Assembly: GCF_004364975.1 (NCBI RefSeq)
Contig: NZ_SOBW01000009.1
Location: 124,001-188,000 of the forward strand
Length of the DNA stretch: 64,000 nucleotides
Direction of reading: 5' to 3'
DNA from: Gelidibacter sediminis
GTDB lineage: Bacteria > Bacteroidota > Bacteroidia > Flavobacteriales > Flavobacteriaceae
Below are positions 1 through 64,000 of this stretch, piece after piece (positions within the stretch are counted from its first letter, which is position 1; each line of letters starts with the position of its first letter). The notes under the pieces were generated by a model. The model ran no database searches. It saw only the letters and a list, made by a program, of their open reading frames with translations, and was not told the origin of the DNA. Made by a program: the position numbers and the translations under genes.

Positions 1-6
1 CTTAGT

Positions 7-39
7 GTTTGTTATGTAATTCTTTATGTAGTAACAAAC
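7..39. repeat. 8-bp perfect inverted repeat upstream of the sulfate operon
   Basis: GTTTGTTA at 7-14 is the exact reverse complement of TAACAAAC at 32-39, with a 17-base spacer. No T-run follows, so it looks more like a protein-binding site than an intrinsic terminator. It lies about 100 bases before the first gene of the DUF2061-cysCDN group. It could equally belong to a gene beyond the window edge. Confidence 0.4.
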
Positions 40-143
40 GAGCCATATAAAATGTAGTGAACTTTAGCATAAGGGTGTTCATCATTTATTTTAAACCAAA
101 AAGCCTTCTCGTTGCTAACATTGAGGAGTGTAAAAAGAAATTA

Positions 144-590
144 ATGCAATGGGAAATATTGAAAATTAGCAAACGGCATTTTGCCAAAACCATTTCATAT
201 AGAATATTAGGGACCTTAGATACACTTTTGTTATCCTGGTTTATTTCAAGCGATATTACTGTTGGAATTAAAATAGGTGTTTTGGAGCTTGTTACAAAAA
301 TGATATTATACTATTTTCATGAACTTTTATGGTTTAGATCAACAATAATATCCTCTAATCGGCGCCATATATTAAAAACACTAGCTTGGCGTGGCATTGG
401 CACATTGGATACGTTTATACTGGGATGGATAATCACCGGAGATCCGTTAATAGGTCTAAAAGTTGGAGGTGCAGAACTAATTACTAAAATGGTGCTTTAT
501 TTTCTGCATGAAAAATTATGGTATCGAATTGATTATGGTTTGGATGACAATATGCGAAGATCGAGAAGAATAAAGTTAAAACGCACTTAG
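144..590 (+). CDS. DUF2061 tandem-repeat membrane protein
   Basis: A 148-residue protein made of two similar halves. Each half runs from a K/R-T-x-SYR/AWR stretch (ISYRILGTLDT, then LAWRGIGTLDT) through a hydrophobic segment to a conserved Y-F-x-HE-x-LW-x-R end. This is the DUF2061 family (predicted integral membrane protein), here in a duplicated form. I chose the ATG at 144 because residues upstream of it in the frame do not resemble the family and the DUF2061 pattern begins immediately after it. It ends 4 bases before cysC. DUF2061 genes are often found with sulfate-activation genes, so an accessory role in sulfate uptake or assimilation is an inference; the biochemical function is unknown. 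Confidence 0.8.
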   Translation: MQWEILKISKRHFAKTISYRILGTLDTLLLSWFISSDITVGIKIGVLELVTKMILYYFHELLWFRSTIISSNRRHILKTLAWRGIGTLDTFILGWIITGDPLIGLKVGGAELITKMVLYFLHEKLWYRIDYGLDDNMRRSRRIKLKRT

Positions 591-594
591 AAAC

Positions 595-1194
595 ATGAGT
601 CTTAATTTATACGATTATAATTATAAAATTACGAGAGCTGATCGTGAAAAGCTTCATGGACATGAAGGGTTTTTGATTTGGTTTACCGGATTGTCAGGTT
701 CTGGGAAATCTACTTTGGCAAATGCCGTGGAAACCCAACTACATAAAATGAACATTTCTACCTTTACTTTAGACGGCGACAATGTTAGACAAGGTATAAA
801 TAAAGATTTGGGCTTTTCACCTCAAGACAGATCTGAGAATATAAGACGAATTGGAGAAATTGCCAAGTTAATGGTAGATGCAGGTGTGGTTACCTTAGCG
901 GCGTTTATTTCACCTTATATAAAAGATCGCCACGCCATTAAAACAGTTGTAGGCAATGGTAAAGTTATTGAAGTTTATGTGAATACTTCTTTGGAAGAAT
1001 GTGAACGACGGGATGTGAAAGGCTTATACAAAAAGGCTCGCGAAGGAAAAATTAAAGAAATGACCGGCATTTCTTCCCCTTATGAAGCACCAATAAGTCC
1101 AGATCTTGAAATCGTCACAGATCATCAATCTGTAGAAACATCTGTTGCATTAATTCTAGAATTTATCATCCAAAAATTAAAGAAGGGAATATGA
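595..1194 (+). CDS. cysC: adenylyl-sulfate kinase (APS kinase)
   Basis: Phosphorylates adenosine 5'-phosphosulfate (APS) with ATP to make PAPS, the sulfate donor for reduction or sulfotransferases. The 199-residue length is typical of a stand-alone CysC. The Walker A loop GLSGSGKST is at residues 32-40, followed by the family's DGDN motif (about 60-63), a GFSPQDR stretch and the FISPY segment near residue 100. It follows the DUF2061 gene by 4 bases and its stop overlaps the cysD start (ATGA), so the genes are co-transcribed and probably translationally coupled. CysC is not fused to CysN here. Confidence 0.96.
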   Translation: MSLNLYDYNYKITRADREKLHGHEGFLIWFTGLSGSGKSTLANAVETQLHKMNISTFTLDGDNVRQGINKDLGFSPQDRSENIRRIGEIAKLMVDAGVVTLAAFISPYIKDRHAIKTVVGNGKVIEVYVNTSLEECERRDVKGLYKKAREGKIKEMTGISSPYEAPISPDLEIVTDHQSVETSVALILEFIIQKLKKGI

Positions 1195-2096
1195 GTAATT
1201 ATGTTATTAGTCATCTGAAGGAACTGGAATCGGAAGCTATTTACGTTATTCGTGAGGTTGCTGCCCAATTTGAAAATCCAGCCATTTTATTTTCGGGCGG
1301 CAAGGATTCAATTGTGTTAACACATTTAGCTAAAAAGGCATTCTTTCCAGCCAAAATCCCATTTCCTTTAATTCATATTGATACTGGTCATAATTTCCCT
1401 GAAACTATCGCATTTCGTGATGCATTGGTTGAAAATCTAGGGGTGAGGCTCATTGTTGGATTGGTACAGGAAGCTATTGATAAAGGCCGAGTTAGAGAAG
1501 AAAACGGTGCTGATGCCTCGCGCAATTCGCTTCAAATAGTCACCTTGTTAGATACACTCGAAACGTATAAAGTGGATGCTGCCATGGGGGGCGCAAGAAG
1601 AGATGAAGAGAAAGCGAGAGCCAAAGAGCGTTTTTTTTCACATCGTGATGAGTTTGGTCAATGGGATCCTAAAAATCAGCGACCTGAGCTGTGGAATTTG
1701 TTTAATGGACGTCAGAATTATGGTGAGCATTTTAGAGTATTTCCAATTTCTAATTGGACTGAAATGGACGTATGGGAATATATCAAACAAGAGAATATTG
1801 ACTTGCCCTCGCTTTATTTTTCGCACCAACGCGATTGTGTACAAAGAGATGGCGCAATATTAGCCAATTCTGACTATATCAAGTTAAAGGAAAACGAGAA
1901 AGTCATGCCCATGACCGTTCGTTACCGTACATGCGGCGATATGACCATTACAGGAGCTGTAGAATCAACAGCAGATTCTTTAGATAAAATTATCAAAGAA
2001 ATTGCAACCACCCGTACCACTGAACGTGGTGGACGTGCCGATGATAAACGCGCAGTAACCGCTATGGAGGATCGTAAAAAACAAGGATATTTTTGA
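1191..2096 (+). CDS. cysD: sulfate adenylyltransferase subunit 2
   Basis: Small, catalytic subunit of the heterodimeric ATP sulfurylase that makes APS from sulfate and ATP, driven by GTP hydrolysis in CysN. It is an adenine-nucleotide alpha-hydrolase-fold protein of 301 residues. The PP-loop SGGKDS is at residues 35-40, and the CysD signature GGARRDEEKARAKER follows in the middle of the protein. The C-terminal segment with RYRTCGDMT and GRADD is also typical. Its start overlaps the end of cysC by 4 bases and cysN follows 88 bases later. Confidence 0.97.
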   Translation: MSNYVISHLKELESEAIYVIREVAAQFENPAILFSGGKDSIVLTHLAKKAFFPAKIPFPLIHIDTGHNFPETIAFRDALVENLGVRLIVGLVQEAIDKGRVREENGADASRNSLQIVTLLDTLETYKVDAAMGGARRDEEKARAKERFFSHRDEFGQWDPKNQRPELWNLFNGRQNYGEHFRVFPISNWTEMDVWEYIKQENIDLPSLYFSHQRDCVQRDGAILANSDYIKLKENEKVMPMTVRYRTCGDMTITGAVESTADSLDKIIKEIATTRTTERGGRADDKRAVTAMEDRKKQGYF

Positions 2097-2184
2097 ATGA
2101 TGGAGAGATGTGAACTTCCGATTTTTGACGGTAGCATCTATCATAAAATTGGAATACAAATAGAAAATTGAGAATAGAAAACGA

Positions 2185-3441
2185 ATGGAATATCAGGATA
2201 TAGAACTTTTACGATTTACGACGGCAGGAAGTGTTGATGACGGTAAAAGCACCTTGATTGGTCGGTTGTTATATGATAGCAAATCGATTTTTCAAGATCA
2301 ACTTCAAGCTGTAGAAGAATCGAGTAGAAGCAAAGGGTATGATTACGTAGATTTATCCTTACTTACAGATGGTTTAAAATCTGAGCGAGAACAAGGTATA
2401 ACAATTGATGTAGCCTATCGCTATTTTGCTACTCCCAAGCGTAAATTCATTATTGCGGATACCCCGGGTCATATTCAATATACTCGCAATATGGTAACAG
2501 GAGCCTCTACGGCCAACTTGGCTATAATTTTAATAGATGCCCGAAAAGGGATGATGGAGCAAACTCATCGTCACGCCTTTATCGCATCCTTGCTACGGAT
2601 TCCACATGCAATAGTGTGTATTAATAAAATGGATTTGGTGGATTATAGCGAGCATATTTATAATGATATCGTGTCAAGTTTTAAAGCGTTTTCATCCAAA
2701 TTAAGTATCAAGGACATTCAATTCATTCCAATTTCTGCGTTACACGGCGACAACGTGGTCAATCGATCCAAGAATATGGACTGGTATGCGGGAAGCACTC
2801 TGATGTATCATTTAGAGAATGTTCATATCTCCAGTGATCTTAATCTGGTCGATTGCCGCTTTGCTATTCAATCAGTCATTAGGCCACATACCTTTGATTA
2901 TCAAGATTATAGAGGTTTTGCAGGACGTATTGATGGGGGTGTGTTTAAGCCTGGAGATAGAGTAAAATCTCTGCCTTCAGGATTTATATCTACAATAAAA
3001 ACGATTGAGCTCAATGGTGAGGAAATATTAGAAGCATTTTCGCCAATGTCTGTAACTATTACATTGGAGGACGACATTGATAACAGTCGAGGAGATATGA
3101 TTGTGCGCGAAAACAATGTGCCAAACATTGGTCAGGATTTGGAAGTTTTAGTTTCTTGGATGAGTACGAAGCCTATTCAAACTCGTACAAAAGTTATCAT
3201 CAAACATACCACTAACGTATGTGTGGCCATAATAAAAGAGCTCAAATACAAAATAGACATCAATACTTTACATCGAATTGAAGGCATTGATCAAGTGGAG
3301 ATGAATGATATTGCGCGAATGTCTATTAGAACCTCAAAACCTATTTTTTATGATTCCTACAAAAGGAACCGCCAAACAGGTAGTGTCATTATTATAGATG
3401 AACAGACTAACGAAACGATTGGCGCAGGAATGATTATTTGA
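2185..3441 (+). CDS. cysN: sulfate adenylyltransferase subunit 1 (GTPase)
   Basis: Regulatory GTPase subunit of ATP sulfurylase, partner of CysD. At 418 residues it carries the elongation-factor-like GTPase domain: G1 loop GSVDDGKST at 15-23, an EQGITIDVAYR switch region, G3 DTPGH and G4 NKMD. Two beta-barrel domains follow. It stops where CysN-only proteins stop, with no C-terminal APS kinase, which fits the separate cysC upstream. It is the last gene of the plus-strand sulfate-activation group; the gap after it holds simple repeats. Sulfate reductase genes are not in this window, so the PAPS could feed either assimilation or sulfation. Confidence 0.96.
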   Translation: MEYQDIELLRFTTAGSVDDGKSTLIGRLLYDSKSIFQDQLQAVEESSRSKGYDYVDLSLLTDGLKSEREQGITIDVAYRYFATPKRKFIIADTPGHIQYTRNMVTGASTANLAIILIDARKGMMEQTHRHAFIASLLRIPHAIVCINKMDLVDYSEHIYNDIVSSFKAFSSKLSIKDIQFIPISALHGDNVVNRSKNMDWYAGSTLMYHLENVHISSDLNLVDCRFAIQSVIRPHTFDYQDYRGFAGRIDGGVFKPGDRVKSLPSGFISTIKTIELNGEEILEAFSPMSVTITLEDDIDNSRGDMIVRENNVPNIGQDLEVLVSWMSTKPIQTRTKVIIKHTTNVCVAIIKELKYKIDINTLHRIEGIDQVEMNDIARMSIRTSKPIFYDSYKRNRQTGSVIIIDEQTNETIGAGMII

Positions 3442-3475
3442 AGTTCAAGTTGAAATTGAACTTGAATTTGAAAAT
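3440..3475. repeat. degenerate hexamer repeat after cysN
   Basis: Six consecutive 6-base units of the form GAAGTT/GAAATT/GAACTT begin in the cysN stop codon and run into the intergenic gap. It is the short relative of the longer hexamer block at 53521-53582. Confidence 0.5.
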
Positions 3476-3563
3476 GATATTGATTGAGAGATTGTTTTTG
3501 TTGATTGATTATAAGCTGTGATAAGAAGTAAGTAGGATTTTTCGGCCTCAAAACGAAATTTCG

Positions 3564-3638
3564 AACTTCTACACTTCTCACTTCTCACTTCTCACTTCTC
3601 ACTTCTCACTTCAAACCTCACACCTCAAACCTCACACC
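3564..3638. repeat. heptamer tandem repeat CACTTCT, then a 14-base repeat
   Basis: Five to six head-to-tail copies of a 7-base unit (CACTTCT) are followed by two copies of a 14-base unit (AAACCTCACACCTC). The block sits at the convergent junction of cysN and lnt and runs into the lnt stop codon at 3632-3634. It shares the 7-base period with the blocks at 5258-5479 and 17706-17835. Confidence 0.7.
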
Positions 3639-5221
3639 ACTCTGCTCCTTCTAAACATCGTAATCAAAAACACAAACAGCGCCACAAATATGGCGATGCG
3701 TGCTATATAATCGCCGGCCCATGTGTAGAAGGTAATTTTCTCGTTGCTAGTTAACGTTCCTGCTAAAGCACCTTGGGTATTATAAGCTAATGACGAGGTG
3801 ATTTCCCCCTTTGCATTTATCAACGCTGAGATGCCCGTATTGGCGCTTCTCACAATATCCCGACGTGTTTCTATCGCTCTTAACCGTGCATAACTTAAAT
3901 GCTGTTTATGGCCTTGTGTTTCGCCCCACCACGCATCGTTGGTGATGATGGCTAAAATTGTAGCGCCATTTCTGACATAACCTGTCACAAATTCGCCGTA
4001 AACCGATTCATAACAGATGATGGGCGCGGCAATAAGGTTCGGCTGGTCTGTCGTAAACACGCTACGCTCTTCTTGGGTGGTTTTCATGGCCAAAGTGCCG
4101 CCCAAATCGATCATAAAATCGCCAATTAATGGTTTTATAATCTCCTGATAGGGTAAAGTCTCCACCCCAACTACCAACTTCGATTTATGATATAATTGTA
4201 CACTATCGCTTTGATTAAGAAGCATGGCAGAATTATAATCGTCATACCAAATGCCGCTCCTGTGATAGTTGGATTGTTTTCGTATTTGTGAAGAGTCGGT
4301 GATAAAATTGATGAATGAGATGCCGGTTAAAAGATTAGCATTAGGATGCTCAGCGAGGTAAACATCCAATTTCCTCTTAAAGTACATGTCTTCCAATTGA
4401 TGAATCTTGACATTGTCAGCAAAAACAGTTTCTGGTGCCACCACAAGATCTGTTTGGTCGGTGATTTTTGTATCCGTCAATTGTAATAACAAGTCTGCAA
4501 TGGCTTCATTGGGGACGTTATATTTTTCAGAATACGGATCGATATTAGGTTGTAAAGCGATAACATTCATTTTTTCGCCTTCAATGGTATAGCTGTGGAA
4601 GATGGCCAATGAAATTAATATTGGTCCTACAATGATGCTGAGTATCAGAATAGCATTGCTTTTAAGTGCTAGAATCGATTGGTCGGTAAGATATTTTATT
4701 ACGGTTTTAAAGATGAGAATGTTAACGACCCAAATCCATAAGCTTCCGCCAAAGGTCCCGGTGTACTCGTACCACTGAATCCAAGTGAAGTATTCTGAAA
4801 AGCCATTCCCTAAATTCAACCATGGCCACGAAAAATCCCATCCTAAATGCAGTTTTTCAAACGCCATCCATAGACACATTAAAAACAATAGGCTAATGTT
4901 GGCAGTGGTACGCTTGGCAATGCTGTGGTAAAACACCATTAGTATGGCCATCAACATAGAGTTGACCAAAATGGCAAAGCTCGCGCCAAATACATCAGCA
5001 TATTGCAGCCAGTTGGTGGTGATGTAATTCCAGATGGCAAACGCTGTATAACTCAATCCGAAAACGGCTAGTTTTTTCCAGCGTAGTTTGGAAGTTCTTA
5101 TGCGGTGCTCGGCCAATAAAAGCGGCACAAACCCTATAAAAAGCAAAAGCGGAAAGCCGTAAGTGGGCCAACCAAAGGCCAAGATGAATCCTGAAAGTAG
5201 CGCTAATAAGAAATTTTTCAT
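3632..5221 (-). CDS. lnt: apolipoprotein N-acyltransferase
   Basis: Transfers the third acyl chain onto the N-terminal cysteine of lipoproteins in the inner membrane, using phospholipid as donor. The 529 residues divide into an N-terminal membrane region (several hydrophobic helices over residues 1-210) and a periplasmic nitrilase-type domain. The expected catalytic triad is visible: Glu264 in VVAPETVF, Lys346 in LYHKSKLV, and Cys403 in IICYESVYGE. A final transmembrane helix lies at about residue 505-523. It fits the large number of predicted lipoproteins in this window. It is transcribed alone on the minus strand, with repeat blocks on both sides. Confidence 0.95.
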   Translation of the reverse strand: MKNFLLALLSGFILAFGWPTYGFPLLLFIGFVPLLLAEHRIRTSKLRWKKLAVFGLSYTAFAIWNYITTNWLQYADVFGASFAILVNSMLMAILMVFYHSIAKRTTANISLLFLMCLWMAFEKLHLGWDFSWPWLNLGNGFSEYFTWIQWYEYTGTFGGSLWIWVVNILIFKTVIKYLTDQSILALKSNAILILSIIVGPILISLAIFHSYTIEGEKMNVIALQPNIDPYSEKYNVPNEAIADLLLQLTDTKITDQTDLVVAPETVFADNVKIHQLEDMYFKRKLDVYLAEHPNANLLTGISFINFITDSSQIRKQSNYHRSGIWYDDYNSAMLLNQSDSVQLYHKSKLVVGVETLPYQEIIKPLIGDFMIDLGGTLAMKTTQEERSVFTTDQPNLIAAPIICYESVYGEFVTGYVRNGATILAIITNDAWWGETQGHKQHLSYARLRAIETRRDIVRSANTGISALINAKGEITSSLAYNTQGALAGTLTSNEKITFYTWAGDYIARIAIFVALFVFLITMFRRSRVV

Positions 5222-5257
5222 TGGGTAAATTTACAAACTAATTGGTTAGGATGGAAT

Positions 5258-5479
5258 ATGGAACAGCGAATACAGAACAGAGAATATAGAACAAAGAATA
5301 TAGAACAGAGAATTAAGATACAAGTATTAAGAATTAAGAACAAAGAATTAGGAATCAAGAACCAAGAACCAAGAATCAAAAACCATGAACCAAGAAGTAA
5401 GAACCAAGAACCAAGAACCAAGAACCATGAACCAAGAAGTAAGAACCAAGAACCAAGAACCAAGAACCAAGATACATAA
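5258..5479. repeat. intergenic heptamer array (AAGAACC-type), about 30 units
   Basis: The gap between lnt and the PorV-like gene is almost entirely a run of 7-base units. It starts as AGAATAT/AGAACAG, drifts through AAGAATT and AAGAACA, and ends as AAGAACC with ATGAACC and AAGAAGT variants. The phase of 7 is kept for more than 200 bases although the units vary. Within it a longer higher-order unit recurs (the ATGAACC-AAGAAGT-AAGAACC block appears twice). The open frames through it on both strands are repeat artefacts, not genes. Confidence 0.85.
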
Positions 5480-5493
5480 AACCTGAAACTAAA

Positions 5494-6564
5494 TTATCTA
5501 AACACGCTGAAATCTAATTTTAATGAAAACACGTTGGAGTAGAGGGCTGCGCTTTGGTCGCCAATATCCGTAAACGCATAGTCTATTTGAATGCCTCTAT
5601 ATTTAAAACCCACTCCAAAATTGGGTTGAAAAGTTAAATCTTCAGAATTGTCAAGTTGGAGCTCATTTTGAAAATTGCCAACTCCTGCTCTTAAAAACAC
5701 TAATTCTGTATAGCCAAATTCAAAGCCCAATGCAGGTGTGATGCTTGCAAACGAACTGGAAATGATATCGTTATTTTGCTCAAAACGCACATTTAAATCG
5801 AGTGCGGTTTCTAATGTGTAATCATAGTGAAATACAAATTTCTTAGACATGCCTAGCTGTAATTTCGGAATGGTCAATTCCGTAGTTTCGGGAACGGTCT
5901 GATTTTGACCTTCCACAGCATCCTCAATAGTGGCAAGTTTTTCTTTATTAAACGACCAGGCATTGAAAGTCGTGGTGATGTCTCTCGCCATCAATCCAAA
6001 TTTCCAGTCGTTTTGTGATTGGAATTGTATGCCTAAATCAAGTCCAAATCCCCAAGAAGACGCAAAATCGCCAATAAGTCGTCGGATCACTTTTGCATTG
6101 ACCCCATAACTAAAACCGTCTATAGGCATTTTACGGGCGTAGGAAAATGTTAAGCCATAATCGGCAGTAGAAAACAAACTGATCCGATCGTAATTGATAT
6201 TGCCTTGATCATCAATTAATTGTGTCGTGTCTAAAATATCATCCACACCAAATCTGATCAACGAGATACCCACCGCACTTCTATCATCCAAAGGCATGGC
6301 AAAAGCCATATAATTATAATTGGCAATATTGGCAAAATAGCTAGAGTGCATTAGGGCTATCTGGTTATCTTCCAGTTCTGTTAAACCTGCGGGGTTCCAA
6401 TACCCAGAATTGACATCAGCCGATTGCGATACCACTGCATTACTCATGCCCAAAGCGGCAGCATCTACGCCAATATTCATAAATTCATTGGAATATTTAC
6501 GGGCCGTCTGTCCATAAATCAATGTTGCCATGAGGAAAAATGCTAGGAAAGCAAGCGTTTTCAA
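5494..6564 (-). CDS. PorV/PorQ-family outer-membrane protein
   Basis: A 356-residue secreted beta-barrel protein. Residues 1-18 form a signal peptide ending ...LIYGQ, followed by the family hallmark in which the text moves from MNIGVDAAALGMSNA to GYWNPAGLTEL; this is the PorV/PorQ (UPF0164) pattern. Regular amphipathic strands follow to the end, which closes in an aromatic residue as expected for a BAM substrate. PorV-family proteins are components or shuttles of the type IX secretion system; whether this paralogue is PorQ, PorV or another member cannot be told by eye. The start is a TTG at 6564 that gives the complete signal peptide. Confidence 0.8.
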   Translation of the reverse strand: MKTLAFLAFFLMATLIYGQTARKYSNEFMNIGVDAAALGMSNAVVSQSADVNSGYWNPAGLTELEDNQIALMHSSYFANIANYNYMAFAMPLDDRSAVGISLIRFGVDDILDTTQLIDDQGNINYDRISLFSTADYGLTFSYARKMPIDGFSYGVNAKVIRRLIGDFASSWGFGLDLGIQFQSQNDWKFGLMARDITTTFNAWSFNKEKLATIEDAVEGQNQTVPETTELTIPKLQLGMSKKFVFHYDYTLETALDLNVRFEQNNDIISSSFASITPALGFEFGYTELVFLRAGVGNFQNELQLDNSEDLTFQPNFGVGFKYRGIQIDYAFTDIGDQSAALYSNVFSLKLDFSVFR

Positions 6565-6770
6565 TACTTAAAGTTTTTACAAAGATGCATAATATTTTTA
6601 TTCTAAATACCTTGAGGGGGTATCTGTTGTTGCGATAGTGTTAGTAACAACAAATATTCAACCTTAATAGGAATGGATAGAACCAAATATTTGATTATTA
6701 AGGACCTCAAATATGCCAAATAAGCATTTTCTTATAAAAATAGTTTGTTATTTTTACACAAACTTATACC

Positions 6771-7532
6771 ATGGCTCTAAAAAGACATCTTCCAAATATT
6801 ATCACGCTCCTGAATTTATTTAGTGGTAGCATTGCGGTACTATTTGCCGTTCAAAATAATTTTATTGCAGCTGCCTTATTTGTATTCTTAGGCATCTTTT
6901 TTGACTTTTTCGATGGACTGGTGGCCAGAAAACTTAATGTTCAAAGTCCACTAGGTCTGCAGTTAGATTCCTTGGCTGATATGGTAACTAGCGGATTGGT
7001 ACCTGGTATTGTCATGTTTAAGTTACTCACCTTGGCCACTGATAGCCATACCTACACGTTTGGTGATGAGTGGGGTAGCGCGATGCATTGGATTTCAATT
7101 AAATTTTCTCCAATAGCCCTAGTCGGACTCTTTATTACCTTAGCCTCAGCTTACCGATTGGCTAAATTCAATCTGGATGAAGACCAGCAGACTTCATTTA
7201 CAGGGCTACCAACACCTGCCAACGCCTTGCTGATAATGTCATTACCATTAATTATGGAATTCCAAAATAGTAACGCCATCAATACCGTTATTCTAAATCC
7301 TTGGTTTTTGGTAGCCATGACCTTTTTGAGTTGCTATTTGTTAAATGCTAACATTAATCTCTTTGCCTTGAAATTTAAAGATTGGAGTTTTAAAAGCAAT
7401 GCCGTTCGCTATATTTTCATCATTTTAAGTGCAATTTTTATCATACTGTTCAAATTTGTTGCGATACCGATCATTATCGTTTTTTACGTCTTATTATCTT
7501 TGTTTTCTAAAACCTTAACAAGGCAAGCTTAA
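6771..7532 (+). CDS. pssA: CDP-diacylglycerol-serine O-phosphatidyltransferase
   Basis: Makes phosphatidylserine from CDP-diacylglycerol and serine, the first step to phosphatidylethanolamine. The CDP-alcohol phosphotransferase motif is complete: D45, D48-G49, A52-R53, G62, D66, D70 with the exact family spacing. The protein is 253 residues with about six to eight hydrophobic segments and begins with the usual K-R-x-LPNIIT-LLNLF segment of bacterial type II PssA. It is followed by a DUF808 gene after 28 bases. Confidence 0.93.
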   Translation: MALKRHLPNIITLLNLFSGSIAVLFAVQNNFIAAALFVFLGIFFDFFDGLVARKLNVQSPLGLQLDSLADMVTSGLVPGIVMFKLLTLATDSHTYTFGDEWGSAMHWISIKFSPIALVGLFITLASAYRLAKFNLDEDQQTSFTGLPTPANALLIMSLPLIMEFQNSNAINTVILNPWFLVAMTFLSCYLLNANINLFALKFKDWSFKSNAVRYIFIILSAIFIILFKFVAIPIIIVFYVLLSLFSKTLTRQA

Positions 7533-7560
7533 AACAAACTTATAATACTACTATAACGCT

Positions 7561-8436
7561 ATGGCTTCAGGATTTTTTGCATTATTGGATGATATTGGTG
7601 TCCTTATGGACGATGTAGCCGCTATGGCTAAGATTTCTACTAAAAAGACTGCGGGAATTTTAGGTGATGATTTGGCTGTTAATGCCGAAAAAGCTTCCGG
7701 ATTTGTTGCCTCACGAGAAATACCTGTGCTCTGGGCCATTACAAAGGGATCCTTTATTAATAAGCTCATTATTTTACCTGTGGCTTTCTTACTCAGTGCC
7801 TTTTTGCCTGTAGCAGTAACAGTCATCTTGATCTTAGGAGGTATTTACCTGGCTTATGAGGGCGCAGAAAAGTTGTATGAATATTTGGTGCCACATCAGC
7901 ATGGCGTTGAAACGGTGCAAACGGTAGGTCTGTCTGAAGCCGATATCCTTGAAATAGAAAAATCCAAAATCAAGTCGGCTATTGTTACAGATTTTATCTT
8001 ATCTGTAGAAATTGTAATTATTGCATTGGGCAGTGTTGTTGGTCAATCGCTGATCGTTCAAATTTTAGTGGTGAGTATTGTGGCACTGATTGCAACAGTA
8101 GGTGTTTATGGGATTGTAGCATTAATTGTTAGAATGGACGATTTTGGCTACCGATTGATCCACTTAAATGATAAGGATAAGAGTGTCTCTGATTTCTTTG
8201 GACATTTATTGGTCAATGCGCTGCCTTGGGTCATTAAAAGCCTTGGTGTTATTGGTACGATTGCCTTGCTGCTCGTAGCTGGTGGTATTTTTGCTCATAA
8301 TTTAGAATTTTTACACCACGTTTTAGAGTCGTGGCCGGGTCTACTAAGAGAATTTGTAATTGGACTGGCTGTAGGGTTGGTAGCTTTTTTGATTTTTACT
8401 GGCGTTAAGAAGCTGATTGCGGTTTTTAGGAAGTAG
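7561..8436 (+). CDS. DUF808 family inner-membrane protein (YedI-like)
   Basis: 291 residues, starting with the very characteristic MASGFFALLDDIGVLMDDVAAM of the DUF808/YedI family, then K-x-AGILGDDLAVNAEKASGF. About six hydrophobic helices occur from residue 65 to the end. The function of the family is not established. It lies 28 bases after pssA on the same strand, which suggests co-transcription; a link to phospholipid metabolism is only positional. Confidence 0.88.
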   Translation: MASGFFALLDDIGVLMDDVAAMAKISTKKTAGILGDDLAVNAEKASGFVASREIPVLWAITKGSFINKLIILPVAFLLSAFLPVAVTVILILGGIYLAYEGAEKLYEYLVPHQHGVETVQTVGLSEADILEIEKSKIKSAIVTDFILSVEIVIIALGSVVGQSLIVQILVVSIVALIATVGVYGIVALIVRMDDFGYRLIHLNDKDKSVSDFFGHLLVNALPWVIKSLGVIGTIALLLVAGGIFAHNLEFLHHVLESWPGLLREFVIGLAVGLVAFLIFTGVKKLIAVFRK

Positions 8437-8642
8437 GGAGTGTTGTGCTGGTTTAGAAGGTTTAGATGAGAGTTTAGGGAGTTTAAAAGTTGAGGAGGTT
8501 TAGAGGGATTATAGTTTGCTGATTTACTTACAACAACAGAATGGTATTAACTAGTGTCTAAATTAGTTTAGGAGTTTTAGGTGTGGGTGTGTTGAAAAAT
8601 TCAGCTAATTAAAACTTCGCATGAGTGAGGTAAATTAACGCT

Positions 8643-9383
8643 CTAAAAAAGGATTTTCTTCTTACGCAGCTCGAAATTCTGACCCAAATATACTTTACGG
8701 ACCATCTCATCTTCAGCCAATTCTTCAGGTTTTCCGGCTTTTAAAATATTCCCTTCAAACATCAAATAAGTTCTGTCTGTTATGGCTAAGGTTTCTTGTA
8801 CATTATGATCAGTAATAAGAATACCAATATTCTTTTTGGTCAGTTGCGCAACAATACGCTGAATATCCTCAACCGCCACAGGGTCTACACCTGCAAACGG
8901 CTCATCCAATAAAATAAAGTTAGGGTTTGTGGCTAGTGCCCTTGCAATCTCCGTACGACGACGTTCGCCCCCCGATAATAAATCGCCTCTACTTTTTCTG
9001 ATGTGTCCCAATCCAAATTCTTCAATTAACGACTCCATCTTGTCCAGCTGTTCCTTTTTAGAGAGTTTTGTCATTTGAAGCACACTCAAAATATTATCCT
9101 CAATACTCAACTTTCTAAATACAGAAGCTTCTTGCGCTAAATAACCAATGCCATGTTGTGCGCGTTTGTACATTGGGAATTTAGTAATTTCCTGATTGTC
9201 TAAATGAATTTTTCCACCGTTAGGTTTAATTAAGCCTACAATCATATAAAATGAGGTGGTTTTTCCAGCACCGTTAGGGCCTAACAAGCCTACAATCTCT
9301 CCTTGATTGACTTCTAAAGAGACATTTTTTACAACTTGGCGCCCACCGTAGGACTTCATTAAATTGGTTGCACTTAACTTCAT
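8643..9383 (-). CDS. lptB: LPS export ABC transporter ATP-binding protein
   Basis: Cytoplasmic ATPase of the LptBFGC complex that extracts lipopolysaccharide from the inner membrane. It is 246 residues long, with Walker [10 protein letters not shown] at 35-43, the Q-loop region [12 protein letters not shown], signature LLSGGERRR, Walker [14 protein letters not shown], and the LptB-typical H-loop TDHNVQETL. It ends the minus-strand group kdsD-tatC-AhpD-like-lptB. An LptF/LptG-type permease is encoded at 53635. Confidence 0.95.
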
Positions 9384-9431
9384 CTGATGTATTTATTGAA
9401 CAAACTTACAATTTTTATTTTTTAGAAGATG

Positions 9432-9782
9432 CTAAGAGTGTTGTTCTAAGGCTTCCCAAAATTCGTAAGCTTTACGCAAATGTGGTACTACAATGGTACC
9501 ACCAACTAACGTAGCAATTCCTAATGCTTCATTGATTTCAGCTTTGGTGAGGCCGTGCTTGTAGCTAGTTTCTAAATGGTATTTGATACAATCATCACAG
9601 CGCAGGACAGCCGAAGCTACCAAGCCTAAGAGTTCTTTGGTTTTTACATCTAGAGCACCTTCTGCGTAGGCATTAGTATCTAAATTAAAAATACGCTTGA
9701 TGATTTTGTTGTTATCATCGGCCAAAATTTTTTCGTTCATTTTGGTGCGATAGGTATTGAATTCATTTACAATGTCAGACAT
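9432..9782 (-). CDS. carboxymuconolactone decarboxylase / AhpD-like protein
   Basis: A 116-residue all-alpha protein of the CMD/AhpD superfamily. The redox motif C62-DD-C65-IKY-H69 matches the AhpD-type CxxC-x3-H active site, so a peroxidase or disulfide-reductase role is more likely than a decarboxylase. I start it at 9782 because the coding sequence MSDIVNEF begins in the tail of tatC with an 8-base overlap; an in-frame ATG at 9818 would overlap by 44 bases. It is sandwiched between tatC and lptB. Confidence 0.87.
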   Translation of the reverse strand: MSDIVNEFNTYRTKMNEKILADDNNKIIKRIFNLDTNAYAEGALDVKTKELLGLVASAVLRCDDCIKYHLETSYKHGLTKAEINEALGIATLVGGTIVVPHLRKAYEFWEALEQHS

Positions 9783-10599
9783 GTTTCTTGGCTTTACGTT
9801 TTTGATTTCTGACCACAATGGCCGAGATATAAATACTAACTTGATATAAGATCAGGATTGGGATTGCGACGATTACCTGACTGGCGACGTCTGGTGGAGT
9901 GATTACCGCAGAAATAATCAGCACGCCTACAAGAGCAAATTTTCTATATTTTCTAAGAACTTGAGGGGTTACTAAGCCTACTTTGGTTAGGAAATAGATA
10001 ATGATTGGCAACTCAAATACCAATCCTGCAGCAATGGAAGACGAACGTACCAGACTAATATAAGAACTGATATCAAATTGATTGGTAATCTCACTACTTA
10101 CGGAATACGTTCCTAGAAAATTTATAGATAATGGCGTGATTACGTAATACCCAAAAAGTACTCCTAAAAAGAATAATAATGAAGATATGATGATAAAACC
10201 ACGCGAGCTCTGACGCTCATTGTCCAATAAACCTGGGCTAATAAAGCGCCACAACTGGTAAATAATGTACGGGAAGGCAATCACAAATCCCGCATAAATA
10301 GACGTCCAAATATCGGCAGAAAATTGCCCACTCATGGTTCTACTCTGAATGGTAAAAGGAAAGGATTCTGCACAGAATGTAGAATCCATATTGAAAAACG
10401 TGGATAATTTACAAAGGTACTTATAGGTTGGGAAATCCATGCTTTTCGGACCAAAAATGATCACATCAAAAATCCATCTTGAAAATATGAATGCTACCCC
10501 TCCAGCAATAACAATGCTCAAGGTGATGCGGATTAAATGCCAGCGTAAATCTTCGAGATGGTCTAAAAATGACATCTCATTAATGTTTCTTTTTGCCAT
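9775..10599 (-). CDS. tatC: Sec-independent protein translocase subunit TatC
   Basis: Polytopic membrane receptor for twin-arginine signal peptides. The 274 residues begin with the typical EMSFLDHLEDLRWHLIR (the family F-x-HL-x-EL-R motif) and contain six hydrophobic helices, with F-x3-PGL (ISPGLLDNER) in the first periplasmic-helix region. Its ATG overlaps the kdsD stop by one base (TAATG), a sign of translational coupling. TatA/B subunits are not in this window. Confidence 0.95.
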   Translation of the reverse strand: MAKRNINEMSFLDHLEDLRWHLIRITLSIVIAGGVAFIFSRWIFDVIIFGPKSMDFPTYKYLCKLSTFFNMDSTFCAESFPFTIQSRTMSGQFSADIWTSIYAGFVIAFPYIIYQLWRFISPGLLDNERQSSRGFIIISSLLFFLGVLFGYYVITPLSINFLGTYSVSSEITNQFDISSYISLVRSSSIAAGLVFELPIIIYFLTKVGLVTPQVLRKYRKFALVGVLIISAVITPPDVASQVIVAIPILILYQVSIYISAIVVRNQKRKAKKHV

Positions 10600-11537
10600 T
10601 ATATAATGCCTTCTTTAATGAGGTCATGAATGTGCACTACACCAGCATACTTCCCATCGTGTTCTACTAATAGTTGCGAAATTCCATTGCTTTCCATAAC
10701 ATCCTTAGCATCTACAGCCATGGCATTGTCATCTATGCGTTTTGGATTGGTACTCATAATGTCTTTTGCGGTCAGGTGAATAAAGGCATCACTTTTGGTG
10801 AGCATCCGCCTTAAATCGCCATCTGTTATAATTCCGATAATTTTCCCATCTTCCACAACTGCGGTTACCCCCAGCATCTTTTCAGAAATTTCAACTATAA
10901 CTTGCTTGACATTTGTATCTGCTTCCACCTGCGGTTTTTGGTTCATAGAGGATAAATCGCTTACCCTCATATACAAACGCTTTCCAAGGGCACCTCCAGG
11001 ATGGTATTTGGCAAAATCTGTACTGGAAAAGCCTCTGAGTTCCAAGAGGCAAACCGCCAATGCATCGCCAATAACCAATTGGGCAGTAGTACTTGTAGTG
11101 GGCGCCAGATTGTTGGGGCAAGCTTCCTGCTCTACATATGCATTTAACACATAGTCAGCCTGTTGTCCTAAAAAGGAAGAAATATTACCTGTAATGGCAA
11201 TCATTTTATTTTTTGCATTCTTTATCAATGGCACTAAAACCTTAATTTCAGGAGTGTTCCCACTTTTTGAAATACAAATGACCACATCATCCTGCAGGAT
11301 GAGTCCTAAATCGCCATGAATAGCATCTGCAGCATGCATAAAAACGGCTGGTGTGCCTGTTGAATTTAGTGTGGCTACAATTTTATTGGCAATAATGGCG
11401 CTCTTTCCAATACCTGTAATAATAACCCTTCCCTTCGATTTGTAAATGAGCTCTACAGCGTTGGCAAAATCATCATTCAATAAATTGGCAAGATTGGAAA
11501 TTGCTGTGCTCTCTAAGTTGATGGTTTTTTTTGCCAT
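10599..11537 (-). CDS. kdsD: D-arabinose-5-phosphate isomerase (KdsD/KpsF family)
   Basis: Interconverts ribulose-5-phosphate and arabinose-5-phosphate, the first step of Kdo synthesis for lipopolysaccharide. It has an N-terminal SIS domain (residues about 30-170, with GKS and GIGKSAIIA, then SKSGNTPEI sugar-phosphate loop) and two C-terminal CBS domains (about 200-312, with GIITDGDLRR). I use the ATG at 11537 (MAKKTINLES), giving 312 residues; an ATG nine codons upstream is also possible. It is the first gene of a minus-strand operon that ends in lptB, so Kdo synthesis and LPS export are co-encoded. Confidence 0.93.
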   Translation of the reverse strand: MAKKTINLESTAISNLANLLNDDFANAVELIYKSKGRVIITGIGKSAIIANKIVATLNSTGTPAVFMHAADAIHGDLGLILQDDVVICISKSGNTPEIKVLVPLIKNAKNKMIAITGNISSFLGQQADYVLNAYVEQEACPNNLAPTTSTTAQLVIGDALAVCLLELRGFSSTDFAKYHPGGALGKRLYMRVSDLSSMNQKPQVEADTNVKQVIVEISEKMLGVTAVVEDGKIIGIITDGDLRRMLTKSDAFIHLTAKDIMSTNPKRIDDNAMAVDAKDVMESNGISQLLVEHDGKYAGVVHIHDLIKEGII

Positions 11538-11582
11538 ACTTAGAATAGAATTTTTAATATTCAAAATTTATTGATTTTTCGG

Positions 11583-11613
11583 TTTGATGCATATAAAGAA
11601 TATTGTATCTTTA
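11583..11613 (+). promoter_or_regulatory. predicted Bacteroidota promoter for recQ
   Basis: TTTG at 11583-11586, 19-base spacer, then TATCTTTA at 11606-11613, one base off the TAnnTTTG -7 element of Bacteroidota sigma factors. The recQ ATG is 39 bases further on. Confidence 0.6.
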
Positions 11614-11651
11614 ATCCTATGCAAATGTATATAAAATACTAATAGGGATTA

Positions 11652-13853
11652 ATGAACAAAGAAGAAATTGACTTACATGCATCACTAAAAAAATACTTTG
11701 GATTTTCGAAATTTAAAGGTCTTCAGGAGGGTGTTATTAAAAGCTTAGTTGCTGGAAATAATACTTTCGTAATCATGCCAACCGGTGGTGGCAAGTCATT
11801 ATGTTACCAATTACCTGCTTTAATAAAAGAAGGTACCGCAATTATTGTTTCACCGCTAATTGCCCTAATGAAGAATCAGGTAGATGCCATTAGAGCGGTC
11901 TCCCAACATGACGGTGTTGCCCATGTGTTAAACTCCTCGTTAAATAAAACTGAAATAAAACAGGTTAAGGAAGATATTTCCAATGGCATTACAAAACTGT
12001 TATATGTTGCGCCAGAGTCCTTAACAAAGGAAGAAAATGTGCAATTCTTAAGATCTGTAACCGTCTCTTTTATGGCGGTAGATGAAGCACATTGTATCAG
12101 TGAATGGGGGCACGATTTTAGACCTGAATACCGAAATCTCAGACATATCATTAAACGCATTGGTGATAATATTCCCATTATAGGGTTGACCGCTACAGCA
12201 ACTCCTAAAGTGCAGGAAGATATTTTAAAAAGTTTAGACATCACAGATGCCAATACTTTTAAGGCGTCGTTTAATAGACCAAACCTCTATTATGAGGTGC
12301 GACCAAAGACTAAAAATGTCGATTCTGACATTATACGTTTCGTTAAACAGAATGAGGGTAAGTCAGGCATTATCTATTGCTTGAGTCGTAAACGCGTGGA
12401 AGAGCTAGCACAGGTACTGCAAGTAAACGGTATTAAAGCGGTTCCTTATCATGCAGGATTGGACGCTAAAACCCGTGTAAAACATCAAGACATGTTTTTG
12501 ATGGAAGATGTAGATGTGGTGGTGGCCACCATTGCTTTTGGGATGGGAATAGACAAACCAGATGTGCGCTTCGTAATTCACCATGATATTCCAAAAAGTA
12601 TTGAAAGTTATTATCAAGAAACTGGGCGTGCGGGACGTGATGGTGGCGAAGGTCATTGTTTGGCGTTTTATGCCTACAAGGATATAGAAAAATTGGAGAA
12701 ATTCATGTCTGGTAAGCCTGTAGCGGAACAGGAGATAGGGCATGCCTTATTGCAGGAAGTAGTTGCTTTTGCAGAAAGTTCTATGTCTAGACGTAAATTT
12801 ATCCTTCATTATTTTGGCGAAGAATTTGATACGGAAACTGGTGAGGGAGGTGATATGGATGACAATGTACGGTTTCCTAAAAAGTTACACGAGGCGCAGG
12901 ACGATGTGGTGGTACTGTTGCAAACCGTATCCCAAACCAATGATAAGTATAAGTCTAAAGACTTGGTCCATGTTATTACAGGAAAATCAAATGCCTTGAT
13001 TGCGTCGCACAAAACAGATACCTTACCATTTTTCGGGATTGGTCAAGACAAAGATAAGCGCTATTGGATGGCACTTATTCGTCAGGTTTTAGTGGATGGA
13101 TTGCTTAAAAAAGATATTGAAACCTATGGTGTACTCCGGTTGACTGAAGCGGGAAAAGAATTCCTGAAAAAGCCAAAATCTTTTATGATGTCTGAAGATC
13201 ATGTGTTTGACATTGCCACTGATGACAGTATCATTACGGCAGCCAAAGGTGAGGGTGGTGTAGCCGATGAACGTTTAATGGCCATGTTAAAAGACCTCAG
13301 AAAACGTAATGCCAAGAAATTGGGGGTGCCGCCTTTTGTAATTTTTCAAGATCCTTCACTTGAGGATATGGCGCTGAAATATCCTGTGACATTGGAAGAA
13401 TTGAGTAATGTACATGGCGTTGGTGATGGTAAGGCGAAAAAATATGGACCAGACTTTTTAAACTTGATAGCACAATATGTTGAAGATAATGATATTGTAA
13501 GACCTGATGATTTAGTTGTTAAGAGTACCGGTACCAATTCGGCTTTAAAGCTTTATATCATTCAGAATATCGATCGGAAATTGCCTTTAGATGATATTGC
13601 ATCTGCAAAGGGAATGTCTATGAAAGACTTTATTAAGGAATTGGAAGCCATTGTCTATTCTGGTACGAAATTGAACATCAATTATTGGATTGATGATATT
13701 CTCGATGATGACCAGCAGGAGGAAATTCACGACTATTTCATGGAATCTGAAACTGATAAAATTGATGTCGCAATTGATGAGTTTGATGGCGATTATGATG
13801 ACGAGGAATTGCGCTTGTATCGCATTAAATTTATAAGCGAAGTCGCAAATTAA
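11652..13853 (+). CDS. recQ: ATP-dependent DNA helicase RecQ
   Basis: 3'-5' DNA helicase for recombination repair. The 733 residues show Walker A PTGGGKS (43-49), DEAH box in VDEAHCISEWGHDFRP, the RecQ-type SAT-like motif LTATATP, motif VI ETGRAGRDG, an RQC-like region (about 375-520) and one HRDC domain (about 540-610). A further C-terminal extension of about 110 residues has helix-rich and acidic character. Oddly, the RQC zinc-finger cysteines are absent: the sequence reads SMSRRKFILHYFGEEFD, then a GEGGDMDDN stretch where CxxC would lie. The enzyme family is certain; the zinc-free RQC appears to be a lineage variant. Confidence 0.95.
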   Translation: MNKEEIDLHASLKKYFGFSKFKGLQEGVIKSLVAGNNTFVIMPTGGGKSLCYQLPALIKEGTAIIVSPLIALMKNQVDAIRAVSQHDGVAHVLNSSLNKTEIKQVKEDISNGITKLLYVAPESLTKEENVQFLRSVTVSFMAVDEAHCISEWGHDFRPEYRNLRHIIKRIGDNIPIIGLTATATPKVQEDILKSLDITDANTFKASFNRPNLYYEVRPKTKNVDSDIIRFVKQNEGKSGIIYCLSRKRVEELAQVLQVNGIKAVPYHAGLDAKTRVKHQDMFLMEDVDVVVATIAFGMGIDKPDVRFVIHHDIPKSIESYYQETGRAGRDGGEGHCLAFYAYKDIEKLEKFMSGKPVAEQEIGHALLQEVVAFAESSMSRRKFILHYFGEEFDTETGEGGDMDDNVRFPKKLHEAQDDVVVLLQTVSQTNDKYKSKDLVHVITGKSNALIASHKTDTLPFFGIGQDKDKRYWMALIRQVLVDGLLKKDIETYGVLRLTEAGKEFLKKPKSFMMSEDHVFDIATDDSIITAAKGEGGVADERLMAMLKDLRKRNAKKLGVPPFVIFQDPSLEDMALKYPVTLEELSNVHGVGDGKAKKYGPDFLNLIAQYVEDNDIVRPDDLVVKSTGTNSALKLYIIQNIDRKLPLDDIASAKGMSMKDFIKELEAIVYSGTKLNINYWIDDILDDDQQEEIHDYFMESETDKIDVAIDEFDGDYDDEELRLYRIKFISEVAN

Positions 13854-13982
13854 TTAGGAGTTATAAAGGTCTTCCGCAATTATGACGTGTAAGGGTGTTT
13901 TTCAATATTGAAAGCTTTAATTTCTATTAATCGTACTTGTCTCTAATGGTAGATCATCCTATACATTTTCTGAATTAAAATA

Positions 13983-14501
13983 TTAATGATCCTTAGCGGG
14001 TTCATCAATATCATTGGCGTCTTCTAACAATCCAGCTGTAGAAAGGCCTTCGTCATAACCTCCTTCAATAATAGAAAAGGTTAGATGGTTTTTTTTGGCG
14101 CTGAATTCAATGCTTTGAACACTCTCCCTTGAAATTTTAGAAATAGCGTCTTTATCAATTTCAAAATCAATTCTGGTAAGGCGACGATCAGATCCAATAG
14201 TCGCTTCAGATTCCAGTTCTTCCATGTCAGATTTTAACTCTAATTTGTAGTCGGAACCATTTATTATCAATGTCGCACCTTTAAAAGTTTTTAGTTGCAA
14301 TGTGCCAATAATGATGGTTTTAAAATAGTGATACCCCGCTAACTCACTCAGTCCGGCGTACATTACATTAGTATCAGAAATTGCAAATGGCACCCCTTCT
14401 ACATCTTTAATAATGTCATCAACGTAGGATGCTGCCACGGAATCATTTGTTGTTTTGGAGTTGCTAAAAGCAGATCGAAGCTTATTAATGGAAAATTTCA
14501 T
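13983..14501 (-). CDS. hypothetical protein, conserved-looking
   Basis: A 172-residue soluble protein without a signal peptide or membrane segment. It has a basic N-terminus, then alternating short beta-strand-like stretches (YHYFKTIIIGTLQLKTFKGATLII; YKLELKSDMEELE) and an acidic C-terminus. I do not recognise the family. I start it at the ATG at 14501 (MKFSINKLRSAF); an ATG 17 codons upstream adds a stretch without good coding character. It is monocistronic, between recQ and lplA, convergent with recQ. Confidence 0.6.
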   Translation of the reverse strand: MKFSINKLRSAFSNSKTTNDSVAASYVDDIIKDVEGVPFAISDTNVMYAGLSELAGYHYFKTIIIGTLQLKTFKGATLIINGSDYKLELKSDMEELESEATIGSDRRLTRIDFEIDKDAISKISRESVQSIEFSAKKNHLTFSIIEGGYDEGLSTAGLLEDANDIDEPAKDH

Positions 14502-14703
14502 GGATTTATGTTCAATTTTGGTAAAACTAAACTTATAAATCTGAAAAACCAAAGATCGGTTTTTTTATAATTATAAGAAAGCGCTATAGAGAACGAGAGT
14601 TTAAACTACAAAATTTCAAGGCTCTACTAGCAGTAATTACTACTTGTAAATGGGCTGTTTTCGTGCCGCAATTATTTATATTTGTTTAAAACTCGAAAGC
14701 CTT

Positions 14704-15705
14704 ATGATTTTTATTGAAAACGATGGCCATACCAATCCGAAGTTAAATTTAGCCTTAGAAGAATATGTATTGAGGCATTTTAGCGCTGATCAGGATTATT
14801 TACTGTTCTACGTCAATGAACCATCCATTATTATTGGTCGTAATCAAAACACTCTAGAAGAGATTAATTACAGCTATGTGGAAGAAAATGACATTCATAT
14901 TGTTAGACGTATTTCTGGAGGTGGTGCGGTATACCACGATTATGGCAATTTAAATTTCAGTTTTATCACCAATCATGATGCAAAAAGCTTGAGTAACTTT
15001 AAGAAATTTACGGCGCCCGTTATCAAGGTGCTCAATAGCTTGGGGCTTAATGCCGAATTGAAGGGTAGAAATGACATTGAAGTGGACGATAGAAAAATAT
15101 CAGGTACTGCTCAATTTTCTACGGGCAAGCGCATGGTGAGTCATGGTACTTTATTGTTGGATACTGATTTAAATGAAGTTGCTAAAGCATTGAATGTTAA
15201 AATGAGTAAGATTCAATCTAAAGGTCATAAATCAGTGAGAAGCCGTGTCGCCAATATTTCCGAATTTTTGAAAACGCCCTTAACCATTGAGGCGTTTCGT
15301 CAGTTGGTTTTGGAAGGCTTATATGATGAAAGCGAACCCTTTCAAACCTATCAACTGACTTTAGAAGAGTGGAGCGCCGTTCACCAATTAAAGGCAGAAA
15401 AATATGACACTTGGGATTGGAACTATGGGCGTTCTCCAAAATTTAACATCCGTAGGAGCAAACGGTTTCAGATAGGTGAAATTGATCTCAGAATTTTTGT
15501 AGAGAAAGGTTATATTACTGATTTTAGAATTTACGGCGATTTTTTTGGCAAAGAGCCTGTAGCGCATTTAGAACAATTACTCACAGGAGTGCGCTATGAC
15601 TATGTTGATATTACTGCAGCCTTGAAACCTGTTGATTTAAAGGATTATTTTGGAGAGGTCAATAAAGCAGAATTTATTGATTTGGTCTATGGAGAAGATG
15701 CGTAA
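14704..15705 (+). CDS. lplA: lipoate-protein ligase A
   Basis: Activates free lipoate with ATP and attaches it to lipoyl domains of 2-oxoacid dehydrogenases. The 333-residue form from the ATG at 14704 starts with MIFIENDGHTNPKLNLALEE, as is usual for LplA. The lipoate-binding RRISGGGAVYHD motif, the NDIEVDDRKISGTAQ segment with the adenylate-binding lysine, and a C-terminal accessory domain are all visible. An in-frame ATG at 14650 would add 18 hydrophobic residues not expected in this cytosolic enzyme. Confidence 0.93.
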   Translation: MIFIENDGHTNPKLNLALEEYVLRHFSADQDYLLFYVNEPSIIIGRNQNTLEEINYSYVEENDIHIVRRISGGGAVYHDYGNLNFSFITNHDAKSLSNFKKFTAPVIKVLNSLGLNAELKGRNDIEVDDRKISGTAQFSTGKRMVSHGTLLLDTDLNEVAKALNVKMSKIQSKGHKSVRSRVANISEFLKTPLTIEAFRQLVLEGLYDESEPFQTYQLTLEEWSAVHQLKAEKYDTWDWNYGRSPKFNIRRSKRFQIGEIDLRIFVEKGYITDFRIYGDFFGKEPVAHLEQLLTGVRYDYVDITAALKPVDLKDYFGEVNKAEFIDLVYGEDA

Positions 15706-15764
15706 ATAGAGGAATGAATTGAGTTTTATACGAAACAAGGTCTACCCAATCGTATTTAGGACAA

Positions 15765-15800
15765 AAAAAATGTCAGTTTCATTTGAAACTGACATTTTTT
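15765..15800. terminator. bidirectional intrinsic terminator, lplA / azurin
   Basis: A perfect 16-bp stem (AAAAAATGTCAGTTTC pairing with its reverse complement) and an ATTT loop. The A-tract on one side and T-tract on the other make it work in both directions between the two convergent genes. Confidence 0.9.
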
Positions 15801-15836
15801 ATGGCCCATAAAAAGGGCTTTAAAGTATAATTTTAA

Positions 15837-16349
15837 TTATTCAACTATAAACTTACCTTGCATTAAGGCATAGTGGCCAGGGAAAGTACACATAAAGATA
15901 TATGTTCCGGGTTCAGGCGCTTCAAATTCTATAGTTTCGCTCTCGCCGCCACCAAGCATTTTAGTGTGAACAATAAATTTATCAGTCATATCAGCAGGAA
16001 TATAATCGTTGTCCACAGCAGTTGCGGCAGCTTGTCCTACGGTAGCCATATCAGCATCTTTTGTTAATAAGGCCCAGTTATGACCCATAACCGCTTTTTC
16101 CATTTTACCAACATGCTTTAATGTAAGTTTTACAGTTTGTCCGGCCTTAACGCGAATGATGCTCTTATTGAATTTCATCTGGTCATTACCTTCAATTGTT
16201 ACTTCGGCTACTTTGGCGTCAGCAGTTTCAACAGGTGTTGCTTTCTCTTCAATTCGAGTGTCCGCATTCATTTCAGTTTTATTCTCTTTTTTGCTCTCGC
16301 CACAGCTAAACGATACGGCGGCTAAGAATACTAAAATTAATTTTTTCAT
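15837..16349 (-). CDS. azurin-type copper lipoprotein
   Basis: A 170-residue periplasmic blue-copper electron carrier anchored by a lipid. Residues 1-16 are a lipoprotein signal (LAAVSFSC, Cys16), followed by a 35-residue charged linker and the cupredoxin domain. The copper ligands are clear: His90 (GHNW), then Cys154-TFPG-His159-YAL-Met163, the exact azurin C-x4-H-x3-M spacing. The azurin core disulfide cysteines are missing. I use the ATG at 16349 because it opens the lipoprotein signal. The partner may be a cytochrome oxidase or peroxidase, which the sequence does not show. Confidence 0.93.
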   Translation of the reverse strand: MKKLILVFLAAVSFSCGESKKENKTEMNADTRIEEKATPVETADAKVAEVTIEGNDQMKFNKSIIRVKAGQTVKLTLKHVGKMEKAVMGHNWALLTKDADMATVGQAAATAVDNDYIPADMTDKFIVHTKMLGGGESETIEFEAPEPGTYIFMCTFPGHYALMQGKFIVE

Positions 16350-16538
16350 TGGTCTTAAATTTAAGATTATTACTAAGTTAACTACAAAATTAAGGGCAAT
16401 TTTCAGCATTGCAAAATCATTCCTCATAATTCTTTCACATATTTACGACTGGATTGTCCGAATTAAGTAGGTTTTGTGAAATTTTATTCCTCTTTGAGGT
16501 AATTCCCTATTCAAAAATAATTTTTACCAATCAATTTG

Positions 16539-16546
16539 TATCTTTG
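16539..16546 (+). promoter_or_regulatory. -7 element upstream of the PPIase fusion
   Basis: TATCTTTG matches TAnnTTTG and lies 25 bases before the ATG at 16572. No good TTTG was found at the matching -33 distance. Confidence 0.45.
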
Positions 16547-16571
16547 CAACTTCAAATAAAAATAAAATACA

Positions 16572-17504
16572 ATGCAAGACGGCTTATATGCGAAATTCAT
16601 CACCAACAAAGGTGAGATTTTAGTGAATTTAGAATACAAAAGAACTCCAGGTACAGTTGGAAATTTTGTGGCTTTAGCAGAAGGAGATTTAGAAAACTCT
16701 GCAAAACCACAAGGCAAACCTTATTATAATGGTTTGAAGTTTCACCGCGTTATTCCTGATTTTATGATTCAGGGCGGGTGCCCTCTAGGTACAGGTACCG
16801 GAAATCCAGGATATAAATTTGAAGATGAGTTTCATCAAGATTTGAGACATGATGCACCAGGTGTATTGTCAATGGCTAATGCAGGGCCTGGAACTAACGG
16901 AAGTCAATTCTTTATTACTCATATTGCAACGCCTTGGTTAGATGATAAACATACGGTATTTGGACATGTTGTTGAAGGACAAGATGTAGTAGATGCTGTA
17001 GCACAAGGAGATGTTATTGAAGCTGTGGAAATTGTAAGACAGGGGGATGAGGCTAAGGCCTTCAATGCCATTGAGGCTTTTAGAACTTTTGAAGGTTCAA
17101 GAGAACAACGTTTGGCAGAAGCACGCAAGGCGAATGAAGCTGAACTTGATAAATTAGCAGCTGGTTTTGAGCGTACCGATAGCGGTTTGCGTTACCAAAT
17201 TCTCCAAAAAGGCAATGGTAAGGCAGCTGAGAAAGGCAACATGGTTTCTGTGCATTATAAAGGCCAATTGGCTGACGGCACGGTATTCGATTCGTCATAT
17301 AAACGCAAACAGCCTTTAGATTTTCAAGTTGGTGTTGGTCAGGTTATTGCAGGATGGGATGAAGGCATCTGTTTGTTAAATGTTGGTGATAAGGCTCGAT
17401 TGGTTATTCCTAGCGAACTAGGATACGGTGCTCAAGGCGCGGGCGGCGTCATTCCTCCAAATGCTATTTTAGTCTTTGATGTGGAATTGATGGATGTTAA
17501 ATAA
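16572..17504 (+). CDS. cyclophilin-FKBP fusion peptidyl-prolyl isomerase
   Basis: One 310-residue protein joins two unrelated proline-isomerase folds. Residues 1-160 are a cyclophilin, with active-site [20 protein letters not shown] and [11 protein letters not shown] charged helical linker (about 165-200, rich in E, A and R) follows. Residues 205-310 are an FKBP domain, with [24 protein letters not shown], and the [15 protein letters not shown] loop. There is no signal peptide, so it acts in the cytosol. Both active sites look intact. A strong terminator follows immediately. Such fusions are known in Bacteroidota. Confidence 0.93.
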
Positions 17505-17520
17505 CGATCAGTCACGATAA

Positions 17521-17557
17521 AAAAAAAACGCAATGCTTAGGCTTGCGTTTTTTTTTT
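17521..17557 (+). terminator. intrinsic terminator after the PPIase fusion
   Basis: Stem ACGCAA / TTGCGT with a nine-base loop at 17528-17548, an A-tract before it and a run of nine or more T after it. It lies 17 bases after the stop codon. Confidence 0.9.
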
Positions 17558-17570
17558 GTTTAATTTTTTG

Positions 17571-17645
17571 AACAGAGAGAATAACAGAGAGAATAGAACA
17601 GAGAGAATAGAACAGAGAAAAGAGAATAGAGAAAAAAGAATAGAA
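17571..17645. repeat. 14-base (2 x 7) repeat AACAGAGAGAATAG
   Basis: Two full copies and several decayed copies of a 14-base unit that itself consists of two 7-base units (AACAGAG and AGAATAG). The 7-base phase is kept through the degenerate end (AATAGAG, AAAAAAG, AATAGAA). No gene lies in this 335-base gap between the PPIase fusion and the next gene. Confidence 0.75.
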
Positions 17646-17705
17646 TTGTATTTCAGATCAGAATCGTATCAAAATTAATTTTACATAATTACTACAAATT
17701 GAACT

Positions 17706-17835
17706 TCTAACTCTTCAGCCTTCAGTATTCAGTATTCAGTATTCAGTATTCAGTATTCAGTATTCAGTGTTCAGTGTTCAGTCTTCAGTTTTCAATCTTC
17801 ATTCTAACTTCTAACTCCAAACTTCTAACTCCAAA
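17706..17835. repeat. heptamer array TATTCAG, about 12 units, plus decayed tail
   Basis: Six perfect TATTCAG units from 17726 to 17767 are followed by TGTTCAG twice, TCTTCAG, TTTTCAA and TCTTCAT, then a second 14-base repeat (TTCTAACTCCAAAC). The block stops just before the 79-residue gene. It keeps the 7-base period seen at 3564-3638 and 5258-5479. Confidence 0.85.
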
Positions 17836-17839
17836 CCCC

Positions 17840-18079
17840 TCATTCCTCACTATACACCTGGCCTCGATGTGGTTTTAGGGCATCGCGTAAAGGTTTCATT
17901 TGATCTTCAGGTATTATTAGAAAAGCAATGGCATGTACGTCAGTCAACGCTTCAAATCCAATAGGCATATGTTTATAATTTTCAATTTCTGCAAATTCCT
18001 GTAAATGTTTAGCGTGATGTTCTGCTATCTTAAGACCATCAGGACCTTTAAAATCCCATATTAATTTTAGTTTACGCAT
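17840..18079 (-). CDS. small conserved-looking cytosolic protein
   Basis: 79 residues without signal or membrane segment; I do not recognise the family. It has a compact alpha/beta look, with KLIWDFKGPDG, then a His-rich helix (AEHHAKHLQEF), and a strand-turn (AIAFLIIPEDQMKPLRDAL). Its ATG lies inside the end of the SRPBCC gene (8-base overlap), so the two are an operon with coupled translation. The His/Asp-rich character could support a metal or ligand site, but that is a guess. Confidence 0.6.
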   Translation of the reverse strand: MRKLKLIWDFKGPDGLKIAEHHAKHLQEFAEIENYKHMPIGFEALTDVHAIAFLIIPEDQMKPLRDALKPHRGQVYSEE

Positions 18080-18527
18080 GTGCTACTGAAGTTCCGTTTT
18101 CAACAAAGGTCTTAAAATCTTTCATGTATTGCAAAGACTGCTTTTTGAAAGTTTTAGGCATGAGCAGGATCATTAACCGGGTCATAAAGCTGAGTGGAAG
18201 AAATTCGTTGATGCTTATCCACTGTGTATGGTTTTCTGGTGTCGCCTCAAAATAGTTTTCTTGAATATTATCCATGCCCTCAGTGCTGTAAATGGCATGC
18301 CATTCGTGCGGGATGCGTTTATGTGTTATAGTTTCAAGCAGCACCATTTGGCGTTTCCCTAGCTCATAATGCAATTTCATTTTTGCTCCAAACTCCCCTG
18401 GAGTCCCTGAAACGTGTTCCATAGATTGTAGGCCGCGTTGCCAATGTTTCATGTTTTCTGAATTGAGAAACGTTTCAACACATGTGCGCAACGGTACTTT
18501 TATTATAATGTCGCATCTATATTTCAT
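18072..18527 (-). CDS. SRPBCC (START-like) domain protein
   Basis: 151 residues with the polyketide-cyclase/START-like layout: an N-terminal strand with PLRTCVETFLNSENMKHWQ (the common 'xxV-x4-D-x4-W' opening of the fold), an antiparallel sheet in the middle and a long C-terminal helix (PKTFKKQSLQYMKDFKTFVEN). These proteins bind hydrophobic ligands. The start at 18527 (MKYRCD) is chosen because the fold begins right there. It is coupled to the 79-residue gene downstream. The ligand is unknown. Confidence 0.75.
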   Translation of the reverse strand: MKYRCDIIIKVPLRTCVETFLNSENMKHWQRGLQSMEHVSGTPGEFGAKMKLHYELGKRQMVLLETITHKRIPHEWHAIYSTEGMDNIQENYFEATPENHTQWISINEFLPLSFMTRLMILLMPKTFKKQSLQYMKDFKTFVENGTSVAHA

Positions 18528-18743
18528 GATAACTATCAAATGGTCAGTTCCATAAATATACAATGGATAGCTGATTGGGTGCGCATCTCAAAGTTCAACA
18601 GTTAAAAAATACTGTTCAGTGGTTTTATTAGCCTTCAAATGTACAGTATCACAAAAGTGGGCAATACCTTGTTCGCATTTTAAGATGTTAGTTTAATGGG
18701 ATATAAAATACTAAAATTGAATATCAACCGTTTGAAAAAGCAA
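18528..18743. other. divergent intergenic gap, no gene seen
   Basis: This part of the 346-base gap between the SRPBCC gene and the parvulin cluster holds no plausible coding frame or repeat. The rest of the gap contains the promoter at 18744-18774 and an untranslated leader of about 90 bases. Confidence 0.5.
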
Positions 18744-18774
18744 CTTGTATAATACGCTAATTATATTATTTTTG
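18744..18774 (+). promoter_or_regulatory. predicted promoter for the parvulin cluster
   Basis: CTTG at 18744-18747 as -33, 19-base spacer, TATTTTTG (TAnnTTTG) at 18767-18774. The first gene starts at 18874, leaving a leader of about 93 bases. Confidence 0.6.
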
Positions 18775-18873
18775 CAGCCATCACCAACTGAGTTTTCTAT
18801 TAAAAAGTTGAGGTTGTTCTTTAATGAATTGAAAAGAATAGCGTATCTTAATTTAACGATATCAATAGCGTAC

Positions 18874-20823
18874 ATGAAATTATATGTTAGTTTACTGTTG
18901 TTTTGGTTTATAACTACGATGGCTACAGCACAAATGTCTTCATCAGATGTGCTCATTACGGTTGATGGTGATCCAATACGTGCAACAGAATTTATAAGGG
19001 TTTACAACAAGAATTTAGACTTGGTAAAAGATGATTCACAAAAAGATATTGATGGATACCTCAAACTGTTTATTAATTACCAATTGAAACTTAAAGAAGC
19101 TAAACGTCTTGGTTTGCACAAAAAGGCTAGCTATCTTAAAGAATTTGGCAATTACAAGGCGCAACTGGTCAAAAATTATGTTTCAGATTCTAGAGTCACC
19201 GAAGCTTTGATCAAGGAAGCATATAATCGAATGAAGTACGATGTAAAAGCTTCGCATATTTTAATACGATTGGATGAGAATGAAACTGACACCTTAAAAG
19301 TTTATCAGGAGTTAGAAAATCTTAGAGACCGCGTCCAGACTGAAGGCTTTGATAAGGTAAAAACCGATGTCCATGATGGGCAAACAGTTTTTGCTGAACA
19401 TTTAGGTTATTTCTCAGCTTTTAAGATGGTATATGAATTTGAAAATGCGGCGTATACTACTAAGGTTGGAGATGTATCTATGCCTTTTAGAACGCCATTT
19501 GGATATCATATTGTAAAGGTTGAAGATAAACGGCCTAGTCTAGGGGAGGTGACCGTTGCCCACATTATGGTCAATACATCAAACACTGATACGGTTGTGG
19601 ACGCTGAAACCCGGATTGATGAGATTTATAGAAAGGTTAAGCAAGGCGAACCCTTTGAATCTTTAGCAAAACAATTCTCTGACGATAAAAGTTCAGCAAA
19701 TCAAGGAGGTGAGTTGTCGCCTTTTACTGGAGGACAGTTAAGTTCGCCTGAATTTGAAGCTGTAGCTTTTAACTTGTCTACCATTGGAGAGGTCTCTAAA
19801 CCTTTTAAAACCAATTACGGTTGGCATATTGTGAAGTTATTGGATAAAAAAGGAACCCCAAGTTTTGAGGATGCTAAAATTGAAATTGAAAATAAAATAA
19901 AGCGCGACTCCCGTTCTAAACTGATCAATACAACCTTGGCAAATGATTTACGCAATACCTATAAGGTGGTCCTTAACCCAAATGCGAAAACTTATTTTAC
20001 GTCCATTTTAAATCCTGACTTTTTCTCAAGATCTTGGGCGCTACCTGATCATTTTGATAAAGAATCGACTTTGGTCATTATAGAGAGAGACACGCTCAGA
20101 TATGAAGATTTTGGTAATCATTTACTAAAGATCCAGCAGGTATATGCCGGTAAAACTATGCCTTTTAAAACCGTTATTGAAAAGGAATACACAGGGTTTG
20201 AGGAAGACGCGATCATTGCGTATCATAAAGAACATTTAGAATTTGAGAATGAAGAATTTGGGTTTATTCTCAAAGAATATAGAGATGGATTATTGCTATT
20301 TGACTTGATGGAGCAAGAAGTTTGGAATGCTGCAGCTTTAGATACGGTAGGATTGAAACATCATTATAATACGCATAAAGATTCCTATTTTTGGGAAGAT
20401 CGCGTAGAAGTGGTTATTGCAACTTCAGCTAAAAAAAATAATATTAAAACCGTGGAGAAACTGTGGACGCAAGGTATGGCATATACAGATATTAACGCTC
20501 AATTAAATACGGACTCAGAGCAGAAAGTTATCTTTACCGAAAGTATTAAACCATTAGATTATCACGGTTTTCCAAAAGGCGTAAAGCTGCAGAAAGGGCT
20601 TTCCAAAGTCTATTTTTACAATGATGCCTATCATTTGGTTAAGGTTAATAAAATGCTCCCACAAACGGCTAAAACTTTTGATGAGGCCAAAGGAAAAGTA
20701 ATTAGTGATTATCAAAATGTTTTAGAAGCCAACTGGTTGAAACAGCTTCAGGAACGCTATCAGGTTACTGTAAATACCGATGTATTGCAACAGGTGAAAG
20801 CACAGCTGAACGCCACAAAATGA
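18874..20823 (+). CDS. periplasmic peptidyl-prolyl isomerase with two parvulin domains
   Basis: A 649-residue SurA/PpiD-like chaperone. Residues 1-20 form a signal peptide (LLLFWFITTMATAQ). A chaperone-type N-terminal region is followed by two parvulin domains at about 122-222 (KASHILIRLDENE... GYHIVKVEDK) and about 227-325 (VAHIMVNTSNTD... GGELSPFTGGQL... GWHIVKLLDK), then a long C-terminal region of unknown fold. The ATG at 18874 is chosen because it opens the signal peptide; upstream residues in frame are not coding-like. It is the first of three consecutive related genes and its stop overlaps the next start (ATGA). Confidence 0.88.
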   Translation: MKLYVSLLLFWFITTMATAQMSSSDVLITVDGDPIRATEFIRVYNKNLDLVKDDSQKDIDGYLKLFINYQLKLKEAKRLGLHKKASYLKEFGNYKAQLVKNYVSDSRVTEALIKEAYNRMKYDVKASHILIRLDENETDTLKVYQELENLRDRVQTEGFDKVKTDVHDGQTVFAEHLGYFSAFKMVYEFENAAYTTKVGDVSMPFRTPFGYHIVKVEDKRPSLGEVTVAHIMVNTSNTDTVVDAETRIDEIYRKVKQGEPFESLAKQFSDDKSSANQGGELSPFTGGQLSSPEFEAVAFNLSTIGEVSKPFKTNYGWHIVKLLDKKGTPSFEDAKIEIENKIKRDSRSKLINTTLANDLRNTYKVVLNPNAKTYFTSILNPDFFSRSWALPDHFDKESTLVIIERDTLRYEDFGNHLLKIQQVYAGKTMPFKTVIEKEYTGFEEDAIIAYHKEHLEFENEEFGFILKEYRDGLLLFDLMEQEVWNAAALDTVGLKHHYNTHKDSYFWEDRVEVVIATSAKKNNIKTVEKLWTQGMAYTDINAQLNTDSEQKVIFTESIKPLDYHGFPKGVKLQKGLSKVYFYNDAYHLVKVNKMLPQTAKTFDEAKGKVISDYQNVLEANWLKQLQERYQVTVNTDVLQQVKAQLNATK

Positions 20824-21689
20824 AAAATAATAAATTGATTAAAAGCACTGTTTTAATAGTCTTGGTAAGTTGTTTTCTGATGTCCTGCGATTTTTTCAGA
20901 CAGACGGATGACAGGATCCCCATTGCCCGAGTTGGAGATAACTATCTTTACGAAGAAGATGTTGAAGATTTGGTTGTAGAAGGCACATCTGTAGAAGATA
21001 GTACACTATTAGTAAATGGCTATATAACCCGTTGGGCAACGCAATTGTTATTGGTGGATGGTGCTAAAAGGAATCTGCCAGAAGAGCTGCAGGAGGAATA
21101 TCAGAAACTGGTTACACAATACCAAAATGATCTCTATACCAAGGCTTATATTGAAGCTTTGGTAAAGCGCAATATTGACACTTCGGTCACCTTGTCTGAG
21201 GCCCAAAAAGTGTATGAAAATAACAAAGAATCGTTCAAGCTTAATGAAGAATTGGTAAAATTGAGGTATATCAATTTGCCGCAAAATGCTATTAACAGGG
21301 ACGAAATTGAAAAGCGTTTTAAGAGATTCAATACCAAAGACAAGCGTTATCTAGATTCTTTACATGTCCAATTCAAATCGTATTCCTTAAATGATACCAT
21401 CTGGATTAAGGTGGCACATGTGGTTCAGAAAATCCCTGTGGTGAATGCTGATAACAAAAAAGAACTGTTAAAAAAATCTAATTTTATACAGCTCAAAGAT
21501 TCAATAGGACTATATTTGATCCAAATTAATGAGGTCCTACAACAAAACGATTATGCACCATTAGAATATGTTAAACCGACGGTAAAACAAATCATAATCA
21601 ATCGTAGAAAATTAGAACTCATCAAGCAATTCGAAAAAGATATCACAAGAGATGCCATTAAAAACAACCAATTTGAAATTTACAACTAA
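20820..21689 (+). CDS. lipoprotein related to SurA-type chaperones
   Basis: 289 residues with a lipoprotein signal (LVSCFLMSC, modified cysteine at about 23). The remainder is helical and charged like the N-terminal and C-terminal chaperone arms of SurA/PrsA proteins (IARVGDNYLYEEDVEDLV...), but a full parvulin catalytic domain is not visible. It starts within the stop codon of the previous gene and overlaps the next one, so the three are a tight operon. A role as an isomerase-dead periplasmic chaperone or a partner of its neighbours is an inference. Confidence 0.8.
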   Translation: MKNNKLIKSTVLIVLVSCFLMSCDFFRQTDDRIPIARVGDNYLYEEDVEDLVVEGTSVEDSTLLVNGYITRWATQLLLVDGAKRNLPEELQEEYQKLVTQYQNDLYTKAYIEALVKRNIDTSVTLSEAQKVYENNKESFKLNEELVKLRYINLPQNAINRDEIEKRFKRFNTKDKRYLDSLHVQFKSYSLNDTIWIKVAHVVQKIPVVNADNKKELLKKSNFIQLKDSIGLYLIQINEVLQQNDYAPLEYVKPTVKQIIINRRKLELIKQFEKDITRDAIKNNQFEIYN

Positions 21690-23103
21690 ACTGAGGTTCG
21701 CCCTAACATTAGCTGTTCTAGTAACCTATACATTTAGTTCTGCTCAAGAAGTCATCCAAGATTCCATAGTCAAAACAGAAATCGCACAAGAAACTTCTAC
21801 TCAAAAACGTGTCAAAATTGACGGAGTAGTGGCTGTTGTGGGCGATTATATTGTTTTGGATTCTGATCTCGATAAGCAATTTGCGCAATTGGAAGCGTCT
21901 GGGGTATCTAAGTCAGATTTGCCTACCCGCTGCCAATTGTTTGGTAAACTTTTGGAAGATAAATTATATGCTCATCATGCCATCCAGGATAGTATCGTGG
22001 TGAATGATTTGGAAGTCCGCTCTCAAATTGATCAACAATTCAGTTATATTTTGGAACAGATGGACGGAAATTTAGATAAAATGCTAAAGTTCTACAATAA
22101 GGATTCTGAGCAAAGCTTACGCGATGAAATGTTTGAAATCAATAAGAGTCAGCAGCTTGCAGCGCGAATGAAAGAGAAAATTGTTGAGGATATTGAGGTA
22201 ACTCCTGAAGAAGTGAGGCAATATTTTAACGATATTCCTAAGGAAGAACGTCCATTTTTTGGTACCGAATTAAAGGTAGCCCAAATTGTAGTCATTCCTA
22301 AAATTGCGCAGGCTGAAAAGCAAAAGGTTATTGATAGATTAAATGAATTTAAGGCTGACGTTGTAGAGCGCGGTGCAAGTTTTACATCAAAAGTGGTTTT
22401 GTATACAGATGATGTTGCTTCTCGTAAAACGGGTGGATTGTATACTTTAAACAGAAAACGTCCGCAAATGGTTAAAGAATTTAGAGATGTGGCCTTCTCA
22501 ATGCAGGAAGGTGAAATTTCCGATCCGTTTGAGACTGATTTTGGATACCATATTATTTACTTGGAAAAAATTAGAGGTCAAGAATACGATGTACGCCATA
22601 TTTTGCTACGTCCAGAAGTGACTACAAAAGCAATTAAAGAGGCGAAAGAAAAGATTGAGTTGGTGCGTAAGCGTATTGTTGATAAAGAAATAACGTTTGC
22701 ACAGGCGGCTAGAGAGTTCAGTGATGAAGAGGAAACCCGAAATGATGGTGGACAGTTGATAAATCCGAGAACCCAAGATTACAATTTTGAGTTGACAAAA
22801 ATGGATCCGGAGCTTTACACCCAAATTCAGAGTTTAAAAGACAATGAAATTACACCTGTTCTACAGGATGAAGATCGTGTCAACCCTATCAAGTTTAAAA
22901 TCATGACAGTTACAGATCGTATTGATGAACATGAGGCTGATTTTGCTAAGGATTATCTGAAAATTAAAAATTTAACAGAACAGGACAAACAGTTTAAAGC
23001 TATAGAGAAATGGGTGAATGAGAAAATCATGGACACATATATCAATATTAATGGCGATTATAGAAATTGTGACTTCCAAAGTAATTGGTTAAAAAAGGAA
23101 TAA
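21673..23103 (+). CDS. SurA-like peptidyl-prolyl isomerase
   Basis: Periplasmic chaperone for outer-membrane proteins. A signal peptide (FALTLAVLVTYTFSSAQ) is followed by the SurA N-domain (VKIDGVVAVVGDYIVLDSDLDKQFAQLE) and two parvulin modules at about 200-295 (LKVAQIVVIP... FGYHIIYLE) and 300-400 (YDVRHILLRPE... EEETRNDGGQLI). I prefer the TTG at 21673, which gives a compact signal peptide and a 17-base overlap with the previous gene; an ATG at 21652 is in frame 7 codons earlier. It matches the SurA architecture better than its two neighbours do. Confidence 0.9.
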   Translation: MKFTTKLRFALTLAVLVTYTFSSAQEVIQDSIVKTEIAQETSTQKRVKIDGVVAVVGDYIVLDSDLDKQFAQLEASGVSKSDLPTRCQLFGKLLEDKLYAHHAIQDSIVVNDLEVRSQIDQQFSYILEQMDGNLDKMLKFYNKDSEQSLRDEMFEINKSQQLAARMKEKIVEDIEVTPEEVRQYFNDIPKEERPFFGTELKVAQIVVIPKIAQAEKQKVIDRLNEFKADVVERGASFTSKVVLYTDDVASRKTGGLYTLNRKRPQMVKEFRDVAFSMQEGEISDPFETDFGYHIIYLEKIRGQEYDVRHILLRPEVTTKAIKEAKEKIELVRKRIVDKEITFAQAAREFSDEEETRNDGGQLINPRTQDYNFELTKMDPELYTQIQSLKDNEITPVLQDEDRVNPIKFKIMTVTDRIDEHEADFAKDYLKIKNLTEQDKQFKAIEKWVNEKIMDTYININGDYRNCDFQSNWLKKE

Positions 23104-23107
23104 AGAT

Positions 23108-24061
23108 ATGTCAGACGTTGCTGCCGTAGAACACTTTGTAAAAAAATACAAAGCCTTAAAAAGTGAAGTAGCCAAAGTAATTGTAGGACAGGATGATGTG
23201 GTTAACCAAATCTTGATTTCTATTTTCTCAGGCGGACATGCACTTTTAATTGGCGTTCCCGGATTGGCAAAAACATTAATGGTCAATACCATTGCACAAG
23301 CACTGGGGCTCGACTTTAAGCGCATTCAATTTACACCTGATTTGATGCCCAGTGACATCTTGGGGAGTGAGATATTAGACGAAAATAGACAGTTTAAATT
23401 TATTAAAGGTCCCATTTTTGGCAATATTATTTTGGCCGATGAAATCAACAGGACGCCTCCTAAAACCCAAGCTGCTTTGTTAGAGGCCATGCAAGAACGT
23501 GCTGTTACCGTTGCAGGACACCATTACCAATTAAACTTACCTTATTTTGTATTGGCCACCCAAAACCCTATTGAACAGGAGGGAACGTACCCATTACCAG
23601 AAGCGCAGTTGGATCGGTTTATGTTTGCCATAACCTTAGCCTATCCATCTTTTGCTGAAGAAGTACAAGTGGTTAAAGCGACTACAACCGATATCAAAAC
23701 GACGGTCAATCCGTTATTTACCGCTCAAGAAATTACCGATTTTCAGAATTTAATCCGTCGTATCCCGGTTGCCGATAATGTCATAGAATATGCGGTAACC
23801 ATGGTAGGTAAAACTCGGCCTAATGAAGACACAGCGTCCAATTTGGTGAAAGAGTTTGTAGACTGGGGTGCAGGTCCACGAGCTTCGCAAAATTTGATAT
23901 TGGCGGCGAAGACCCATGCAGCAATACGTGGAAAATTCTCACCTGATATTGAAGATGTTCAGGCGGTATCTAAAGGCATCCTTCGCCATCGAATTATTAA
24001 AAACTACAAGGCAGAAGCTGAAGGTGTCTCCGATGAGCAAATTATTGAGAGTTTGTTCTAA
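23108..24061 (+). CDS. MoxR-family AAA+ ATPase
   Basis: 317 residues. Walker A GVPGLAKT is at 49-56, Walker B is in NIILADEINRTPPKTQAALLEAMQE, sensor 1 in FVLATQNPIEQEGTYPLPEAQLDRFMF, and the C-terminal lid carries GPRASQNLILAAKTHA. MoxR ATPases act as chaperones that mature VWA-domain or metal-cofactor proteins; the usual VWA/DUF58 partner genes are not next to it here. It begins 4 bases after the SurA-like gene, so it is co-transcribed with the chaperone cluster. Confidence 0.93.
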   Translation: MSDVAAVEHFVKKYKALKSEVAKVIVGQDDVVNQILISIFSGGHALLIGVPGLAKTLMVNTIAQALGLDFKRIQFTPDLMPSDILGSEILDENRQFKFIKGPIFGNIILADEINRTPPKTQAALLEAMQERAVTVAGHHYQLNLPYFVLATQNPIEQEGTYPLPEAQLDRFMFAITLAYPSFAEEVQVVKATTTDIKTTVNPLFTAQEITDFQNLIRRIPVADNVIEYAVTMVGKTRPNEDTASNLVKEFVDWGAGPRASQNLILAAKTHAAIRGKFSPDIEDVQAVSKGILRHRIIKNYKAEAEGVSDEQIIESLF

Positions 24062-24101
24062 TGCTAGTTTAAGAATAACCGCATAACACGAATACTCAAA
24101 A

Positions 24102-25211
24102 ATGCAAAAAGAGCGTAATTTTGGTTTAGACTTATTGAGAGCCATAGCCATTACGTTAGTTGTTGTTTCCCATTTAACTTATGTATTTGTCCAGGAGTCT
24201 GATCACCCAATCATTTTAATGATTAGAACGTTAGGGGCTGTAGGTGTCGACTTGTTTTTTGTGTTGAGTGGTTTTCTTATTGGTGGCATTTTGTTAAAAG
24301 GTATTGAAAATGATCGCACCAGGTTTCCTGATTTGATTACTTTTTGGAAACGGCGGTGGTGGCGAACACTGCCCAATTACTTTTTAATGCTTCTGGTAAA
24401 CATTGCCATCTATCATCTTTTTACTAAAGAATTGCCAATAGATATAGGTTCCTTTTTTGTCTTTACCCAAAATTTCGCGCATCCCCAATCTGAATTTTTC
24501 ACAGAATCTTGGAGTTTGTCTATTGAGGAATATGCTTATTTAGTATTGCCCTTATTAATGTTTTGTGTGCTGGCCGTTTTTAGAACAAATGGTAAATTGG
24601 TCTTTTTATATACCACCTTAAGTGTGGTTTTTGTGGCCTTTTTACTTAAATATCAGTTCTATCTGAACACTGAAATATTAACGTATAAGAACTGGAGCGG
24701 AATGTTTAGAAAGGTGGTTATTTATAGGTTGGATTCTATTTACTTTGGGTTCTTACTTGTGTATGTCATGCGGCAAAAAATGGACTTTTTCAAACGACAT
24801 AAATTCAAGGCGCTAGTCTTGGGTGGACTGACATTTTTAGCAGTCCACCTGAGCATCTTTATGTTAAATTTGCAGCCAGAATTGCATCCCGGATTTTTCG
24901 TGTTTTTATATTTGCCATTGATCTCGCTTAGTTGCGCATTAGCGTTTCCCTTTGCAGTACATATGAAACGAAGCGCTGGTTTTAATCCACTCGTTTATTT
25001 CGTGAGCACACGTTCTTACGCCATTTACTTGGTTAATTTTTCAGCTATTCTTTTATGCATCCATTATTTAATTGATCTTGAAACGGCTGCACTGGCCTTA
25101 AAGCTAGTGTTGAGTGTGGTCTATTTGGGAATGACCATTGGTATTTCCAATCTGATTTATAATTATTTTGAAAAACCAATTTTAGATTATCGGGATAGAA
25201 ACATTCGTTGA
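24102..25211 (+). CDS. acyltransferase 3 (OafA/YrhL-like) membrane protein
   Basis: 369 residues, with about ten hydrophobic helices. The N-terminal catalytic region has LDLLRAIAITLVVVSHL (the family R-x10-H pattern with the catalytic His in SH), VGVDLFFVLSGFLIGG and WKRRWWRTLPNYF. Members O-acetylate or O-acylate surface sugars such as O-antigen, peptidoglycan or exopolysaccharide. It follows the MoxR gene by 40 bases. The substrate cannot be predicted. Confidence 0.9.
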   Translation: MQKERNFGLDLLRAIAITLVVVSHLTYVFVQESDHPIILMIRTLGAVGVDLFFVLSGFLIGGILLKGIENDRTRFPDLITFWKRRWWRTLPNYFLMLLVNIAIYHLFTKELPIDIGSFFVFTQNFAHPQSEFFTESWSLSIEEYAYLVLPLLMFCVLAVFRTNGKLVFLYTTLSVVFVAFLLKYQFYLNTEILTYKNWSGMFRKVVIYRLDSIYFGFLLVYVMRQKMDFFKRHKFKALVLGGLTFLAVHLSIFMLNLQPELHPGFFVFLYLPLISLSCALAFPFAVHMKRSAGFNPLVYFVSTRSYAIYLVNFSAILLCIHYLIDLETAALALKLVLSVVYLGMTIGISNLIYNYFEKPILDYRDRNIR

Positions 25212-25391
25212 ATTTGATTTTCTCAACTGTTTTTGGGTTGTTGGCCAATCTAAAAATTATTAATTTAGTATTTTACATATCGCATTATTATAAATAGACT
25301 TGTATTTTGCTTAAATAATCAGCATTTATTGAATAATATGCAAGGCTTTTTTTGATATGGTTACTTATTTTCAAAAGTCTTCTAAATTTTG

Positions 25392-25420
25392 TAAATTTGC
25401 ACTCCTCGAGACCTCGAGAA
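25392..25420 (+). promoter_or_regulatory. aconitase -7 element and a 5'-end hairpin
   Basis: TAAATTTG (TAnnTTTG) at 25392-25399. Immediately after it lie two copies of the palindrome CTCGAG at 25405-25410 and 25413-25418, which can form a hairpin at the very 5' end of the mRNA. The -33 side is weak (TTTT near 25368). The ATG follows at 25452. Confidence 0.5.
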
Positions 25421-25451
25421 CTAAATAAACAACAACCTTAAAATATACTCT

Positions 25452-27716
25452 ATGGCATTTGATATTGACATGATTAAAAAAGTTTACAAAACTATGCCTG
25501 AACGTGTGGATAAAGCGCGTCAAATAGTTGGTAAACCTCTAACCTTATCTGAAAAGATTTTATATACCCATTTATGGGATGGAGAACCTACAAAAGCTTA
25601 TACAAGAGGCAAGGATTATGTGGATTTTGCCCCAGATAGAATTGCATGTCAAGATGCTACGGCTCAAATGGCTTTGTTGCAGTTTATGCAAGCTGGTAAA
25701 CCTAAGGTTGCAGTACCCACCACGGTACACTGCGACCATTTGATTCAAGCAAAACAAGGTGCTGCGCCAGATTTAAAGCGTGCTAATGAAACAAGTAGTG
25801 AGGTTTTTGACTTTTTAGCGTCAGTATCTAATAAATACGGTATTGGTTTCTGGAAACCAGGCGCAGGTATCATTCACCAAGTTGTATTGGAAAATTATGC
25901 ATTCCCTGGCGGAATGATGATTGGTACGGATTCTCACACTGTTAACGCAGGTGGATTAGGAATGGTAGCAATTGGTGTTGGTGGTGCAGATGCTGTTGAT
26001 GTGATGGCAGGAATGGCTTGGGAGTTGAAATTCCCTAAGCTTATCGGTGTTAAATTAACAGGAAGCCTTAACGGATGGACCGCCTCTAAAGATGTGATCT
26101 TAAAAGTGGCTGGAATCCTCACTGTAAAAGGTGGAACTGGTGCCATTGTAGAATACTTTGGCCCAGGTGCTAAAAACCTATCTTGTACAGGAAAAGGTAC
26201 CATTTGTAATATGGGTGCTGAAATTGGAGCCACGACTTCAACTTTTGGTTATGACGATTCTATGGAGCGCTTCTTAAGAGCCACTGACCGTTCTGAGATT
26301 GCTGATGAAGCTAACAAAATCCGTGAATATCTTACTGGAGATCCTGAAGTTTACGAAAATCCAGAACAATATTTCGACCAAGTTATTGAAATTGATTTAG
26401 ATGCCTTACGTCCGCATTTAAATGGTCCTTTTACGCCAGATTTAGCAACTCCAGTTGGAGAACTTGGTAAACTTGCGAGAGAAAAAGGATGGCCAATTAA
26501 AGTAGATTGGGGATTAATCGGATCTTGTACCAACTCTTCTTATGAAGATTTAACACGTGCAGCGTCTATTGCCAAGCAGGCCGTAGATAAAAAAATTGTC
26601 GCAAAATCAGATTTTGGGATTAACCCAGGTTCTGAGCAAATCCGCTATACAGCAGAGCGCGACGGTATTTTGAAAGTTTTTGAAGATTTAAATGCCACTA
26701 TATTCACCAATGCTTGCGGACCATGTATCGGTCAGTGGGATAGAAGTGATTTAAAAGGTGAAGAAAAAAATACAATTGTACACTCGTTTAACCGTAACTT
26801 CTCAAAACGTGCTGATGGAAACCCAAATACCCATGCTTTTGTAGGTTCTCCAGAAATGGTAGCTGCCATTGCAATTTCTGGTCGTTTGGATTTTGATCCG
26901 ATGAATGATACATTGATCAATGAAGATGGTGAAGAAGTGAAATTGGATGCACCACAAGGTATTGAATTGCCACCAAAAGGATTTGATGTTGAAGATGCAG
27001 GTTATGTTGAGCCAGTTGAAGATGGAAGTAAAGTAGATGTATCTGTGAGCCCAACTTCTGAACGTTTGCAATTATTGACACCATTTGAGCCAATAGGAAA
27101 CTCTATTAAAGGAGCTAAACTATTGATTAAAGCATTTGGTAAATGTACAACTGACCATATTTCTATGGCGGGACCTTGGTTACGTTATAGAGGGCATTTA
27201 GATAATATTTCTAACAATATGCTTATTGGAGCGGTTAACGCTTTCGGAATGAAAACCAACTTCGTTAAAAATCAATTAACAGGTGAATATGGTGGCGTTC
27301 CTGACGTTGCAAGAGATTACAAAGCTAAAGGCATCTATTCTATAGTTGTGGGAGATCATAACTACGGTGAAGGTTCTTCTCGTGAGCACGCGGCAATGGA
27401 GCCAAGACATTTAGGTGTTGCGGCAGTATTGGTAAAATCATTTGCTCGTATCCATGAAACAAACTTGAAGAAACAAGGGATGTTAGGATTGACTTTTGCT
27501 AATGAAAGTGATTATGATTTAATCCAAGAAGATGATACTATCAATTTCTTAGATTTAGATCAATTCTCTCCAGAGAAGCCTTTAACATTAGAGTTTGTAC
27601 ACGCTGATGGAACAAAAGATATCATCGTTGCAAATCATACTTATAACCAATCTCAGATTGATTGGTATAATGAAGGATCTGCTTTAAACTTGATTAAAAA
27701 AGAGAATGCGTCTTAA
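25452..27716 (+). CDS. acn: aconitate hydratase (mitochondrial-type)
   Basis: TCA-cycle enzyme converting citrate to isocitrate through a [4Fe-4S] cluster. At 754 residues it matches the mitochondrial-type aconitase subfamily (ACO2-like) rather than the 890-residue AcnA type. The cluster cysteines are visible in LIGSCTNSS and in [11 protein letters not shown] (CxxC). The substrate-binding motifs [14 protein letters not shown] and the C-terminal swivelling domain with [12 protein letters not shown] are present. It is monocistronic, with its own promoter and a strong terminator. Confidence 0.96.
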
Positions 27717-27737
27717 TTTGAGACCATAAATAATTTT

Positions 27738-27773
27738 TAAAAAACTCCTGATAGCCATCGGGAGTTTTTTTAT
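27738..27773 (+). terminator. intrinsic terminator after aconitase
   Basis: AAAACTCC and GGAGTTTT flank a TGAT...ATCG inner part, followed by a T-run (GGAGTTTTTTTATTTT). It lies 22 bases after the stop. Confidence 0.88.
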
Positions 27774-27782
27774 TTTAAGGCT

Positions 27783-28349
27783 ATGAAAATTTCAAAGAGT
27801 CAGCGTAACAATATTATTTTTTTGGGTATCATTTTGATCATGATCATTCCGCAAACGCGACAACCTATTCAAGTGTTTTTACAAAAGGGATTGGCCATGT
27901 TTAGTCCGTCTATTGTGGATGAAGAAGACCGCATCACTTTAAAAGATTACAATTGGCAATTGGTAGATGAACACGGTATGCGCTACGATTTTAATGAGGC
28001 TAAAGGGAAAGTGGTTTTTATCAATTTTTGGGCAACCTGGTGTCCGCCCTGTATTGCAGAAATGCCAAGTATGGAAAAGCTCTATCAAGATTATAAAGAT
28101 GATATGGTGTTTCTTTTTGTGTCTAACGAACAGCAAGAGGTCATTTCAAAATTTAAGCAGAAAAATGACTACGATTTTTTAGTGCATGCTTCAATTACTG
28201 CAAATCCAGTACAGTTGGAAACTTCAGCTATTCCGAGAACCTTCGTCATCGATCAGCAAGGACATATTTTGATTGATAAAACAGGGGCTGCAGATTGGAA
28301 TAGTAAAAAAGTAAGGGGTTTGTTGGATGAGCTTTTAAAACTTGAATAG
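27783..28349 (+). CDS. TlpA/ResA-like thiol-disulfide oxidoreductase
   Basis: A membrane-anchored periplasmic thioredoxin-fold protein of 188 residues. Residues 10-25 form the N-terminal membrane anchor, and the redox site WATWCPPC has Cys87 and Cys90. The cis-proline segment is SAIPRTFVIDQQG. These proteins keep apocytochrome or copper-site cysteines reduced. It is convergent with crtY and overlaps its end by 15 bases. It starts just after the aconitase terminator, so it is likely transcribed from its own start. Confidence 0.92.
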   Translation: MKISKSQRNNIIFLGIILIMIIPQTRQPIQVFLQKGLAMFSPSIVDEEDRITLKDYNWQLVDEHGMRYDFNEAKGKVVFINFWATWCPPCIAEMPSMEKLYQDYKDDMVFLFVSNEQQEVISKFKQKNDYDFLVHASITANPVQLETSAIPRTFVIDQQGHILIDKTGAADWNSKKVRGLLDELLKLE

Positions 28350-29492
28350 CACTTTAAAAAAAGCCTTGATAAACGCCATGGAGAATAAGGATTTCATAAT
28401 GGCCAGATCTTCTATAAAAGTAGTTTCTTCATCTAAAAACCGAAACATGGTTTGGATGGAGTTTTTCGAATAGAAGCGTTCAAAAATCCATACGCCTTTT
28501 TCGTTTTCATCGTGGAGCACTTTTAGAAATATCTTGTCGTAAAATTTATATTTCCTTTTGAATAGCTTGTGTGATGGTGCATGGCCAGCCTTAATATTGG
28601 CAATCAGCTTGGCTACGTTTTTTTCGGTATGCTTAAAGGAGTAGCCCGTAGAGCCTTTAACCCAACCGGCACCGGTACCAATTTTAGTGACGCTATTAGT
28701 GTGATACTTCCAGAAAAGGAAATCCGTCATCGGGATATTGCCCACTTCAGTTTCAATAATTCTATAATTTTCAAGATTATGTTCTTCTAAAAGATAGCGC
28801 TTTAAAAATGCATCGTAAATATCCGATGCTACAGTAAACGGAGTGAAAAAGGTATATTCCACGAGCGCTTTTGTTTCAGAAAAAGGAAGCAGATAAATAA
28901 AGCTCGTCGAATTTTTATACTGAAATCTGTAATCCATCATGGTAAAAGCTAACGGATTGAAACGCGGGGTATCGGTTTCAATAATCCAACCTTTAAAATG
29001 TTGGTGTATCAGGGTGTGCTCATCAGTCGCCGTATAAAATTCTTTTGGAACCCTGCTGTCAAAAATATGAGTTGCAGAATAGCTCTGTTTTTGTCCAATG
29101 ACTTTAGCAGTTGTGCCTTCTTGAATTTCTGCTACCGTATCTTCTATAAATTTAATATTGGAATGCTTTGATAGTTGGGTTTTCGAAGCCTCATAAAATT
29201 CTAGCGATCTTATGGTTTTGTAACAGTATTCTTGAAGCGGAATTTCTAAAGATATTTCAGACGATTTAAATTTTGCCGTATGCCAAGTTTGTTCAACAAT
29301 GGCATCCCATTGGCCGGCCCCTATTTCCCAAAAACTCCAGGTTTTATCATTACTATCTTTTGGGGAAGGATCAATGAGTCCAATAGTGTGCGATTTGAAA
29401 AACGGGTCTTTGGCAAGTTGTAGAGCCAATTGCAACCCAGCAAGACCATTTCCAATGATAATATAATCAAAAGACAATTTGTCTTGCATCAT
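28335..29492 (-). CDS. crtY: lycopene beta-cyclase
   Basis: Cyclises both ends of lycopene to beta-carotene. The 385 residues start with a dinucleotide-binding fold (DYIIIGNGLAGLQLALQLA) and contain the CrtY-type KTWSFWE and TKIGTGAGWVKGSTGYSFK segments. It is the last gene of the minus-strand operon crtI-crtB-crtZ-crtY, 19 bases after crtZ. It completes beta-carotene formation, which CrtZ then hydroxylates. Confidence 0.93.
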   Translation of the reverse strand: MMQDKLSFDYIIIGNGLAGLQLALQLAKDPFFKSHTIGLIDPSPKDSNDKTWSFWEIGAGQWDAIVEQTWHTAKFKSSEISLEIPLQEYCYKTIRSLEFYEASKTQLSKHSNIKFIEDTVAEIQEGTTAKVIGQKQSYSATHIFDSRVPKEFYTATDEHTLIHQHFKGWIIETDTPRFNPLAFTMMDYRFQYKNSTSFIYLLPFSETKALVEYTFFTPFTVASDIYDAFLKRYLLEEHNLENYRIIETEVGNIPMTDFLFWKYHTNSVTKIGTGAGWVKGSTGYSFKHTEKNVAKLIANIKAGHAPSHKLFKRKYKFYDKIFLKVLHDENEKGVWIFERFYSKNSIQTMFRFLDEETTFIEDLAIMKSLFSMAFIKAFFKVLFKF

Positions 29493-29511
29493 GATAACCT
29501 GCCTAAACTGT

Positions 29512-29961
29512 TTATTTTTTGAAATATTTAAATGGCACTACCAACATCCCAAAGCATTCCCCATCGTCCTTACCTAAATGTTTATGGTGCATCTTATGGG
29601 CGCGTCGCACGCCTTTGGCGTACCAATTATTAGCGTTTCTGAATATTTTAAAGCGTTGGTGTATAAAGATGTCGTGCACTGTAAAATAAGCGATGCCGTA
29701 AGCTAAGATGCCAAGTCCTAATGGCAGACAGTACCAAATGTTTTCATAGCTCCACAAATAGAAACAGATCATGCTGATAACCGCATAGAAAATAAAAAAG
29801 GCATCATTGCGCTCAAACCAACTTTTGTGATCTTTATGGTGATGATCCTTATGAAGGCTCCATAAAAAGCCATGCATGATGTACTTATGGGTAAACCACG
29901 CATTAAATTCCATGATGGCAAAAGTGCCAAAAAATATCAGTATCCAGAGAAAAATTTGCAT
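29512..29961 (-). CDS. crtZ: beta-carotene hydroxylase
   Basis: Adds 3-hydroxyl groups to beta-carotene to give zeaxanthin. It is a 149-residue membrane di-iron enzyme of the fatty-acid-hydroxylase superfamily. The histidine boxes are complete: HKYIMHG, HKDHHHKDH, HDIFIHQR and HKMHHKH. Four hydrophobic segments surround them. It sits 8 bases after crtB. Confidence 0.94.
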   Translation of the reverse strand: MQIFLWILIFFGTFAIMEFNAWFTHKYIMHGFLWSLHKDHHHKDHKSWFERNDAFFIFYAVISMICFYLWSYENIWYCLPLGLGILAYGIAYFTVHDIFIHQRFKIFRNANNWYAKGVRRAHKMHHKHLGKDDGECFGMLVVPFKYFKK

Positions 29962-29969
29962 GTCTAAAT

Positions 29970-30809
29970 TTACATTAAATTGAGTTGGTATTTGACGTAA
30001 CTTCGGGTTAAAAGTTCAAACTTTTTATAGTTGGGAACCCTAATTCTGGTCGATTTAATGTCCAACGCTGGGGTGTTTCTCAATTTCTTGAGGAGTTGGT
30101 TATAATATCTGTAAGCCATAAACACACCGAATTTGGCTTCAATTGGCAATTCCTTGATACCTTTTAGTCCCAAAGCAAAATCATGTTCAATATCATCAAT
30201 GATAGCTTTTTTAGACATTTCATCCAAATGGTTCAAATTGGTATTCGGAAAATAGGTGCGACTTAAATCTTCATAATCAGCTTTCAGATCACGTAAAAAG
30301 TTGACCTTCTGAAAGGCGGAACCTAAACTCATTGCGCTTTCTTTGAGAACCTCGTATTGGGCATGATCGCCTTTTACAAATACCTTTAAACACATTAAGC
30401 CTACCACATCAGCTGAGCCGTAGATGTACATTTTATAATCGGCTTCCGTTAAATAGTCGCTTTTGTGTAAATCCAAGCGCATGCTTTCCATAAAAGAATC
30501 TACAAGATGCTTGTCAATATTGAACTTGTGATACGTTTCCTGAAAGGCATTCAGAATGGGGTTCAAACTGATTTTTTGCTCCAATGCCAATTCTAAATCT
30601 TCCTCAAAACGGTTAAACAGGGATTGCTTATTATAGTCATGAAAGGAATCGACAATCTCATCAGCAAAACGTACAAAACCATAGATATTGTAAATATCCT
30701 GACGTATACTATTGGCCAACATTTTGGTGGCAAGAGAAAATGACGTGCTGTAAGAGTTGGTCACGGCCTTACTACATCGATGGGAAACGGTATCAAATAG
30801 CTGTTTCAT
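29970..30809 (-). CDS. crtB: phytoene synthase
   Basis: Condenses two geranylgeranyl diphosphates to phytoene. The 279 residues have the two metal-binding Asp-rich motifs: RFADEIVDSF (first) and NFLRDLKADYEDLSRTYFP (second). It overlaps the end of crtI by 17 bases, so translation is coupled. The geranylgeranyl diphosphate synthase that supplies its substrate is not in this window. Confidence 0.95.
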   Translation of the reverse strand: MKQLFDTVSHRCSKAVTNSYSTSFSLATKMLANSIRQDIYNIYGFVRFADEIVDSFHDYNKQSLFNRFEEDLELALEQKISLNPILNAFQETYHKFNIDKHLVDSFMESMRLDLHKSDYLTEADYKMYIYGSADVVGLMCLKVFVKGDHAQYEVLKESAMSLGSAFQKVNFLRDLKADYEDLSRTYFPNTNLNHLDEMSKKAIIDDIEHDFALGLKGIKELPIEAKFGVFMAYRYYNQLLKKLRNTPALDIKSTRIRVPNYKKFELLTRSYVKYQLNLM

Positions 30810-32280
30810 AATTTTTGAGGGTATGATGTTTCTTAATAAGCTCTGAAACCAATTTACCAGAAATGAGCGAAGGGGGTACTCCCGGTCCTGGTACGGTTAA
30901 TTGTCCCGTAAAATAGAGATTCTTTACTTTTTTACTTTTTAATTTAGGTCTTAAAAAAGCGGTTTGGAACAGGGTGTTTGCCATTCCGTAGGCGTTGCCT
31001 TTATAAGAATTGTAATCTTGAATAAAGTCATTGACGCAGAATGACTCTTTAAATATAATATTTTTTCGGACACTTTGCGAAGTTAAGTTTTCAAACCTAG
31101 CGATAATCTTGTCAAAATAAAGGGTTCTCAATGCTGGAGTATCCTCTAATCCGGGAGCCAGTGGAATCAAGAAAATTCCCGCCTCCTGACCTTCAGGTGC
31201 CACCGTTTGATCAGTAAGCGAAGGGAAACTGGCGTAAAATAAAGGATCCTTGGGCCATTGTGGTGTATCGTATATTTCTTTGGCGTGCACTTCAAAATCG
31301 ACATCAAAAAATAGTGTATGATGGTTCACATTGTTTAATTTCCTGTTAAAACCCACATAAAATAAGAGCGAAGAGGGCGCGAACACTTTCTTTTCCCAAT
31401 ACGTTTCAGAGTATTGGCGATGGGTGGCATCGAGCAAGGTTTCGGTGTGATGATAATCGGCACCGCTCAATACAATATCAAAAGGAAGAGTTTCGCCATT
31501 TGCTGTAATGCTCGTCACGTTTTCATTAGACACACTTATCTTATCAACTGATTGTTCAGTTTTAATGGTAACACCTAGACTAAGTGCTAATTGTTCCATA
31601 GCTAGAATGACTTGATACATTCCTTTTTTAGGATGAAAGGTGCCAATTCCGAAATCGGCATAATTCATAAAACTATAGAAGGATGGTGTGTTATCTGGTT
31701 TAGCGCCTAAAAAGAGGACGGGAAATTCTAAAATTTTTGCCAAGCGTTCATTTTTAAACTCCTTACGCACATCTTTTTTAATGGTGCTAAAAAATTGATC
31801 TAATTTTTTAATGGTCACAGGCGTCATCAACTCAAAAGGCGTTACACCCGGTCTGTACACCAAATCTTTTATGGCAACTTCATAATTGTGCTGCGCATTG
31901 TCGATAAATTTTCTAAGTTTTAACGAACTTCCTGGTTCTTCCTGTTCGAAGGTTTGACAAATTTTTTCTAATGTATCTGCAATGGTGATATAATCGTCCT
32001 TGCCGAAATAAACACTATAGGCGGGACTCAATTTATCGAGCTGATAGTAATCAGAAGGCTTTTTCCCAAAATCGGCAAAAAAACGTTCAAACACGTCGGG
32101 CATCCAATACCAGGTTGGACCGATATCAAAAGTAAATCCTTCTTTTTTAAGTTGTCTGGCGCGACCACCAATCGTTTTATTTTTTTCAAAAATGGTCACC
32201 TTGTAGCCGTCTTTCGCAAGATAGCAGGCAGCAGAGAGTGCAGAGAAACCAGAACCAATAATAGCAGTGTTGTTTTTCAT
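30793..32280 (-). CDS. crtI: phytoene desaturase (CrtI type)
   Basis: FAD-dependent desaturase that converts phytoene to lycopene. The 495 residues begin with the dinucleotide motif AIIGSGFSALSAACYLAKDG and FEKNKTIGGRARQ; the C-terminus carries the CrtI signature TVPGPGVPPSLISGKLVSE. The FAD motif begins only five residues after the ATG at 32280, so this start is firm. It is the first gene of the zeaxanthin operon, preceded by a 45-base gap that contains a promoter and a perfect inverted repeat. Confidence 0.96.
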   Translation of the reverse strand: MKNNTAIIGSGFSALSAACYLAKDGYKVTIFEKNKTIGGRARQLKKEGFTFDIGPTWYWMPDVFERFFADFGKKPSDYYQLDKLSPAYSVYFGKDDYITIADTLEKICQTFEQEEPGSSLKLRKFIDNAQHNYEVAIKDLVYRPGVTPFELMTPVTIKKLDQFFSTIKKDVRKEFKNERLAKILEFPVLFLGAKPDNTPSFYSFMNYADFGIGTFHPKKGMYQVILAMEQLALSLGVTIKTEQSVDKISVSNENVTSITANGETLPFDIVLSGADYHHTETLLDATHRQYSETYWEKKVFAPSSLLFYVGFNRKLNNVNHHTLFFDVDFEVHAKEIYDTPQWPKDPLFYASFPSLTDQTVAPEGQEAGIFLIPLAPGLEDTPALRTLYFDKIIARFENLTSQSVRKNIIFKESFCVNDFIQDYNSYKGNAYGMANTLFQTAFLRPKLKSKKVKNLYFTGQLTVPGPGVPPSLISGKLVSELIKKHHTLKNYETAI

Positions 32281-32311
32281 TGTTTAACAAATGTATTAAA
32301 AAGTTAAACAA
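32280..32311 (-). promoter_or_regulatory. predicted operator: 9-bp inverted repeat at the crtI promoter
   Basis: Read on the plus strand, TTGTTTAAC at 32280-32288 and GTTAAACAA at 32303-32311 are exact reverse complements with a 14-base spacer. The arms overlap the -7 element and the first base of the crtI start codon, so a protein bound here would block transcription. The MerR-B12 regulator encoded next door (32326-33228) is the obvious candidate. Confidence 0.65.
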
Positions 32312-32319
32312 AAAACAAT
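32288..32319 (-). promoter_or_regulatory. predicted crt operon promoter
   Basis: On the minus strand: ATTG (-33, 32316-32319), 20-base spacer, TACATTTG (TAnnTTTG, 32288-32295). The -7 box ends only 7 bases before the crtI ATG, so the predicted transcript is leaderless or nearly so. Confidence 0.6.
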
Positions 32320-32325
32320 TTAATT

Positions 32326-33228
32326 TTATGAAATTGTGGCTACTAAATTGCCAATAGTTTTAAAAGTAGTGATGGAGGTTGGCAGGTTTTGGGAATCAAT
32401 GTATTGGGTCATCTGCCCAAGTACCCATAATTGATTGTTGTTCCCGTTCAAGAGTTCAGACTCAAATTCGGCCAAATAGGAAGCCAATTCTTCTTTTACT
32501 GGTTTTATTGTGAAATAGGATAGAAACGTTATATCCTTGTAATAAGGTAAAATATCAGTTAAGCTACTAATAGGGACGCTTGATCCTAAAAAGATGGAAC
32601 GATGGCCTTTTGCTACCAATTTATAATGAACAAACATCAACCCAATTTCGTGAATTTCATTGTCTGGTAAAAATAGCACAAAAGCATTGTTGTGTTCAAT
32701 CTCGTTTTGCGCTTGTAGCATTTCCGTATTGATCAAAATCTTTTGACGAATGAGCGACGAAATGAAATGTTCATGGGCAGGGGTAATGGTGTCCGTTTGC
32801 CATAGTGTACCAATTTCTGAAAGCAAGGGTAAAAATAATTCATAAAAAACCTCAGATAATGATTTTGTTTTGATCAGTGCGTTGTAGGTTTTATTGAACA
32901 GCTCCTGATCAAAATCCAACATGGCCAATTTAAAAGTGTTGATGGCATGATTTTCAAGATGTCCCTTACTGGCCAATTCCCGCACTTGTAGGTGGATGTC
33001 CTGAGTAGATAGGGAAGCTATTTTTGAAATTTTGTGACCATTATTATTAAGGAAACTGATGTTCAATAATTTTTTTAAATGGTCTAAATTGTAGAATCTG
33101 ATGTTGGTATCTGTACGTTCCGGTTCGAGCAATTGATAACGCTTTTCCCAAATTCTGATGGTGTGTGCCTTTATTCCTGTAAGGTGTTCTAAATCCTTTA
33201 TACTGAATATGGTCTTAATATTGTTCAT
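32326..33228 (-). CDS. MerR-family regulator with B12-binding domain (CarH/LitR-like)
   Basis: A 300-residue protein with an N-terminal MerR winged helix (FSIKDLEHLTGIKAHTIRIWEKRYQLLEPERT), a helical bundle and a C-terminal cobalamin-binding domain. The CarH-type W-x9-EH motif is intact (Trp143, Glu153-His154). The lower-ligand motif reads E-x-H-x-x-G (191-196), with His193 kept but Glu in place of the usual Asp. In relatives, adenosylcobalamin-bound protein represses carotenoid genes in the dark and releases DNA in light. It sits directly upstream of crtI on the same strand, 45 bases away. I start it at 33228 (MNNIKTIFSI); an earlier ATG would add eight residues. Confidence 0.88.
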   Translation of the reverse strand: MNNIKTIFSIKDLEHLTGIKAHTIRIWEKRYQLLEPERTDTNIRFYNLDHLKKLLNISFLNNNGHKISKIASLSTQDIHLQVRELASKGHLENHAINTFKLAMLDFDQELFNKTYNALIKTKSLSEVFYELFLPLLSEIGTLWQTDTITPAHEHFISSLIRQKILINTEMLQAQNEIEHNNAFVLFLPDNEIHEIGLMFVHYKLVAKGHRSIFLGSSVPISSLTDILPYYKDITFLSYFTIKPVKEELASYLAEFESELLNGNNNQLWVLGQMTQYIDSQNLPTSITTFKTIGNLVATIS

Positions 33229-33249
33229 TCTTTTATAAAAAATATGAAA

Positions 33250-33257
33250 CAAAATTA
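33250..33257 (-). promoter_or_regulatory. -7 element for the MerR-B12 gene
   Basis: TAATTTTG (TAnnTTTG) on the minus strand, 21 bases before the ATG at 33228. No convincing -33 was found. The TTGTTTAAC repeat at crtI is not repeated here, so autoregulation is not evident. Confidence 0.35.
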
Positions 33258-33359
33258 CATTATTTTATGACAACTTGTTGAAGAAATTATAATTTAAACT
33301 AGTGATGGGATAAATAAGGATGAAAGCGGCAGAGGTGAAGTACTAAATCTGCATAATAG

Positions 33360-33444
33360 TGCGCACGAGAAGACTCGAACTTCCACGATCTAAGCGATCA
33401 CCAGCCCCTCAAGCTGGCGCGTCTACCAATTCCGCCACGTGCGC
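33360..33444 (-). tRNA. tRNA-Leu (anticodon GAG)
   Basis: The acceptor stem GCGCACG pairs with CGTGCGC, with discriminator A at 33360. The anticodon arm is CCAGC-TTGAGGG-GCTGG, giving anticodon GAG. A long variable arm and a T arm with TTCGAGT are present, as expected of a class II leucine tRNA. The CCA end is not encoded. It lies between the crt regulator and ku. Confidence 0.93.
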
Positions 33445-33540
33445 ATAATATATAAGTCTTATGAGCTCAAATTGATAATAGTATTCAATTTTGAGGTCTT
33501 GGTTGGTATCCAAAACAAATCTTCTAGGACTTTAGCGCTG

Positions 33541-33548
33541 CAAATATA
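33541..33548 (-). promoter_or_regulatory. -7 element for tRNA-Leu
   Basis: TATATTTG (TAnnTTTG) on the minus strand, about 97 bases upstream of the mature tRNA 5' end; no good -33 match was found. Apart from this, the 432-base gap up to ku holds nothing I can support. Confidence 0.35.
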
Positions 33549-33876
33549 AAAAATCAAATATTTTAATTTGGAAATTTTTAATTTACTTTTTAGTAAATCG
33601 GGTTTATTTCTGACTTTATTCTTTCTATAATGTCATAGTTGAGGTTTGGGTGCTCAATCTTAACACTTTGTACTATAAGGTTTGGTAATTGATATTGTTG
33701 AATTTAGTGCAACTCGTGATTACGCTACAAAAAATATGCATTGCAATCATTCGCCAAAATAGGAAGTGTTAAATTCTATCGCAAAAAAATGGATGCACCG
33801 TGTGGAAGAATCATCTGCGGAGTGCATAATAGAAACAAAACGCATTTGCACTTACTATTTATTTAAAATTAATACT

Positions 33877-34650
33877 ATGAAATCAGTTTGGAACGGCACC
33901 GTAAGTTTTGGCCTTGTATCAATACCCATTAAAATGTATTCGGCTTCTGAAAGTCGAAACTTAGATTTGGACATGCTCGATAAACATGATCATGCACGCA
34001 TTAGGTATAAAAGGGTAAATGAAGAAACCGGAGAGGAGGTAGAATGGAAGGATATCGTGAAAGGGTTTAAAAAGGACGATGCATACGTCATTTTGGAGAA
34101 AGAGGACTTTGAAAATGCGAATGTCAAGAAAAGTAAGACTATTGACATAGAGGAATTTGTAGAAGAGACTGAAGTGGCAGATATGCTGTTTAAAAATCCC
34201 TATTATCTCGAACCTCAAAAAGAAGGGGGTAAGGCTTATAACTTATTGCGGGACGCTCTCAAGAAAACCGGTAAGTTAGGTGTTGCCACCTTCGTGATGC
34301 GTCAAAAAGAAAATCTATCGCTGATTGGGGTTTATAAAAATGTAATTGTTTTGCACGTTATTCGATTCGCCGAAGAAATTCGCGATCCGAAGGAAGTGAA
34401 AATTCCGAAAACCAAAACTTCAGACAAGGAAATTGCCATGGCCGAGGACTTGATTGAAAATTACACCGAAAAATTTAATTTCAAAAAATACAAAGATGTT
34501 TACAATAGCCAATTGCTCAAAATTATTGAGTCTAAAGCTTCAGGCAAAAAAGTAAAGGTTGAAAAAACAAAGAGTGAGCCAACTGCAGCCAAAGATTTAA
34601 TGGCCAAATTAAAAGCAAGTTTGGACCAACGCAAAAAGAAAGCCTCATAA
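33877..34650 (+). CDS. ku: Ku, end-binding protein of non-homologous end joining
   Basis: Homodimeric ring that binds DNA ends and recruits LigD. The 257 residues start exactly as bacterial Ku proteins do: MKSVWNGTVSFGLVSIPIKMYSA, then the core with RIRYKRVNEETGEEV, KNPYYLEPQKEGGKAYNLLRDAL. A Lys-rich tail (KKVKVEKTKSEP...KKKAS) closes it. The ATG at 33877 is chosen because the family begins there; the 37 codons upstream do not match. It is 3 bases from ligD, forming a two-gene NHEJ operon. Confidence 0.95.
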   Translation: MKSVWNGTVSFGLVSIPIKMYSASESRNLDLDMLDKHDHARIRYKRVNEETGEEVEWKDIVKGFKKDDAYVILEKEDFENANVKKSKTIDIEEFVEETEVADMLFKNPYYLEPQKEGGKAYNLLRDALKKTGKLGVATFVMRQKENLSLIGVYKNVIVLHVIRFAEEIRDPKEVKIPKTKTSDKEIAMAEDLIENYTEKFNFKKYKDVYNSQLLKIIESKASGKKVKVEKTKSEPTAAKDLMAKLKASLDQRKKKAS

Positions 34651-34653
34651 ATT

Positions 34654-37080
34654 ATGAGCCTGCAAGATTACCGAAAGAAACGCAATTTCAAGGATACCCC
34701 TGAACCCAAGGATATTCTAAATGATGATGATAAGCATCGGTTTGTTGTTCAACGCCACCGTGCCAGCCATTTGCATTACGATTTGCGATTGGAAATGGAA
34801 GGGGTGCTAAAAAGCTGGGCAGTTCCGAAGGGGCCTTCCATGAATCCGAAAGACAAGCGCCTGGCTGTACACACTGAAGACCACCCCGTGGCCTATCTCA
34901 CTTTTGAGGGGATCATTCCCAAAGGAAATTACGGCGCCGGTAAAATGACGATATGGGATAGTGGGGTTTATGAGAATCTTTATAAAGAGCATAATCTCAG
35001 TTCAGATTATGCCGAAGGAACATTAAAACTCGTTTTACACGGCGAAAAATTGAAAGGCATTTTTACCTTGGTGCGTTCGTCTTCAATGAATAAAAAGAAC
35101 CAATGGTTATTGATTAAGCATGACGATCAATTTGCGACCGCATTAGATTACGATGCCGAAGATTTTAGCTTGGAAGCATTTTCTACTGAAGCTTCAGATC
35201 AGTCTGCACAACTTAGTTTAAAGTCCTTGGTCAAACCGATGCTGGCATCGCCAGGCACCAAGATTTTTAACGATAAAAACTGGATTTACGAACTGAAATA
35301 CGATGGCTATCGAGCCTTGGCAACCATTACCAATGGCACGGTGGAGTTGTATTCTCGAAATGGCATTTCGTTAAATGAAAAATTTAAAGTTATTCATCAA
35401 CAATTAGAGCATTTGGAGCATACAGCCATATTGGACGGTGAGATTGTGGTGTTGGACCAAACCGGTTTACCCCAATTTAATGCTTTACAAAATTATGACT
35501 CTGACCGGACGGAAGGTATCTTGGTTTATTATATTTTCGATTTACTTCACCTCAACGGTCACGACACCGTAAATCTGCCATTATTAGATAGGAAAGCGTT
35601 GCTAAAGGAGTTGTTGCCTGATGTGTCGCATATTCAGTATTGCGATCATGTGGAAGCTATGGGGATTACGGTGTACCAGCAGGCCATCAACATGGGTATG
35701 GAAGGGGTTATCGCCAAAAAAGCCGATTCAACTTATGACATCAATGTGCGTTCTTCTCAGTGGTTAAAATTCAAAAAAATTGAAAATACGGAAACCATCA
35801 TTTGTGGCTACACGCTGTCTACCAACAAATCACGGAAATTTGCATCCCTTATTTTAGGAATGGTGGAAGATGATGAGCTTGTATATGTGGGTACCTGTGG
35901 CTCAGGATTTTCAGAAAATCAAATTTCTGAGCTTTACAACAAGTTTAAGGTACTGGAAACCGACACCCCAATATTTGATATTACTAAACATCTTAAAGGA
36001 CGTAAAGCAGTTTGGTTGGTACCTAAATTAGTGTGTGAGGTCAAATTTTCTGAATGGACACCGTCCAGAGTGATGCGACATCCAGTTTTTTTAAGAATGA
36101 GGGAAGATAAAACCATTGCGTTTGATAGTCTTTCAAATGAAGAACCATCGCCTAAAAAACTATCGTCCTCTCACTCCGAATTTTCATTAGATATTGACGG
36201 TATAACCGTACAAATTACCAATCCCGATAAATTATACTGGCCCAATCCGCCGTTGACAAAGTATGATCTGCTCGATTACTACATCAAAATATCCGATTAT
36301 ATTTTGCCCTACCTCAAAGACCGACCGGAAAGTCTGCACCGGCACCCCAACGGCATTTTAGAAGATTCCTTCTATCAGAAAGACCATGAGAATCTACCAA
36401 CCTGGATTGAAACCATCGAAATTCCGTCAAAATCTTCAGGTAAGCATATTAATTACCTGCTGTGTCAAAACCAGGCCACTTTACTTTATATGAATAATTT
36501 AGGCTGTATTGAATTGCATCCGTGGCATTCTACGATCTATCAGTTAAATCAGCCTGACTATGCCATCATTGATTTAGATCCGTCAACTGAAAACAGCTTT
36601 GAAGAGGTTATTGAAACCGCTTTAATGGTCAAACAAGTTTTGGATCGGGCAAAAATTAAAGGATTCTGTAAAACCTCAGGTGCGTCGGGACTTCATATAT
36701 ATATTCCCATGGGAGGGCTGTACACCTACGAAGAGGCACGCGATTTTACTAAACTGCTGTGTGTATTTGTCCATGAGGCCTTACCTGAAATTACAACATT
36801 AGAGCGCTCCTTAAAAAAACGCGGACCAAAAATTTATTTGGATTATTTGCAGAATAGGAAGGGGCAAACTATAGCATCAGCATATAGCGTGCGCCCTCAA
36901 AAACTAGCAACGGTTTCTACGCCTTTGCAATGGTCTGAAATTAAACCAGGGTTGGAAATTCAAGACTTTACAATGAAAACCGTACCAGATCGGTTGGCGA
37001 CCATCAAAGATGTATTTAAAGGTGTACTGAAAAAAGGGATTGATATGGAACAAGCATTAAATAATCTGATGGAATCTTAA
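34654..37080 (+). CDS. ligD: multifunctional DNA ligase D
   Basis: ATP-dependent end-joining ligase of 808 residues with domain order phosphoesterase - ligase - polymerase. The 3'-phosphoesterase (about 25-165) keeps His35, His41, Asp43 and His77. The ligase (about 195-490) has its adenylated Lys215 in YELKYDGYR. The C-terminal primase-like polymerase (about 525-790) has the DLDPS metal motif and the typical KLYWPNPPLTKYDLLDYY opening. All three catalytic sites look intact, so a complete two-component NHEJ system is present with Ku. Confidence 0.95.
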   Translation: MSLQDYRKKRNFKDTPEPKDILNDDDKHRFVVQRHRASHLHYDLRLEMEGVLKSWAVPKGPSMNPKDKRLAVHTEDHPVAYLTFEGIIPKGNYGAGKMTIWDSGVYENLYKEHNLSSDYAEGTLKLVLHGEKLKGIFTLVRSSSMNKKNQWLLIKHDDQFATALDYDAEDFSLEAFSTEASDQSAQLSLKSLVKPMLASPGTKIFNDKNWIYELKYDGYRALATITNGTVELYSRNGISLNEKFKVIHQQLEHLEHTAILDGEIVVLDQTGLPQFNALQNYDSDRTEGILVYYIFDLLHLNGHDTVNLPLLDRKALLKELLPDVSHIQYCDHVEAMGITVYQQAINMGMEGVIAKKADSTYDINVRSSQWLKFKKIENTETIICGYTLSTNKSRKFASLILGMVEDDELVYVGTCGSGFSENQISELYNKFKVLETDTPIFDITKHLKGRKAVWLVPKLVCEVKFSEWTPSRVMRHPVFLRMREDKTIAFDSLSNEEPSPKKLSSSHSEFSLDIDGITVQITNPDKLYWPNPPLTKYDLLDYYIKISDYILPYLKDRPESLHRHPNGILEDSFYQKDHENLPTWIETIEIPSKSSGKHINYLLCQNQATLLYMNNLGCIELHPWHSTIYQLNQPDYAIIDLDPSTENSFEEVIETALMVKQVLDRAKIKGFCKTSGASGLHIYIPMGGLYTYEEARDFTKLLCVFVHEALPEITTLERSLKKRGPKIYLDYLQNRKGQTIASAYSVRPQKLATVSTPLQWSEIKPGLEIQDFTMKTVPDRLATIKDVFKGVLKKGIDMEQALNNLMES

Positions 37081-37175
37081 AAATGTATTTTTTGAGCGCT
37101 AATTATTTTTTATCGGATCCTATCTTAATCCCCTTATTAGGTAATTTTAATTGGAACTTTAAAACATATTTAAAT

Positions 37176-37289
37176 ATGAGCACTCAAGACAAAAATCAAA
37201 AAAAGGACGCGCCTAAAAAATCAGATCCAAGATCCGATTCTAAAAAAGCATCAACTACGTCAAAAGCGTCAACTCCAAAGAAAAAATAG
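37176..37289 (+). CDS. small Lys/Ser/Thr-rich basic protein
   Basis: 37 residues, starting MSTQDKNQKKDAPKKSD, with repeated KKA-S-T and PKKK. It has no fold that I recognise and resembles disordered basic tails such as those of histone-H1-like or Ku C-termini. It lies 95 bases after ligD and directly before a strong terminator, which suggests that it is transcribed. An in-frame ATG at 37083 would add a hydrophobic stretch and looks less likely. It may be a DNA-binding accessory to NHEJ or chance coding. Confidence 0.45.
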   Translation: MSTQDKNQKKDAPKKSDPRSDSKKASTTSKASTPKKK

Positions 37290-37313
37290 AGCACTGTTTT
37301 TTTTAAAAACTGT

Positions 37314-37351
37314 AAACTCCTGATCAAATAATGATCAGGAGTTTGTTTTTT
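37314..37351 (+). terminator. intrinsic terminator after ku-ligD
   Basis: Perfect 12-bp stem (AAACTCCTGATC / GATCAGGAGTTT) with a 7-base loop, then GTTTTTT. It closes the ku-ligD-small-protein unit. Confidence 0.92.
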
Positions 37352-37458
37352 AAGTTCGATTTTGGCCTAATTTGATTTAGGTTAATAATTTGTTCATATG
37401 AGAAGATGAAAATTAAATTGAGGATGTAATTTTATATGAATTTAAAAACCAGGCTATT

Positions 37459-37926
37459 ATGAAATGTCGTGCTGAAATATTGATGTTTTTTTTAATCATT
37501 TTGGTGACCTCATGCGATTTCGGGACCAATAATTCTCCAAGTCACAGTACTGAGGGGAGAACGGTTTCCGAGAATGAAGAAATCACTAATACTACTAATT
37601 ATAAAAAGACAGGAAATTTTGATGCTTTAGATGAAGCAGGCATTGCTAATGGCAGAATTACAGATAGCTTGAATGAAAATTGGAATTTGGACAACCCTAA
37701 ACGGAGAGAAACCTTGTATTCTCGTTTCAATATGAGTCCAGAACAAATAGAGCGTTATGAAAACGCCCTCCGTACATGGAGAGAATCGCAAAAGGATGAT
37801 GCCTATAAGCTATTATCGGCCAACGAAAAAATTAAAGAAGAGAACCGGATATTAAAGACCATTTTAGACGGCGATCAATACGATCAGTACAGGCAATGGT
37901 CCAAGCTAAATGATTTGAGAAATTAA
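37459..37926 (+). CDS. lipoprotein of unknown function
   Basis: 155 residues. A lipoprotein signal (IILVTSC, Cys19) precedes a Ser/Thr/Asn-rich linker, then a helical region with an NPKRRETLYSRFNMSPEQIERYENALRTW segment and a KIKEENRILKTIL coiled-coil-like stretch. I do not recognise the family, though the pattern recalls periplasmic Spy/heavy-metal-resistance-type helical proteins. It is transcribed alone and ends at a terminator. Confidence 0.7.
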   Translation: MKCRAEILMFFLIILVTSCDFGTNNSPSHSTEGRTVSENEEITNTTNYKKTGNFDALDEAGIANGRITDSLNENWNLDNPKRRETLYSRFNMSPEQIERYENALRTWRESQKDDAYKLLSANEKIKEENRILKTILDGDQYDQYRQWSKLNDLRN

Positions 37927-37948
37927 TATATTATTTATTATGGTGGTT

Positions 37949-37979
37949 AAAAAACCCTTATTTACTTGAGGGTTTTTTT
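37949..37979 (+). terminator. intrinsic terminator
   Basis: AAAAAACCCT and its near-complement AGGGTTTTTT flank a loop of about ten bases, with a T-run. It follows the lipoprotein gene by 23 bases. Confidence 0.82.
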
Positions 37980-38082
37980 GTAGTCTAAAGTTATTTTTTG
38001 AGTGAATAAAGATAACGCGATATCTAAATTAAATGCACATTTGTAACCCTGATTGAATTAAACAAACTAAAACATTTTTGCT

Positions 38083-39033
38083 ATGAATGATTTAAAAAGT
38101 TTTGAAATTCGGAATGGTCAGACTAAAAACGAACGTTATTTTAAAGGGTATATAGAGAAGCAACAATTGCCCTCGCGAATGCATTATTATGGATTTCAGT
38201 TACACTGCCATGATGCTATCAAAATAAATCTTCAGACAGAAAAAGAGTCGTCAGTCTATTTATGTATAAATCTTGCGGAAAAATCCCACTTAACCATGTC
38301 ATGTGGCATTCAAGAATTTTCAGTGCCGCCTTATGCAAGTGTACTAGTGCCGTTTAAAAGGACAGAGACCGTTGCATTTCATTGTGACGTAAATAAACGA
38401 TACGATTTTTTACTCTTAAAAATGGAAAAATCTGAATTAGACACAGATCAAACGGTATTACTCCAAAAGTTACAAGACCATGGTCTATTATTAGATGCAT
38501 CCATAAATTCAAAAACTTTAGCTCCCAATCTAGCACTGTGCGAAATAGCGCGTACACTAAAAAAACTTGACAAGGCAACTTGTGAAAATAAATTTATTGC
38601 GAAAGGTTATTGTAATATTTTATTTGGGCTAAAATTAAAGGAACTGCTACAAATAAAGGAAACCTCTAGCAAGTTGCCACATTTACGAAATTTTGAGATT
38701 CAACAGTTGGAAGCGCTCACAAACACAATTAAAACATATCCGCACAGACAATACACCATTAAGAGCTTGTGCAAACAAACAGGTCTGTCTGTTTCTAAAC
38801 TACAGTTAGGATTTAAGGAGATGCACAATTGTACGGTTGCTATTTTTATTAGAAACATCCGGTTAGAAAAAGCGTTGGACATGTTGCGCAATACAGATTT
38901 AAATGTGTCTGAAATAGTCTATTCTGTCGGATTGACCAGCAGAAGTTATTTTTGTAGAATATTTAAAAAACGATTTAAATGTTCACCTAAGACCTATCAG
39001 CAACAGTTGCGTCTTTCTGCAATGGCTTCTTAA
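38083..39033 (+). CDS. AraC-family transcriptional regulator
   Basis: 316 residues. The N-terminal part (about 1-190) is a sensor with a cupin-like look but no identifiable ligand site. The C-terminal part (about 210-310) is the double helix-turn-helix of the AraC family, with TIKSLCKQTGLSVSKLQLGFKEMH in the first HTH and DLNVSEIVYSVGLTSRSYFCRIFKKRFKCSPKTYQQ in the second. It is convergent with the SRAP-like gene, with a 4-base overlap, and probably controls stress genes nearby, which is only inferred from position. Confidence 0.9.
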   Translation: MNDLKSFEIRNGQTKNERYFKGYIEKQQLPSRMHYYGFQLHCHDAIKINLQTEKESSVYLCINLAEKSHLTMSCGIQEFSVPPYASVLVPFKRTETVAFHCDVNKRYDFLLLKMEKSELDTDQTVLLQKLQDHGLLLDASINSKTLAPNLALCEIARTLKKLDKATCENKFIAKGYCNILFGLKLKELLQIKETSSKLPHLRNFEIQQLEALTNTIKTYPHRQYTIKSLCKQTGLSVSKLQLGFKEMHNCTVAIFIRNIRLEKALDMLRNTDLNVSEIVYSVGLTSRSYFCRIFKKRFKCSPKTYQQQLRLSAMAS

Positions 39034-39644
39034 ATATCGATACTGTTGTATTTGGATGTAAAAAGCACATCATCAGAGGCACAAAGGCTCTCCAAGGGCC
39101 TGTAATTGTTTAAAAAATCTGTATAATGTTGCTTGTCTATAATTATAGGTCGCGCATGTTTTAAGTAAGATGTTGCATGTGTACTGGTATGGGAAAGAAT
39201 ACTATAACTGATAAATCCATCTTCCAAAATATTATATATGCCACCAAAGCAAAATATATGCTCATCTTTTATAGAGGTGTAATAGGATTGCATGATATTA
39301 TTTTCAACTTCACCTGTATAAAACCCTGTAGCAACAATTAAACAGCGTCTATGTTTTAGAGGCTCGTAAAGCCATGATGTGTGTGATACTGATGCAGGAG
39401 CAATTTCCAAAGTGTTATAGAGCGATTGAAAACTTTTCCAACTGTCTTTATAACCATGAGGTAAAATACCCCAAATGCCATATTGAATCCGGTGTGGTGC
39501 ATCAGCCGTCACAATACATACAGAAGCTTCCTTTCTACCATCAATGTGGTCTGTTGCTTTGTAGAGGTTATCATAGTCAAATTTAGAATGGAGATGTTCT
39601 TCAATCTCATGTAATGGTGCGTTATTTGAAATCTTATATAGCAT
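39030..39644 (-). CDS. SRAP-family (YedK/HMCES-like) protein, catalytic residues changed
   Basis: 204 residues that follow the SRAP layout. The N-terminal MLYKISN parallels MCYRISN of the family. RCLIVATGFYTGE parallels RCLIPADGFYEW. A histidine segment (KHARPIII) parallels the H-x-RMPVIL motif. The N-terminal cysteine that forms the crosslink to abasic DNA is replaced by Leu2, and the family Glu after GFY is Thr110 (a Glu lies two residues later). The sequence around the start was checked: ATG-CTA-TAT-AAG. It may be an inactive paralogue, a DNA-binding sensor, or a different enzyme. The confident SRAP gene expected of flavobacteria is not in the window. Confidence 0.72.
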   Translation of the reverse strand: MLYKISNNAPLHEIEEHLHSKFDYDNLYKATDHIDGRKEASVCIVTADAPHRIQYGIWGILPHGYKDSWKSFQSLYNTLEIAPASVSHTSWLYEPLKHRRCLIVATGFYTGEVENNIMQSYYTSIKDEHIFCFGGIYNILEDGFISYSILSHTSTHATSYLKHARPIIIDKQHYTDFLNNYRPLESLCASDDVLFTSKYNSIDI

Positions 39645-39851
39645 ACCATAAAATAAAGTGATAGTTAGGTTTTAGAGGTGTTGTAAAAGATAAATTTTTA
39701 GCCTTACCCGTCATTTCTGCTTATAGTAAATGTTCAGGCATAATGCATATAATGTTAATTATTTATTCGATTAGTTTTTTTAGGGATAGGACACATGTTG
39801 TTGATGATGAATACCTAATTTCAAGCTCATTAAATAAACAATAGAAAGGTT

Positions 39852-40088
39852 ATGGATAACATCAAACATAAAGGAGACGGTCAATTGGAATCTAAATATG
39901 ATTCAGGATTGGAAGACCGTTGGTCTACAATTAGAGAAGAATACAGGAGGCACTATCCAAGCATAACAGATAAGGATGTTGACTTTAGAACTGGAGAGTT
40001 TGACCTGTTGGCTCAAAACATTGCTAGAAGAACGAATAGAAGTCGCGATCAGGTCTTGGAAGAAATTAAAAACTGGCAGATGCAGTAG
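39852..40088 (+). CDS. CsbD-like general stress protein
   Basis: 78 acidic/basic residues with the Bacteroidota CsbD-like pattern: DRWSTIREEYRRHYPSITDKDVDFRTGEFDLLAQNIARRTNRSRDQVLEEIKNW. These small soluble proteins accumulate under osmotic, heat or starvation stress; the molecular role is unknown. It lies in front of several short stress-type genes. Confidence 0.8.
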   Translation: MDNIKHKGDGQLESKYDSGLEDRWSTIREEYRRHYPSITDKDVDFRTGEFDLLAQNIARRTNRSRDQVLEEIKNWQMQ

Positions 40089-40138
40089 CAAATTAATTGA
40101 ATCTATATAAAAAGTTTAATTTAAAAATACGATATAAA

Positions 40139-40315
40139 ATGACATATAAAACTGATAAAAATGAATTTAATCCTGAACAGGATAAAGAGGTGAAAAAAGG
40201 GCCGCTTAAACCGGAGCATAAAAATCAATACGGAAAAACTTCTGACTCCAGAAAAGAACGCAATATGTCAGAACGGGTTACGGGTGAAAACAATCGTAAG
40301 GATACCAATAGATAG
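40139..40315 (+). CDS. small hydrophilic protein
   Basis: 58 residues, starting MTYKTDKNEFNPEQDKE, rich in K, E, N and D with no hydrophobic core. It looks disordered. The ATG at 40139 is preferred because the longer frame upstream (to 40097) has no supporting features. It follows the CsbD-like gene by 50 bases. I do not recognise the family; the composition resembles LEA/hydrophilin-like stress proteins. Confidence 0.5.
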   Translation: MTYKTDKNEFNPEQDKEVKKGPLKPEHKNQYGKTSDSRKERNMSERVTGENNRKDTNR

Positions 40316-40532
40316 GAGGCATTTGTTGTTTGCTTTAAACAATTAACAATTGCGGTTGTTTACCTGCATATGGTCTTGTTTATATTCTACGCATACTGAT
40401 AGCCATATCTCAATTGTATTTAATTGAGTTAACATCTAATTCTAAAGAGCAGTTATAGCGTATATTTTTGAATTAATTTTAGTGTAAGTTGCTGAATGTC
40501 AATCAGCGCATTATTAATCTAAATATTAAATC

Positions 40533-41171
40533 ATGGCAGAAATTAAAATTGAAAAGAAAAAACCAGTATGGCCTTGGGTCATTCTAATTTTGGTGGTTTT
40601 GGCAATTATCGCTTACCTAGTGTATGACAACGATAATGATATGGATGATGATTTTGATGATGATTATTCTGAAGAACAAGTTATCGATTCGCTTAACACG
40701 CAATCCACTTATGATCCTTATAATAATAGTGATACATCATCTACCTATGACCAATTTACAGCATATGATGAAGCTATTTCCGACTCCACGAGGGTTGCAA
40801 TCGACTCCTCATATACCAAAAATGCTTTTGCTAATTTAGCAAAGGTAGTGGTCCATAAAGCAGATGAGCATGCCATAGCAGAATCTCCGGCCTTAACAGA
40901 TTTAAGAAATTTCTCATCCTTAAAAACATCTATTTCTACAACTACCAAGGAAACGGAAGGGTTTAAGAACTTTAAAACAGCCACTGATAAAATTGTTACG
41001 GTGATGGAAACTGTTCAGCAAAAAAGTTTTCCTTCATTACAAACGCAAATGGCCGATTTAAAGCAATCGGCATCTAAAATTGATGGTTCTAAAGCATTAA
41101 AAGAACAACAACATCAAATTTATACTTTTTTTAGACAGAGCAGGGACGTATTAAAAATGATGAACAATTAA
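40533..41171 (+). CDS. membrane-anchored acidic protein of unknown function
   Basis: 212 residues. One N-terminal helix (about 12-29, WPWVILILVVLAIIAYLVY) anchors it, preceded by KIEKKK. A highly acidic run follows (NDNDMDDDFDDDYSEE), then a Ser/Thr/Asp-rich linker and a helical domain up to the end. It precedes the PRC-barrel gene by 12 bases and is probably co-transcribed. I do not recognise the family; the domain could sit on either side of the membrane, most simply outside. Confidence 0.65.
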   Translation: MAEIKIEKKKPVWPWVILILVVLAIIAYLVYDNDNDMDDDFDDDYSEEQVIDSLNTQSTYDPYNNSDTSSTYDQFTAYDEAISDSTRVAIDSSYTKNAFANLAKVVVHKADEHAIAESPALTDLRNFSSLKTSISTTTKETEGFKNFKTATDKIVTVMETVQQKSFPSLQTQMADLKQSASKIDGSKALKEQQHQIYTFFRQSRDVLKMMNN

Positions 41172-41183
41172 AATTATATAACT

Positions 41184-41972
41184 ATGGCAGAGCACAATAA
41201 ACATCTCTATTATATCACTGAATTATCTGACTATAAAATTTCAGATGGTTATCCAGATGTAAGAGGTTGGGATGTAAAGGATATTGATAACCGCGTTATT
41301 GGTAAAGTAGATAATTTACTAGTGAATAAAGACGCAGAACGTGTCGTGTATTTAGACGTTGAGGTTGATAAAAGCATTATTGATTCTAAATATGATCCAT
41401 ACGGAAGACCAAATCAAACTGATATTAGGGAATTTGTAAATAAAGAAGGTGAAAACCATATTATCATCCCAATCGGTTTAGTAGATATCAACGAAGATTC
41501 AGATTTTATATATACAGATATTATTGATCATCGCACTTTTGCAGAGACCAAAAGATATCGCAAGGGCGACGTCATTGACAGAAGTTACGAGAATCAGGTT
41601 TTAGGTTCATATAGACGTCGACAGGATTACCGAAGGACAGATGATGTCACGCATGCAGATCGTGACCATCAATATGTAGAGGATAATCGTGTTGATCATA
41701 AAAGTAACCTATTACATGATGAGCAGCGTTTGAGAGAGATTATTCGGGATGAAATTAGAAAATATCATCATGATACCGATAAAATTAAAACCTACGGCAC
41801 TGCTGAAGATTACTATCAAGCAACAGATGGCGATCATGATCAAACGTTTTCAAATGACGAAAGAGAGATGAGACGTCGTCGCGAGAATAACGACGTTTAT
41901 GACGACGATAATTTTTATGAACGTCGCGAATTTGATGATAGACGGTTTAATAAACGTACGCCAGGCTTGTAA
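41184..41972 (+). CDS. PRC-barrel domain protein
   Basis: 262 residues. A PRC-barrel occupies about 15-110 (SDGYPDVRGWDVKDIDNRVIGKVDNLLVNK..., ending with HIIIPIGLVDINED). The rest is a strongly charged tail of R/D/H-rich repeats (RRRQDYRRTDD, DHDQTFSNDEREMRRRREN). PRC-barrel proteins are known from stress and photosynthetic-complex contexts; the tail is unlike a compact domain. It follows the anchored protein by 12 bases and is terminated by the stem-loop at 41994. Confidence 0.82.
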   Translation: MAEHNKHLYYITELSDYKISDGYPDVRGWDVKDIDNRVIGKVDNLLVNKDAERVVYLDVEVDKSIIDSKYDPYGRPNQTDIREFVNKEGENHIIIPIGLVDINEDSDFIYTDIIDHRTFAETKRYRKGDVIDRSYENQVLGSYRRRQDYRRTDDVTHADRDHQYVEDNRVDHKSNLLHDEQRLREIIRDEIRKYHHDTDKIKTYGTAEDYYQATDGDHDQTFSNDEREMRRRRENNDVYDDDNFYERREFDDRRFNKRTPGL

Positions 41973-41993
41973 TTAAGTCTATACTCGCGAATA

Positions 41994-42032
41994 AAAAAAG
42001 AGAATTTACACCCTGTTAATTCTCTTTTTTTT
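41994..42032 (+). terminator. intrinsic terminator after the PRC-barrel gene
   Basis: GAGAATT and AATTCTC pair around an 11-base loop; A-tract and T-tract flank them, so it may also serve the convergent baeRF-like gene. Confidence 0.85.
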
Positions 42033-42097
42033 ACTTTTTTAGTTACATCGGAACGAAACGATCAGCACCACATGGTTATGATATACTATTGTCTCCA

Positions 42098-43255
42098 CTA
42101 ATATCTATATAGAGCATTTACCCTTGAATTTGGATTGGGCATTTCTCCTTTTTCTAACAGATATACGTCGCCTCCGTTAAGAAAGGTGTTAATGGCTGCC
42201 AAATTCATTAAAGAAATTGTTGTGCCGTCATCACTACCTTCCAAAACTTTTATAACCTCGTTTTCCTTCGTGAAGACTCCTAAAATATCTTCGTTATTTT
42301 CACAAAACAAGGCTTCAATCTGTCCGTTTACGGCGGCAGGTAAAATTTCACCTATGCCAATGGCTATTTTTCCTTCACCTTGGTGTTCCAAAAAATGAGC
42401 TATTTTATCTTTTCGGGGTTTATCGAACACAGGTTCCATGCGCTCCCAAGCCATTTCGTGAATATCAAACATGTCCGTACTGTTAAAATCCACCACAAGA
42501 TTCTCTTCCATAAGATGCGCATACGTGTTCACTTCTTTATACATATCAAATAGCGGCCTTTGTGCCACAATTAGCAATGGCATGGTATGATCTCTAAAAA
42601 TTTCCTCCAAACCATCGTTTATTGCTCGAAAGTACTTTTTTATTTCATTCTTTCTCTTTCCTGTTGCTGCTTCCTGACCATGGTACATGGTCTGGCCAGA
42701 ACCTGTTGCGCCTGATCTGAATTGAAGGTTTTTCTCTTCATAATCAAAACCTACACGGTCTTGTTTTGATGCTGGAATTAAATCTTCAATATCATATGCA
42801 GTAATACTATGTTTTGTGCACTCATATAATTTTACATCATCTCTATTTAATGATACTAAAAAGAAGCTACCATCACCTGTAAACATAGGCATTAATGGTT
42901 TTAAATAGAACGCATTTGAAACGTAGTTAAATTCCTGGAAATACACTGGTAGTGTATACTTATGAAAATCACCATCTGCAATAAATAGTGCCAGACCATC
43001 TGACTGCTCTCTCCAAAAAGAGGTATCTTCAATGAGCTTTTGGATGGGGTCTATAAATTTTGCGATGTCATCGGCATTGAGATCTTTCTTATCTAATTTA
43101 TGTTTTACATCCTTTAACTGGTTCTTTAAAGCTAATGGATCTTGCTCTTGAAGCACTTTTTTACCTCCTCTATGGGTAGGAATAAAAATTGAAATACAAA
43201 TGTTCTGGTTGACGTTGTGCAAATCCTCAATTTCCTTCTTCGTTATCAATGTCAT
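42098..43255 (-). CDS. bacterial archaeo-eukaryotic release-factor-like (baeRF) protein
   Basis: 385 residues. The N-terminal part has CISIFIPTHRGGK, SFWREQSDGLALFIADGDFHKYTLP and LKPLMPMFTGDGSFFLVSLNRDDVKLYE, which I recognise from the bacterial eRF1-like (baeRF) group, probably family 7 (family number from memory). A glycine-rich loop with GSGQ (185-188) and HGQ (192-194) lies where the peptidyl-hydrolysis loop would be expected. The C-terminal part has further alpha/beta domains. Proposed roles in the literature are ribosome rescue or stress response. It stands in a stress gene block, opposite to and convergent with the PRC-barrel gene. Confidence 0.72.
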   Translation of the reverse strand: MTLITKKEIEDLHNVNQNICISIFIPTHRGGKKVLQEQDPLALKNQLKDVKHKLDKKDLNADDIAKFIDPIQKLIEDTSFWREQSDGLALFIADGDFHKYTLPVYFQEFNYVSNAFYLKPLMPMFTGDGSFFLVSLNRDDVKLYECTKHSITAYDIEDLIPASKQDRVGFDYEEKNLQFRSGATGSGQTMYHGQEAATGKRKNEIKKYFRAINDGLEEIFRDHTMPLLIVAQRPLFDMYKEVNTYAHLMEENLVVDFNSTDMFDIHEMAWERMEPVFDKPRKDKIAHFLEHQGEGKIAIGIGEILPAAVNGQIEALFCENNEDILGVFTKENEVIKVLEGSDDGTTISLMNLAAINTFLNGGDVYLLEKGEMPNPNSRVNALYRY

Positions 43256-43628
43256 TTTGTTTATTTTAACGGTTAATAATTCAAAAACAATAAATCGTAC
43301 TTTTTTACAAAAAAAACAATTAAAATATTATAAAATACTGATTGTCAGTTGATAATATAAGCAAATTATATCACTATTCAAAGGTAATTGCCCATAAAGA
43401 CCGATGATTGAAAATGCGGCTGTGACCATATTTGTTTTGACTGCAAATTTCTAATTATTGTCATAAATAAGGCGAACCAAGGTTAGGTTGTGGGTGGGTT
43501 TTATGCCATAGATGTGCATTGGGTTATAGTGATAGTAGAGTAGAAATTGATAGACCTACTTTCTAGGAATTGATTACGACAATTATTACGATGAAACATT
43601 TAGGACTAAAAAATCAGATATTGTCTTA
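43256..43628. other. AT-rich intergenic gap, no gene seen
   Basis: About 370 bases between the baeRF-like gene and the MFS gene. I see no convincing coding frame, terminator or repeat; the first 80 bases are an A/T-rich tract that may hold the baeRF promoter. Confidence 0.4.
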
Positions 43629-44909
43629 TCAGGATTTCGGAGTAATTGGTGCATTGGACAACCTCAAGCTGATTAAAAATCCAAAACTTAATAAGACAAT
43701 ACCGGCCATATAAGTTCTGGGTCCAATCATTTCTGGAGATGTCGCATAAAAATCGCGTATAAAGGCTGCCATTTGAGGGCCTACAATGCCACCAAACGAC
43801 CATGCTGTGAGAATTACTCCGTAAATAATTGGCATATGCCTTGCTTTAAATACTTCCAATATATAAGAGGGCATCGCGCCAAAGCCACCGCCATAACAAA
43901 GAAGCACATAACACACCAAGCTGCCAAATATCCATGGGTTGGTGGTATTAATTAAAAACAGAAAAGCCACAATTTGCGATCCTAGAATCCATCTAAATAC
44001 TTCAATTTGTCCAATTTTGTCCGATAACCCGCCCCAAAAGAATCGGCCAACGCCATTAAACAAAGCGCTGATAGCTATTAAAGAGCCACCAGCCATGGCG
44101 AGCGCTTCAGTGCTCATACTTTTGTCATGGCTCTTAAATAGGTCCTGAATCATTGGCGATTGCAAGCCTATAAATATAATTCCTGCTGAAATGTTCAGAA
44201 AAAACATGAACCACATCCCCAAAAATTTTATTGAGATTAGGCTTTTGTACAGGGTAAATTGTGCCTTTTCATCCTTTTGATCAATATTCAGGTCAGCAAC
44301 CACAAATCCTTCAGGACTAAAGTTGTTGGGTGGATTTTGCATGCATAGCCCAGCGGGAACGCCAATGGCTAACACAACTAAGGCAATGTAGAAGAATACA
44401 TGAATCATATTGCCTTCAGTAAGACGTATTAAAGTGGGTGCAATCAGTTTAGACATAAACAGTGCACCCAAGCCAAAGCCCATGACCACCATTCCCGTAA
44501 CGAAACCTTTTTTGTCAGGAAACCATTTGGAGACAGTTGCTACAGGCGTAACATAGCCAAGACCCAAACCCATGCCACCAATGCCCCCAAAACCTATATA
44601 GAAAAGCGCTAAGCTATTAATCTGCATGGCATAGGCACTAAGTAGATACCCAAGACCGTATAGAAGAGCTCCAATGGAAGCCAGTTTTTTAGGTCCGTAT
44701 TTTGGTAAAATGATGCCGCCAAGAGCCGCAGATAATCCAAGAAATAGAATAGACAGACTGAAGATCCACATAGTTTGTACATTGCTCCATCCGTAGGCTA
44801 TGATTATCGGTTTTTGAAAGTAGCTCCATGCATAAACGGTTCCTAAAACCAGTTGCAGTAGGGTGCCCATAATTGCAATAAACCACCGATTGGTTAGGGT
44901 TTTAATCAT
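43629..44909 (-). CDS. OFA-family MFS transporter (oxalate/formate antiporter-like)
   Basis: 426 residues with 12 hydrophobic helices. The N-terminus NRWFIAIMGTLLQLVLGTVYAWSYFQKP is the OFA-family hallmark, as is GGIGGMGLGLGYVTPVATVSKWFPDKKGF. A MFS motif appears at NGVGRFFWGGLSDKIG. OFA members exchange small carboxylates such as oxalate, formate or lactate; the substrate here is unknown. It stands alone on the minus strand with a -7-like TATTTTTG at 44966-44973 upstream. Confidence 0.88.
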   Translation of the reverse strand: MIKTLTNRWFIAIMGTLLQLVLGTVYAWSYFQKPIIIAYGWSNVQTMWIFSLSILFLGLSAALGGIILPKYGPKKLASIGALLYGLGYLLSAYAMQINSLALFYIGFGGIGGMGLGLGYVTPVATVSKWFPDKKGFVTGMVVMGFGLGALFMSKLIAPTLIRLTEGNMIHVFFYIALVVLAIGVPAGLCMQNPPNNFSPEGFVVADLNIDQKDEKAQFTLYKSLISIKFLGMWFMFFLNISAGIIFIGLQSPMIQDLFKSHDKSMSTEALAMAGGSLIAISALFNGVGRFFWGGLSDKIGQIEVFRWILGSQIVAFLFLINTTNPWIFGSLVCYVLLCYGGGFGAMPSYILEVFKARHMPIIYGVILTAWSFGGIVGPQMAAFIRDFYATSPEMIGPRTYMAGIVLLSFGFLISLRLSNAPITPKS

Positions 44910-45202
44910 AACTAGTAAAAATTAGGTTCAGGATAGGTTTGTCAAAAGAGGGTTGCATAAGTAGCCAAAAATACTAGTATTGACAAAGGTTTCATAATTT
45001 CTGCATTAGAAATTATGGCGGCCATGTAGAGTGTTGACTAGATAACTGCTTTTGAGTTTGTGAGTTTATCTATCTTGGTAAGACGCTGAGTGGTGTGCTG
45101 GCTATAGGTTTAGTCCTTTACCCATTTTAAATTCGGTAACAACCAATGCTCCAGTATTGCTAAGCTTTAATGAAGACACTATTATGCAAACTGAATATGT
45201 TA

Positions 45203-46051
45203 TTAAACCCTATGTTTCAACACCAATACAGGAACTCGAGATTGGTAACCTAATTCTTGCACTAGAGGTTTGGAGAGCAATCTGCTAAAAAACGTTTTCT
45301 TTTGATGGATAAACGCCACAATATCACTGTCTCGGCTGTCAATAAATGCATTAATGCCCTCATGTACGCTAGCGCTTTCTACTTCATGAAAGCTATGCTC
45401 AATATCTTTAAAAAGCGCTGTTAACAACGCTTTATGTTGTAATTGCTCTTTGTTCAGTTGTGCAGTTTCCTTAACATATAACACACGTATGGTAGAGTGG
45501 TGCAATTGCGTGATATTGATGAGGTATTTGAGTTCACGTCGTTTAAACGGAATTCTAAAGTCTGTGGGAAAAACAATTTCTTTAGGTGCTAAAAGCCGAA
45601 CATCTTCAGGGATGGCTAATACAGGGCAAGCCGTTATATTTTCCATGACGTCTATAGTGTTCATTCCAAAAATTACCGTCCTGGAACTGGTCACTCCCTT
45701 TGCACCCATAATGACTATATCAATATCGTTTTTTGAAATGACATCGTTAACGCCCCTTACAAGAGTGTTATTGGCCGCAATGGTATAATATTCGTGAATG
45801 GGATTTGGATCGTGCAGTCTAAGGATCTGTACCAGTTTTTTAAACTGCTCTTCCGTATGGGGCTTTTGGACATCAAAGGAACGCTGACCGGAATGTAGGT
45901 AAGAATATCCCTCAATACTGTAACTGTCTTCGTGGTACGTGTTCAAGAAATAAAACGTGCATTGACGATCCTTGTACAAATCTAATGCGTACCTAGCCGC
46001 ATTTAATGCAGTTCTAGAAAAATCAGTAAGAAGAAGTATTCGTTTGTCCAT
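45203..46051 (-). CDS. tandem universal stress protein (UspA family)
   Basis: 282 residues made of two UspA-like halves. The first (1-140) starts KRILLLTDFSRTALNAARYALDLY and has the nucleotide motif MGAKGVTSSRTVIFGMN, close to G-x2-G-x9-G-(S/T). The second (about 150-282) starts EIVFPTDFRIPFKRRELKYL and has lost that motif. UspA proteins are induced by starvation and oxidative stress. It closes the stress block and faces the tRNA-Lys pair. Confidence 0.88.
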   Translation of the reverse strand: MDKRILLLTDFSRTALNAARYALDLYKDRQCTFYFLNTYHEDSYSIEGYSYLHSGQRSFDVQKPHTEEQFKKLVQILRLHDPNPIHEYYTIAANNTLVRGVNDVISKNDIDIVIMGAKGVTSSRTVIFGMNTIDVMENITACPVLAIPEDVRLLAPKEIVFPTDFRIPFKRRELKYLINITQLHHSTIRVLYVKETAQLNKEQLQHKALLTALFKDIEHSFHEVESASVHEGINAFIDSRDSDIVAFIHQKKTFFSRLLSKPLVQELGYQSRVPVLVLKHRV

Positions 46052-46224
46052 ATCCTAAATAGCTAATCCAAGCGCAAGAACCTACAAAATGAGGTCCAGG
46101 CACGATTAAAGGTTAAGATAGTGATTTAAAAGGGAATGGTAAATCAAAATTATGGAAAAATATGAGGCCTATAGTTTGATTGTTATCAATTTTAAAAGAA
46201 GTGTAAGGACAAAAATATGGAGAT

Positions 46225-46261
46225 AAAAAAAACCTTGCCAATTTGATTATTAGCAAGGCTT
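46225..46261 (-). terminator. terminator after the distal tRNA-Lys
   Basis: On the minus strand, CCTTGC and GCAAGG flank about 16 bases, followed by a run of eight T. It is a near copy of the terminator at 46426. Confidence 0.85.
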
Positions 46262-46282
46262 AGTCATTGTAGTTCCACTTTG

Positions 46283-46355
46283 TGACCCGACTGGGGCTCG
46301 AACCCAGGACCCTAACATTAAAAGTGTTATGCTCTACCAACTGAGCTATCGAGTC
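46283..46355 (-). tRNA. tRNA-Lys (anticodon TTT), distal copy
   Basis: 73 bases including discriminator A. The anticodon loop CTTTTAA lies between TAACA and TGTTA, giving TTT. The D arm has AGCTCAGTTGGTAGAGC, the T arm GGGTTCGAGCCC. It is identical in sequence to the copy at 46481. Confidence 0.95.
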
Positions 46356-46425
46356 AATGCCTCTGAGGAGGTCTATGTTTAATCTCATCAAGATGAAACC
46401 GTAAGATGAGGTTCCGTTCTAAAAG

Positions 46426-46460
46426 GAAAAAAACCTTGCTAATTTAAATTAACAAGGTTT
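46426..46460 (-). terminator. terminator after the proximal tRNA-Lys
   Basis: On the minus strand AAACCTTG pairs with CAAGGTTT, extended by a TAATTT/AAATTA inner stem, followed by a T-run. It lies between the two tRNAs. Confidence 0.85.
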
Positions 46461-46480
46461 AAAATAGTGTTTCCACTTTG

Positions 46481-46553
46481 TGACCCGACTGGGGCTCGAA
46501 CCCAGGACCCTAACATTAAAAGTGTTATGCTCTACCAACTGAGCTATCGAGTC
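46481..46553 (-). tRNA. tRNA-Lys (anticodon TTT), proximal copy
   Basis: 73 bases, identical to the tRNA at 46283 and offset by 198 bases. The matching terminators downstream of both copies show that a unit of tRNA plus terminator was duplicated in tandem. Confidence 0.95.
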
Positions 46554-46571
46554 ATTTCCCTAATGAGGGTG

Positions 46572-46602
46572 CAAATATAAAAGCTTTTATCAATATACCA
46601 AA
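46572..46602 (-). promoter_or_regulatory. strong promoter of the tRNA-Lys pair
   Basis: On the minus strand: TTTG (46599-46602), 19-base spacer, TATATTTG (46572-46579), an exact match to the Bacteroidota consensus. The mature tRNA starts about 18 bases after the -7 box. Confidence 0.85.
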
Positions 46603-46679
46603 CCCTTTTTTAAATTAATTTTTTGTTTTTTTGCAATGGCTAAGGCTATGTTTTTAAGAATCAATTTATAACAAAGTTT

Positions 46680-47198
46680 ATGAATATTATTATAATAGGT
46701 TATATGGGGTCAGGAAAATCGACCATAGGTAAAAACCTTTCCAAAATCCTTAACTATGACTTTATTGATTTGGATGATTACATTCAGGAAAAGGAGCATT
46801 TAACCATTCCGGAACTTTTTGAAAAGAAAGGTGAAATCTATTTTAGAAAGAAGGAACAACTATATTTAAAGGAGGTTTTAAAGGAGACCAATCTCGTGTT
46901 GTCATTGGGGGGTGGTACACCGTGTTATGGCACAAATATGGACACTGTTTTAGCTACTGACGGGGCGCGTAGTATCTATTTAAAAAGTTCCATTCCAAAT
47001 CTTGTTCAGAGATTGACACCTGAAAAATTAACCAGACCTCTAATTGCACATATTCAAACCGATGAAGATTTAACAGAGTTTATAGGAAAACATCTCTTTG
47101 AGCGCTCATTTTATTATAACCAAAGCCATCACACTATAGTAACGGATCATAAATCAGTTCAACAAATAACAGAAGAAATAATAGCAGGGTTATTTTAA
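46680..47198 (+). CDS. aroK: shikimate kinase
   Basis: Phosphorylates shikimate in aromatic amino-acid synthesis. 172 residues, P-loop GYMGSGKST at 7-15, shikimate-binding DLDDYI and the FRKKE segment, LSLGGGTPCYG (the GGG binding loop), and the lid with RLTPEKLTRPL. It is convergent with the phosphoribosyltransferase gene, overlapping it by 9 bases. Confidence 0.95.
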   Translation: MNIIIIGYMGSGKSTIGKNLSKILNYDFIDLDDYIQEKEHLTIPELFEKKGEIYFRKKEQLYLKEVLKETNLVLSLGGGTPCYGTNMDTVLATDGARSIYLKSSIPNLVQRLTPEKLTRPLIAHIQTDEDLTEFIGKHLFERSFYYNQSHHTIVTDHKSVQQITEEIIAGLF

Positions 47199-47693
47199 GA
47201 AGGCTTCGTATGTTTTACCTGTCAAGATGACTTCTACATGCTCATGTAATGATGTAGAAAGCGAAATACCCTTAAAATCGGCTTTAACTGGGAATTTCTT
47301 GTGATTCCGATTGACGAGTACCGCAGTCTTGAATTGTTTCAGAGGGACATTTAAAAAGTGTTTTACACCATAAATAAGGGTTGTACCAGAATTTAAAACA
47401 TCATCTATGAGAACAATGGATTTGTTTGTGTATTCTGAAGCATCAATAGATGTAGTGATTGGGTTTAACGGACTTTTCTTGTCAATACCCACTTTACAAA
47501 GCACAGTATTTAAATCTGAAATCTTATCGAGGTTAGTTTTTAGCTTTTTGGCAAGAATATACCCGTTGGAATCAATGCCGGCCAGTATTACTTCAGTACC
47601 ATCAACGTTGCTCTCATATATTTGATAGGCAATACGTCTTATCTTATGGTTAATTTCCTGATGGCTTAAGATTACTTGTTTAGACACGGTCAT
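47190..47693 (-). CDS. PyrR-like phosphoribosyltransferase
   Basis: 167 residues, type I PRTase fold. The PRPP-binding loop VLIDDVLNSGTTL (D97, D98, T104-T105) and a C-terminal RNHKKFPVKADFKGISLST segment resemble PyrR (R-x-HR-x-x-P..DFVG). PyrR can be an RNA-binding attenuator and/or a uracil phosphoribosyltransferase; the sequence does not decide which, and no pyr genes are adjacent. It is followed after 39 bases (on the far side) by the S4 gene. Confidence 0.82.
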   Translation of the reverse strand: MTVSKQVILSHQEINHKIRRIAYQIYESNVDGTEVILAGIDSNGYILAKKLKTNLDKISDLNTVLCKVGIDKKSPLNPITTSIDASEYTNKSIVLIDDVLNSGTTLIYGVKHFLNVPLKQFKTAVLVNRNHKKFPVKADFKGISLSTSLHEHVEVILTGKTYEAFLK

Positions 47694-47732
47694 GCTAAGT
47701 TTTGTTTTTTCAAAGATAAATAAAGCGTTTAT

Positions 47733-48110
47733 TTAATCCTCGTCATCCGTCTCATAAAATTCGTCTATGTCCCGTCTGTCCTTCTTGGTTGGTCGGCCAA
47801 CACCTTTTTTACGGTAATAATCTTTAGAAAATTTTAAGAGTTCTTGCGCTTCAAAGGCTTCTTTTGGCGTAGTATCCGTTCTGTAAATATCAACCAATTT
47901 TGCTCCTAATCTACTTGCAGGAATATCATTAACGGTCAGCTGATAATTAATTTGATTTTTTCGCAATTCAATCTTATCGGTAGGAAAAACCTCCCTACTG
48001 GGTTTGGCCACTTGGCCGTTAATTTTGATATGACCCTTTTTACATGCTTCTGTAGCAATAGTGCGTGTTTTATAGTATCTGACGCACCATAGAAATTTGT
48101 CTATTCGCAT
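47733..48110 (-). CDS. S4-domain RNA-binding protein (HslR-like)
   Basis: 125 residues. The N-terminal S4 domain reads MRIDKFLWCVRYYKTRTIATEACKKGHIKINGQ, then a basic and acidic tail (YYRKKGVGRPTKKDRRDIDEFYE). HslR-type proteins bind 50S subunits carrying stalled nascent chains. It is upstream of the PRTase on the minus strand. Confidence 0.9.
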   Translation of the reverse strand: MRIDKFLWCVRYYKTRTIATEACKKGHIKINGQVAKPSREVFPTDKIELRKNQINYQLTVNDIPASRLGAKLVDIYRTDTTPKEAFEAQELLKFSKDYYRKKGVGRPTKKDRRDIDEFYETDDED

Positions 48111-48265
48111 ATTAAAATTTTTAAAACAACGTTAATGTTGTTGTGCAAACATATTATATTATTGTATCTTGCCGGCAAAAATAAGCAATATTGAAACAAT
48201 ACTTAAGAATGGGTTTTACGCATACAAGGTAATGGTTTTGAGTTCAATGCAAATTGCTTTTGAAA

Positions 48266-49327
48266 ATGAATAAAATTAAATTGATGAAATTAAAGACCTA
48301 CGTCCTCTCAGCATTGTGTTTTTTAGTAGTAATGTCTTCCTGTAAAAAAGACGATGATGATAATTCACTAGAACTCATTCCAGAGCGTGACCGCGCAGAA
48401 CAACAATTAGCAGATTTTGATTCTCTAAAAGTCTATTTGCAAACCCATTACTACAACCGTGCAACTTTTGAAGCTCCTGGCAATCATACCATAGCAGAAC
48501 TTGTTATATCTGAATTGCCTAAAGATGATAGCGGCAATTACCAACCCATGCCTGATCCTGACACTAACCAATTGTTGAGTGAAGCCGTGAATATTGACGC
48601 GCCATTGACCACAACTTATATGGATACGGAATATCAATACTATATTTTAGAATTGAATAAAGGTGGAGGTGTTAATCCAAATTTTTCTGATATGGTAAGG
48701 TTGAATTATAACGGGTTTCTGACTGATGGAACCTCTTTTGATGGTACCGTTACACCTACCGATTTTGATTTGATGAATCTCATACCGGGTTGGAGAGAAG
48801 CTATCCCACAATTTAAAACCTCTGAAAGTTTTGTTGAGAATAATGATGGCACGGTAACCTTTGAAAATTATGGACTTGGAGTTATGTTTTTGCCTTCTGG
48901 GTTAGCTTATTTTGGTAATCCTACAGCTTCAATACCTGCATACTCCAATTTAAATTTTGCGTTTGAGTTGTACCAATCAGAAATTGCAGATCATGACGGT
49001 GACGGCATTCCTTCCTATATGGAAGATTTAGACGGTGATAAAAATCTGTTCAATGATGATACGGATGGTGATAATGTACCAAACTTTTTAGATTCAGATG
49101 ATGATGCTGATCGTGTGTTAACCATTAACGAAATGACACGACAAACCTATACGGTTGACACCAACAATGGTGGACAAGAACCTGTATTGGCAGAAGGTGA
49201 ATTTGAAAGGAGTAGAAGTATGAGTGCTGGCGTCATTACAATTAAGACACTTAAGATCGTAGATGCTGACGGTGATGGCGTTGATGATCATTTACAAAAG
49301 ACAGTAACAACAGACTATAGTAAATAA
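48266..49327 (+). CDS. FKBP-type PPIase lipoprotein with Ca-binding repeats
   Basis: 353 residues, periplasmic or surface-exposed lipoprotein. The signal (FLVVMSSC) gives the lipidated cysteine. The middle carries an FKBP-like domain (VRLNYNGFLTDGTSFDGT, then LIPGWREAIPQFKT), with the usual active-site aromatic pattern only partly kept. Residues about 240-280 are TSP3-type Asp-rich calcium repeats (DHDGDGIPSYMEDLDGDKNLFNDDTDGDNVPNFLD). It resembles the GldI group of gliding-motility isomerases, but the calcium repeats are unusual for them. The start is either 48266 or 48284 (MKLKTYV). Confidence 0.85.
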   Translation: MNKIKLMKLKTYVLSALCFLVVMSSCKKDDDDNSLELIPERDRAEQQLADFDSLKVYLQTHYYNRATFEAPGNHTIAELVISELPKDDSGNYQPMPDPDTNQLLSEAVNIDAPLTTTYMDTEYQYYILELNKGGGVNPNFSDMVRLNYNGFLTDGTSFDGTVTPTDFDLMNLIPGWREAIPQFKTSESFVENNDGTVTFENYGLGVMFLPSGLAYFGNPTASIPAYSNLNFAFELYQSEIADHDGDGIPSYMEDLDGDKNLFNDDTDGDNVPNFLDSDDDADRVLTINEMTRQTYTVDTNNGGQEPVLAEGEFERSRSMSAGVITIKTLKIVDADGDGVDDHLQKTVTTDYSK

Positions 49328-49359
49328 TATCGTTTCTCAACAATTTATTAAAGCATAAT

Positions 49360-49393
49360 AAAAAAGGCTATCATTAATGTGATAGCCTTTTTT
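49360..49393. terminator. bidirectional intrinsic terminator
   Basis: A perfect 14-bp stem (AAAAAAGGCTATCA and its reverse complement) with loop TTAATG. It separates the convergent FKBP lipoprotein and beta-barrel genes. Confidence 0.92.
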
Positions 49394-49400
49394 AGATGTT

Positions 49401-50039
49401 TTAAAGTGCAAATGAGACACTCAATATTAATTGATCTGGGCGTGTATCAATTCTATTTGGTGGAACACCAACGGAGTTATCAATAAAAGTAGCTTCATTT
49501 TCACTGAAACCTCTTTCGTATCTCAAATCGATGCCAAATCCATTAAAGTTTGCACCAATTCCGAAATTGAGTCCCACGCTAAATTCATTCTCCACATCAT
49601 TAATGGTAATCCCGTCAAATTCGGTATCAAGAATATATTGTAATGATGGACCTGCAAAAACACTTACTGGACCCAATAATTTTACACCCAACAACAATGG
49701 TGCATCAATTTTCTGCATCTTAAAATCGTTATTGTCATAATCACTTTTGGTCTGGGTATAGACTACTTCAGGTTTAAAGTAAAACCGGTCACCCACTTTC
49801 CCATAAAGTCCTAAATGAAATCCGACGTTACGATCAGGGTGTTTTGCATTTTCTCCCATAGACTCAAAATAATTACCATTTGCATTGTAGTTTAAGCCAG
49901 CTTTTATCCCAAACCCGTTTCCGTTTTGTGCATTAGCACCTAAGGTGAAAGCTATTAAAGCAAAACAGGCCAAGAACATACGTTTACTTTTGCTGCTGCT
50001 CCTGTTAAAGTGTTCTTGAAATGTGTTCAGAATTTTCAT
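49401..50039 (-). CDS. outer-membrane beta-barrel protein (PF13568-like)
   Basis: 212 residues with a signal peptide (FLACFALIAFTLGANAQ) and alternating amphipathic strands, beginning GFGIKAGLNYNANG and ending in LILSVSFAL, a C-terminal aromatic-X-Leu BAM signal. It fits the Bacteroidota 'outer membrane beta-barrel' family related to PorT. Function unknown. It is the sole gene between its terminator and the transketolase genes. Confidence 0.82.
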   Translation of the reverse strand: MKILNTFQEHFNRSSSKSKRMFLACFALIAFTLGANAQNGNGFGIKAGLNYNANGNYFESMGENAKHPDRNVGFHLGLYGKVGDRFYFKPEVVYTQTKSDYDNNDFKMQKIDAPLLLGVKLLGPVSVFAGPSLQYILDTEFDGITINDVENEFSVGLNFGIGANFNGFGIDLRYERGFSENEATFIDNSVGVPPNRIDTRPDQLILSVSFAL

Positions 50040-50232
50040 AATTGTAGATTTAAAGTTTATAAATTGATTTGATGTTTGATGTAATCAAAAACGCTGCCAA
50101 AAGGAAATTATTTTATGTTTCGACTTAATTTTAATCACAAAGGAGCTTTCTTCATGATAAAGAAAACTCCTAGTATACGTGACGAAGGTTGGTTATGTAG
50201 CGAGATATATAACTCGCAATAAATCAACCTTG

Positions 50233-51189
50233 TTATTTTTTTCTTTGGATGACCTTTTCAGCAGCCTTAATGATCGAGGCACTGTTTAAACCATACTTTT
50301 CCATAAGCTGGGCTGGTGTTCCAGATTCTCCAAAAGTATCTTGGGTGGCGATGAACTCTTGAGGTGCCGGATGATTTAACGCCAAGACTCTGGCAACGCT
50401 TTCTCCTAATCCGCCAAGATAGTTGTGTTCTTCTGCCGTAACAATACATCCCGTTTTGGCAACAGATTTTAAAATGGCTTCATCATCTAAAGGTTTGATG
50501 GTATGGATGTCAATGACTTCTGCTGAGATGCCTTTTTCATGCAATGCTTTTGCAGCTTCAAGCGCTTCCCAAACTAAGTGTCCGGTGGCCACAATAGTGA
50601 CGTCAGTACCATCCGTTAATTGCAATGCTTTTCCAATTTCAAAAGTTTGATCCTCTGGCGTGAAATTAGGCACTGATGGACGTCCGAAACGCAGGTAAAC
50701 AGGACCTTCATGGTCGGCAATGGCAATTGTAGCTGCTTTGGTTTGGTTGTAATCGCACGTGTTGATAACAGTCATTCCTGGCAACATTTTCATTAACCCA
50801 ATGTCTTCCAAGATTTGGTGAGTTGCACCATCTTCACCTAAAGTCAAACCTGCGTGTGAGGCACAAATTTTAACATTCTTGTCAGAATAAGCAACACTTT
50901 GTCTGATTTGATCGTACACACGACCGGTAGAGAAGTTAGCAAAAGTTCCTGTAAAAGGTATTTTGCCACCAATAGTCAAACCTGCTGCCATACCAATCAT
51001 GTTGGCTTCAGCAATTCCTACTTGATAGAAACGTTCTGGATGGTTCTTTTTGAAATCGTCCATTTTTAAGGAGCCAATTAAATCGGCACATAGCGCAACT
51101 ACTTTTTCATTGGTTTGTCCCAATTCTGTAAGTCCCGCTCCAAATCCTGAACGTGTATCTTTATTTCCTGTATTTGTATATGTCTTCAT
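50233..51189 (-). CDS. transketolase C-terminal subunit
   Basis: 318 residues that carry the pyrimidine-binding and C-terminal domains of transketolase: RSGFGAGLTELGQ, ERFYQVGIAEANMIGMAAGLTIGG (with the conserved catalytic Glu in GIAE) and the C-terminal VTAEEHNYLGGLGESVAR. It acts with the N-terminal subunit encoded next to it, 33 bases upstream, as a split transketolase of the pentose phosphate pathway. Split genes are typical of many Bacteroidota. Confidence 0.95.
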   Translation of the reverse strand: MKTYTNTGNKDTRSGFGAGLTELGQTNEKVVALCADLIGSLKMDDFKKNHPERFYQVGIAEANMIGMAAGLTIGGKIPFTGTFANFSTGRVYDQIRQSVAYSDKNVKICASHAGLTLGEDGATHQILEDIGLMKMLPGMTVINTCDYNQTKAATIAIADHEGPVYLRFGRPSVPNFTPEDQTFEIGKALQLTDGTDVTIVATGHLVWEALEAAKALHEKGISAEVIDIHTIKPLDDEAILKSVAKTGCIVTAEEHNYLGGLGESVARVLALNHPAPQEFIATQDTFGESGTPAQLMEKYGLNSASIIKAAEKVIQRKK

Positions 51190-51222
51190 ATCTAAAATCG
51201 TAATTCGTAAATCTAAAATGGT

Positions 51223-52068
51223 TTAATAGTCGCCTAAGGTTTCAGGATTTTGCTCCAGTCCGATGGCTAATTGCTCGTCATTAGGTGCTTTTCCGTGCCA
51301 TGCGTGCGTGTGCATCATAAAATCAACACCATTACCCATAACTGTTTTTAAAAGTACACAAACTGGTTTGCCTTGTCCTGTTTTGGATTTTGCAACTGCC
51401 ATTCCTTTTAAGATTTCTTCAATATTGTTGCCTTGATTGATCTCCACAACCGTCCAACCAAACGCTTCAAATTTTTCTTTTACATTGCCCAGCGGCAATA
51501 CTACATCTGTTGGGCCATCAATTTGTTGGCCATTTAGATCTATTGTGGAGATGAGATTGTCTACATTATTACCGGCAGCATACATAATTGCTTCCCAATT
51601 TTGACCTTCTTGCAATTCACCATCACCATGTAAACTGTAAACTAAGTGAGAATCGTTGTTTAATTTTTTTGCTTGTGCTGCACCAATTGCAACAGACATG
51701 CCTTGTCCTAATGAACCAGAAGCTATACGAACCCCAGGTAATCCTTCATGCGTTGTTGGATGCCCTTGCAAACGAGAATTGATCAATCTGAACGTGTTTA
51801 ATTCTTCTACAGGAAAATAACCTGCTCTTGCCAATACGCTATAAAATACAGGTGAAATATGTCCGTTGGAAAGGAAGAATATATCTTCGCCTATCCCGTC
51901 CATATCAAAACTGTCTTGTCTGTCCATGATGTCATTGTAAAGCGCTACAATAAATTCTGCACAGCCTAATGAACCTCCTGGATGTCCAGAATTGACTTTG
52001 TGTACCATACGGAGAATGTCTCTACGTACTTGGGTTGTTAAATCTTCTAATTGTTGTGTGTTTGACAT
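51223..52068 (-). CDS. transketolase N-terminal subunit
   Basis: 281 residues with the thiamine diphosphate domain: NSGHPGGSLGCAEF, FFLSNGHISPVFYSVL and SLHGDGELQEGQNWEA. The last contains the GDG...N metal/ThDP motif. The ATG at 52068 is chosen because the domain begins there; the longer frame upstream to 52188 is not coding-like and would run into the promoter. Partner of the C-terminal subunit at 50233. Confidence 0.95.
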   Translation of the reverse strand: MSNTQQLEDLTTQVRRDILRMVHKVNSGHPGGSLGCAEFIVALYNDIMDRQDSFDMDGIGEDIFFLSNGHISPVFYSVLARAGYFPVEELNTFRLINSRLQGHPTTHEGLPGVRIASGSLGQGMSVAIGAAQAKKLNNDSHLVYSLHGDGELQEGQNWEAIMYAAGNNVDNLISTIDLNGQQIDGPTDVVLPLGNVKEKFEAFGWTVVEINQGNNIEEILKGMAVAKSKTGQGKPVCVLLKTVMGNGVDFMMHTHAWHGKAPNDEQLAIGLEQNPETLGDY

Positions 52069-52092
52069 TTTATAAAAGTTAGTTTTATGCTG

Positions 52093-52123
52093 CAAAAGTA
52101 GCCTTTTTAACCCCGACTGCAAA
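52093..52123 (-). promoter_or_regulatory. strong promoter for the split transketolase
   Basis: On the minus strand: TTTG (52120-52123), 19-base spacer, TACTTTTG (52093-52100), an exact consensus match. It lies 25 bases before the ATG at 52068 and confirms that start. The remaining 265 bases up to tgt hold no other feature I can support. Confidence 0.85.
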
Positions 52124-52388
52124 GCCCTAATTTGCGCACTTATTAACGAATTTTGCGGTTTTGCTAACAATTGTAAGAAAGGATACACCTGTTTTTAAGA
52201 ACGTTTTATGGACGTCTACTATGCAATGGGTTTGGGTGATGGATTTTTTATAAAGTTTTATCAAGAGCTCTTTATCTTCATAAGTGCATTGCATATCTTT
52301 GCCAGCTTATTACAATTTTAAAATACCCACCTCATGACTCAATTGGATGTTTTCTGATTGAAATAAAATAGATGTAGGTTTATTACTT

Positions 52389-53519
52389 ATGAAATTCGAA
52401 CTAAAAGGAAAAGACCTGCAAAGCAAGGCGAGAGCAGGCGTCATTACAACAGACCATGGCGTCATTGAAACTCCAATTTTCATGCCTGTTGGTACTGTAG
52501 CCTCTGTGAAAGGTGTGCATCAGCGAGAACTAAAGAATGATATAAACGCTGATATCATCTTAGGGAACACCTATCATTTGTACTTGCGTCCCCAAACAAA
52601 AATTTTGGAGCAGGCAGGAGGCTTGCATAAATTTATGAATTGGGAGCGCAATATATTGACAGATTCCGGTGGATACCAAGTCTATTCGCTCTCTGCCAAC
52701 AGAAAGATTAAGGAAGAAGGGGTTAAATTCAAATCGCATATTGACGGTAGTTACCACACCTTTACGCCTGAAAATGTCATGGAAATTCAGCGTATTATTG
52801 GTGCCGATATTATTATGGCGTTTGATGAATGCACGCCATACCCTTGCGATTATAATTATGCCAAACGCTCCATGCATATGACGCATAGATGGTTGGATAG
52901 ATGTATAAATCATTTGGAAAAATTACCATTTAAATATGGGTATGAGCAAAGCTTTTTTCCAATAGTTCAGGGAAGTACATATAAAGATCTGCGATTACAA
53001 TCGGCTGAATATATTGCCAATGCTGGGGCGGTAGGAAACGCAATTGGTGGATTGTCAGTAGGAGAGCCTGCTGCCGAAATGTACGCCATGACAGAAGTGG
53101 TGTGTAGTGTGTTGCCAGAAGATAAACCACGCTATTTAATGGGGGTTGGTACGCCAATAAACATTCTGGAAAATATTGCCTTAGGTATTGACATGTTTGA
53201 TTGTGTAATGCCTACGCGGAACGCTAGAAATGGGATGTTGTTTACAGCACATGGGACTATCAACATCAAAAATAAAAAGTGGGAAGCTGATTTTTCTGCC
53301 TTAGATGATATGGGTATGACCTATGTAGATACGGAATATTCTAAAGCCTATTTACGACACCTATTTAGCGTCAACGAACGATTGGCTATGCAAATTGCCA
53401 CCATTCATAATCTCGGATTTTATTTATGGTTGGTCAGAGAAGCGAGAAAACATATCTTAGCAGGAGATTTCAGACCGTGGAAGGAGATGATGGTAAAGCA
53501 AATGGATAAACGTTTGTAG
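52389..53519 (+). CDS. tgt: tRNA-guanine transglycosylase
   Basis: Exchanges guanine for preQ1 at position 34 of Asn, Asp, His and Tyr tRNAs. 376 residues, with TILTDSGGYQVYSL, the GGLSVGEP loop and MPTRNARNG, including the catalytic Asp of FDCVMPTRNAR. The canonical zinc motif CxCxxC is absent: at about 305-320 the sequence reads DDMGMTYVDTEYSKAYLRHLF, although the later TIHNL histidine is kept. The enzyme is otherwise full-length. Zinc-site loss seems to be a lineage variant rather than decay. Confidence 0.93.
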   Translation: MKFELKGKDLQSKARAGVITTDHGVIETPIFMPVGTVASVKGVHQRELKNDINADIILGNTYHLYLRPQTKILEQAGGLHKFMNWERNILTDSGGYQVYSLSANRKIKEEGVKFKSHIDGSYHTFTPENVMEIQRIIGADIIMAFDECTPYPCDYNYAKRSMHMTHRWLDRCINHLEKLPFKYGYEQSFFPIVQGSTYKDLRLQSAEYIANAGAVGNAIGGLSVGEPAAEMYAMTEVVCSVLPEDKPRYLMGVGTPINILENIALGIDMFDCVMPTRNARNGMLFTAHGTINIKNKKWEADFSALDDMGMTYVDTEYSKAYLRHLFSVNERLAMQIATIHNLGFYLWLVREARKHILAGDFRPWKEMMVKQMDKRL

Positions 53520-53520
53520 A

Positions 53521-53582
53521 AATTGAAATTGAAGCTGAAATTGAAGCTGAAATTGAAACTGAAAGGGAAGCTGAAGTTAAAG
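53521..53582. repeat. hexamer repeat GAAATT/GAAGCT
   Basis: About ten 6-base units (GAAATT and GAAGCT alternating, then GAAACT, GAAAGG, GAAGTT) fill the gap right after the tgt stop. The period is 6, not 7, as in the block at 3440-3475. Confidence 0.75.
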
Positions 53583-53634
53583 TGATGTCGAAATTAGATC
53601 ATAACTCATAAAAATAACCAGTAGTCACCAAACA

Positions 53635-54711
53635 TTGAAAATCTTAGATTGGTACATATTAAAACGTTATCTCCTCACTTTTGTGATGATGTTGTTATTG
53701 TTTATACCCATTGGTATTACGGTGAATCTTGCGGAGAAAATTGGTAAAATTCTTGAAAATAACGTGCCGTTTGGAGAAGTGGCGATTTATTATCTCAACT
53801 TTACCATTTACTTTGCCAACTTGTTATTTCCCATATTTTTATTCCTGTCCGTCATCTGGTTCACCTCTAAACTCGCCAACAATACTGAAATTGTAGCGTT
53901 TTTAAGTTCCGGCGTTTCATTTTCGCGGTTTTTAAGACCGTACATCATTGGCGCCACTATCATTTCTATTTTTGCAATGGTATTGGGCTTTTATTTGGCA
54001 CCCATTGCGAGTCAGGGCTTTAATGAATTTACCTATAAATATTTAAAAAGTGCGCGGCATCAGCAGCCGGGTCAAAATATATTTAGACAGATAAACGATA
54101 CAGATTTCATATACGTGAGTAGTTTTGATATCGCTCAGAAAAGGGGATACAACTTCACTTTGGAACATATTGAGAACAACGAACTGAAATACAAAATTTT
54201 TGCGAACTCCATTGTGTACTCAGAAAAGGACAGTACTTACAAATTGTTCAATTATTTTAAGAGAACCATCACTGAAAATGGGGATATTATTGAGAATTCC
54301 AGGCGTAAGGATACGGTGTTTTCTTTTGATTTGGAAGATTTGACTCCAGTAAACTACATTGCAGAAACAAAACCATATTCAGAATTGGTAGATTTTATTG
54401 AGAAGGAAAAGGCGCGTGGTTCTTCAAATATTGGACGTTATGAAGTCGTGAAGTATAAAAAATGGAGCTTGCCTGTAGCGGTCTTTATATTGACCATTAT
54501 TGCCGTGTCCGTTTCTTCTATTAAACGCCGTGGCGGGATGGGCGTTAACTTGGCCTTTGGGATTACAACTGCAATGATATATGTGTTTTTCGACAAGGTT
54601 TTTGGGGTTTTGGCTGAGCAATCTGATTTTTCGCCATTAATGGCCGTATGGCTACCAAATGTGGTATTTGGTATTTTGGCAGTTTATCTCCTCTACAATG
54701 CAAAACGCTAA
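53635..54711 (+). CDS. LptF/LptG-family permease
   Basis: Inner-membrane permease of the LPS export complex, partner of LptB (8643). 358 residues: N-terminal helices (LDWYILKRYLLTFVMMLLLF, the classic opening), a periplasmic beta-jellyroll in the middle (about 130-260) and C-terminal helices (about 280-358). The start is a TTG at 53635, fitting the family's M-K-I-L-D-W-Y beginning. Whether it is LptF or LptG cannot be decided by eye. The next gene overlaps its end by 14 bases. Confidence 0.88.
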   Translation: MKILDWYILKRYLLTFVMMLLLFIPIGITVNLAEKIGKILENNVPFGEVAIYYLNFTIYFANLLFPIFLFLSVIWFTSKLANNTEIVAFLSSGVSFSRFLRPYIIGATIISIFAMVLGFYLAPIASQGFNEFTYKYLKSARHQQPGQNIFRQINDTDFIYVSSFDIAQKRGYNFTLEHIENNELKYKIFANSIVYSEKDSTYKLFNYFKRTITENGDIIENSRRKDTVFSFDLEDLTPVNYIAETKPYSELVDFIEKEKARGSSNIGRYEVVKYKKWSLPVAVFILTIIAVSVSSIKRRGGMGVNLAFGITTAMIYVFFDKVFGVLAEQSDFSPLMAVWLPNVVFGILAVYLLYNAKR

Positions 54712-55612
54712 GCTAAAAAATTACCTGCACCTTCATTTTCTGATTTTTATTGCCGGATTCACCGCAATCTTAGGTGAACTGATAACTATTGGTTCAATAC
54801 CTTTAGTATGGTATCGAATGGTGATGGCAGGTTTACTGATGTTTGGTTATATTAAGCTCAGCAAACTAAAAATTAAAGTTGATAAACGCTCCATGCTAAA
54901 ATTTTTTGCGGCGGGCGTCATCATTGCGTTACATTGGATTACCTTCTTTGAAGCTATTAAACAATCCAATATCTCCATCACCTTAGCCATGTTTTCGACG
55001 GGAGCCTTTTTTGCTTCGTTTATTGAGCCCATATTTTATAAAAGGCGCATTATTTGGTATGAGATTCTCTTTGGTATCATTGTAATCATCGGTGTATTTC
55101 TGATCACACATGGCGAGTTAAAATATATTAACGGAATCATCTTAGGTGTGGTATCTGCATTACTATCAAGCCTCTTTGCCGTTATTAATGGCACGTTTAT
55201 AAAAAAGCATTCTGCAACGGTCATTTCATTTTACGAATTTATCAGCGGTGTGGCATTTATAACGCTTTTTATTTGGCTATTTAATGGAGGATTTGATAAA
55301 GAGTTCTTTATGCTTTCCATTTCAGATTGGGTATATCTATTCATATTGGCTTCCGTTTGTACAGCATATGCCTTTATAGGTTCAGTTAAGGTGATGAAGT
55401 TTATAAGTCCTTATACCGTGGTACTTTCCTATAACTTAGAACCAGTATATGGAATTGCTTTAGCCCTAATTTTGTTTCCTGAAACCGAGACCATGGGGCC
55501 TCAGTTTTATTATGGAGCAGCCTTGGTCTTGTTAGCAGTGTTATTGGATGGGATTCTAAAAAATGTGATCTCCTATAGCGATAGGAAGCGAATTGGACAC
55601 AAAATTCAATAA
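54698..55612 (+). CDS. EamA/DMT-family transporter
   Basis: 304 residues with ten hydrophobic helices arranged in two EamA halves (first: FLIFIAGFTAILGELI to GVFLITHG; second: YINGIILGVVSALLSSLFAVINGTFIKKHS to the end). DMT transporters export metabolites, amino acids or drugs. The ATG at 54698 is chosen because it sits 14 bases inside the LptF/G stop and opens the first helix. Substrate unknown. Confidence 0.88.
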   Translation: MQNAKLKNYLHLHFLIFIAGFTAILGELITIGSIPLVWYRMVMAGLLMFGYIKLSKLKIKVDKRSMLKFFAAGVIIALHWITFFEAIKQSNISITLAMFSTGAFFASFIEPIFYKRRIIWYEILFGIIVIIGVFLITHGELKYINGIILGVVSALLSSLFAVINGTFIKKHSATVISFYEFISGVAFITLFIWLFNGGFDKEFFMLSISDWVYLFILASVCTAYAFIGSVKVMKFISPYTVVLSYNLEPVYGIALALILFPETETMGPQFYYGAALVLLAVLLDGILKNVISYSDRKRIGHKIQ

Positions 55613-55638
55613 TTATTCTGAGATGCGTTGATTATCCG

Positions 55639-55646
55639 TACCTTTG
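55639..55646 (+). promoter_or_regulatory. -7 element for accA
   Basis: TACCTTTG (TAnnTTTG) 105 bases upstream of the accA ATG. A TCTG 18 bases before it could serve as a weak -33. Confidence 0.45.
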
Positions 55647-55750
55647 CATATAGGTCTAAAAATTGCACTATTTTTCGGAGTATTGAGTTTATTAGAACGG
55701 AAAAAATACGTAGGTTTGTAGGCTAACTAATAATAAAATCTTAAATTTTT

Positions 55751-56701
55751 ATGGAGTATTTAGAATTTGAGCTTCCCATAAAAGAACTTGAAGATCAACT
55801 GTCAAAGTGCCAAGTTATTGGAAAGGAAAGTGATGTTGATGTAACCCAAACTTGTGAGCAAATTGAGAAAAAACTCCTTGCTACCAAGAAAGATATTTAC
55901 AAGAATCTTACCGCGTGGCAACGGGTACAACTATCTCGTCATCCTAATAGACCATATACACTAGACCATATCAAAGCCCTATGTGGGGATTCGTTTTTAG
56001 AATTACACGGCGATAGAAATGTGAAAGATGATAAGGCCATGATAGGTGGTTTGGGTAAGATTGGCAATCAGTCTTATATGTTTATAGGCCAGCAAAAAGG
56101 ATACAACACCAAAACAAGACAATACCGTAATTTCGGGATGTCAAACCCTGAAGGCTATCGTAAAGCGCTACGCTTGATGAAATCGGCTGAAAAATTTAAG
56201 ATTCCTGTAGTAACCTTAATTGACACTCCAGGGGCTTATCCTGGACTAGAAGCAGAAGAACGTGGACAGGGTGAGGCTATTGCCAGAAACATTCTGGAAA
56301 TGACACGCCTAAAAGTACCAATTATTTGTGTGATTATAGGTGAAGGTGCATCAGGTGGCGCATTGGGTATTGGTGTTGGTGATCGTGTGTTGATGATGGA
56401 AAATACATGGTATTCAGTAATCTCTCCAGAATCCTGTTCCTCTATCTTATGGCGTAGTTGGGAATATAAGGAGCAGGCAGCAGAAGCCTTGAAGCTAACA
56501 GCCCCTGATATGAAGAAAATGAAACTGGTAGATGATATTATAAAGGAACCTTTAGGTGGTGCCCATACCAATAGGGAAGAAGCCTTTTTATCGGTTAAAA
56601 AAGCCATTGAAAAATCGTACGCCGAGCTTAAAAACTTATCACCAAAAGAATTAGTTAAAAAACGTATGGATAAATACGCTGATATGGGTGTTTATAAATA
56701 A
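55751..56701 (+). CDS. accA: acetyl-CoA carboxylase carboxyltransferase subunit alpha
   Basis: Half of the carboxyltransferase that moves CO2 from biotin to acetyl-CoA in fatty acid synthesis. 316 residues: helical N-terminus, then [43 protein letters not shown] and the [15 protein letters not shown] oxyanion region. It is monocistronic; the beta subunit is not in the window. Confidence 0.96.
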
Positions 56702-56730
56702 ACACTGCCCAATGTATTGGCAAGAATTAG

Positions 56731-56759
56731 AACTGGAGTTGTTAACTTCAGTTTTTTTT
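56731..56759 (+). terminator. intrinsic terminator after accA
   Basis: AACTGGAGTT and AACTTCAGTT pair (one G-T wobble) with loop GTT, then eight T. It lies 30 bases after the accA stop. Confidence 0.85.
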
Positions 56760-56871
56760 GGCCTTATTAACAATATAATCAAGTTATTAACAGTTACATT
56801 GTTGATGACTTGTTAAGATTGAAACGGAATATTTCGGCGTCATTCTTAACAATTTATTTACTTTCGCATTC

Positions 56872-58419
56872 ATGAAACAACCAAATCAGATACAAGGCTA
56901 CAAAGTAGACAAGAGCACCATTATAAGTCTAGAAAAAGGAAAAATTCCACCACAAGCAATTGATTTAGAAGAAGTTGTGCTTGGAGCAATGATGATTGAT
57001 AAAAAGGGTGTGGATGAAGTCATTGACATCTTAAGTCCTGATGCTTTTTATAAAGACGCTCACAAACACATCTTCGAAGCCATCTTTAAATTGTTTGAAA
57101 ATAGTGAACCGGTGGATTTATTAACCGTTTCCAGCCAGCTTAAGAAAGATGCAAAATTAGATTTGGTGGGTGGCGATTTTTATCTGATTTCGTTAACCCA
57201 GCGGGTGTCATCTTCGGCACATATTGAGTTTCATGCACGCATTATTCTGCAAAAGTATATCCAACGTAGTCTCATCAAAATTTCTAACGAAATTATTGAG
57301 GAAGCTTATGATGAAACAAAGGATGTTTTTGACCTTTTGGATCAAGCTGAGGCCAAACTTTATGAAGTTACCCAAGGTAACATTAAAAAATCGACGGAAA
57401 CAGCTCAAAGTTTGGTAATACAGGCTAAAAAGAAAATTGAAGATATTTCCAATAAGGAAGGCTTGAGCGGAATTCCATCAGGTTTTGATAAGTTGGATAA
57501 GTTAACCTCAGGTTGGCAAGAAAGTGATTTGATTATTGTTGCAGCACGTCCTGGTATGGGTAAAACTGCCTTAACCTTATCTATGGCTAGAAATATTGCG
57601 GTAACAAGCAATATTCCTGTAGCATTTTTCTCATTAGAGATGGCCTCTGTTCAGTTGATAACGCGTTTAATATCTAGTGAAACAGGCTTGTCTTCTGAAA
57701 AATTGCGTACTGGGAAGCTAGAAAAGCATGAGTGGGAACAATTAAATGTTAAAGTAAAGGCATTAGAAAAAGCACCACTTTTTATTGATGATACACCATC
57801 GCTTTCTATTTTTGATTTACGGGCCAAAGCGCGTCGTTTGGCTTCTCAATATGGCATTAAAATGATCATTATAGATTATTTGCAATTAATGACCGCTGGC
57901 GGAAGTCAAAAAGGAGGAAACAGGGAGCAGGAAATTTCTACAATTTCACGTAACCTTAAAGCCTTGGCAAAAGAATTGAGCGTGCCTGTAATTGCTTTAT
58001 CCCAATTGTCACGTGCGGTTGAAACACGTGGGGGTAGTAAAAGACCATTATTGTCGGATTTACGTGAATCTGGAGCGATTGAGCAGGATGCTGATATTGT
58101 ATCGTTTATTTATAGACCTGAATATTATAAAATTGACGAATGGGATGATGAAGAGCGTTCCCCTACTGAAGGACAGGCTGAGTTTATCATCGCCAAGCAT
58201 AGAAATGGGGGATTGGAAAATATTAGGTTAAAATTTATTGGGCATCTCGGTAAATTTGACAACCTAGACGATTTCGACACACCGTTTGGTGAATTCCATT
58301 CAAAAATGAATGCTGCAGCCAATGATAATACTTTTAATTCCAACAATTTCCCATCGCCCTCAGACGCTTTTGATCCTCCTCCAATGGAAGACGATGACGA
58401 TAATGATGTACCGTTCTAA
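56872..58419 (+). CDS. dnaB: replicative DNA helicase DnaB
   Basis: Hexameric fork helicase. 515 residues: N-terminal DnaB domain (about 25-130), linker, RecA-like core with Walker A ARPGMGKT (225-232), Walker B IIIDYLQLM, and the C-terminal SDLRESGAIEQDADIVSF. An acidic tail ends in DDDDNDVPF. Upstream, a -7-like TACTTTCG ends only 5 bases before the ATG, and two TTATTAACA copies lie 20 bases apart at 56764 and 56784. Confidence 0.96.
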   Translation: MKQPNQIQGYKVDKSTIISLEKGKIPPQAIDLEEVVLGAMMIDKKGVDEVIDILSPDAFYKDAHKHIFEAIFKLFENSEPVDLLTVSSQLKKDAKLDLVGGDFYLISLTQRVSSSAHIEFHARIILQKYIQRSLIKISNEIIEEAYDETKDVFDLLDQAEAKLYEVTQGNIKKSTETAQSLVIQAKKKIEDISNKEGLSGIPSGFDKLDKLTSGWQESDLIIVAARPGMGKTALTLSMARNIAVTSNIPVAFFSLEMASVQLITRLISSETGLSSEKLRTGKLEKHEWEQLNVKVKALEKAPLFIDDTPSLSIFDLRAKARRLASQYGIKMIIIDYLQLMTAGGSQKGGNREQEISTISRNLKALAKELSVPVIALSQLSRAVETRGGSKRPLLSDLRESGAIEQDADIVSFIYRPEYYKIDEWDDEERSPTEGQAEFIIAKHRNGGLENIRLKFIGHLGKFDNLDDFDTPFGEFHSKMNAAANDNTFNSNNFPSPSDAFDPPPMEDDDDNDVPF

Positions 58420-58488
58420 AATCTTTTGTTTGCGTTAATATCTTTAGTAGGATAAGATTACCTTTGGAAGGATTAAAATTGTTGCCTC

Positions 58489-59523
58489 ATGGAGAAAAGA
58501 CGTACAACCAATTTATTACTCTTAATTATTGTTGTGCCACTGGTTTTTTATTTATTAAAAATCCTGTCGTTCATTTTTATTCCGTTGGCATTTTCAATGT
58601 TTATCGCGCTGTTATTTCTTCCGTTAATGCGTTGGTTGGGAAAACGGGGCGTGCCTAAATATATCAGTATTGTAATTGTCATTCTTCTCATTCTGTTGGG
58701 ATTGGGAATTACGGCAGAATTGATACACTTGTCCAGCAAACAAATACTAGCTTCAGATAGCACCTTTTTTGCGGAGGCTGAAGGTAAATTACGTGAACTT
58801 AAGAACTCTTTCGAATCGTATTTTGGTGTGGAATTAGGTAAAAATGGGAACATTATGGCTCAAATTGCCGAATCTAAGAACATTGGTTCAGCGGTCGGGT
58901 TTATTGGTAAGTTCTTGAGCATGTCCCTTACCACCGCCTTTTTTACTGTACTGTGGTTGGCAGAATCGATCAATGTTCAGAAATTATTGAATGCGACCCT
59001 TCTCAAACAAAAGCACACCTCGGTCAAAACTTTTTTAAAAATTGAAAACGACTTAATTAAATTTATTAAAGTTAAGTTCTTAGTGAGTCTAGGTACTGGA
59101 ATATTCACAGGTTTGGCATGTGTCTATTTTGATGTTAGTTTTCCCATTTTTTGGGGTCTGTTTGCATTTGTTATAAATTTTGTGCAAATGATAGGGTCAT
59201 TTATTGCTGTTATTAGCTTGTCATTATTTGCATTTGTGGAACTCGATCCTACAAGTACACTATTTTTCTTTATGTTAAGCATTACGCTGGTTCAAATTAT
59301 TTTTGGAGCTATTTTAGAGCCCATCTTTATGGGTAAATCTTTTGCCATTAATATCATTGCTGTATTAGTGATGTTGATGTTTTGGGGGTTTATATGGGGA
59401 ATTCCGGGCATGATTATGTCCATTCCAATTACTGTGTTTTTGAAAATCATTTTAGAACAATTTCCAAATACAAAAATTATTGCGGGATTACTTTCTGGGA
59501 AAGAAATTAAAATTACCCGTTAA
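58489..59523 (+). CDS. AI-2E family transporter
   Basis: 344 residues with about seven hydrophobic helices. It has the family GSFIAVISLSLFAF and WGFIWGIPGMIMSIPITVFLK segments near the C-terminus. Family members include TqsA-like exporters and Na+/H+ antiporter-like proteins; the role here is not clear. It starts 69 bases after dnaB. Confidence 0.85.
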   Translation: MEKRRTTNLLLLIIVVPLVFYLLKILSFIFIPLAFSMFIALLFLPLMRWLGKRGVPKYISIVIVILLILLGLGITAELIHLSSKQILASDSTFFAEAEGKLRELKNSFESYFGVELGKNGNIMAQIAESKNIGSAVGFIGKFLSMSLTTAFFTVLWLAESINVQKLLNATLLKQKHTSVKTFLKIENDLIKFIKVKFLVSLGTGIFTGLACVYFDVSFPIFWGLFAFVINFVQMIGSFIAVISLSLFAFVELDPTSTLFFFMLSITLVQIIFGAILEPIFMGKSFAINIIAVLVMLMFWGFIWGIPGMIMSIPITVFLKIILEQFPNTKIIAGLLSGKEIKITR

Positions 59524-59560
59524 AATTACACTATTAAATACTGTTAAAATCTTAAACCTA

Positions 59561-59592
59561 TTTGCAATAGTTAGGAATCCTAACTATATTTA
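59561..59592 (+). promoter_or_regulatory. promoter with an embedded palindrome, CxxC gene
   Basis: TTTG (59561-59564), 20-base spacer, TATATTTA (59585-59592; one base off TAnnTTTG). The palindrome ATAGTTAGGA-A-TCCTAACTAT (59567-59587) fills the spacer and touches the -7 box, the typical position of a repressor site. Confidence 0.7.
59567..59587. promoter_or_regulatory. 21-bp perfect palindrome (operator)
   Basis: Arms of 10 bp (59567-59576 and 59578-59587) are exact reverse complements around a single central base. It lies between the -33 and -7 elements. The half-site GTTAGGA recurs in the inverted repeat downstream of the same gene. Confidence 0.75.
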
Positions 59593-59625
59593 TAAGGCAA
59601 TAGTGCAAAATTTAAAACATATATT

Positions 59626-59859
59626 ATGGAAAAGTCAGTATTTTATCACGCGGGATGTCCAGTATGCCTTAGTGCAGAACACGACATTATTAATTTAGTA
59701 GGTGCGTCTAACGTTGATGTAGTTCACCTAGGCCAAGACAAATCGAAAATTGCTCAAGCGGAGCACGCAGGCGTCAAATCTGTTCCGGCCTTGGTTACTC
59801 CCAATGGACATGTGCTACACATTAATTACGGAGCATCAATGGCTGATGTTAAAGGTTAA
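59626..59859 (+). CDS. small thioredoxin-like CxxC protein
   Basis: 77 residues with a thioredoxin/glutaredoxin-like start, SVFYHAGCPVC (Cys11, Cys14), a strand-helix pattern (VDVVHLGQDKSKIAQAEHAGVKSVPALV) and a cis-proline-like VPALVTPNG. It has no signal peptide, so it is cytosolic. It could be a disulfide reductase, a thiol-based sensor or a metal carrier. Two inverted repeats with a shared half-site flank it, and a MarR gene with a cysteine cluster follows. Confidence 0.78.
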   Translation: MEKSVFYHAGCPVCLSAEHDIINLVGASNVDVVHLGQDKSKIAQAEHAGVKSVPALVTPNGHVLHINYGASMADVKG

Positions 59860-59866
59860 AACCATA

Positions 59867-59909
59867 ATAATGTTAGGATTTTAAAGGACATTTGAAATCC
59901 TAACATTAT
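59867..59909. repeat. 15-bp inverted repeat downstream of the CxxC gene
   Basis: ATAATGTTAGGATTT (59867-59881) and its exact reverse complement (59895-59909) with a 13-base loop. The stem contains GTTAGGAT, the half-site of the upstream palindrome. No T-run follows, so it is a weak candidate for a terminator and a fair one for a second binding site. Confidence 0.65.
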
Positions 59910-60117
59910 AAGTTATGAGCAATGTATTCTATTAGCCTCTAAAATTTGACGCTTCTATACGTTTATTTTTGATTATTTTCTTCGGCCTAAATAGGTTTCG
60001 GCACGTAAAAATTTATCTATAATATGGTATCTTGTGTTGTGATTACTTATAAATGGATGCCATGAGTGTCGATTAAGACTAAAAATGATTTCAACCCACC
60101 ATATTTAAAACATACCC

Positions 60118-60720
60118 ATGAATCATAGTGTATTTAACACAACTCATCAACAAATGGATGTAGCGAGTAAAATTGTTGTAGGATTGGAACGCATTTCAGA
60201 AGTGTTTAAAGTGCTGCTTTGGGAACATGGTAAAAGCGTTGGTTTGAGCCCTATCCAAATACAGATCCTCATATTTATAGCCTATCATAAATATGAATTC
60301 TGCAACGTGAGCCATTTGGCTTTGGAGTTCAATGTCTCAAAACCCACCATTAGTGATGCGGTAAAAATTCTTGACAGTAAAAAGCTTATTGTAAAGGATT
60401 TTTCAGCTCATGATAAAAGACGCTATAGTATTCAACTTTCAGATGACGGAAGGAAAATTGTATCGCAAACCGAAAATTTTGCAAATCCTATAAAAAGTCA
60501 ACTTTCCAATATTGAGGAATTGGATAGTTTTTATAATCTGTTAAGCACTCTAATATATAAATTACATACTACTGGCTTATTATCTGTTCAAAGACTATGT
60601 TATTCATGCAAATTTTACGATAAAAATGAAGGCGGACATTATTGTAATTTATTAGAAAAGCCCTTATATACCAATGATATCCGATTGGATTGTCCAGAAT
60701 TCACTAAAGCATCTTCATAA
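60118..60720 (+). CDS. MarR-family regulator with C-terminal cysteine cluster
   Basis: 200 residues. The winged-helix region (about 40-120) has the MarR pattern (LSPIQIQILIFIAYH; SHLALEFNVSKPTISDAVKILDSKKLIVKD; DKRRYSIQLSDDGRKIV). After a linking helix, a 40-residue tail contains four cysteines: Cys161, Cys164, Cys176, Cys192, spaced C-x2-C-x11-C-x15-C. This would suit a zinc site or an iron-sulfur cluster, so a redox- or metal-responsive regulator is likely. It lies 258 bases after the CxxC gene, in the same orientation. Confidence 0.88.
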   Translation: MNHSVFNTTHQQMDVASKIVVGLERISEVFKVLLWEHGKSVGLSPIQIQILIFIAYHKYEFCNVSHLALEFNVSKPTISDAVKILDSKKLIVKDFSAHDKRRYSIQLSDDGRKIVSQTENFANPIKSQLSNIEELDSFYNLLSTLIYKLHTTGLLSVQRLCYSCKFYDKNEGGHYCNLLEKPLYTNDIRLDCPEFTKASS

Positions 60721-60872
60721 AAAACAATTCTGGAGAGATAATTTTTCAATAGCACTTCAACAAAACTCAAATTTTGAGTATCTTTCACTATGTTAATTCT
60801 AATCATAACACATCTTTATTAGGGTGGAAGTACTCTTTTTTTTGTGTTCAATTTAGTTAAAAATATAGCCTT

Positions 60873-62132
60873 TTGAATAAAATTTTGATAGCAGTCGTTT
60901 TTATGTTCTTTACACTTAGTGGGTTTGGTTCATATGTGCTGATTCCAATGGATGCTGAAGGTCAAAAAAACCATTTAAAAGCTTATGGGGTAACTTATTG
61001 GACTTTAGAAAAGCAACTTAAGGTTAAATGGTTACTCAATTACCGTGGAGGATCATTCCTGTTACCTGATGTGCCAGAAATAAAAAGAGAGTGTCAAATT
61101 AGAGGGGTCTCTTTTGAAGTTATTTCGGATGCTAAAACTGAAGAAATATTAGAATTAATCAGTAGTCCTTCACAAAATATGGAATCAATTGTCCTTGAGA
61201 AGGCGCCTAAAATTGCTGTGTATTCACCCAAGGGAAATCCTCCTTGGGACGATGCTGTTACAATGGTTTTAACTTATGCCGAGATTCCTTATACAACCAT
61301 ATATGATGAAGAAGTTTTACATGATGCTTTGGTTACATACGATTGGTTGCATTTACACCATGAAGATTTTACCGGACAATATGGAAAATTTTATAGAACC
61401 TATAAATCCACAGCATGGTATATTGAAGATAAAAAACAGTCTGAAGCATTGGCGTTGAAGTTGGGCTATGATAAGGTTTCAGAAGAAAAGTTGGCTGTAG
61501 CTTTAAAAATCCGCGATTATGTAGTTGGGGGTGGATTTATGTTTGCAATGTGCAGCGCTACGGATAGTTTTGACATTGCATTGGCAGCTGAAGGTGTAGA
61601 CATTTGTGAGCCTATGTTTGATGGCGATGCTAGTGAACCCAATTATCAAAGTAAGCTAGATTTTAATAAGACGTTTGCATTTAAAGATTTTATTTTAGAA
61701 CGTAATCCGAATATTTATGAGTTTTCTTCCATAGATATGACCTCAAAACGACAAATTCCAATAACTACCGATTATTTTACTTTAATGGATTTTTCAGCCA
61801 AATGGGATCCTATTCCAACCATGCTGTGTCAAAATCATACCGCATTAGTCAAAGGTTTTATGGGCCAGACCACAGCATTTGCGCGAGAGCATATCAAATC
61901 AAATGTATTGGTGATGGGAGAGAATAAAACTAATGGCGAAGCTAAATATATTCATGGCATAAAAGGAAAGGGATTCTTCACTTTTTATGGGGGTCATGAT
62001 CCTGAAGATTATACACATAAAGTGGGAGACCCTAAAACAGAACTTGAACTGCATCCAACATCACCAGGGTATCGTTTAATTTTAAATAACGTATTATTTC
62101 CCGCAGCTAAGAAAAAGAAACAGAAAACCTAA
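60873..62132 (+). CDS. secreted protein of the 'asparagine synthetase B' name group
   Basis: 419 residues with a cleavable signal peptide (LIAVVFMFFTLSGFGSY). I recognise the sequence (IPMDAEGQKNHLKAYGVTYWTLEK...; GGGFMFAMCSATDSFDIALAAEGVDICEPMFDGDAS) as a highly conserved Bacteroidota protein that databases label asparagine synthetase B. Neither the N-terminal Cys nucleophile (the signal precedes it) nor a P-loop is present, so that name is doubtful. A GGGFMFAMCSA segment looks like a nucleophile elbow of a glutamine-amidotransferase-like hydrolase fold. The start is a TTG at 60873. Function unknown. Confidence 0.75.
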   Translation: MNKILIAVVFMFFTLSGFGSYVLIPMDAEGQKNHLKAYGVTYWTLEKQLKVKWLLNYRGGSFLLPDVPEIKRECQIRGVSFEVISDAKTEEILELISSPSQNMESIVLEKAPKIAVYSPKGNPPWDDAVTMVLTYAEIPYTTIYDEEVLHDALVTYDWLHLHHEDFTGQYGKFYRTYKSTAWYIEDKKQSEALALKLGYDKVSEEKLAVALKIRDYVVGGGFMFAMCSATDSFDIALAAEGVDICEPMFDGDASEPNYQSKLDFNKTFAFKDFILERNPNIYEFSSIDMTSKRQIPITTDYFTLMDFSAKWDPIPTMLCQNHTALVKGFMGQTTAFAREHIKSNVLVMGENKTNGEAKYIHGIKGKGFFTFYGGHDPEDYTHKVGDPKTELELHPTSPGYRLILNNVLFPAAKKKKQKT

Positions 62133-62198
62133 TAGATTTTAGGCGTGCTTAAAATCATTTTGAGTAATGGAAAAGAAGTCAATTATACATTTAAAAAT

Positions 62199-62642
62199 AT
62201 GAGAGAAACTCTTACTGTATTGATGATTTTAACGTCAATAAATTTATTTGCCCAATCAAGTCCACAAAAATTGATTGACACCTTTTTTGCTACTTATGAA
62301 AAGGACGCAGGAAAAGCAGTCAAAGATTTATATGCCACAAACAGATGGACCGAGAGAATAAAAGATGATATAGATAAAATTATTGGAACTGTTAATGGGT
62401 TTACAGATAATTATATGGGGCAATATTATGGGCATGAATTGATCACCAAGAAAAAATTTGCTGAAAGTTTTATACTATATTCATACTTGGTAAAATATGA
62501 GCGGCAACCAATTAGATTTATTTTCAAATTCTATAAACCAAATGAGGAATGGGTGCTTTTCTCATATGCACTAGATGACAAACTGGATGATGAAATTCAA
62601 GAAGCTGCAAAATTGTATTATTTGGATTTGGATAAAGAATAA
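62199..62642 (+). CDS. secreted DUF4783-like protein
   Basis: 147 residues with a signal peptide (LTVLMILTSINLFAQ). The rest has an NTF2-like appearance (PQKLIDTFFATYEKDAGKAVKDLYATNRW... FKFYKPNEEWVLFSYALDD). It follows the previous gene by 66 bases and may be co-transcribed. I choose the ATG at 62199 because it opens the signal peptide. Function unknown. Confidence 0.62.
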   Translation: MRETLTVLMILTSINLFAQSSPQKLIDTFFATYEKDAGKAVKDLYATNRWTERIKDDIDKIIGTVNGFTDNYMGQYYGHELITKKKFAESFILYSYLVKYERQPIRFIFKFYKPNEEWVLFSYALDDKLDDEIQEAAKLYYLDLDKE

Positions 62643-62938
62643 ACGTCCATCTTCAACCGAGCACTCCAAAATTTTAATTCAGGGGTCAGAATGATGGTAG
62701 TTGCGGATGAATGTCACATATTTTTGAACTTCTTTTAGGTGAATCCATCAAACAATACTTCTATTATTAAAATGCGCAGCCCATAACAAATGGTGTAATT
62801 GAGATAGTATATTGAAGTAATAAGTTAATGAGGAATGCTTTGCAATAGTATTTTTGAAGGAATTTTGCCTGTCATCTTTTTCAATTTTTGATTATGATTA
62901 AGAGCGTACGTTGATAACATTTTAAATAAAATAAAATC
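62643..62938. other. intergenic gap, no gene seen
   Basis: About 300 bases between the secreted protein and the EF-hand gene. I see no coding frame, RNA gene, repeat or clear promoter that I can support. Confidence 0.4.
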
Positions 62939-63208
62939 ATGTCTAGCAAAGAACAAATCTTAAGTAAAATCCAGATTTTTATTGCGAATAGCTTTAAGAC
63001 CCCTGAAGAGGCATTTGCATTTTTTGATGCTGATAAAAATGGAAAGCTGTCAAAAAAAGAGATTTCAGTATTACTACAAAAAGCAGAAATTAGCGGATTA
63101 ATTAGAGGTTTAGTGACGTCAAAACTCCTTGAAGGTTATGATAAAGATGGTGACACTTTAGTGAGTTGGGAGGAATTTAAATCTGCAGTTACTCAAATTA
63201 AATTCTAA
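62939..63208 (+). CDS. EF-hand calcium-binding protein
   Basis: 89 residues with two EF-hand loops: D30-ADKNGKLSKK-E41 and D68-KDGDTLVSWE-E79, both keeping the position-1 Asp and position-12 Glu needed for calcium. No signal peptide is visible, so it is cytosolic. It stands 18 bases before a membrane nucleotidyl cyclase gene, which makes a calcium-linked regulation plausible but unproven. Confidence 0.85.
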   Translation: MSSKEQILSKIQIFIANSFKTPEEAFAFFDADKNGKLSKKEISVLLQKAEISGLIRGLVTSKLLEGYDKDGDTLVSWEEFKSAVTQIKF

Positions 63209-63226
63209 TTAATAAGTCCTATTTGC

Positions 63227-64000
63227 ATGTTATATTACATTAAACAGTTTTTTAAATTATTCTTTGCCTCAGTTGTTTACTGGTCATTTGCTTTTTGTTT
63301 TTTTATCCTAATACGTTATTTAGGGAGAGAGCAAGAGCAAGTAGACATGGTACAGACAACTAAAGTTTTGCCCGTATCAGAATACTTATTATTTGGGGTA
63401 GTTTTAGGGGTAATGGTAGCCATTGTATATACCATTGTAGAATATGTTTTTGACAAATTTCTTTCCAAGGCCTTAAACTTAGGTCTGATTCTAATTATTA
63501 AATCATTCATTTATCTTATTTTTTTAATTTTCTCTTTAACGATCATAGCTTATTTGGCTGAGGATTATATAGGGGTAGATTTTCCAAACCATACGGGTTG
63601 GTGGATCTCCAATAAGATCTTTTGGATGGTTACAGCTTATTTTATAATCTGCTCCTTACTCTTTTCCTTTATACGACTGGCAAATGATAAGTTTGGTAAA
63701 GGAATTATTTTTAAGATGCTGATTGGTCGTTATAGAAATCCGAGAGAAGTAGAGAAGATATTTATGTTTTTGGATATGAAATCCTCTACTTCACATGCAG
63801 AAGAATTGGGACATTTAAAATACAGTATGCTTATTCAGGATTGCTTCTTCTATCTTAACAAGATTATTAATAAATATGATGCTGAAATCTACCAATATGT
63901 AGGGGATGAAGCGGTGATTAGTTGGACACCAAAAAAGGGCATCCGACACTTAAATTGTATCAAATTGTTTTTTGATTTTGATCGTAAATTGAAACGTCAT
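63227..64000 (+). CDS. class III adenylate/guanylate cyclase, partial (runs off the window)
   Basis: The frame is open from the ATG at 63227 to the window end (258 residues seen). Four transmembrane helices lie at about 11-31, 53-75, 86-110 and 132-151. The cyclase homology domain starts at about 178 with the first metal Asp in IFMFLDMKSSTS (Asp183), and the second metal Asp is in YVGDEAVISW (Asp227). The rest of the domain is beyond the edge, so cAMP versus cGMP specificity cannot be judged. An EF-hand gene lies just upstream. Confidence 0.88.
   Translation, partial: MLYYIKQFFKLFFASVVYWSFAFCFFILIRYLGREQEQVDMVQTTKVLPVSEYLLFGVVLGVMVAIVYTIVEYVFDKFLSKALNLGLILIIKSFIYLIFLIFSLTIIAYLAEDYIGVDFPNHTGWWISNKIFWMVTAYFIICSLLFSFIRLANDKFGKGIIFKMLIGRYRNPREVEKIFMFLDMKSSTSHAEELGHLKYSMLIQDCFFYLNKIINKYDAEIYQYVGDEAVISWTPKKGIRHLNCIKLFFDFDRKLKRH

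Follow-up and report, generated by a model that had tools for sequence, protein, structure and literature searches.

The window, a stretch of 64,000 nucleotides from Gelidibacter sediminis, carries on its minus strand a gene for a MerR-B12 regulator (merR), followed by crtI, crtB, a crtZ-like gene and crtY (Table 1). A gap of 45 nt (32281-32325) separates merR from crtI, as the first-pass annotation had it, and NCBIfam names the crtI product a bifunctional phytoene desaturase/3,4-desaturase. The product of the gene between crtB and crtY has no Pfam match at E ≤1e-3, and we take it to be crtZ-like from its position and its histidine-rich sequence. Among 12 related loci, nine are from Gelidibacter, with regulators 75-90% identical.

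Table 1. Genes and predicted regulatory features around the merR-crtI gap
Feature	Position	Strand	Basis or description
MerR-B12 regulator, CarH-like	32326..33228	-	300 aa, ATG at 33228
crtI	30793..32280	-	NCBIfam NF058655, 728.5 bits, cut-off 640
crtB, phytoene synthase	29970..30809	-	SQS_PSY, E 1.1e-46
crtZ-like hydroxylase (presumed)	29512..29961	-	position and histidine-rich sequence
crtY, lycopene cyclase	28335..29492	-	Lycopene_cycl, E 2.1e-50
Operator of crtI (predicted)	32280..32311	.	TTGTTTAAC-N14-GTTAAACAA, two inverted TnnACA half-sites
TACATTTG, probable -7 element inside the crtI operator	32288..32295	-	read from sequence
Degenerate operator over the merR start (predicted)	33221..33252	.	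TTGTTTCAT-N14-AATGAACAA
TAATTTTG, probable merR -7 element	33250..33257	-	overlaps left arm of the degenerate operator

Pfam matches the regulator to MerR_1 (E 1.1e-13), B12-binding_2 (E 2.1e-10) and also MerR. The Pfam model for the Rossmann B12-binding domain is not listed even at a maximum E of 1, in a search where most matches above 0.1 were filtered out, and the Rossmann half is seen in the predicted structure only, while the MerR HTH and the four-helix bundle are recognized by Pfam itself. The AlphaFold model, built on a 77-row alignment, has a mean pLDDT of 90.6 and is predicted to fold like Thermus CarH (TtCarH). When it is compared with the PDB by Foldseek, the first 12 matches are full-length TtCarH (TMq 0.52-0.59), followed by the TtCarH B12 domain and CtMerR; isolated TtCarH B12 domains are among the matches listed, at TMt 0.77-0.83. 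Thermus CarH chains also come first when the PDB is searched by sequence, either with the single protein (E 1.8e-14) or with a profile (E 1.4e-21). The NCBIfam equivalog model for CarH matches the window protein at E 4.4e-22 with 78.6 bits, below its cut-off of 400, and is matched at E ≤1e-3 by all 77 members of set A1.

For comparison, 168 distinct merR loci were gathered, comprising a Flavobacteriaceae set of 146 and another set of 22, the latter including one distant homologue (L178) from a Flavobacteriaceae genome. The window protein reads Trp143, Glu153-His154 and, within Glu191-x-His193-x-x-Gly196, His193, all as first annotated. In the Flavobacteriaceae set, G140, W143, E153, E191, H193 and G196 are each present in 146 of 146 proteins and H154 in 139, with Arg in the remaining seven (L146, L147, L152, L154, L155, L156 and L158). 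Of the 22 proteins in the other set, all have W, E153, H154 and H193, while 21 have E191 and 16 have G196. The E-x-H-x-x-G sequence had been put forward as a novel Asp-to-Glu change, a claim that falls because this is the ordinary CarH motif: TtCarH has it, and PMC8156234, in its passage on the subject, prints the classic CarH B12 motif as E-x-H-x2-G-x41-S-x-V/T-x22-27-GG. The second half of that motif reads SYF...GQ in the window protein (S237-Y238-F239), with G271 the single invariant Gly. Of the light-responsive CBD signature used by SignatureFinder (GxxW, EH, GxxH, GxxxP), three of four elements are present; GxxH reads NxxH, and Asn replaces this Gly in 122 of the 146 proteins.

The position of TtCarH His132 is occupied by Gln144, and Gln is found there in 143 of 146 proteins. 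A light state with Gln144 cannot be bis-His in the manner of TtCarH. The TtCarH H132A variant is reported as mostly tetrameric in the light, although an earlier study saw disassembly (both from the relevant part of PMC10442372). According to the corresponding section of PMC11796333, CtMerR, with Arg at this position, still monomerises, and SasPcob carries Gln there, so a light response may be possible without His132.

The exact 9-bp inverted repeat described in the first-pass annotation, lying over the -7 element and the crtI start, is present: TTGTTTAAC occupies 32280-32288 and, after a spacer of 14, GTTAAACAA occupies 32303-32311. Read on the crtI strand the site is TTGTTTAACTTTTTAATACATTTGTTAAACAATG, with the second arm overlapping both TACATTTG and the start codon, such that the dyad spans the ATG (32280-32278) together with TACATTTG. 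The latter is called a probable -7 element on the basis of TAnnTTTG, which we take to be the Bacteroidota -7 promoter consensus and which 83 of 90 homologous sites show in the same register. No conserved -33 element emerged: a TTG occurs 20 nt before TACATTTG in the window, but the logo has no such conserved TTG outside the left arm.

By itself, the inverted repeat is weak evidence and hardly significant. Perfect 9-bp inverted repeats separated by 0-20 nt number 54 in the whole window. Four of them have a spacer of 14, where 20 simulated windows average 0.75; apart from the one at crtI, these four resemble hairpins, since complementarity continues into the spacer. Some perfect 9-bp inverted repeat arises in 2.7% of shuffled merR-crtI gaps, and neither arm has a second copy in the window in either orientation. 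The operator claim is therefore carried by conservation, which rules out the repeat as a chance product. Downstream of merR, crtI follows in tandem in 141 loci of the Flavobacteriaceae set. Where the gap is at least 34 nt, the operator is present at three or fewer mismatches in 92 of 99 loci and at two or fewer in 87. Of these 92, 90 have a spacer of 14 and two a spacer of 15. Both arms are thus conserved in related genomes; by the first-pass annotation, a lack of such conservation was one of two findings that would refute the proposal. Seven loci with such gaps have no operator (L023, L027, L036, L075, L077, L127 and L139), as do all 42 loci with gaps shorter than 34 nt.

In the 90 aligned sites, G2, T3, A17, T20, T21, T25, A28, C29 and A30 (counting from 0) are invariant. 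In a template-free search, 80 of the 99 gaps hold a spacer-14 palindrome with at least eight of nine pairs, where shuffled gaps give 6.3. Spacers of 12, 16 and 18 are found in 55, 80 and 53 gaps, reflecting the same dyad taken narrower or wider, and odd spacers in 2-10 gaps versus 5-9 in shuffles. The half-site, TAAACA, fits TnnACA, the CarH half-site as given in the relevant passages of PMC9304148 and PMC8156234. Both inverted half-sites are present in 87 of 90 sites. CarH-type direct repeats were also sought and rejected, 82 of the 90 sites having no tandem pair within 35 nt and eight having one.

Beyond the Flavobacteriaceae, the dyad is suggestive only. A similar spacer-14 dyad appears in nine of the 22 loci of the other set, in a raw scan with no chance control, downstream of merR in five (L162, L163, L164, L166 and L171) and upstream in four (L011, L168, L178 and L180). 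Some of these show paired changes in the two arms, for instance TTGTTTAAT/ATTAAACAA in L163. Five more loci (L170, L173, L174, L176 and L177) have 13- or 15-nt spacers only, with perfect arms at 15 in L174, and eight of the 22 show no dyad.

A second, degenerate operator is predicted over the start of merR, and the copy in the window is degenerate too. The family pattern is TAnnTTTGTTTAA...rATGAACAA. Of the 146 upstream regions, 137 have T at -29 and 115 have A at -28, and the layout reads T(-29)A(-28)nnTTTG(-22)TTTAA, a spacer of 14, and then an arm that enters the start codon (rATGAACAA, Met-Asn-Asn). The -7 element thus overlaps the left arm at merR, as against the right arm at crtI. Protein constraint is a confounder at this site because the right arm is coding. 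A TTGTT-like left arm in register -24 is found in 112 loci, 101 of which pair at only six or seven of nine positions. Register -21 is used instead in 13 loci, where the right arm is GATAAACAA in 10 and both arms pair 9/9 (TTGTTTATC/GATAAACAA) in two. The template-free count is weaker than at crtI, with at least seven of nine pairs in 77 of 146 regions against 36.7 in shuffles. Upstream matches with up to four mismatches and a lenient spacer occur in 39 of 42 short-gap loci and 81 of 99 long-gap loci, and at -24 with spacer 14 in 30 and 36, respectively, all being raw counts with no shuffle baseline. In the short-gap genomes, the arrangement fits a single promoter shared by merR and crtI.

The first-pass annotation had proposed a CarH-type protein with its operator over the carotenoid promoter. 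The protein assignment agrees with sequence, motifs and predicted fold; the placement of the operator over the carotenoid promoter is incomplete, as the site recurs elsewhere. In the same genome, a site with one mismatch precedes a run of TetR_C_23, ABC1 kinase and SDR/DUF2867 genes; a site with two mismatches precedes a run encoding a 141-aa protein, FolE, GSHPx, TspO, a 159-aa protein and photolyase (L212); and another with two mismatches precedes a gene for a fasciclin protein. Two of these three proposed targets other than crtI thus have two mismatches, and at three mismatches the genome yields 18 sites against 14 control sites, so only the best are trustworthy. Over a wider range of genomes, 72 sites were classed by BLAST of the adjacent genes against 19 reference proteins, the sample comprising the best sites listed plus hand-picked listed sites away from crtI, and so not being random. 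They precede crtI (13), TetR_C_23 (13), fasciclin (12), 141-aa protein (9) and Porph_ging (5) genes, with one each before FolE, SDR, SDR/DUF2867, photolyase, fatty-acid desaturase, GHMP kinase and rhodopsin; nine are unclassified and four have no ORF within 200 nt.

Rhodopsins (PF01036) occur in 71 of 299 family genomes, with 74 matches, and none in the genome of the window. The spacer-14 motif was sought in 51 of the 74 upstream regions, taken up to 250 nt (one is only 58 nt). A perfect site was found in one, and sites with at most one, two and three mismatches in 8, 15 and 25, respectively. Reversed regions gave none at two or fewer and two at three or fewer, and shuffles an expected 0.05 at three. 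The motif is absent (5-7 mismatches) from L247-L249, whose rhodopsins are about 24% identical to the query. For the other 48, a hand count places a site in 24 of 41 cases from merR-positive genomes versus one of seven from merR-negative genomes (p 0.044). The sole merR-negative genome with a site is represented by a 73%-complete assembly.

The operator and merR tend to occur in the same genomes. At no more than one mismatch, the operator is found in 187 of 299 family genomes, compared with 16 of 299 for the reversed pattern. Of the 220 genomes that have a close merR homologue, 179 carry it, compared with three of the 22 whose only homologue is distant and five of the 57 that have none (close versus rest, p 4.5e-30), where the line between close and distant is a best E of 1e-60 chosen by us and the genomes, counted regardless of phylogeny, are not independent. 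The genome of the window also has a match to the PduO-type adenosyltransferase (PF01923). Of the 276 family genomes matching PF01923, 237 have merR, as do five of the 23 that do not match (p 1.5e-10), an association confounded by reduced or incomplete genomes, with three of the 23 deduced from absence among the matches. Five merR-positive genomes have no match to PF01923, the one adenosyltransferase model used, and the four of their merR proteins that were compared all keep W143, E153, H154, E191, H193 and G196.

The explanation that we favor, and consider probable, is that the protein, depending on AdoCbl, represses a Bacteroidota photoprotection and phototrophy regulon in the dark and is released by light. 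The sequences themselves show the class of the protein and its key residues, and they show that the operator is conserved, overlaps TAnnTTTG and the start codon, goes together with merR and recurs at light-related genes; that the protein binds AdoCbl and DNA, responds to light, represses in the dark and forms an oligomer is what we infer. It would represent, within the CarH/LitR B12 photoreceptor-repressors, a branch belonging to the Bacteroidota. An AdoCbl-bound oligomer would, in the dark, sit on the two inverted TnnACA half-sites, covering TAnnTTTG and the crtI start, and would block RNA polymerase at crtI and, more weakly, at merR itself. In the light, the Co-C bond would break, the oligomer would rearrange and leave the DNA, and crtIBZY would be made. 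The same light regulon would take in the photolyase/FolE/TetR-ABC1 genes and fasciclin, as well as proteorhodopsin in rhodopsin-bearing relatives. With an inverted 23-bp register in place of tandem 11-bp repeats, the geometry of the oligomer should differ. Several observations count against this reading: Gln144 at the place of His132, the diverged second half of the B12 motif and the missing Pfam match for the Rossmann domain, Asn in the GxxH element, the seven proteins with ER for EH, the five merR-positive genomes with no PF01923 match, the seven long-gap loci that lack the operator, the degeneracy of the merR site, the operator at TetR genes and in TetR-positive genomes with no close merR, and the narrow margin over control sites at three mismatches in the genome of the window.

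It is also conceivable, if unlikely, that this MerR binds the operator in answer to cobalamin supply, redox, singlet oxygen or a partner protein, the last in the way that a LOV protein switches class II LitR and CarS switches CarA. Gln144 in place of His132, the diverged second half of the B12 motif, the missing Pfam match for the Rossmann domain and the seven proteins with ER for EH would all suit such a signal, and class II LitR and CarA are described as working without B12. Against it, the Trp, the Glu and E-x-H-x-x-G are kept throughout the 146 proteins and H154 in nearly all; a full CarH-like B12 domain is predicted, whereas class II LitR is described with the four-helix bundle only (PMC9758184); photolyase and rhodopsin are among the targets; and merR tracks the adenosyltransferase.

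Much less probable is that the palindrome belongs to another regulator, most likely TetR_C_23, with merR a mere neighbor. The 13 sites before TetR_C_23 genes and the operator in seven of 22 TetR-positive genomes with no close merR might suggest as much, but the operator is found in 32 of 45 genomes having merR without TetR, compared with 147 of 175 having both and one of 57 having neither, a two-by-two count that makes TetR_C_23 unlikely as the binder. The half-site is moreover that of CarH, and merR has a degenerate operator of its own. That the conserved stretch is just a strong AT-rich promoter with its start context is scarcely credible: it does contain TAnnTTTG and abut the start codon, but the -7 element does not reach its left arm, G2 and T3 never vary, the spacer is all but fixed at 14, other families show paired changes, and in whole genomes the pattern outnumbers its reversed form.

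Among marine organisms that use light, flavobacteria are important, and in some of them proteorhodopsin expression depends on light. The conserved operator, standing at carotenoid, photolyase and rhodopsin genes alike, would offer a named protein and a named site for such control, and leads us to predict that these genes respond to the availability of B12. Whether the light-released repressor serves a Bacteroidota-wide regulon, in which a CarH-like protein with no bis-His light state acts on palindromic operators of 23-bp register and B12 gates carotenoids, photolyase/pterin repair, fasciclin and proteorhodopsin, we regard as evenly balanced. If true, CarH biology would come to include another operator geometry as well as a light state that does without His132, and in flavobacteria photoprotection and light harvesting alike would be gated by the supply of vitamin B12. 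Earlier papers on flavobacteria name a gene next to crtI as a putative MerR-family member (PMC5887021, PMC4732338 and PMC11855829). The consulted portions of the open-licence literature describe no operator, B12 or light test, or regulon for the Bacteroidota protein, and name no proteorhodopsin regulator in flavobacteria. To the first-pass annotation, the comparison adds the degenerate copy at the merR start and the predicted operators before photolyase/FolE, TetR, fasciclin and rhodopsin genes. The light-induced carotenoids of Chryseobacterium lacus, considered as possible support, give none, as the authors report finding no lit or car genes (PMC7064467, in the relevant passage).

TtCarH (PDB 5c8d/5c8e/5c8f) is the best match in both sequence and fold. 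The two proteins share the MerR domain, the four-helix bundle and Rossmann B12 domain (the Rossmann part predicted here), W-x9-EH, E-x-H-x-x-G, the TnnACA half-site and a carotenoid target, although identity is only 18-21% in Foldseek alignments of full-length chains. The real departures from TtCarH are the Gln at the place of His132, which serves bis-His ligation in TtCarH, the diverged second half of the B12 motif and the inverted half-sites. The TtCarH operator consists of three tandem 11-bp direct repeats, and such repeats with TnnACA, common to TtCarH and BmCarH, are not seen in the window operator, an inverted half-site pair in a 23-bp register; the regulon also appears larger than that of TtCarH. 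Chloracidobacterium CtMerR (PDB 8jbs) matches in the fold of the B12 domain at 16-17% identity and, as noted in the text cited above, is light-responsive with Arg instead of His132. Cystobacter CarH forms an AdoCbl-bound dimer that needs two repeats in tandem, unlike the arrangement here, whereas the sites of Myxococcus CarA are inverted repeats near -35 and resemble the window operator (both from the pertinent sections of PMC9304148). CarA itself differs from the window protein in being B12-independent and, in the account of PMC8156234, in having no W-x9-EH. The class II LitR proteins of Pseudomonas (PplR/PmlR), as described in PMC9758184, have no Rossmann half in their B12 domain and act together with a LOV protein, yet the targets proposed in the genome of the window overlap their light-induced set, which includes PhrB, FolE, CryB and a clustered short-chain dehydrogenase.

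The merR-crt locus, in which merR encodes the CarH-like MerR-B12 regulator, is adjoined by adjacent Ku and LigD genes which constitute a bacterial end-joining pair, with the LigD protein comprising phosphoesterase, ligase and primase-polymerase domains. A Pfam search at E<=1e-3 with the crtZ-like protein returned no match.

In addition to the operator at crtI, the window contains three further perfect inverted repeats of the same geometry. These resemble hairpins, as the complementarity of their arms extends into the spacer, and may perhaps be terminators.

Elsewhere in the G. sediminis genome, a photolyase/FolE block contains two operators predicted by sequence. Its 141-aa protein, which had no match in a Pfam search, has relatives at 9 of the 72 examined operator sites, a selected rather than random set.

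Features and their coordinates (L212, another contig of the G. sediminis genome; others, the window)
Feature	Position	Strand	Location
crtZ-like	29512-29961	-	
tRNA-Leu (anticodon gag)	33359-33444	-	between merR and Ku-LigD
Ku + LigD	33880-37080	+	beside merR-crt
9-bp repeat, spacer 14	15767-15798		
9-bp repeat, spacer 14	27739-27770		
9-bp repeat, spacer 14	49361-49392		
photolyase, 159 aa, TspO, GSHPx, FolE, 141 aa, SDR/DUF2867, ABC1 kinase, TetR	L212:3189-11355		

Within the Flavobacteriaceae merR set, ER replaces the EH of the W-x9-EH motif in seven proteins (loci L146, L147, L152, L154, L155, L156 and L158). All seven retain the Trp and E-x-H-x-x-G, and six of these loci keep the crtI operator with 1-3 mismatches. 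The ER-type proteins perhaps represent a B12-altered, CarA-like branch.
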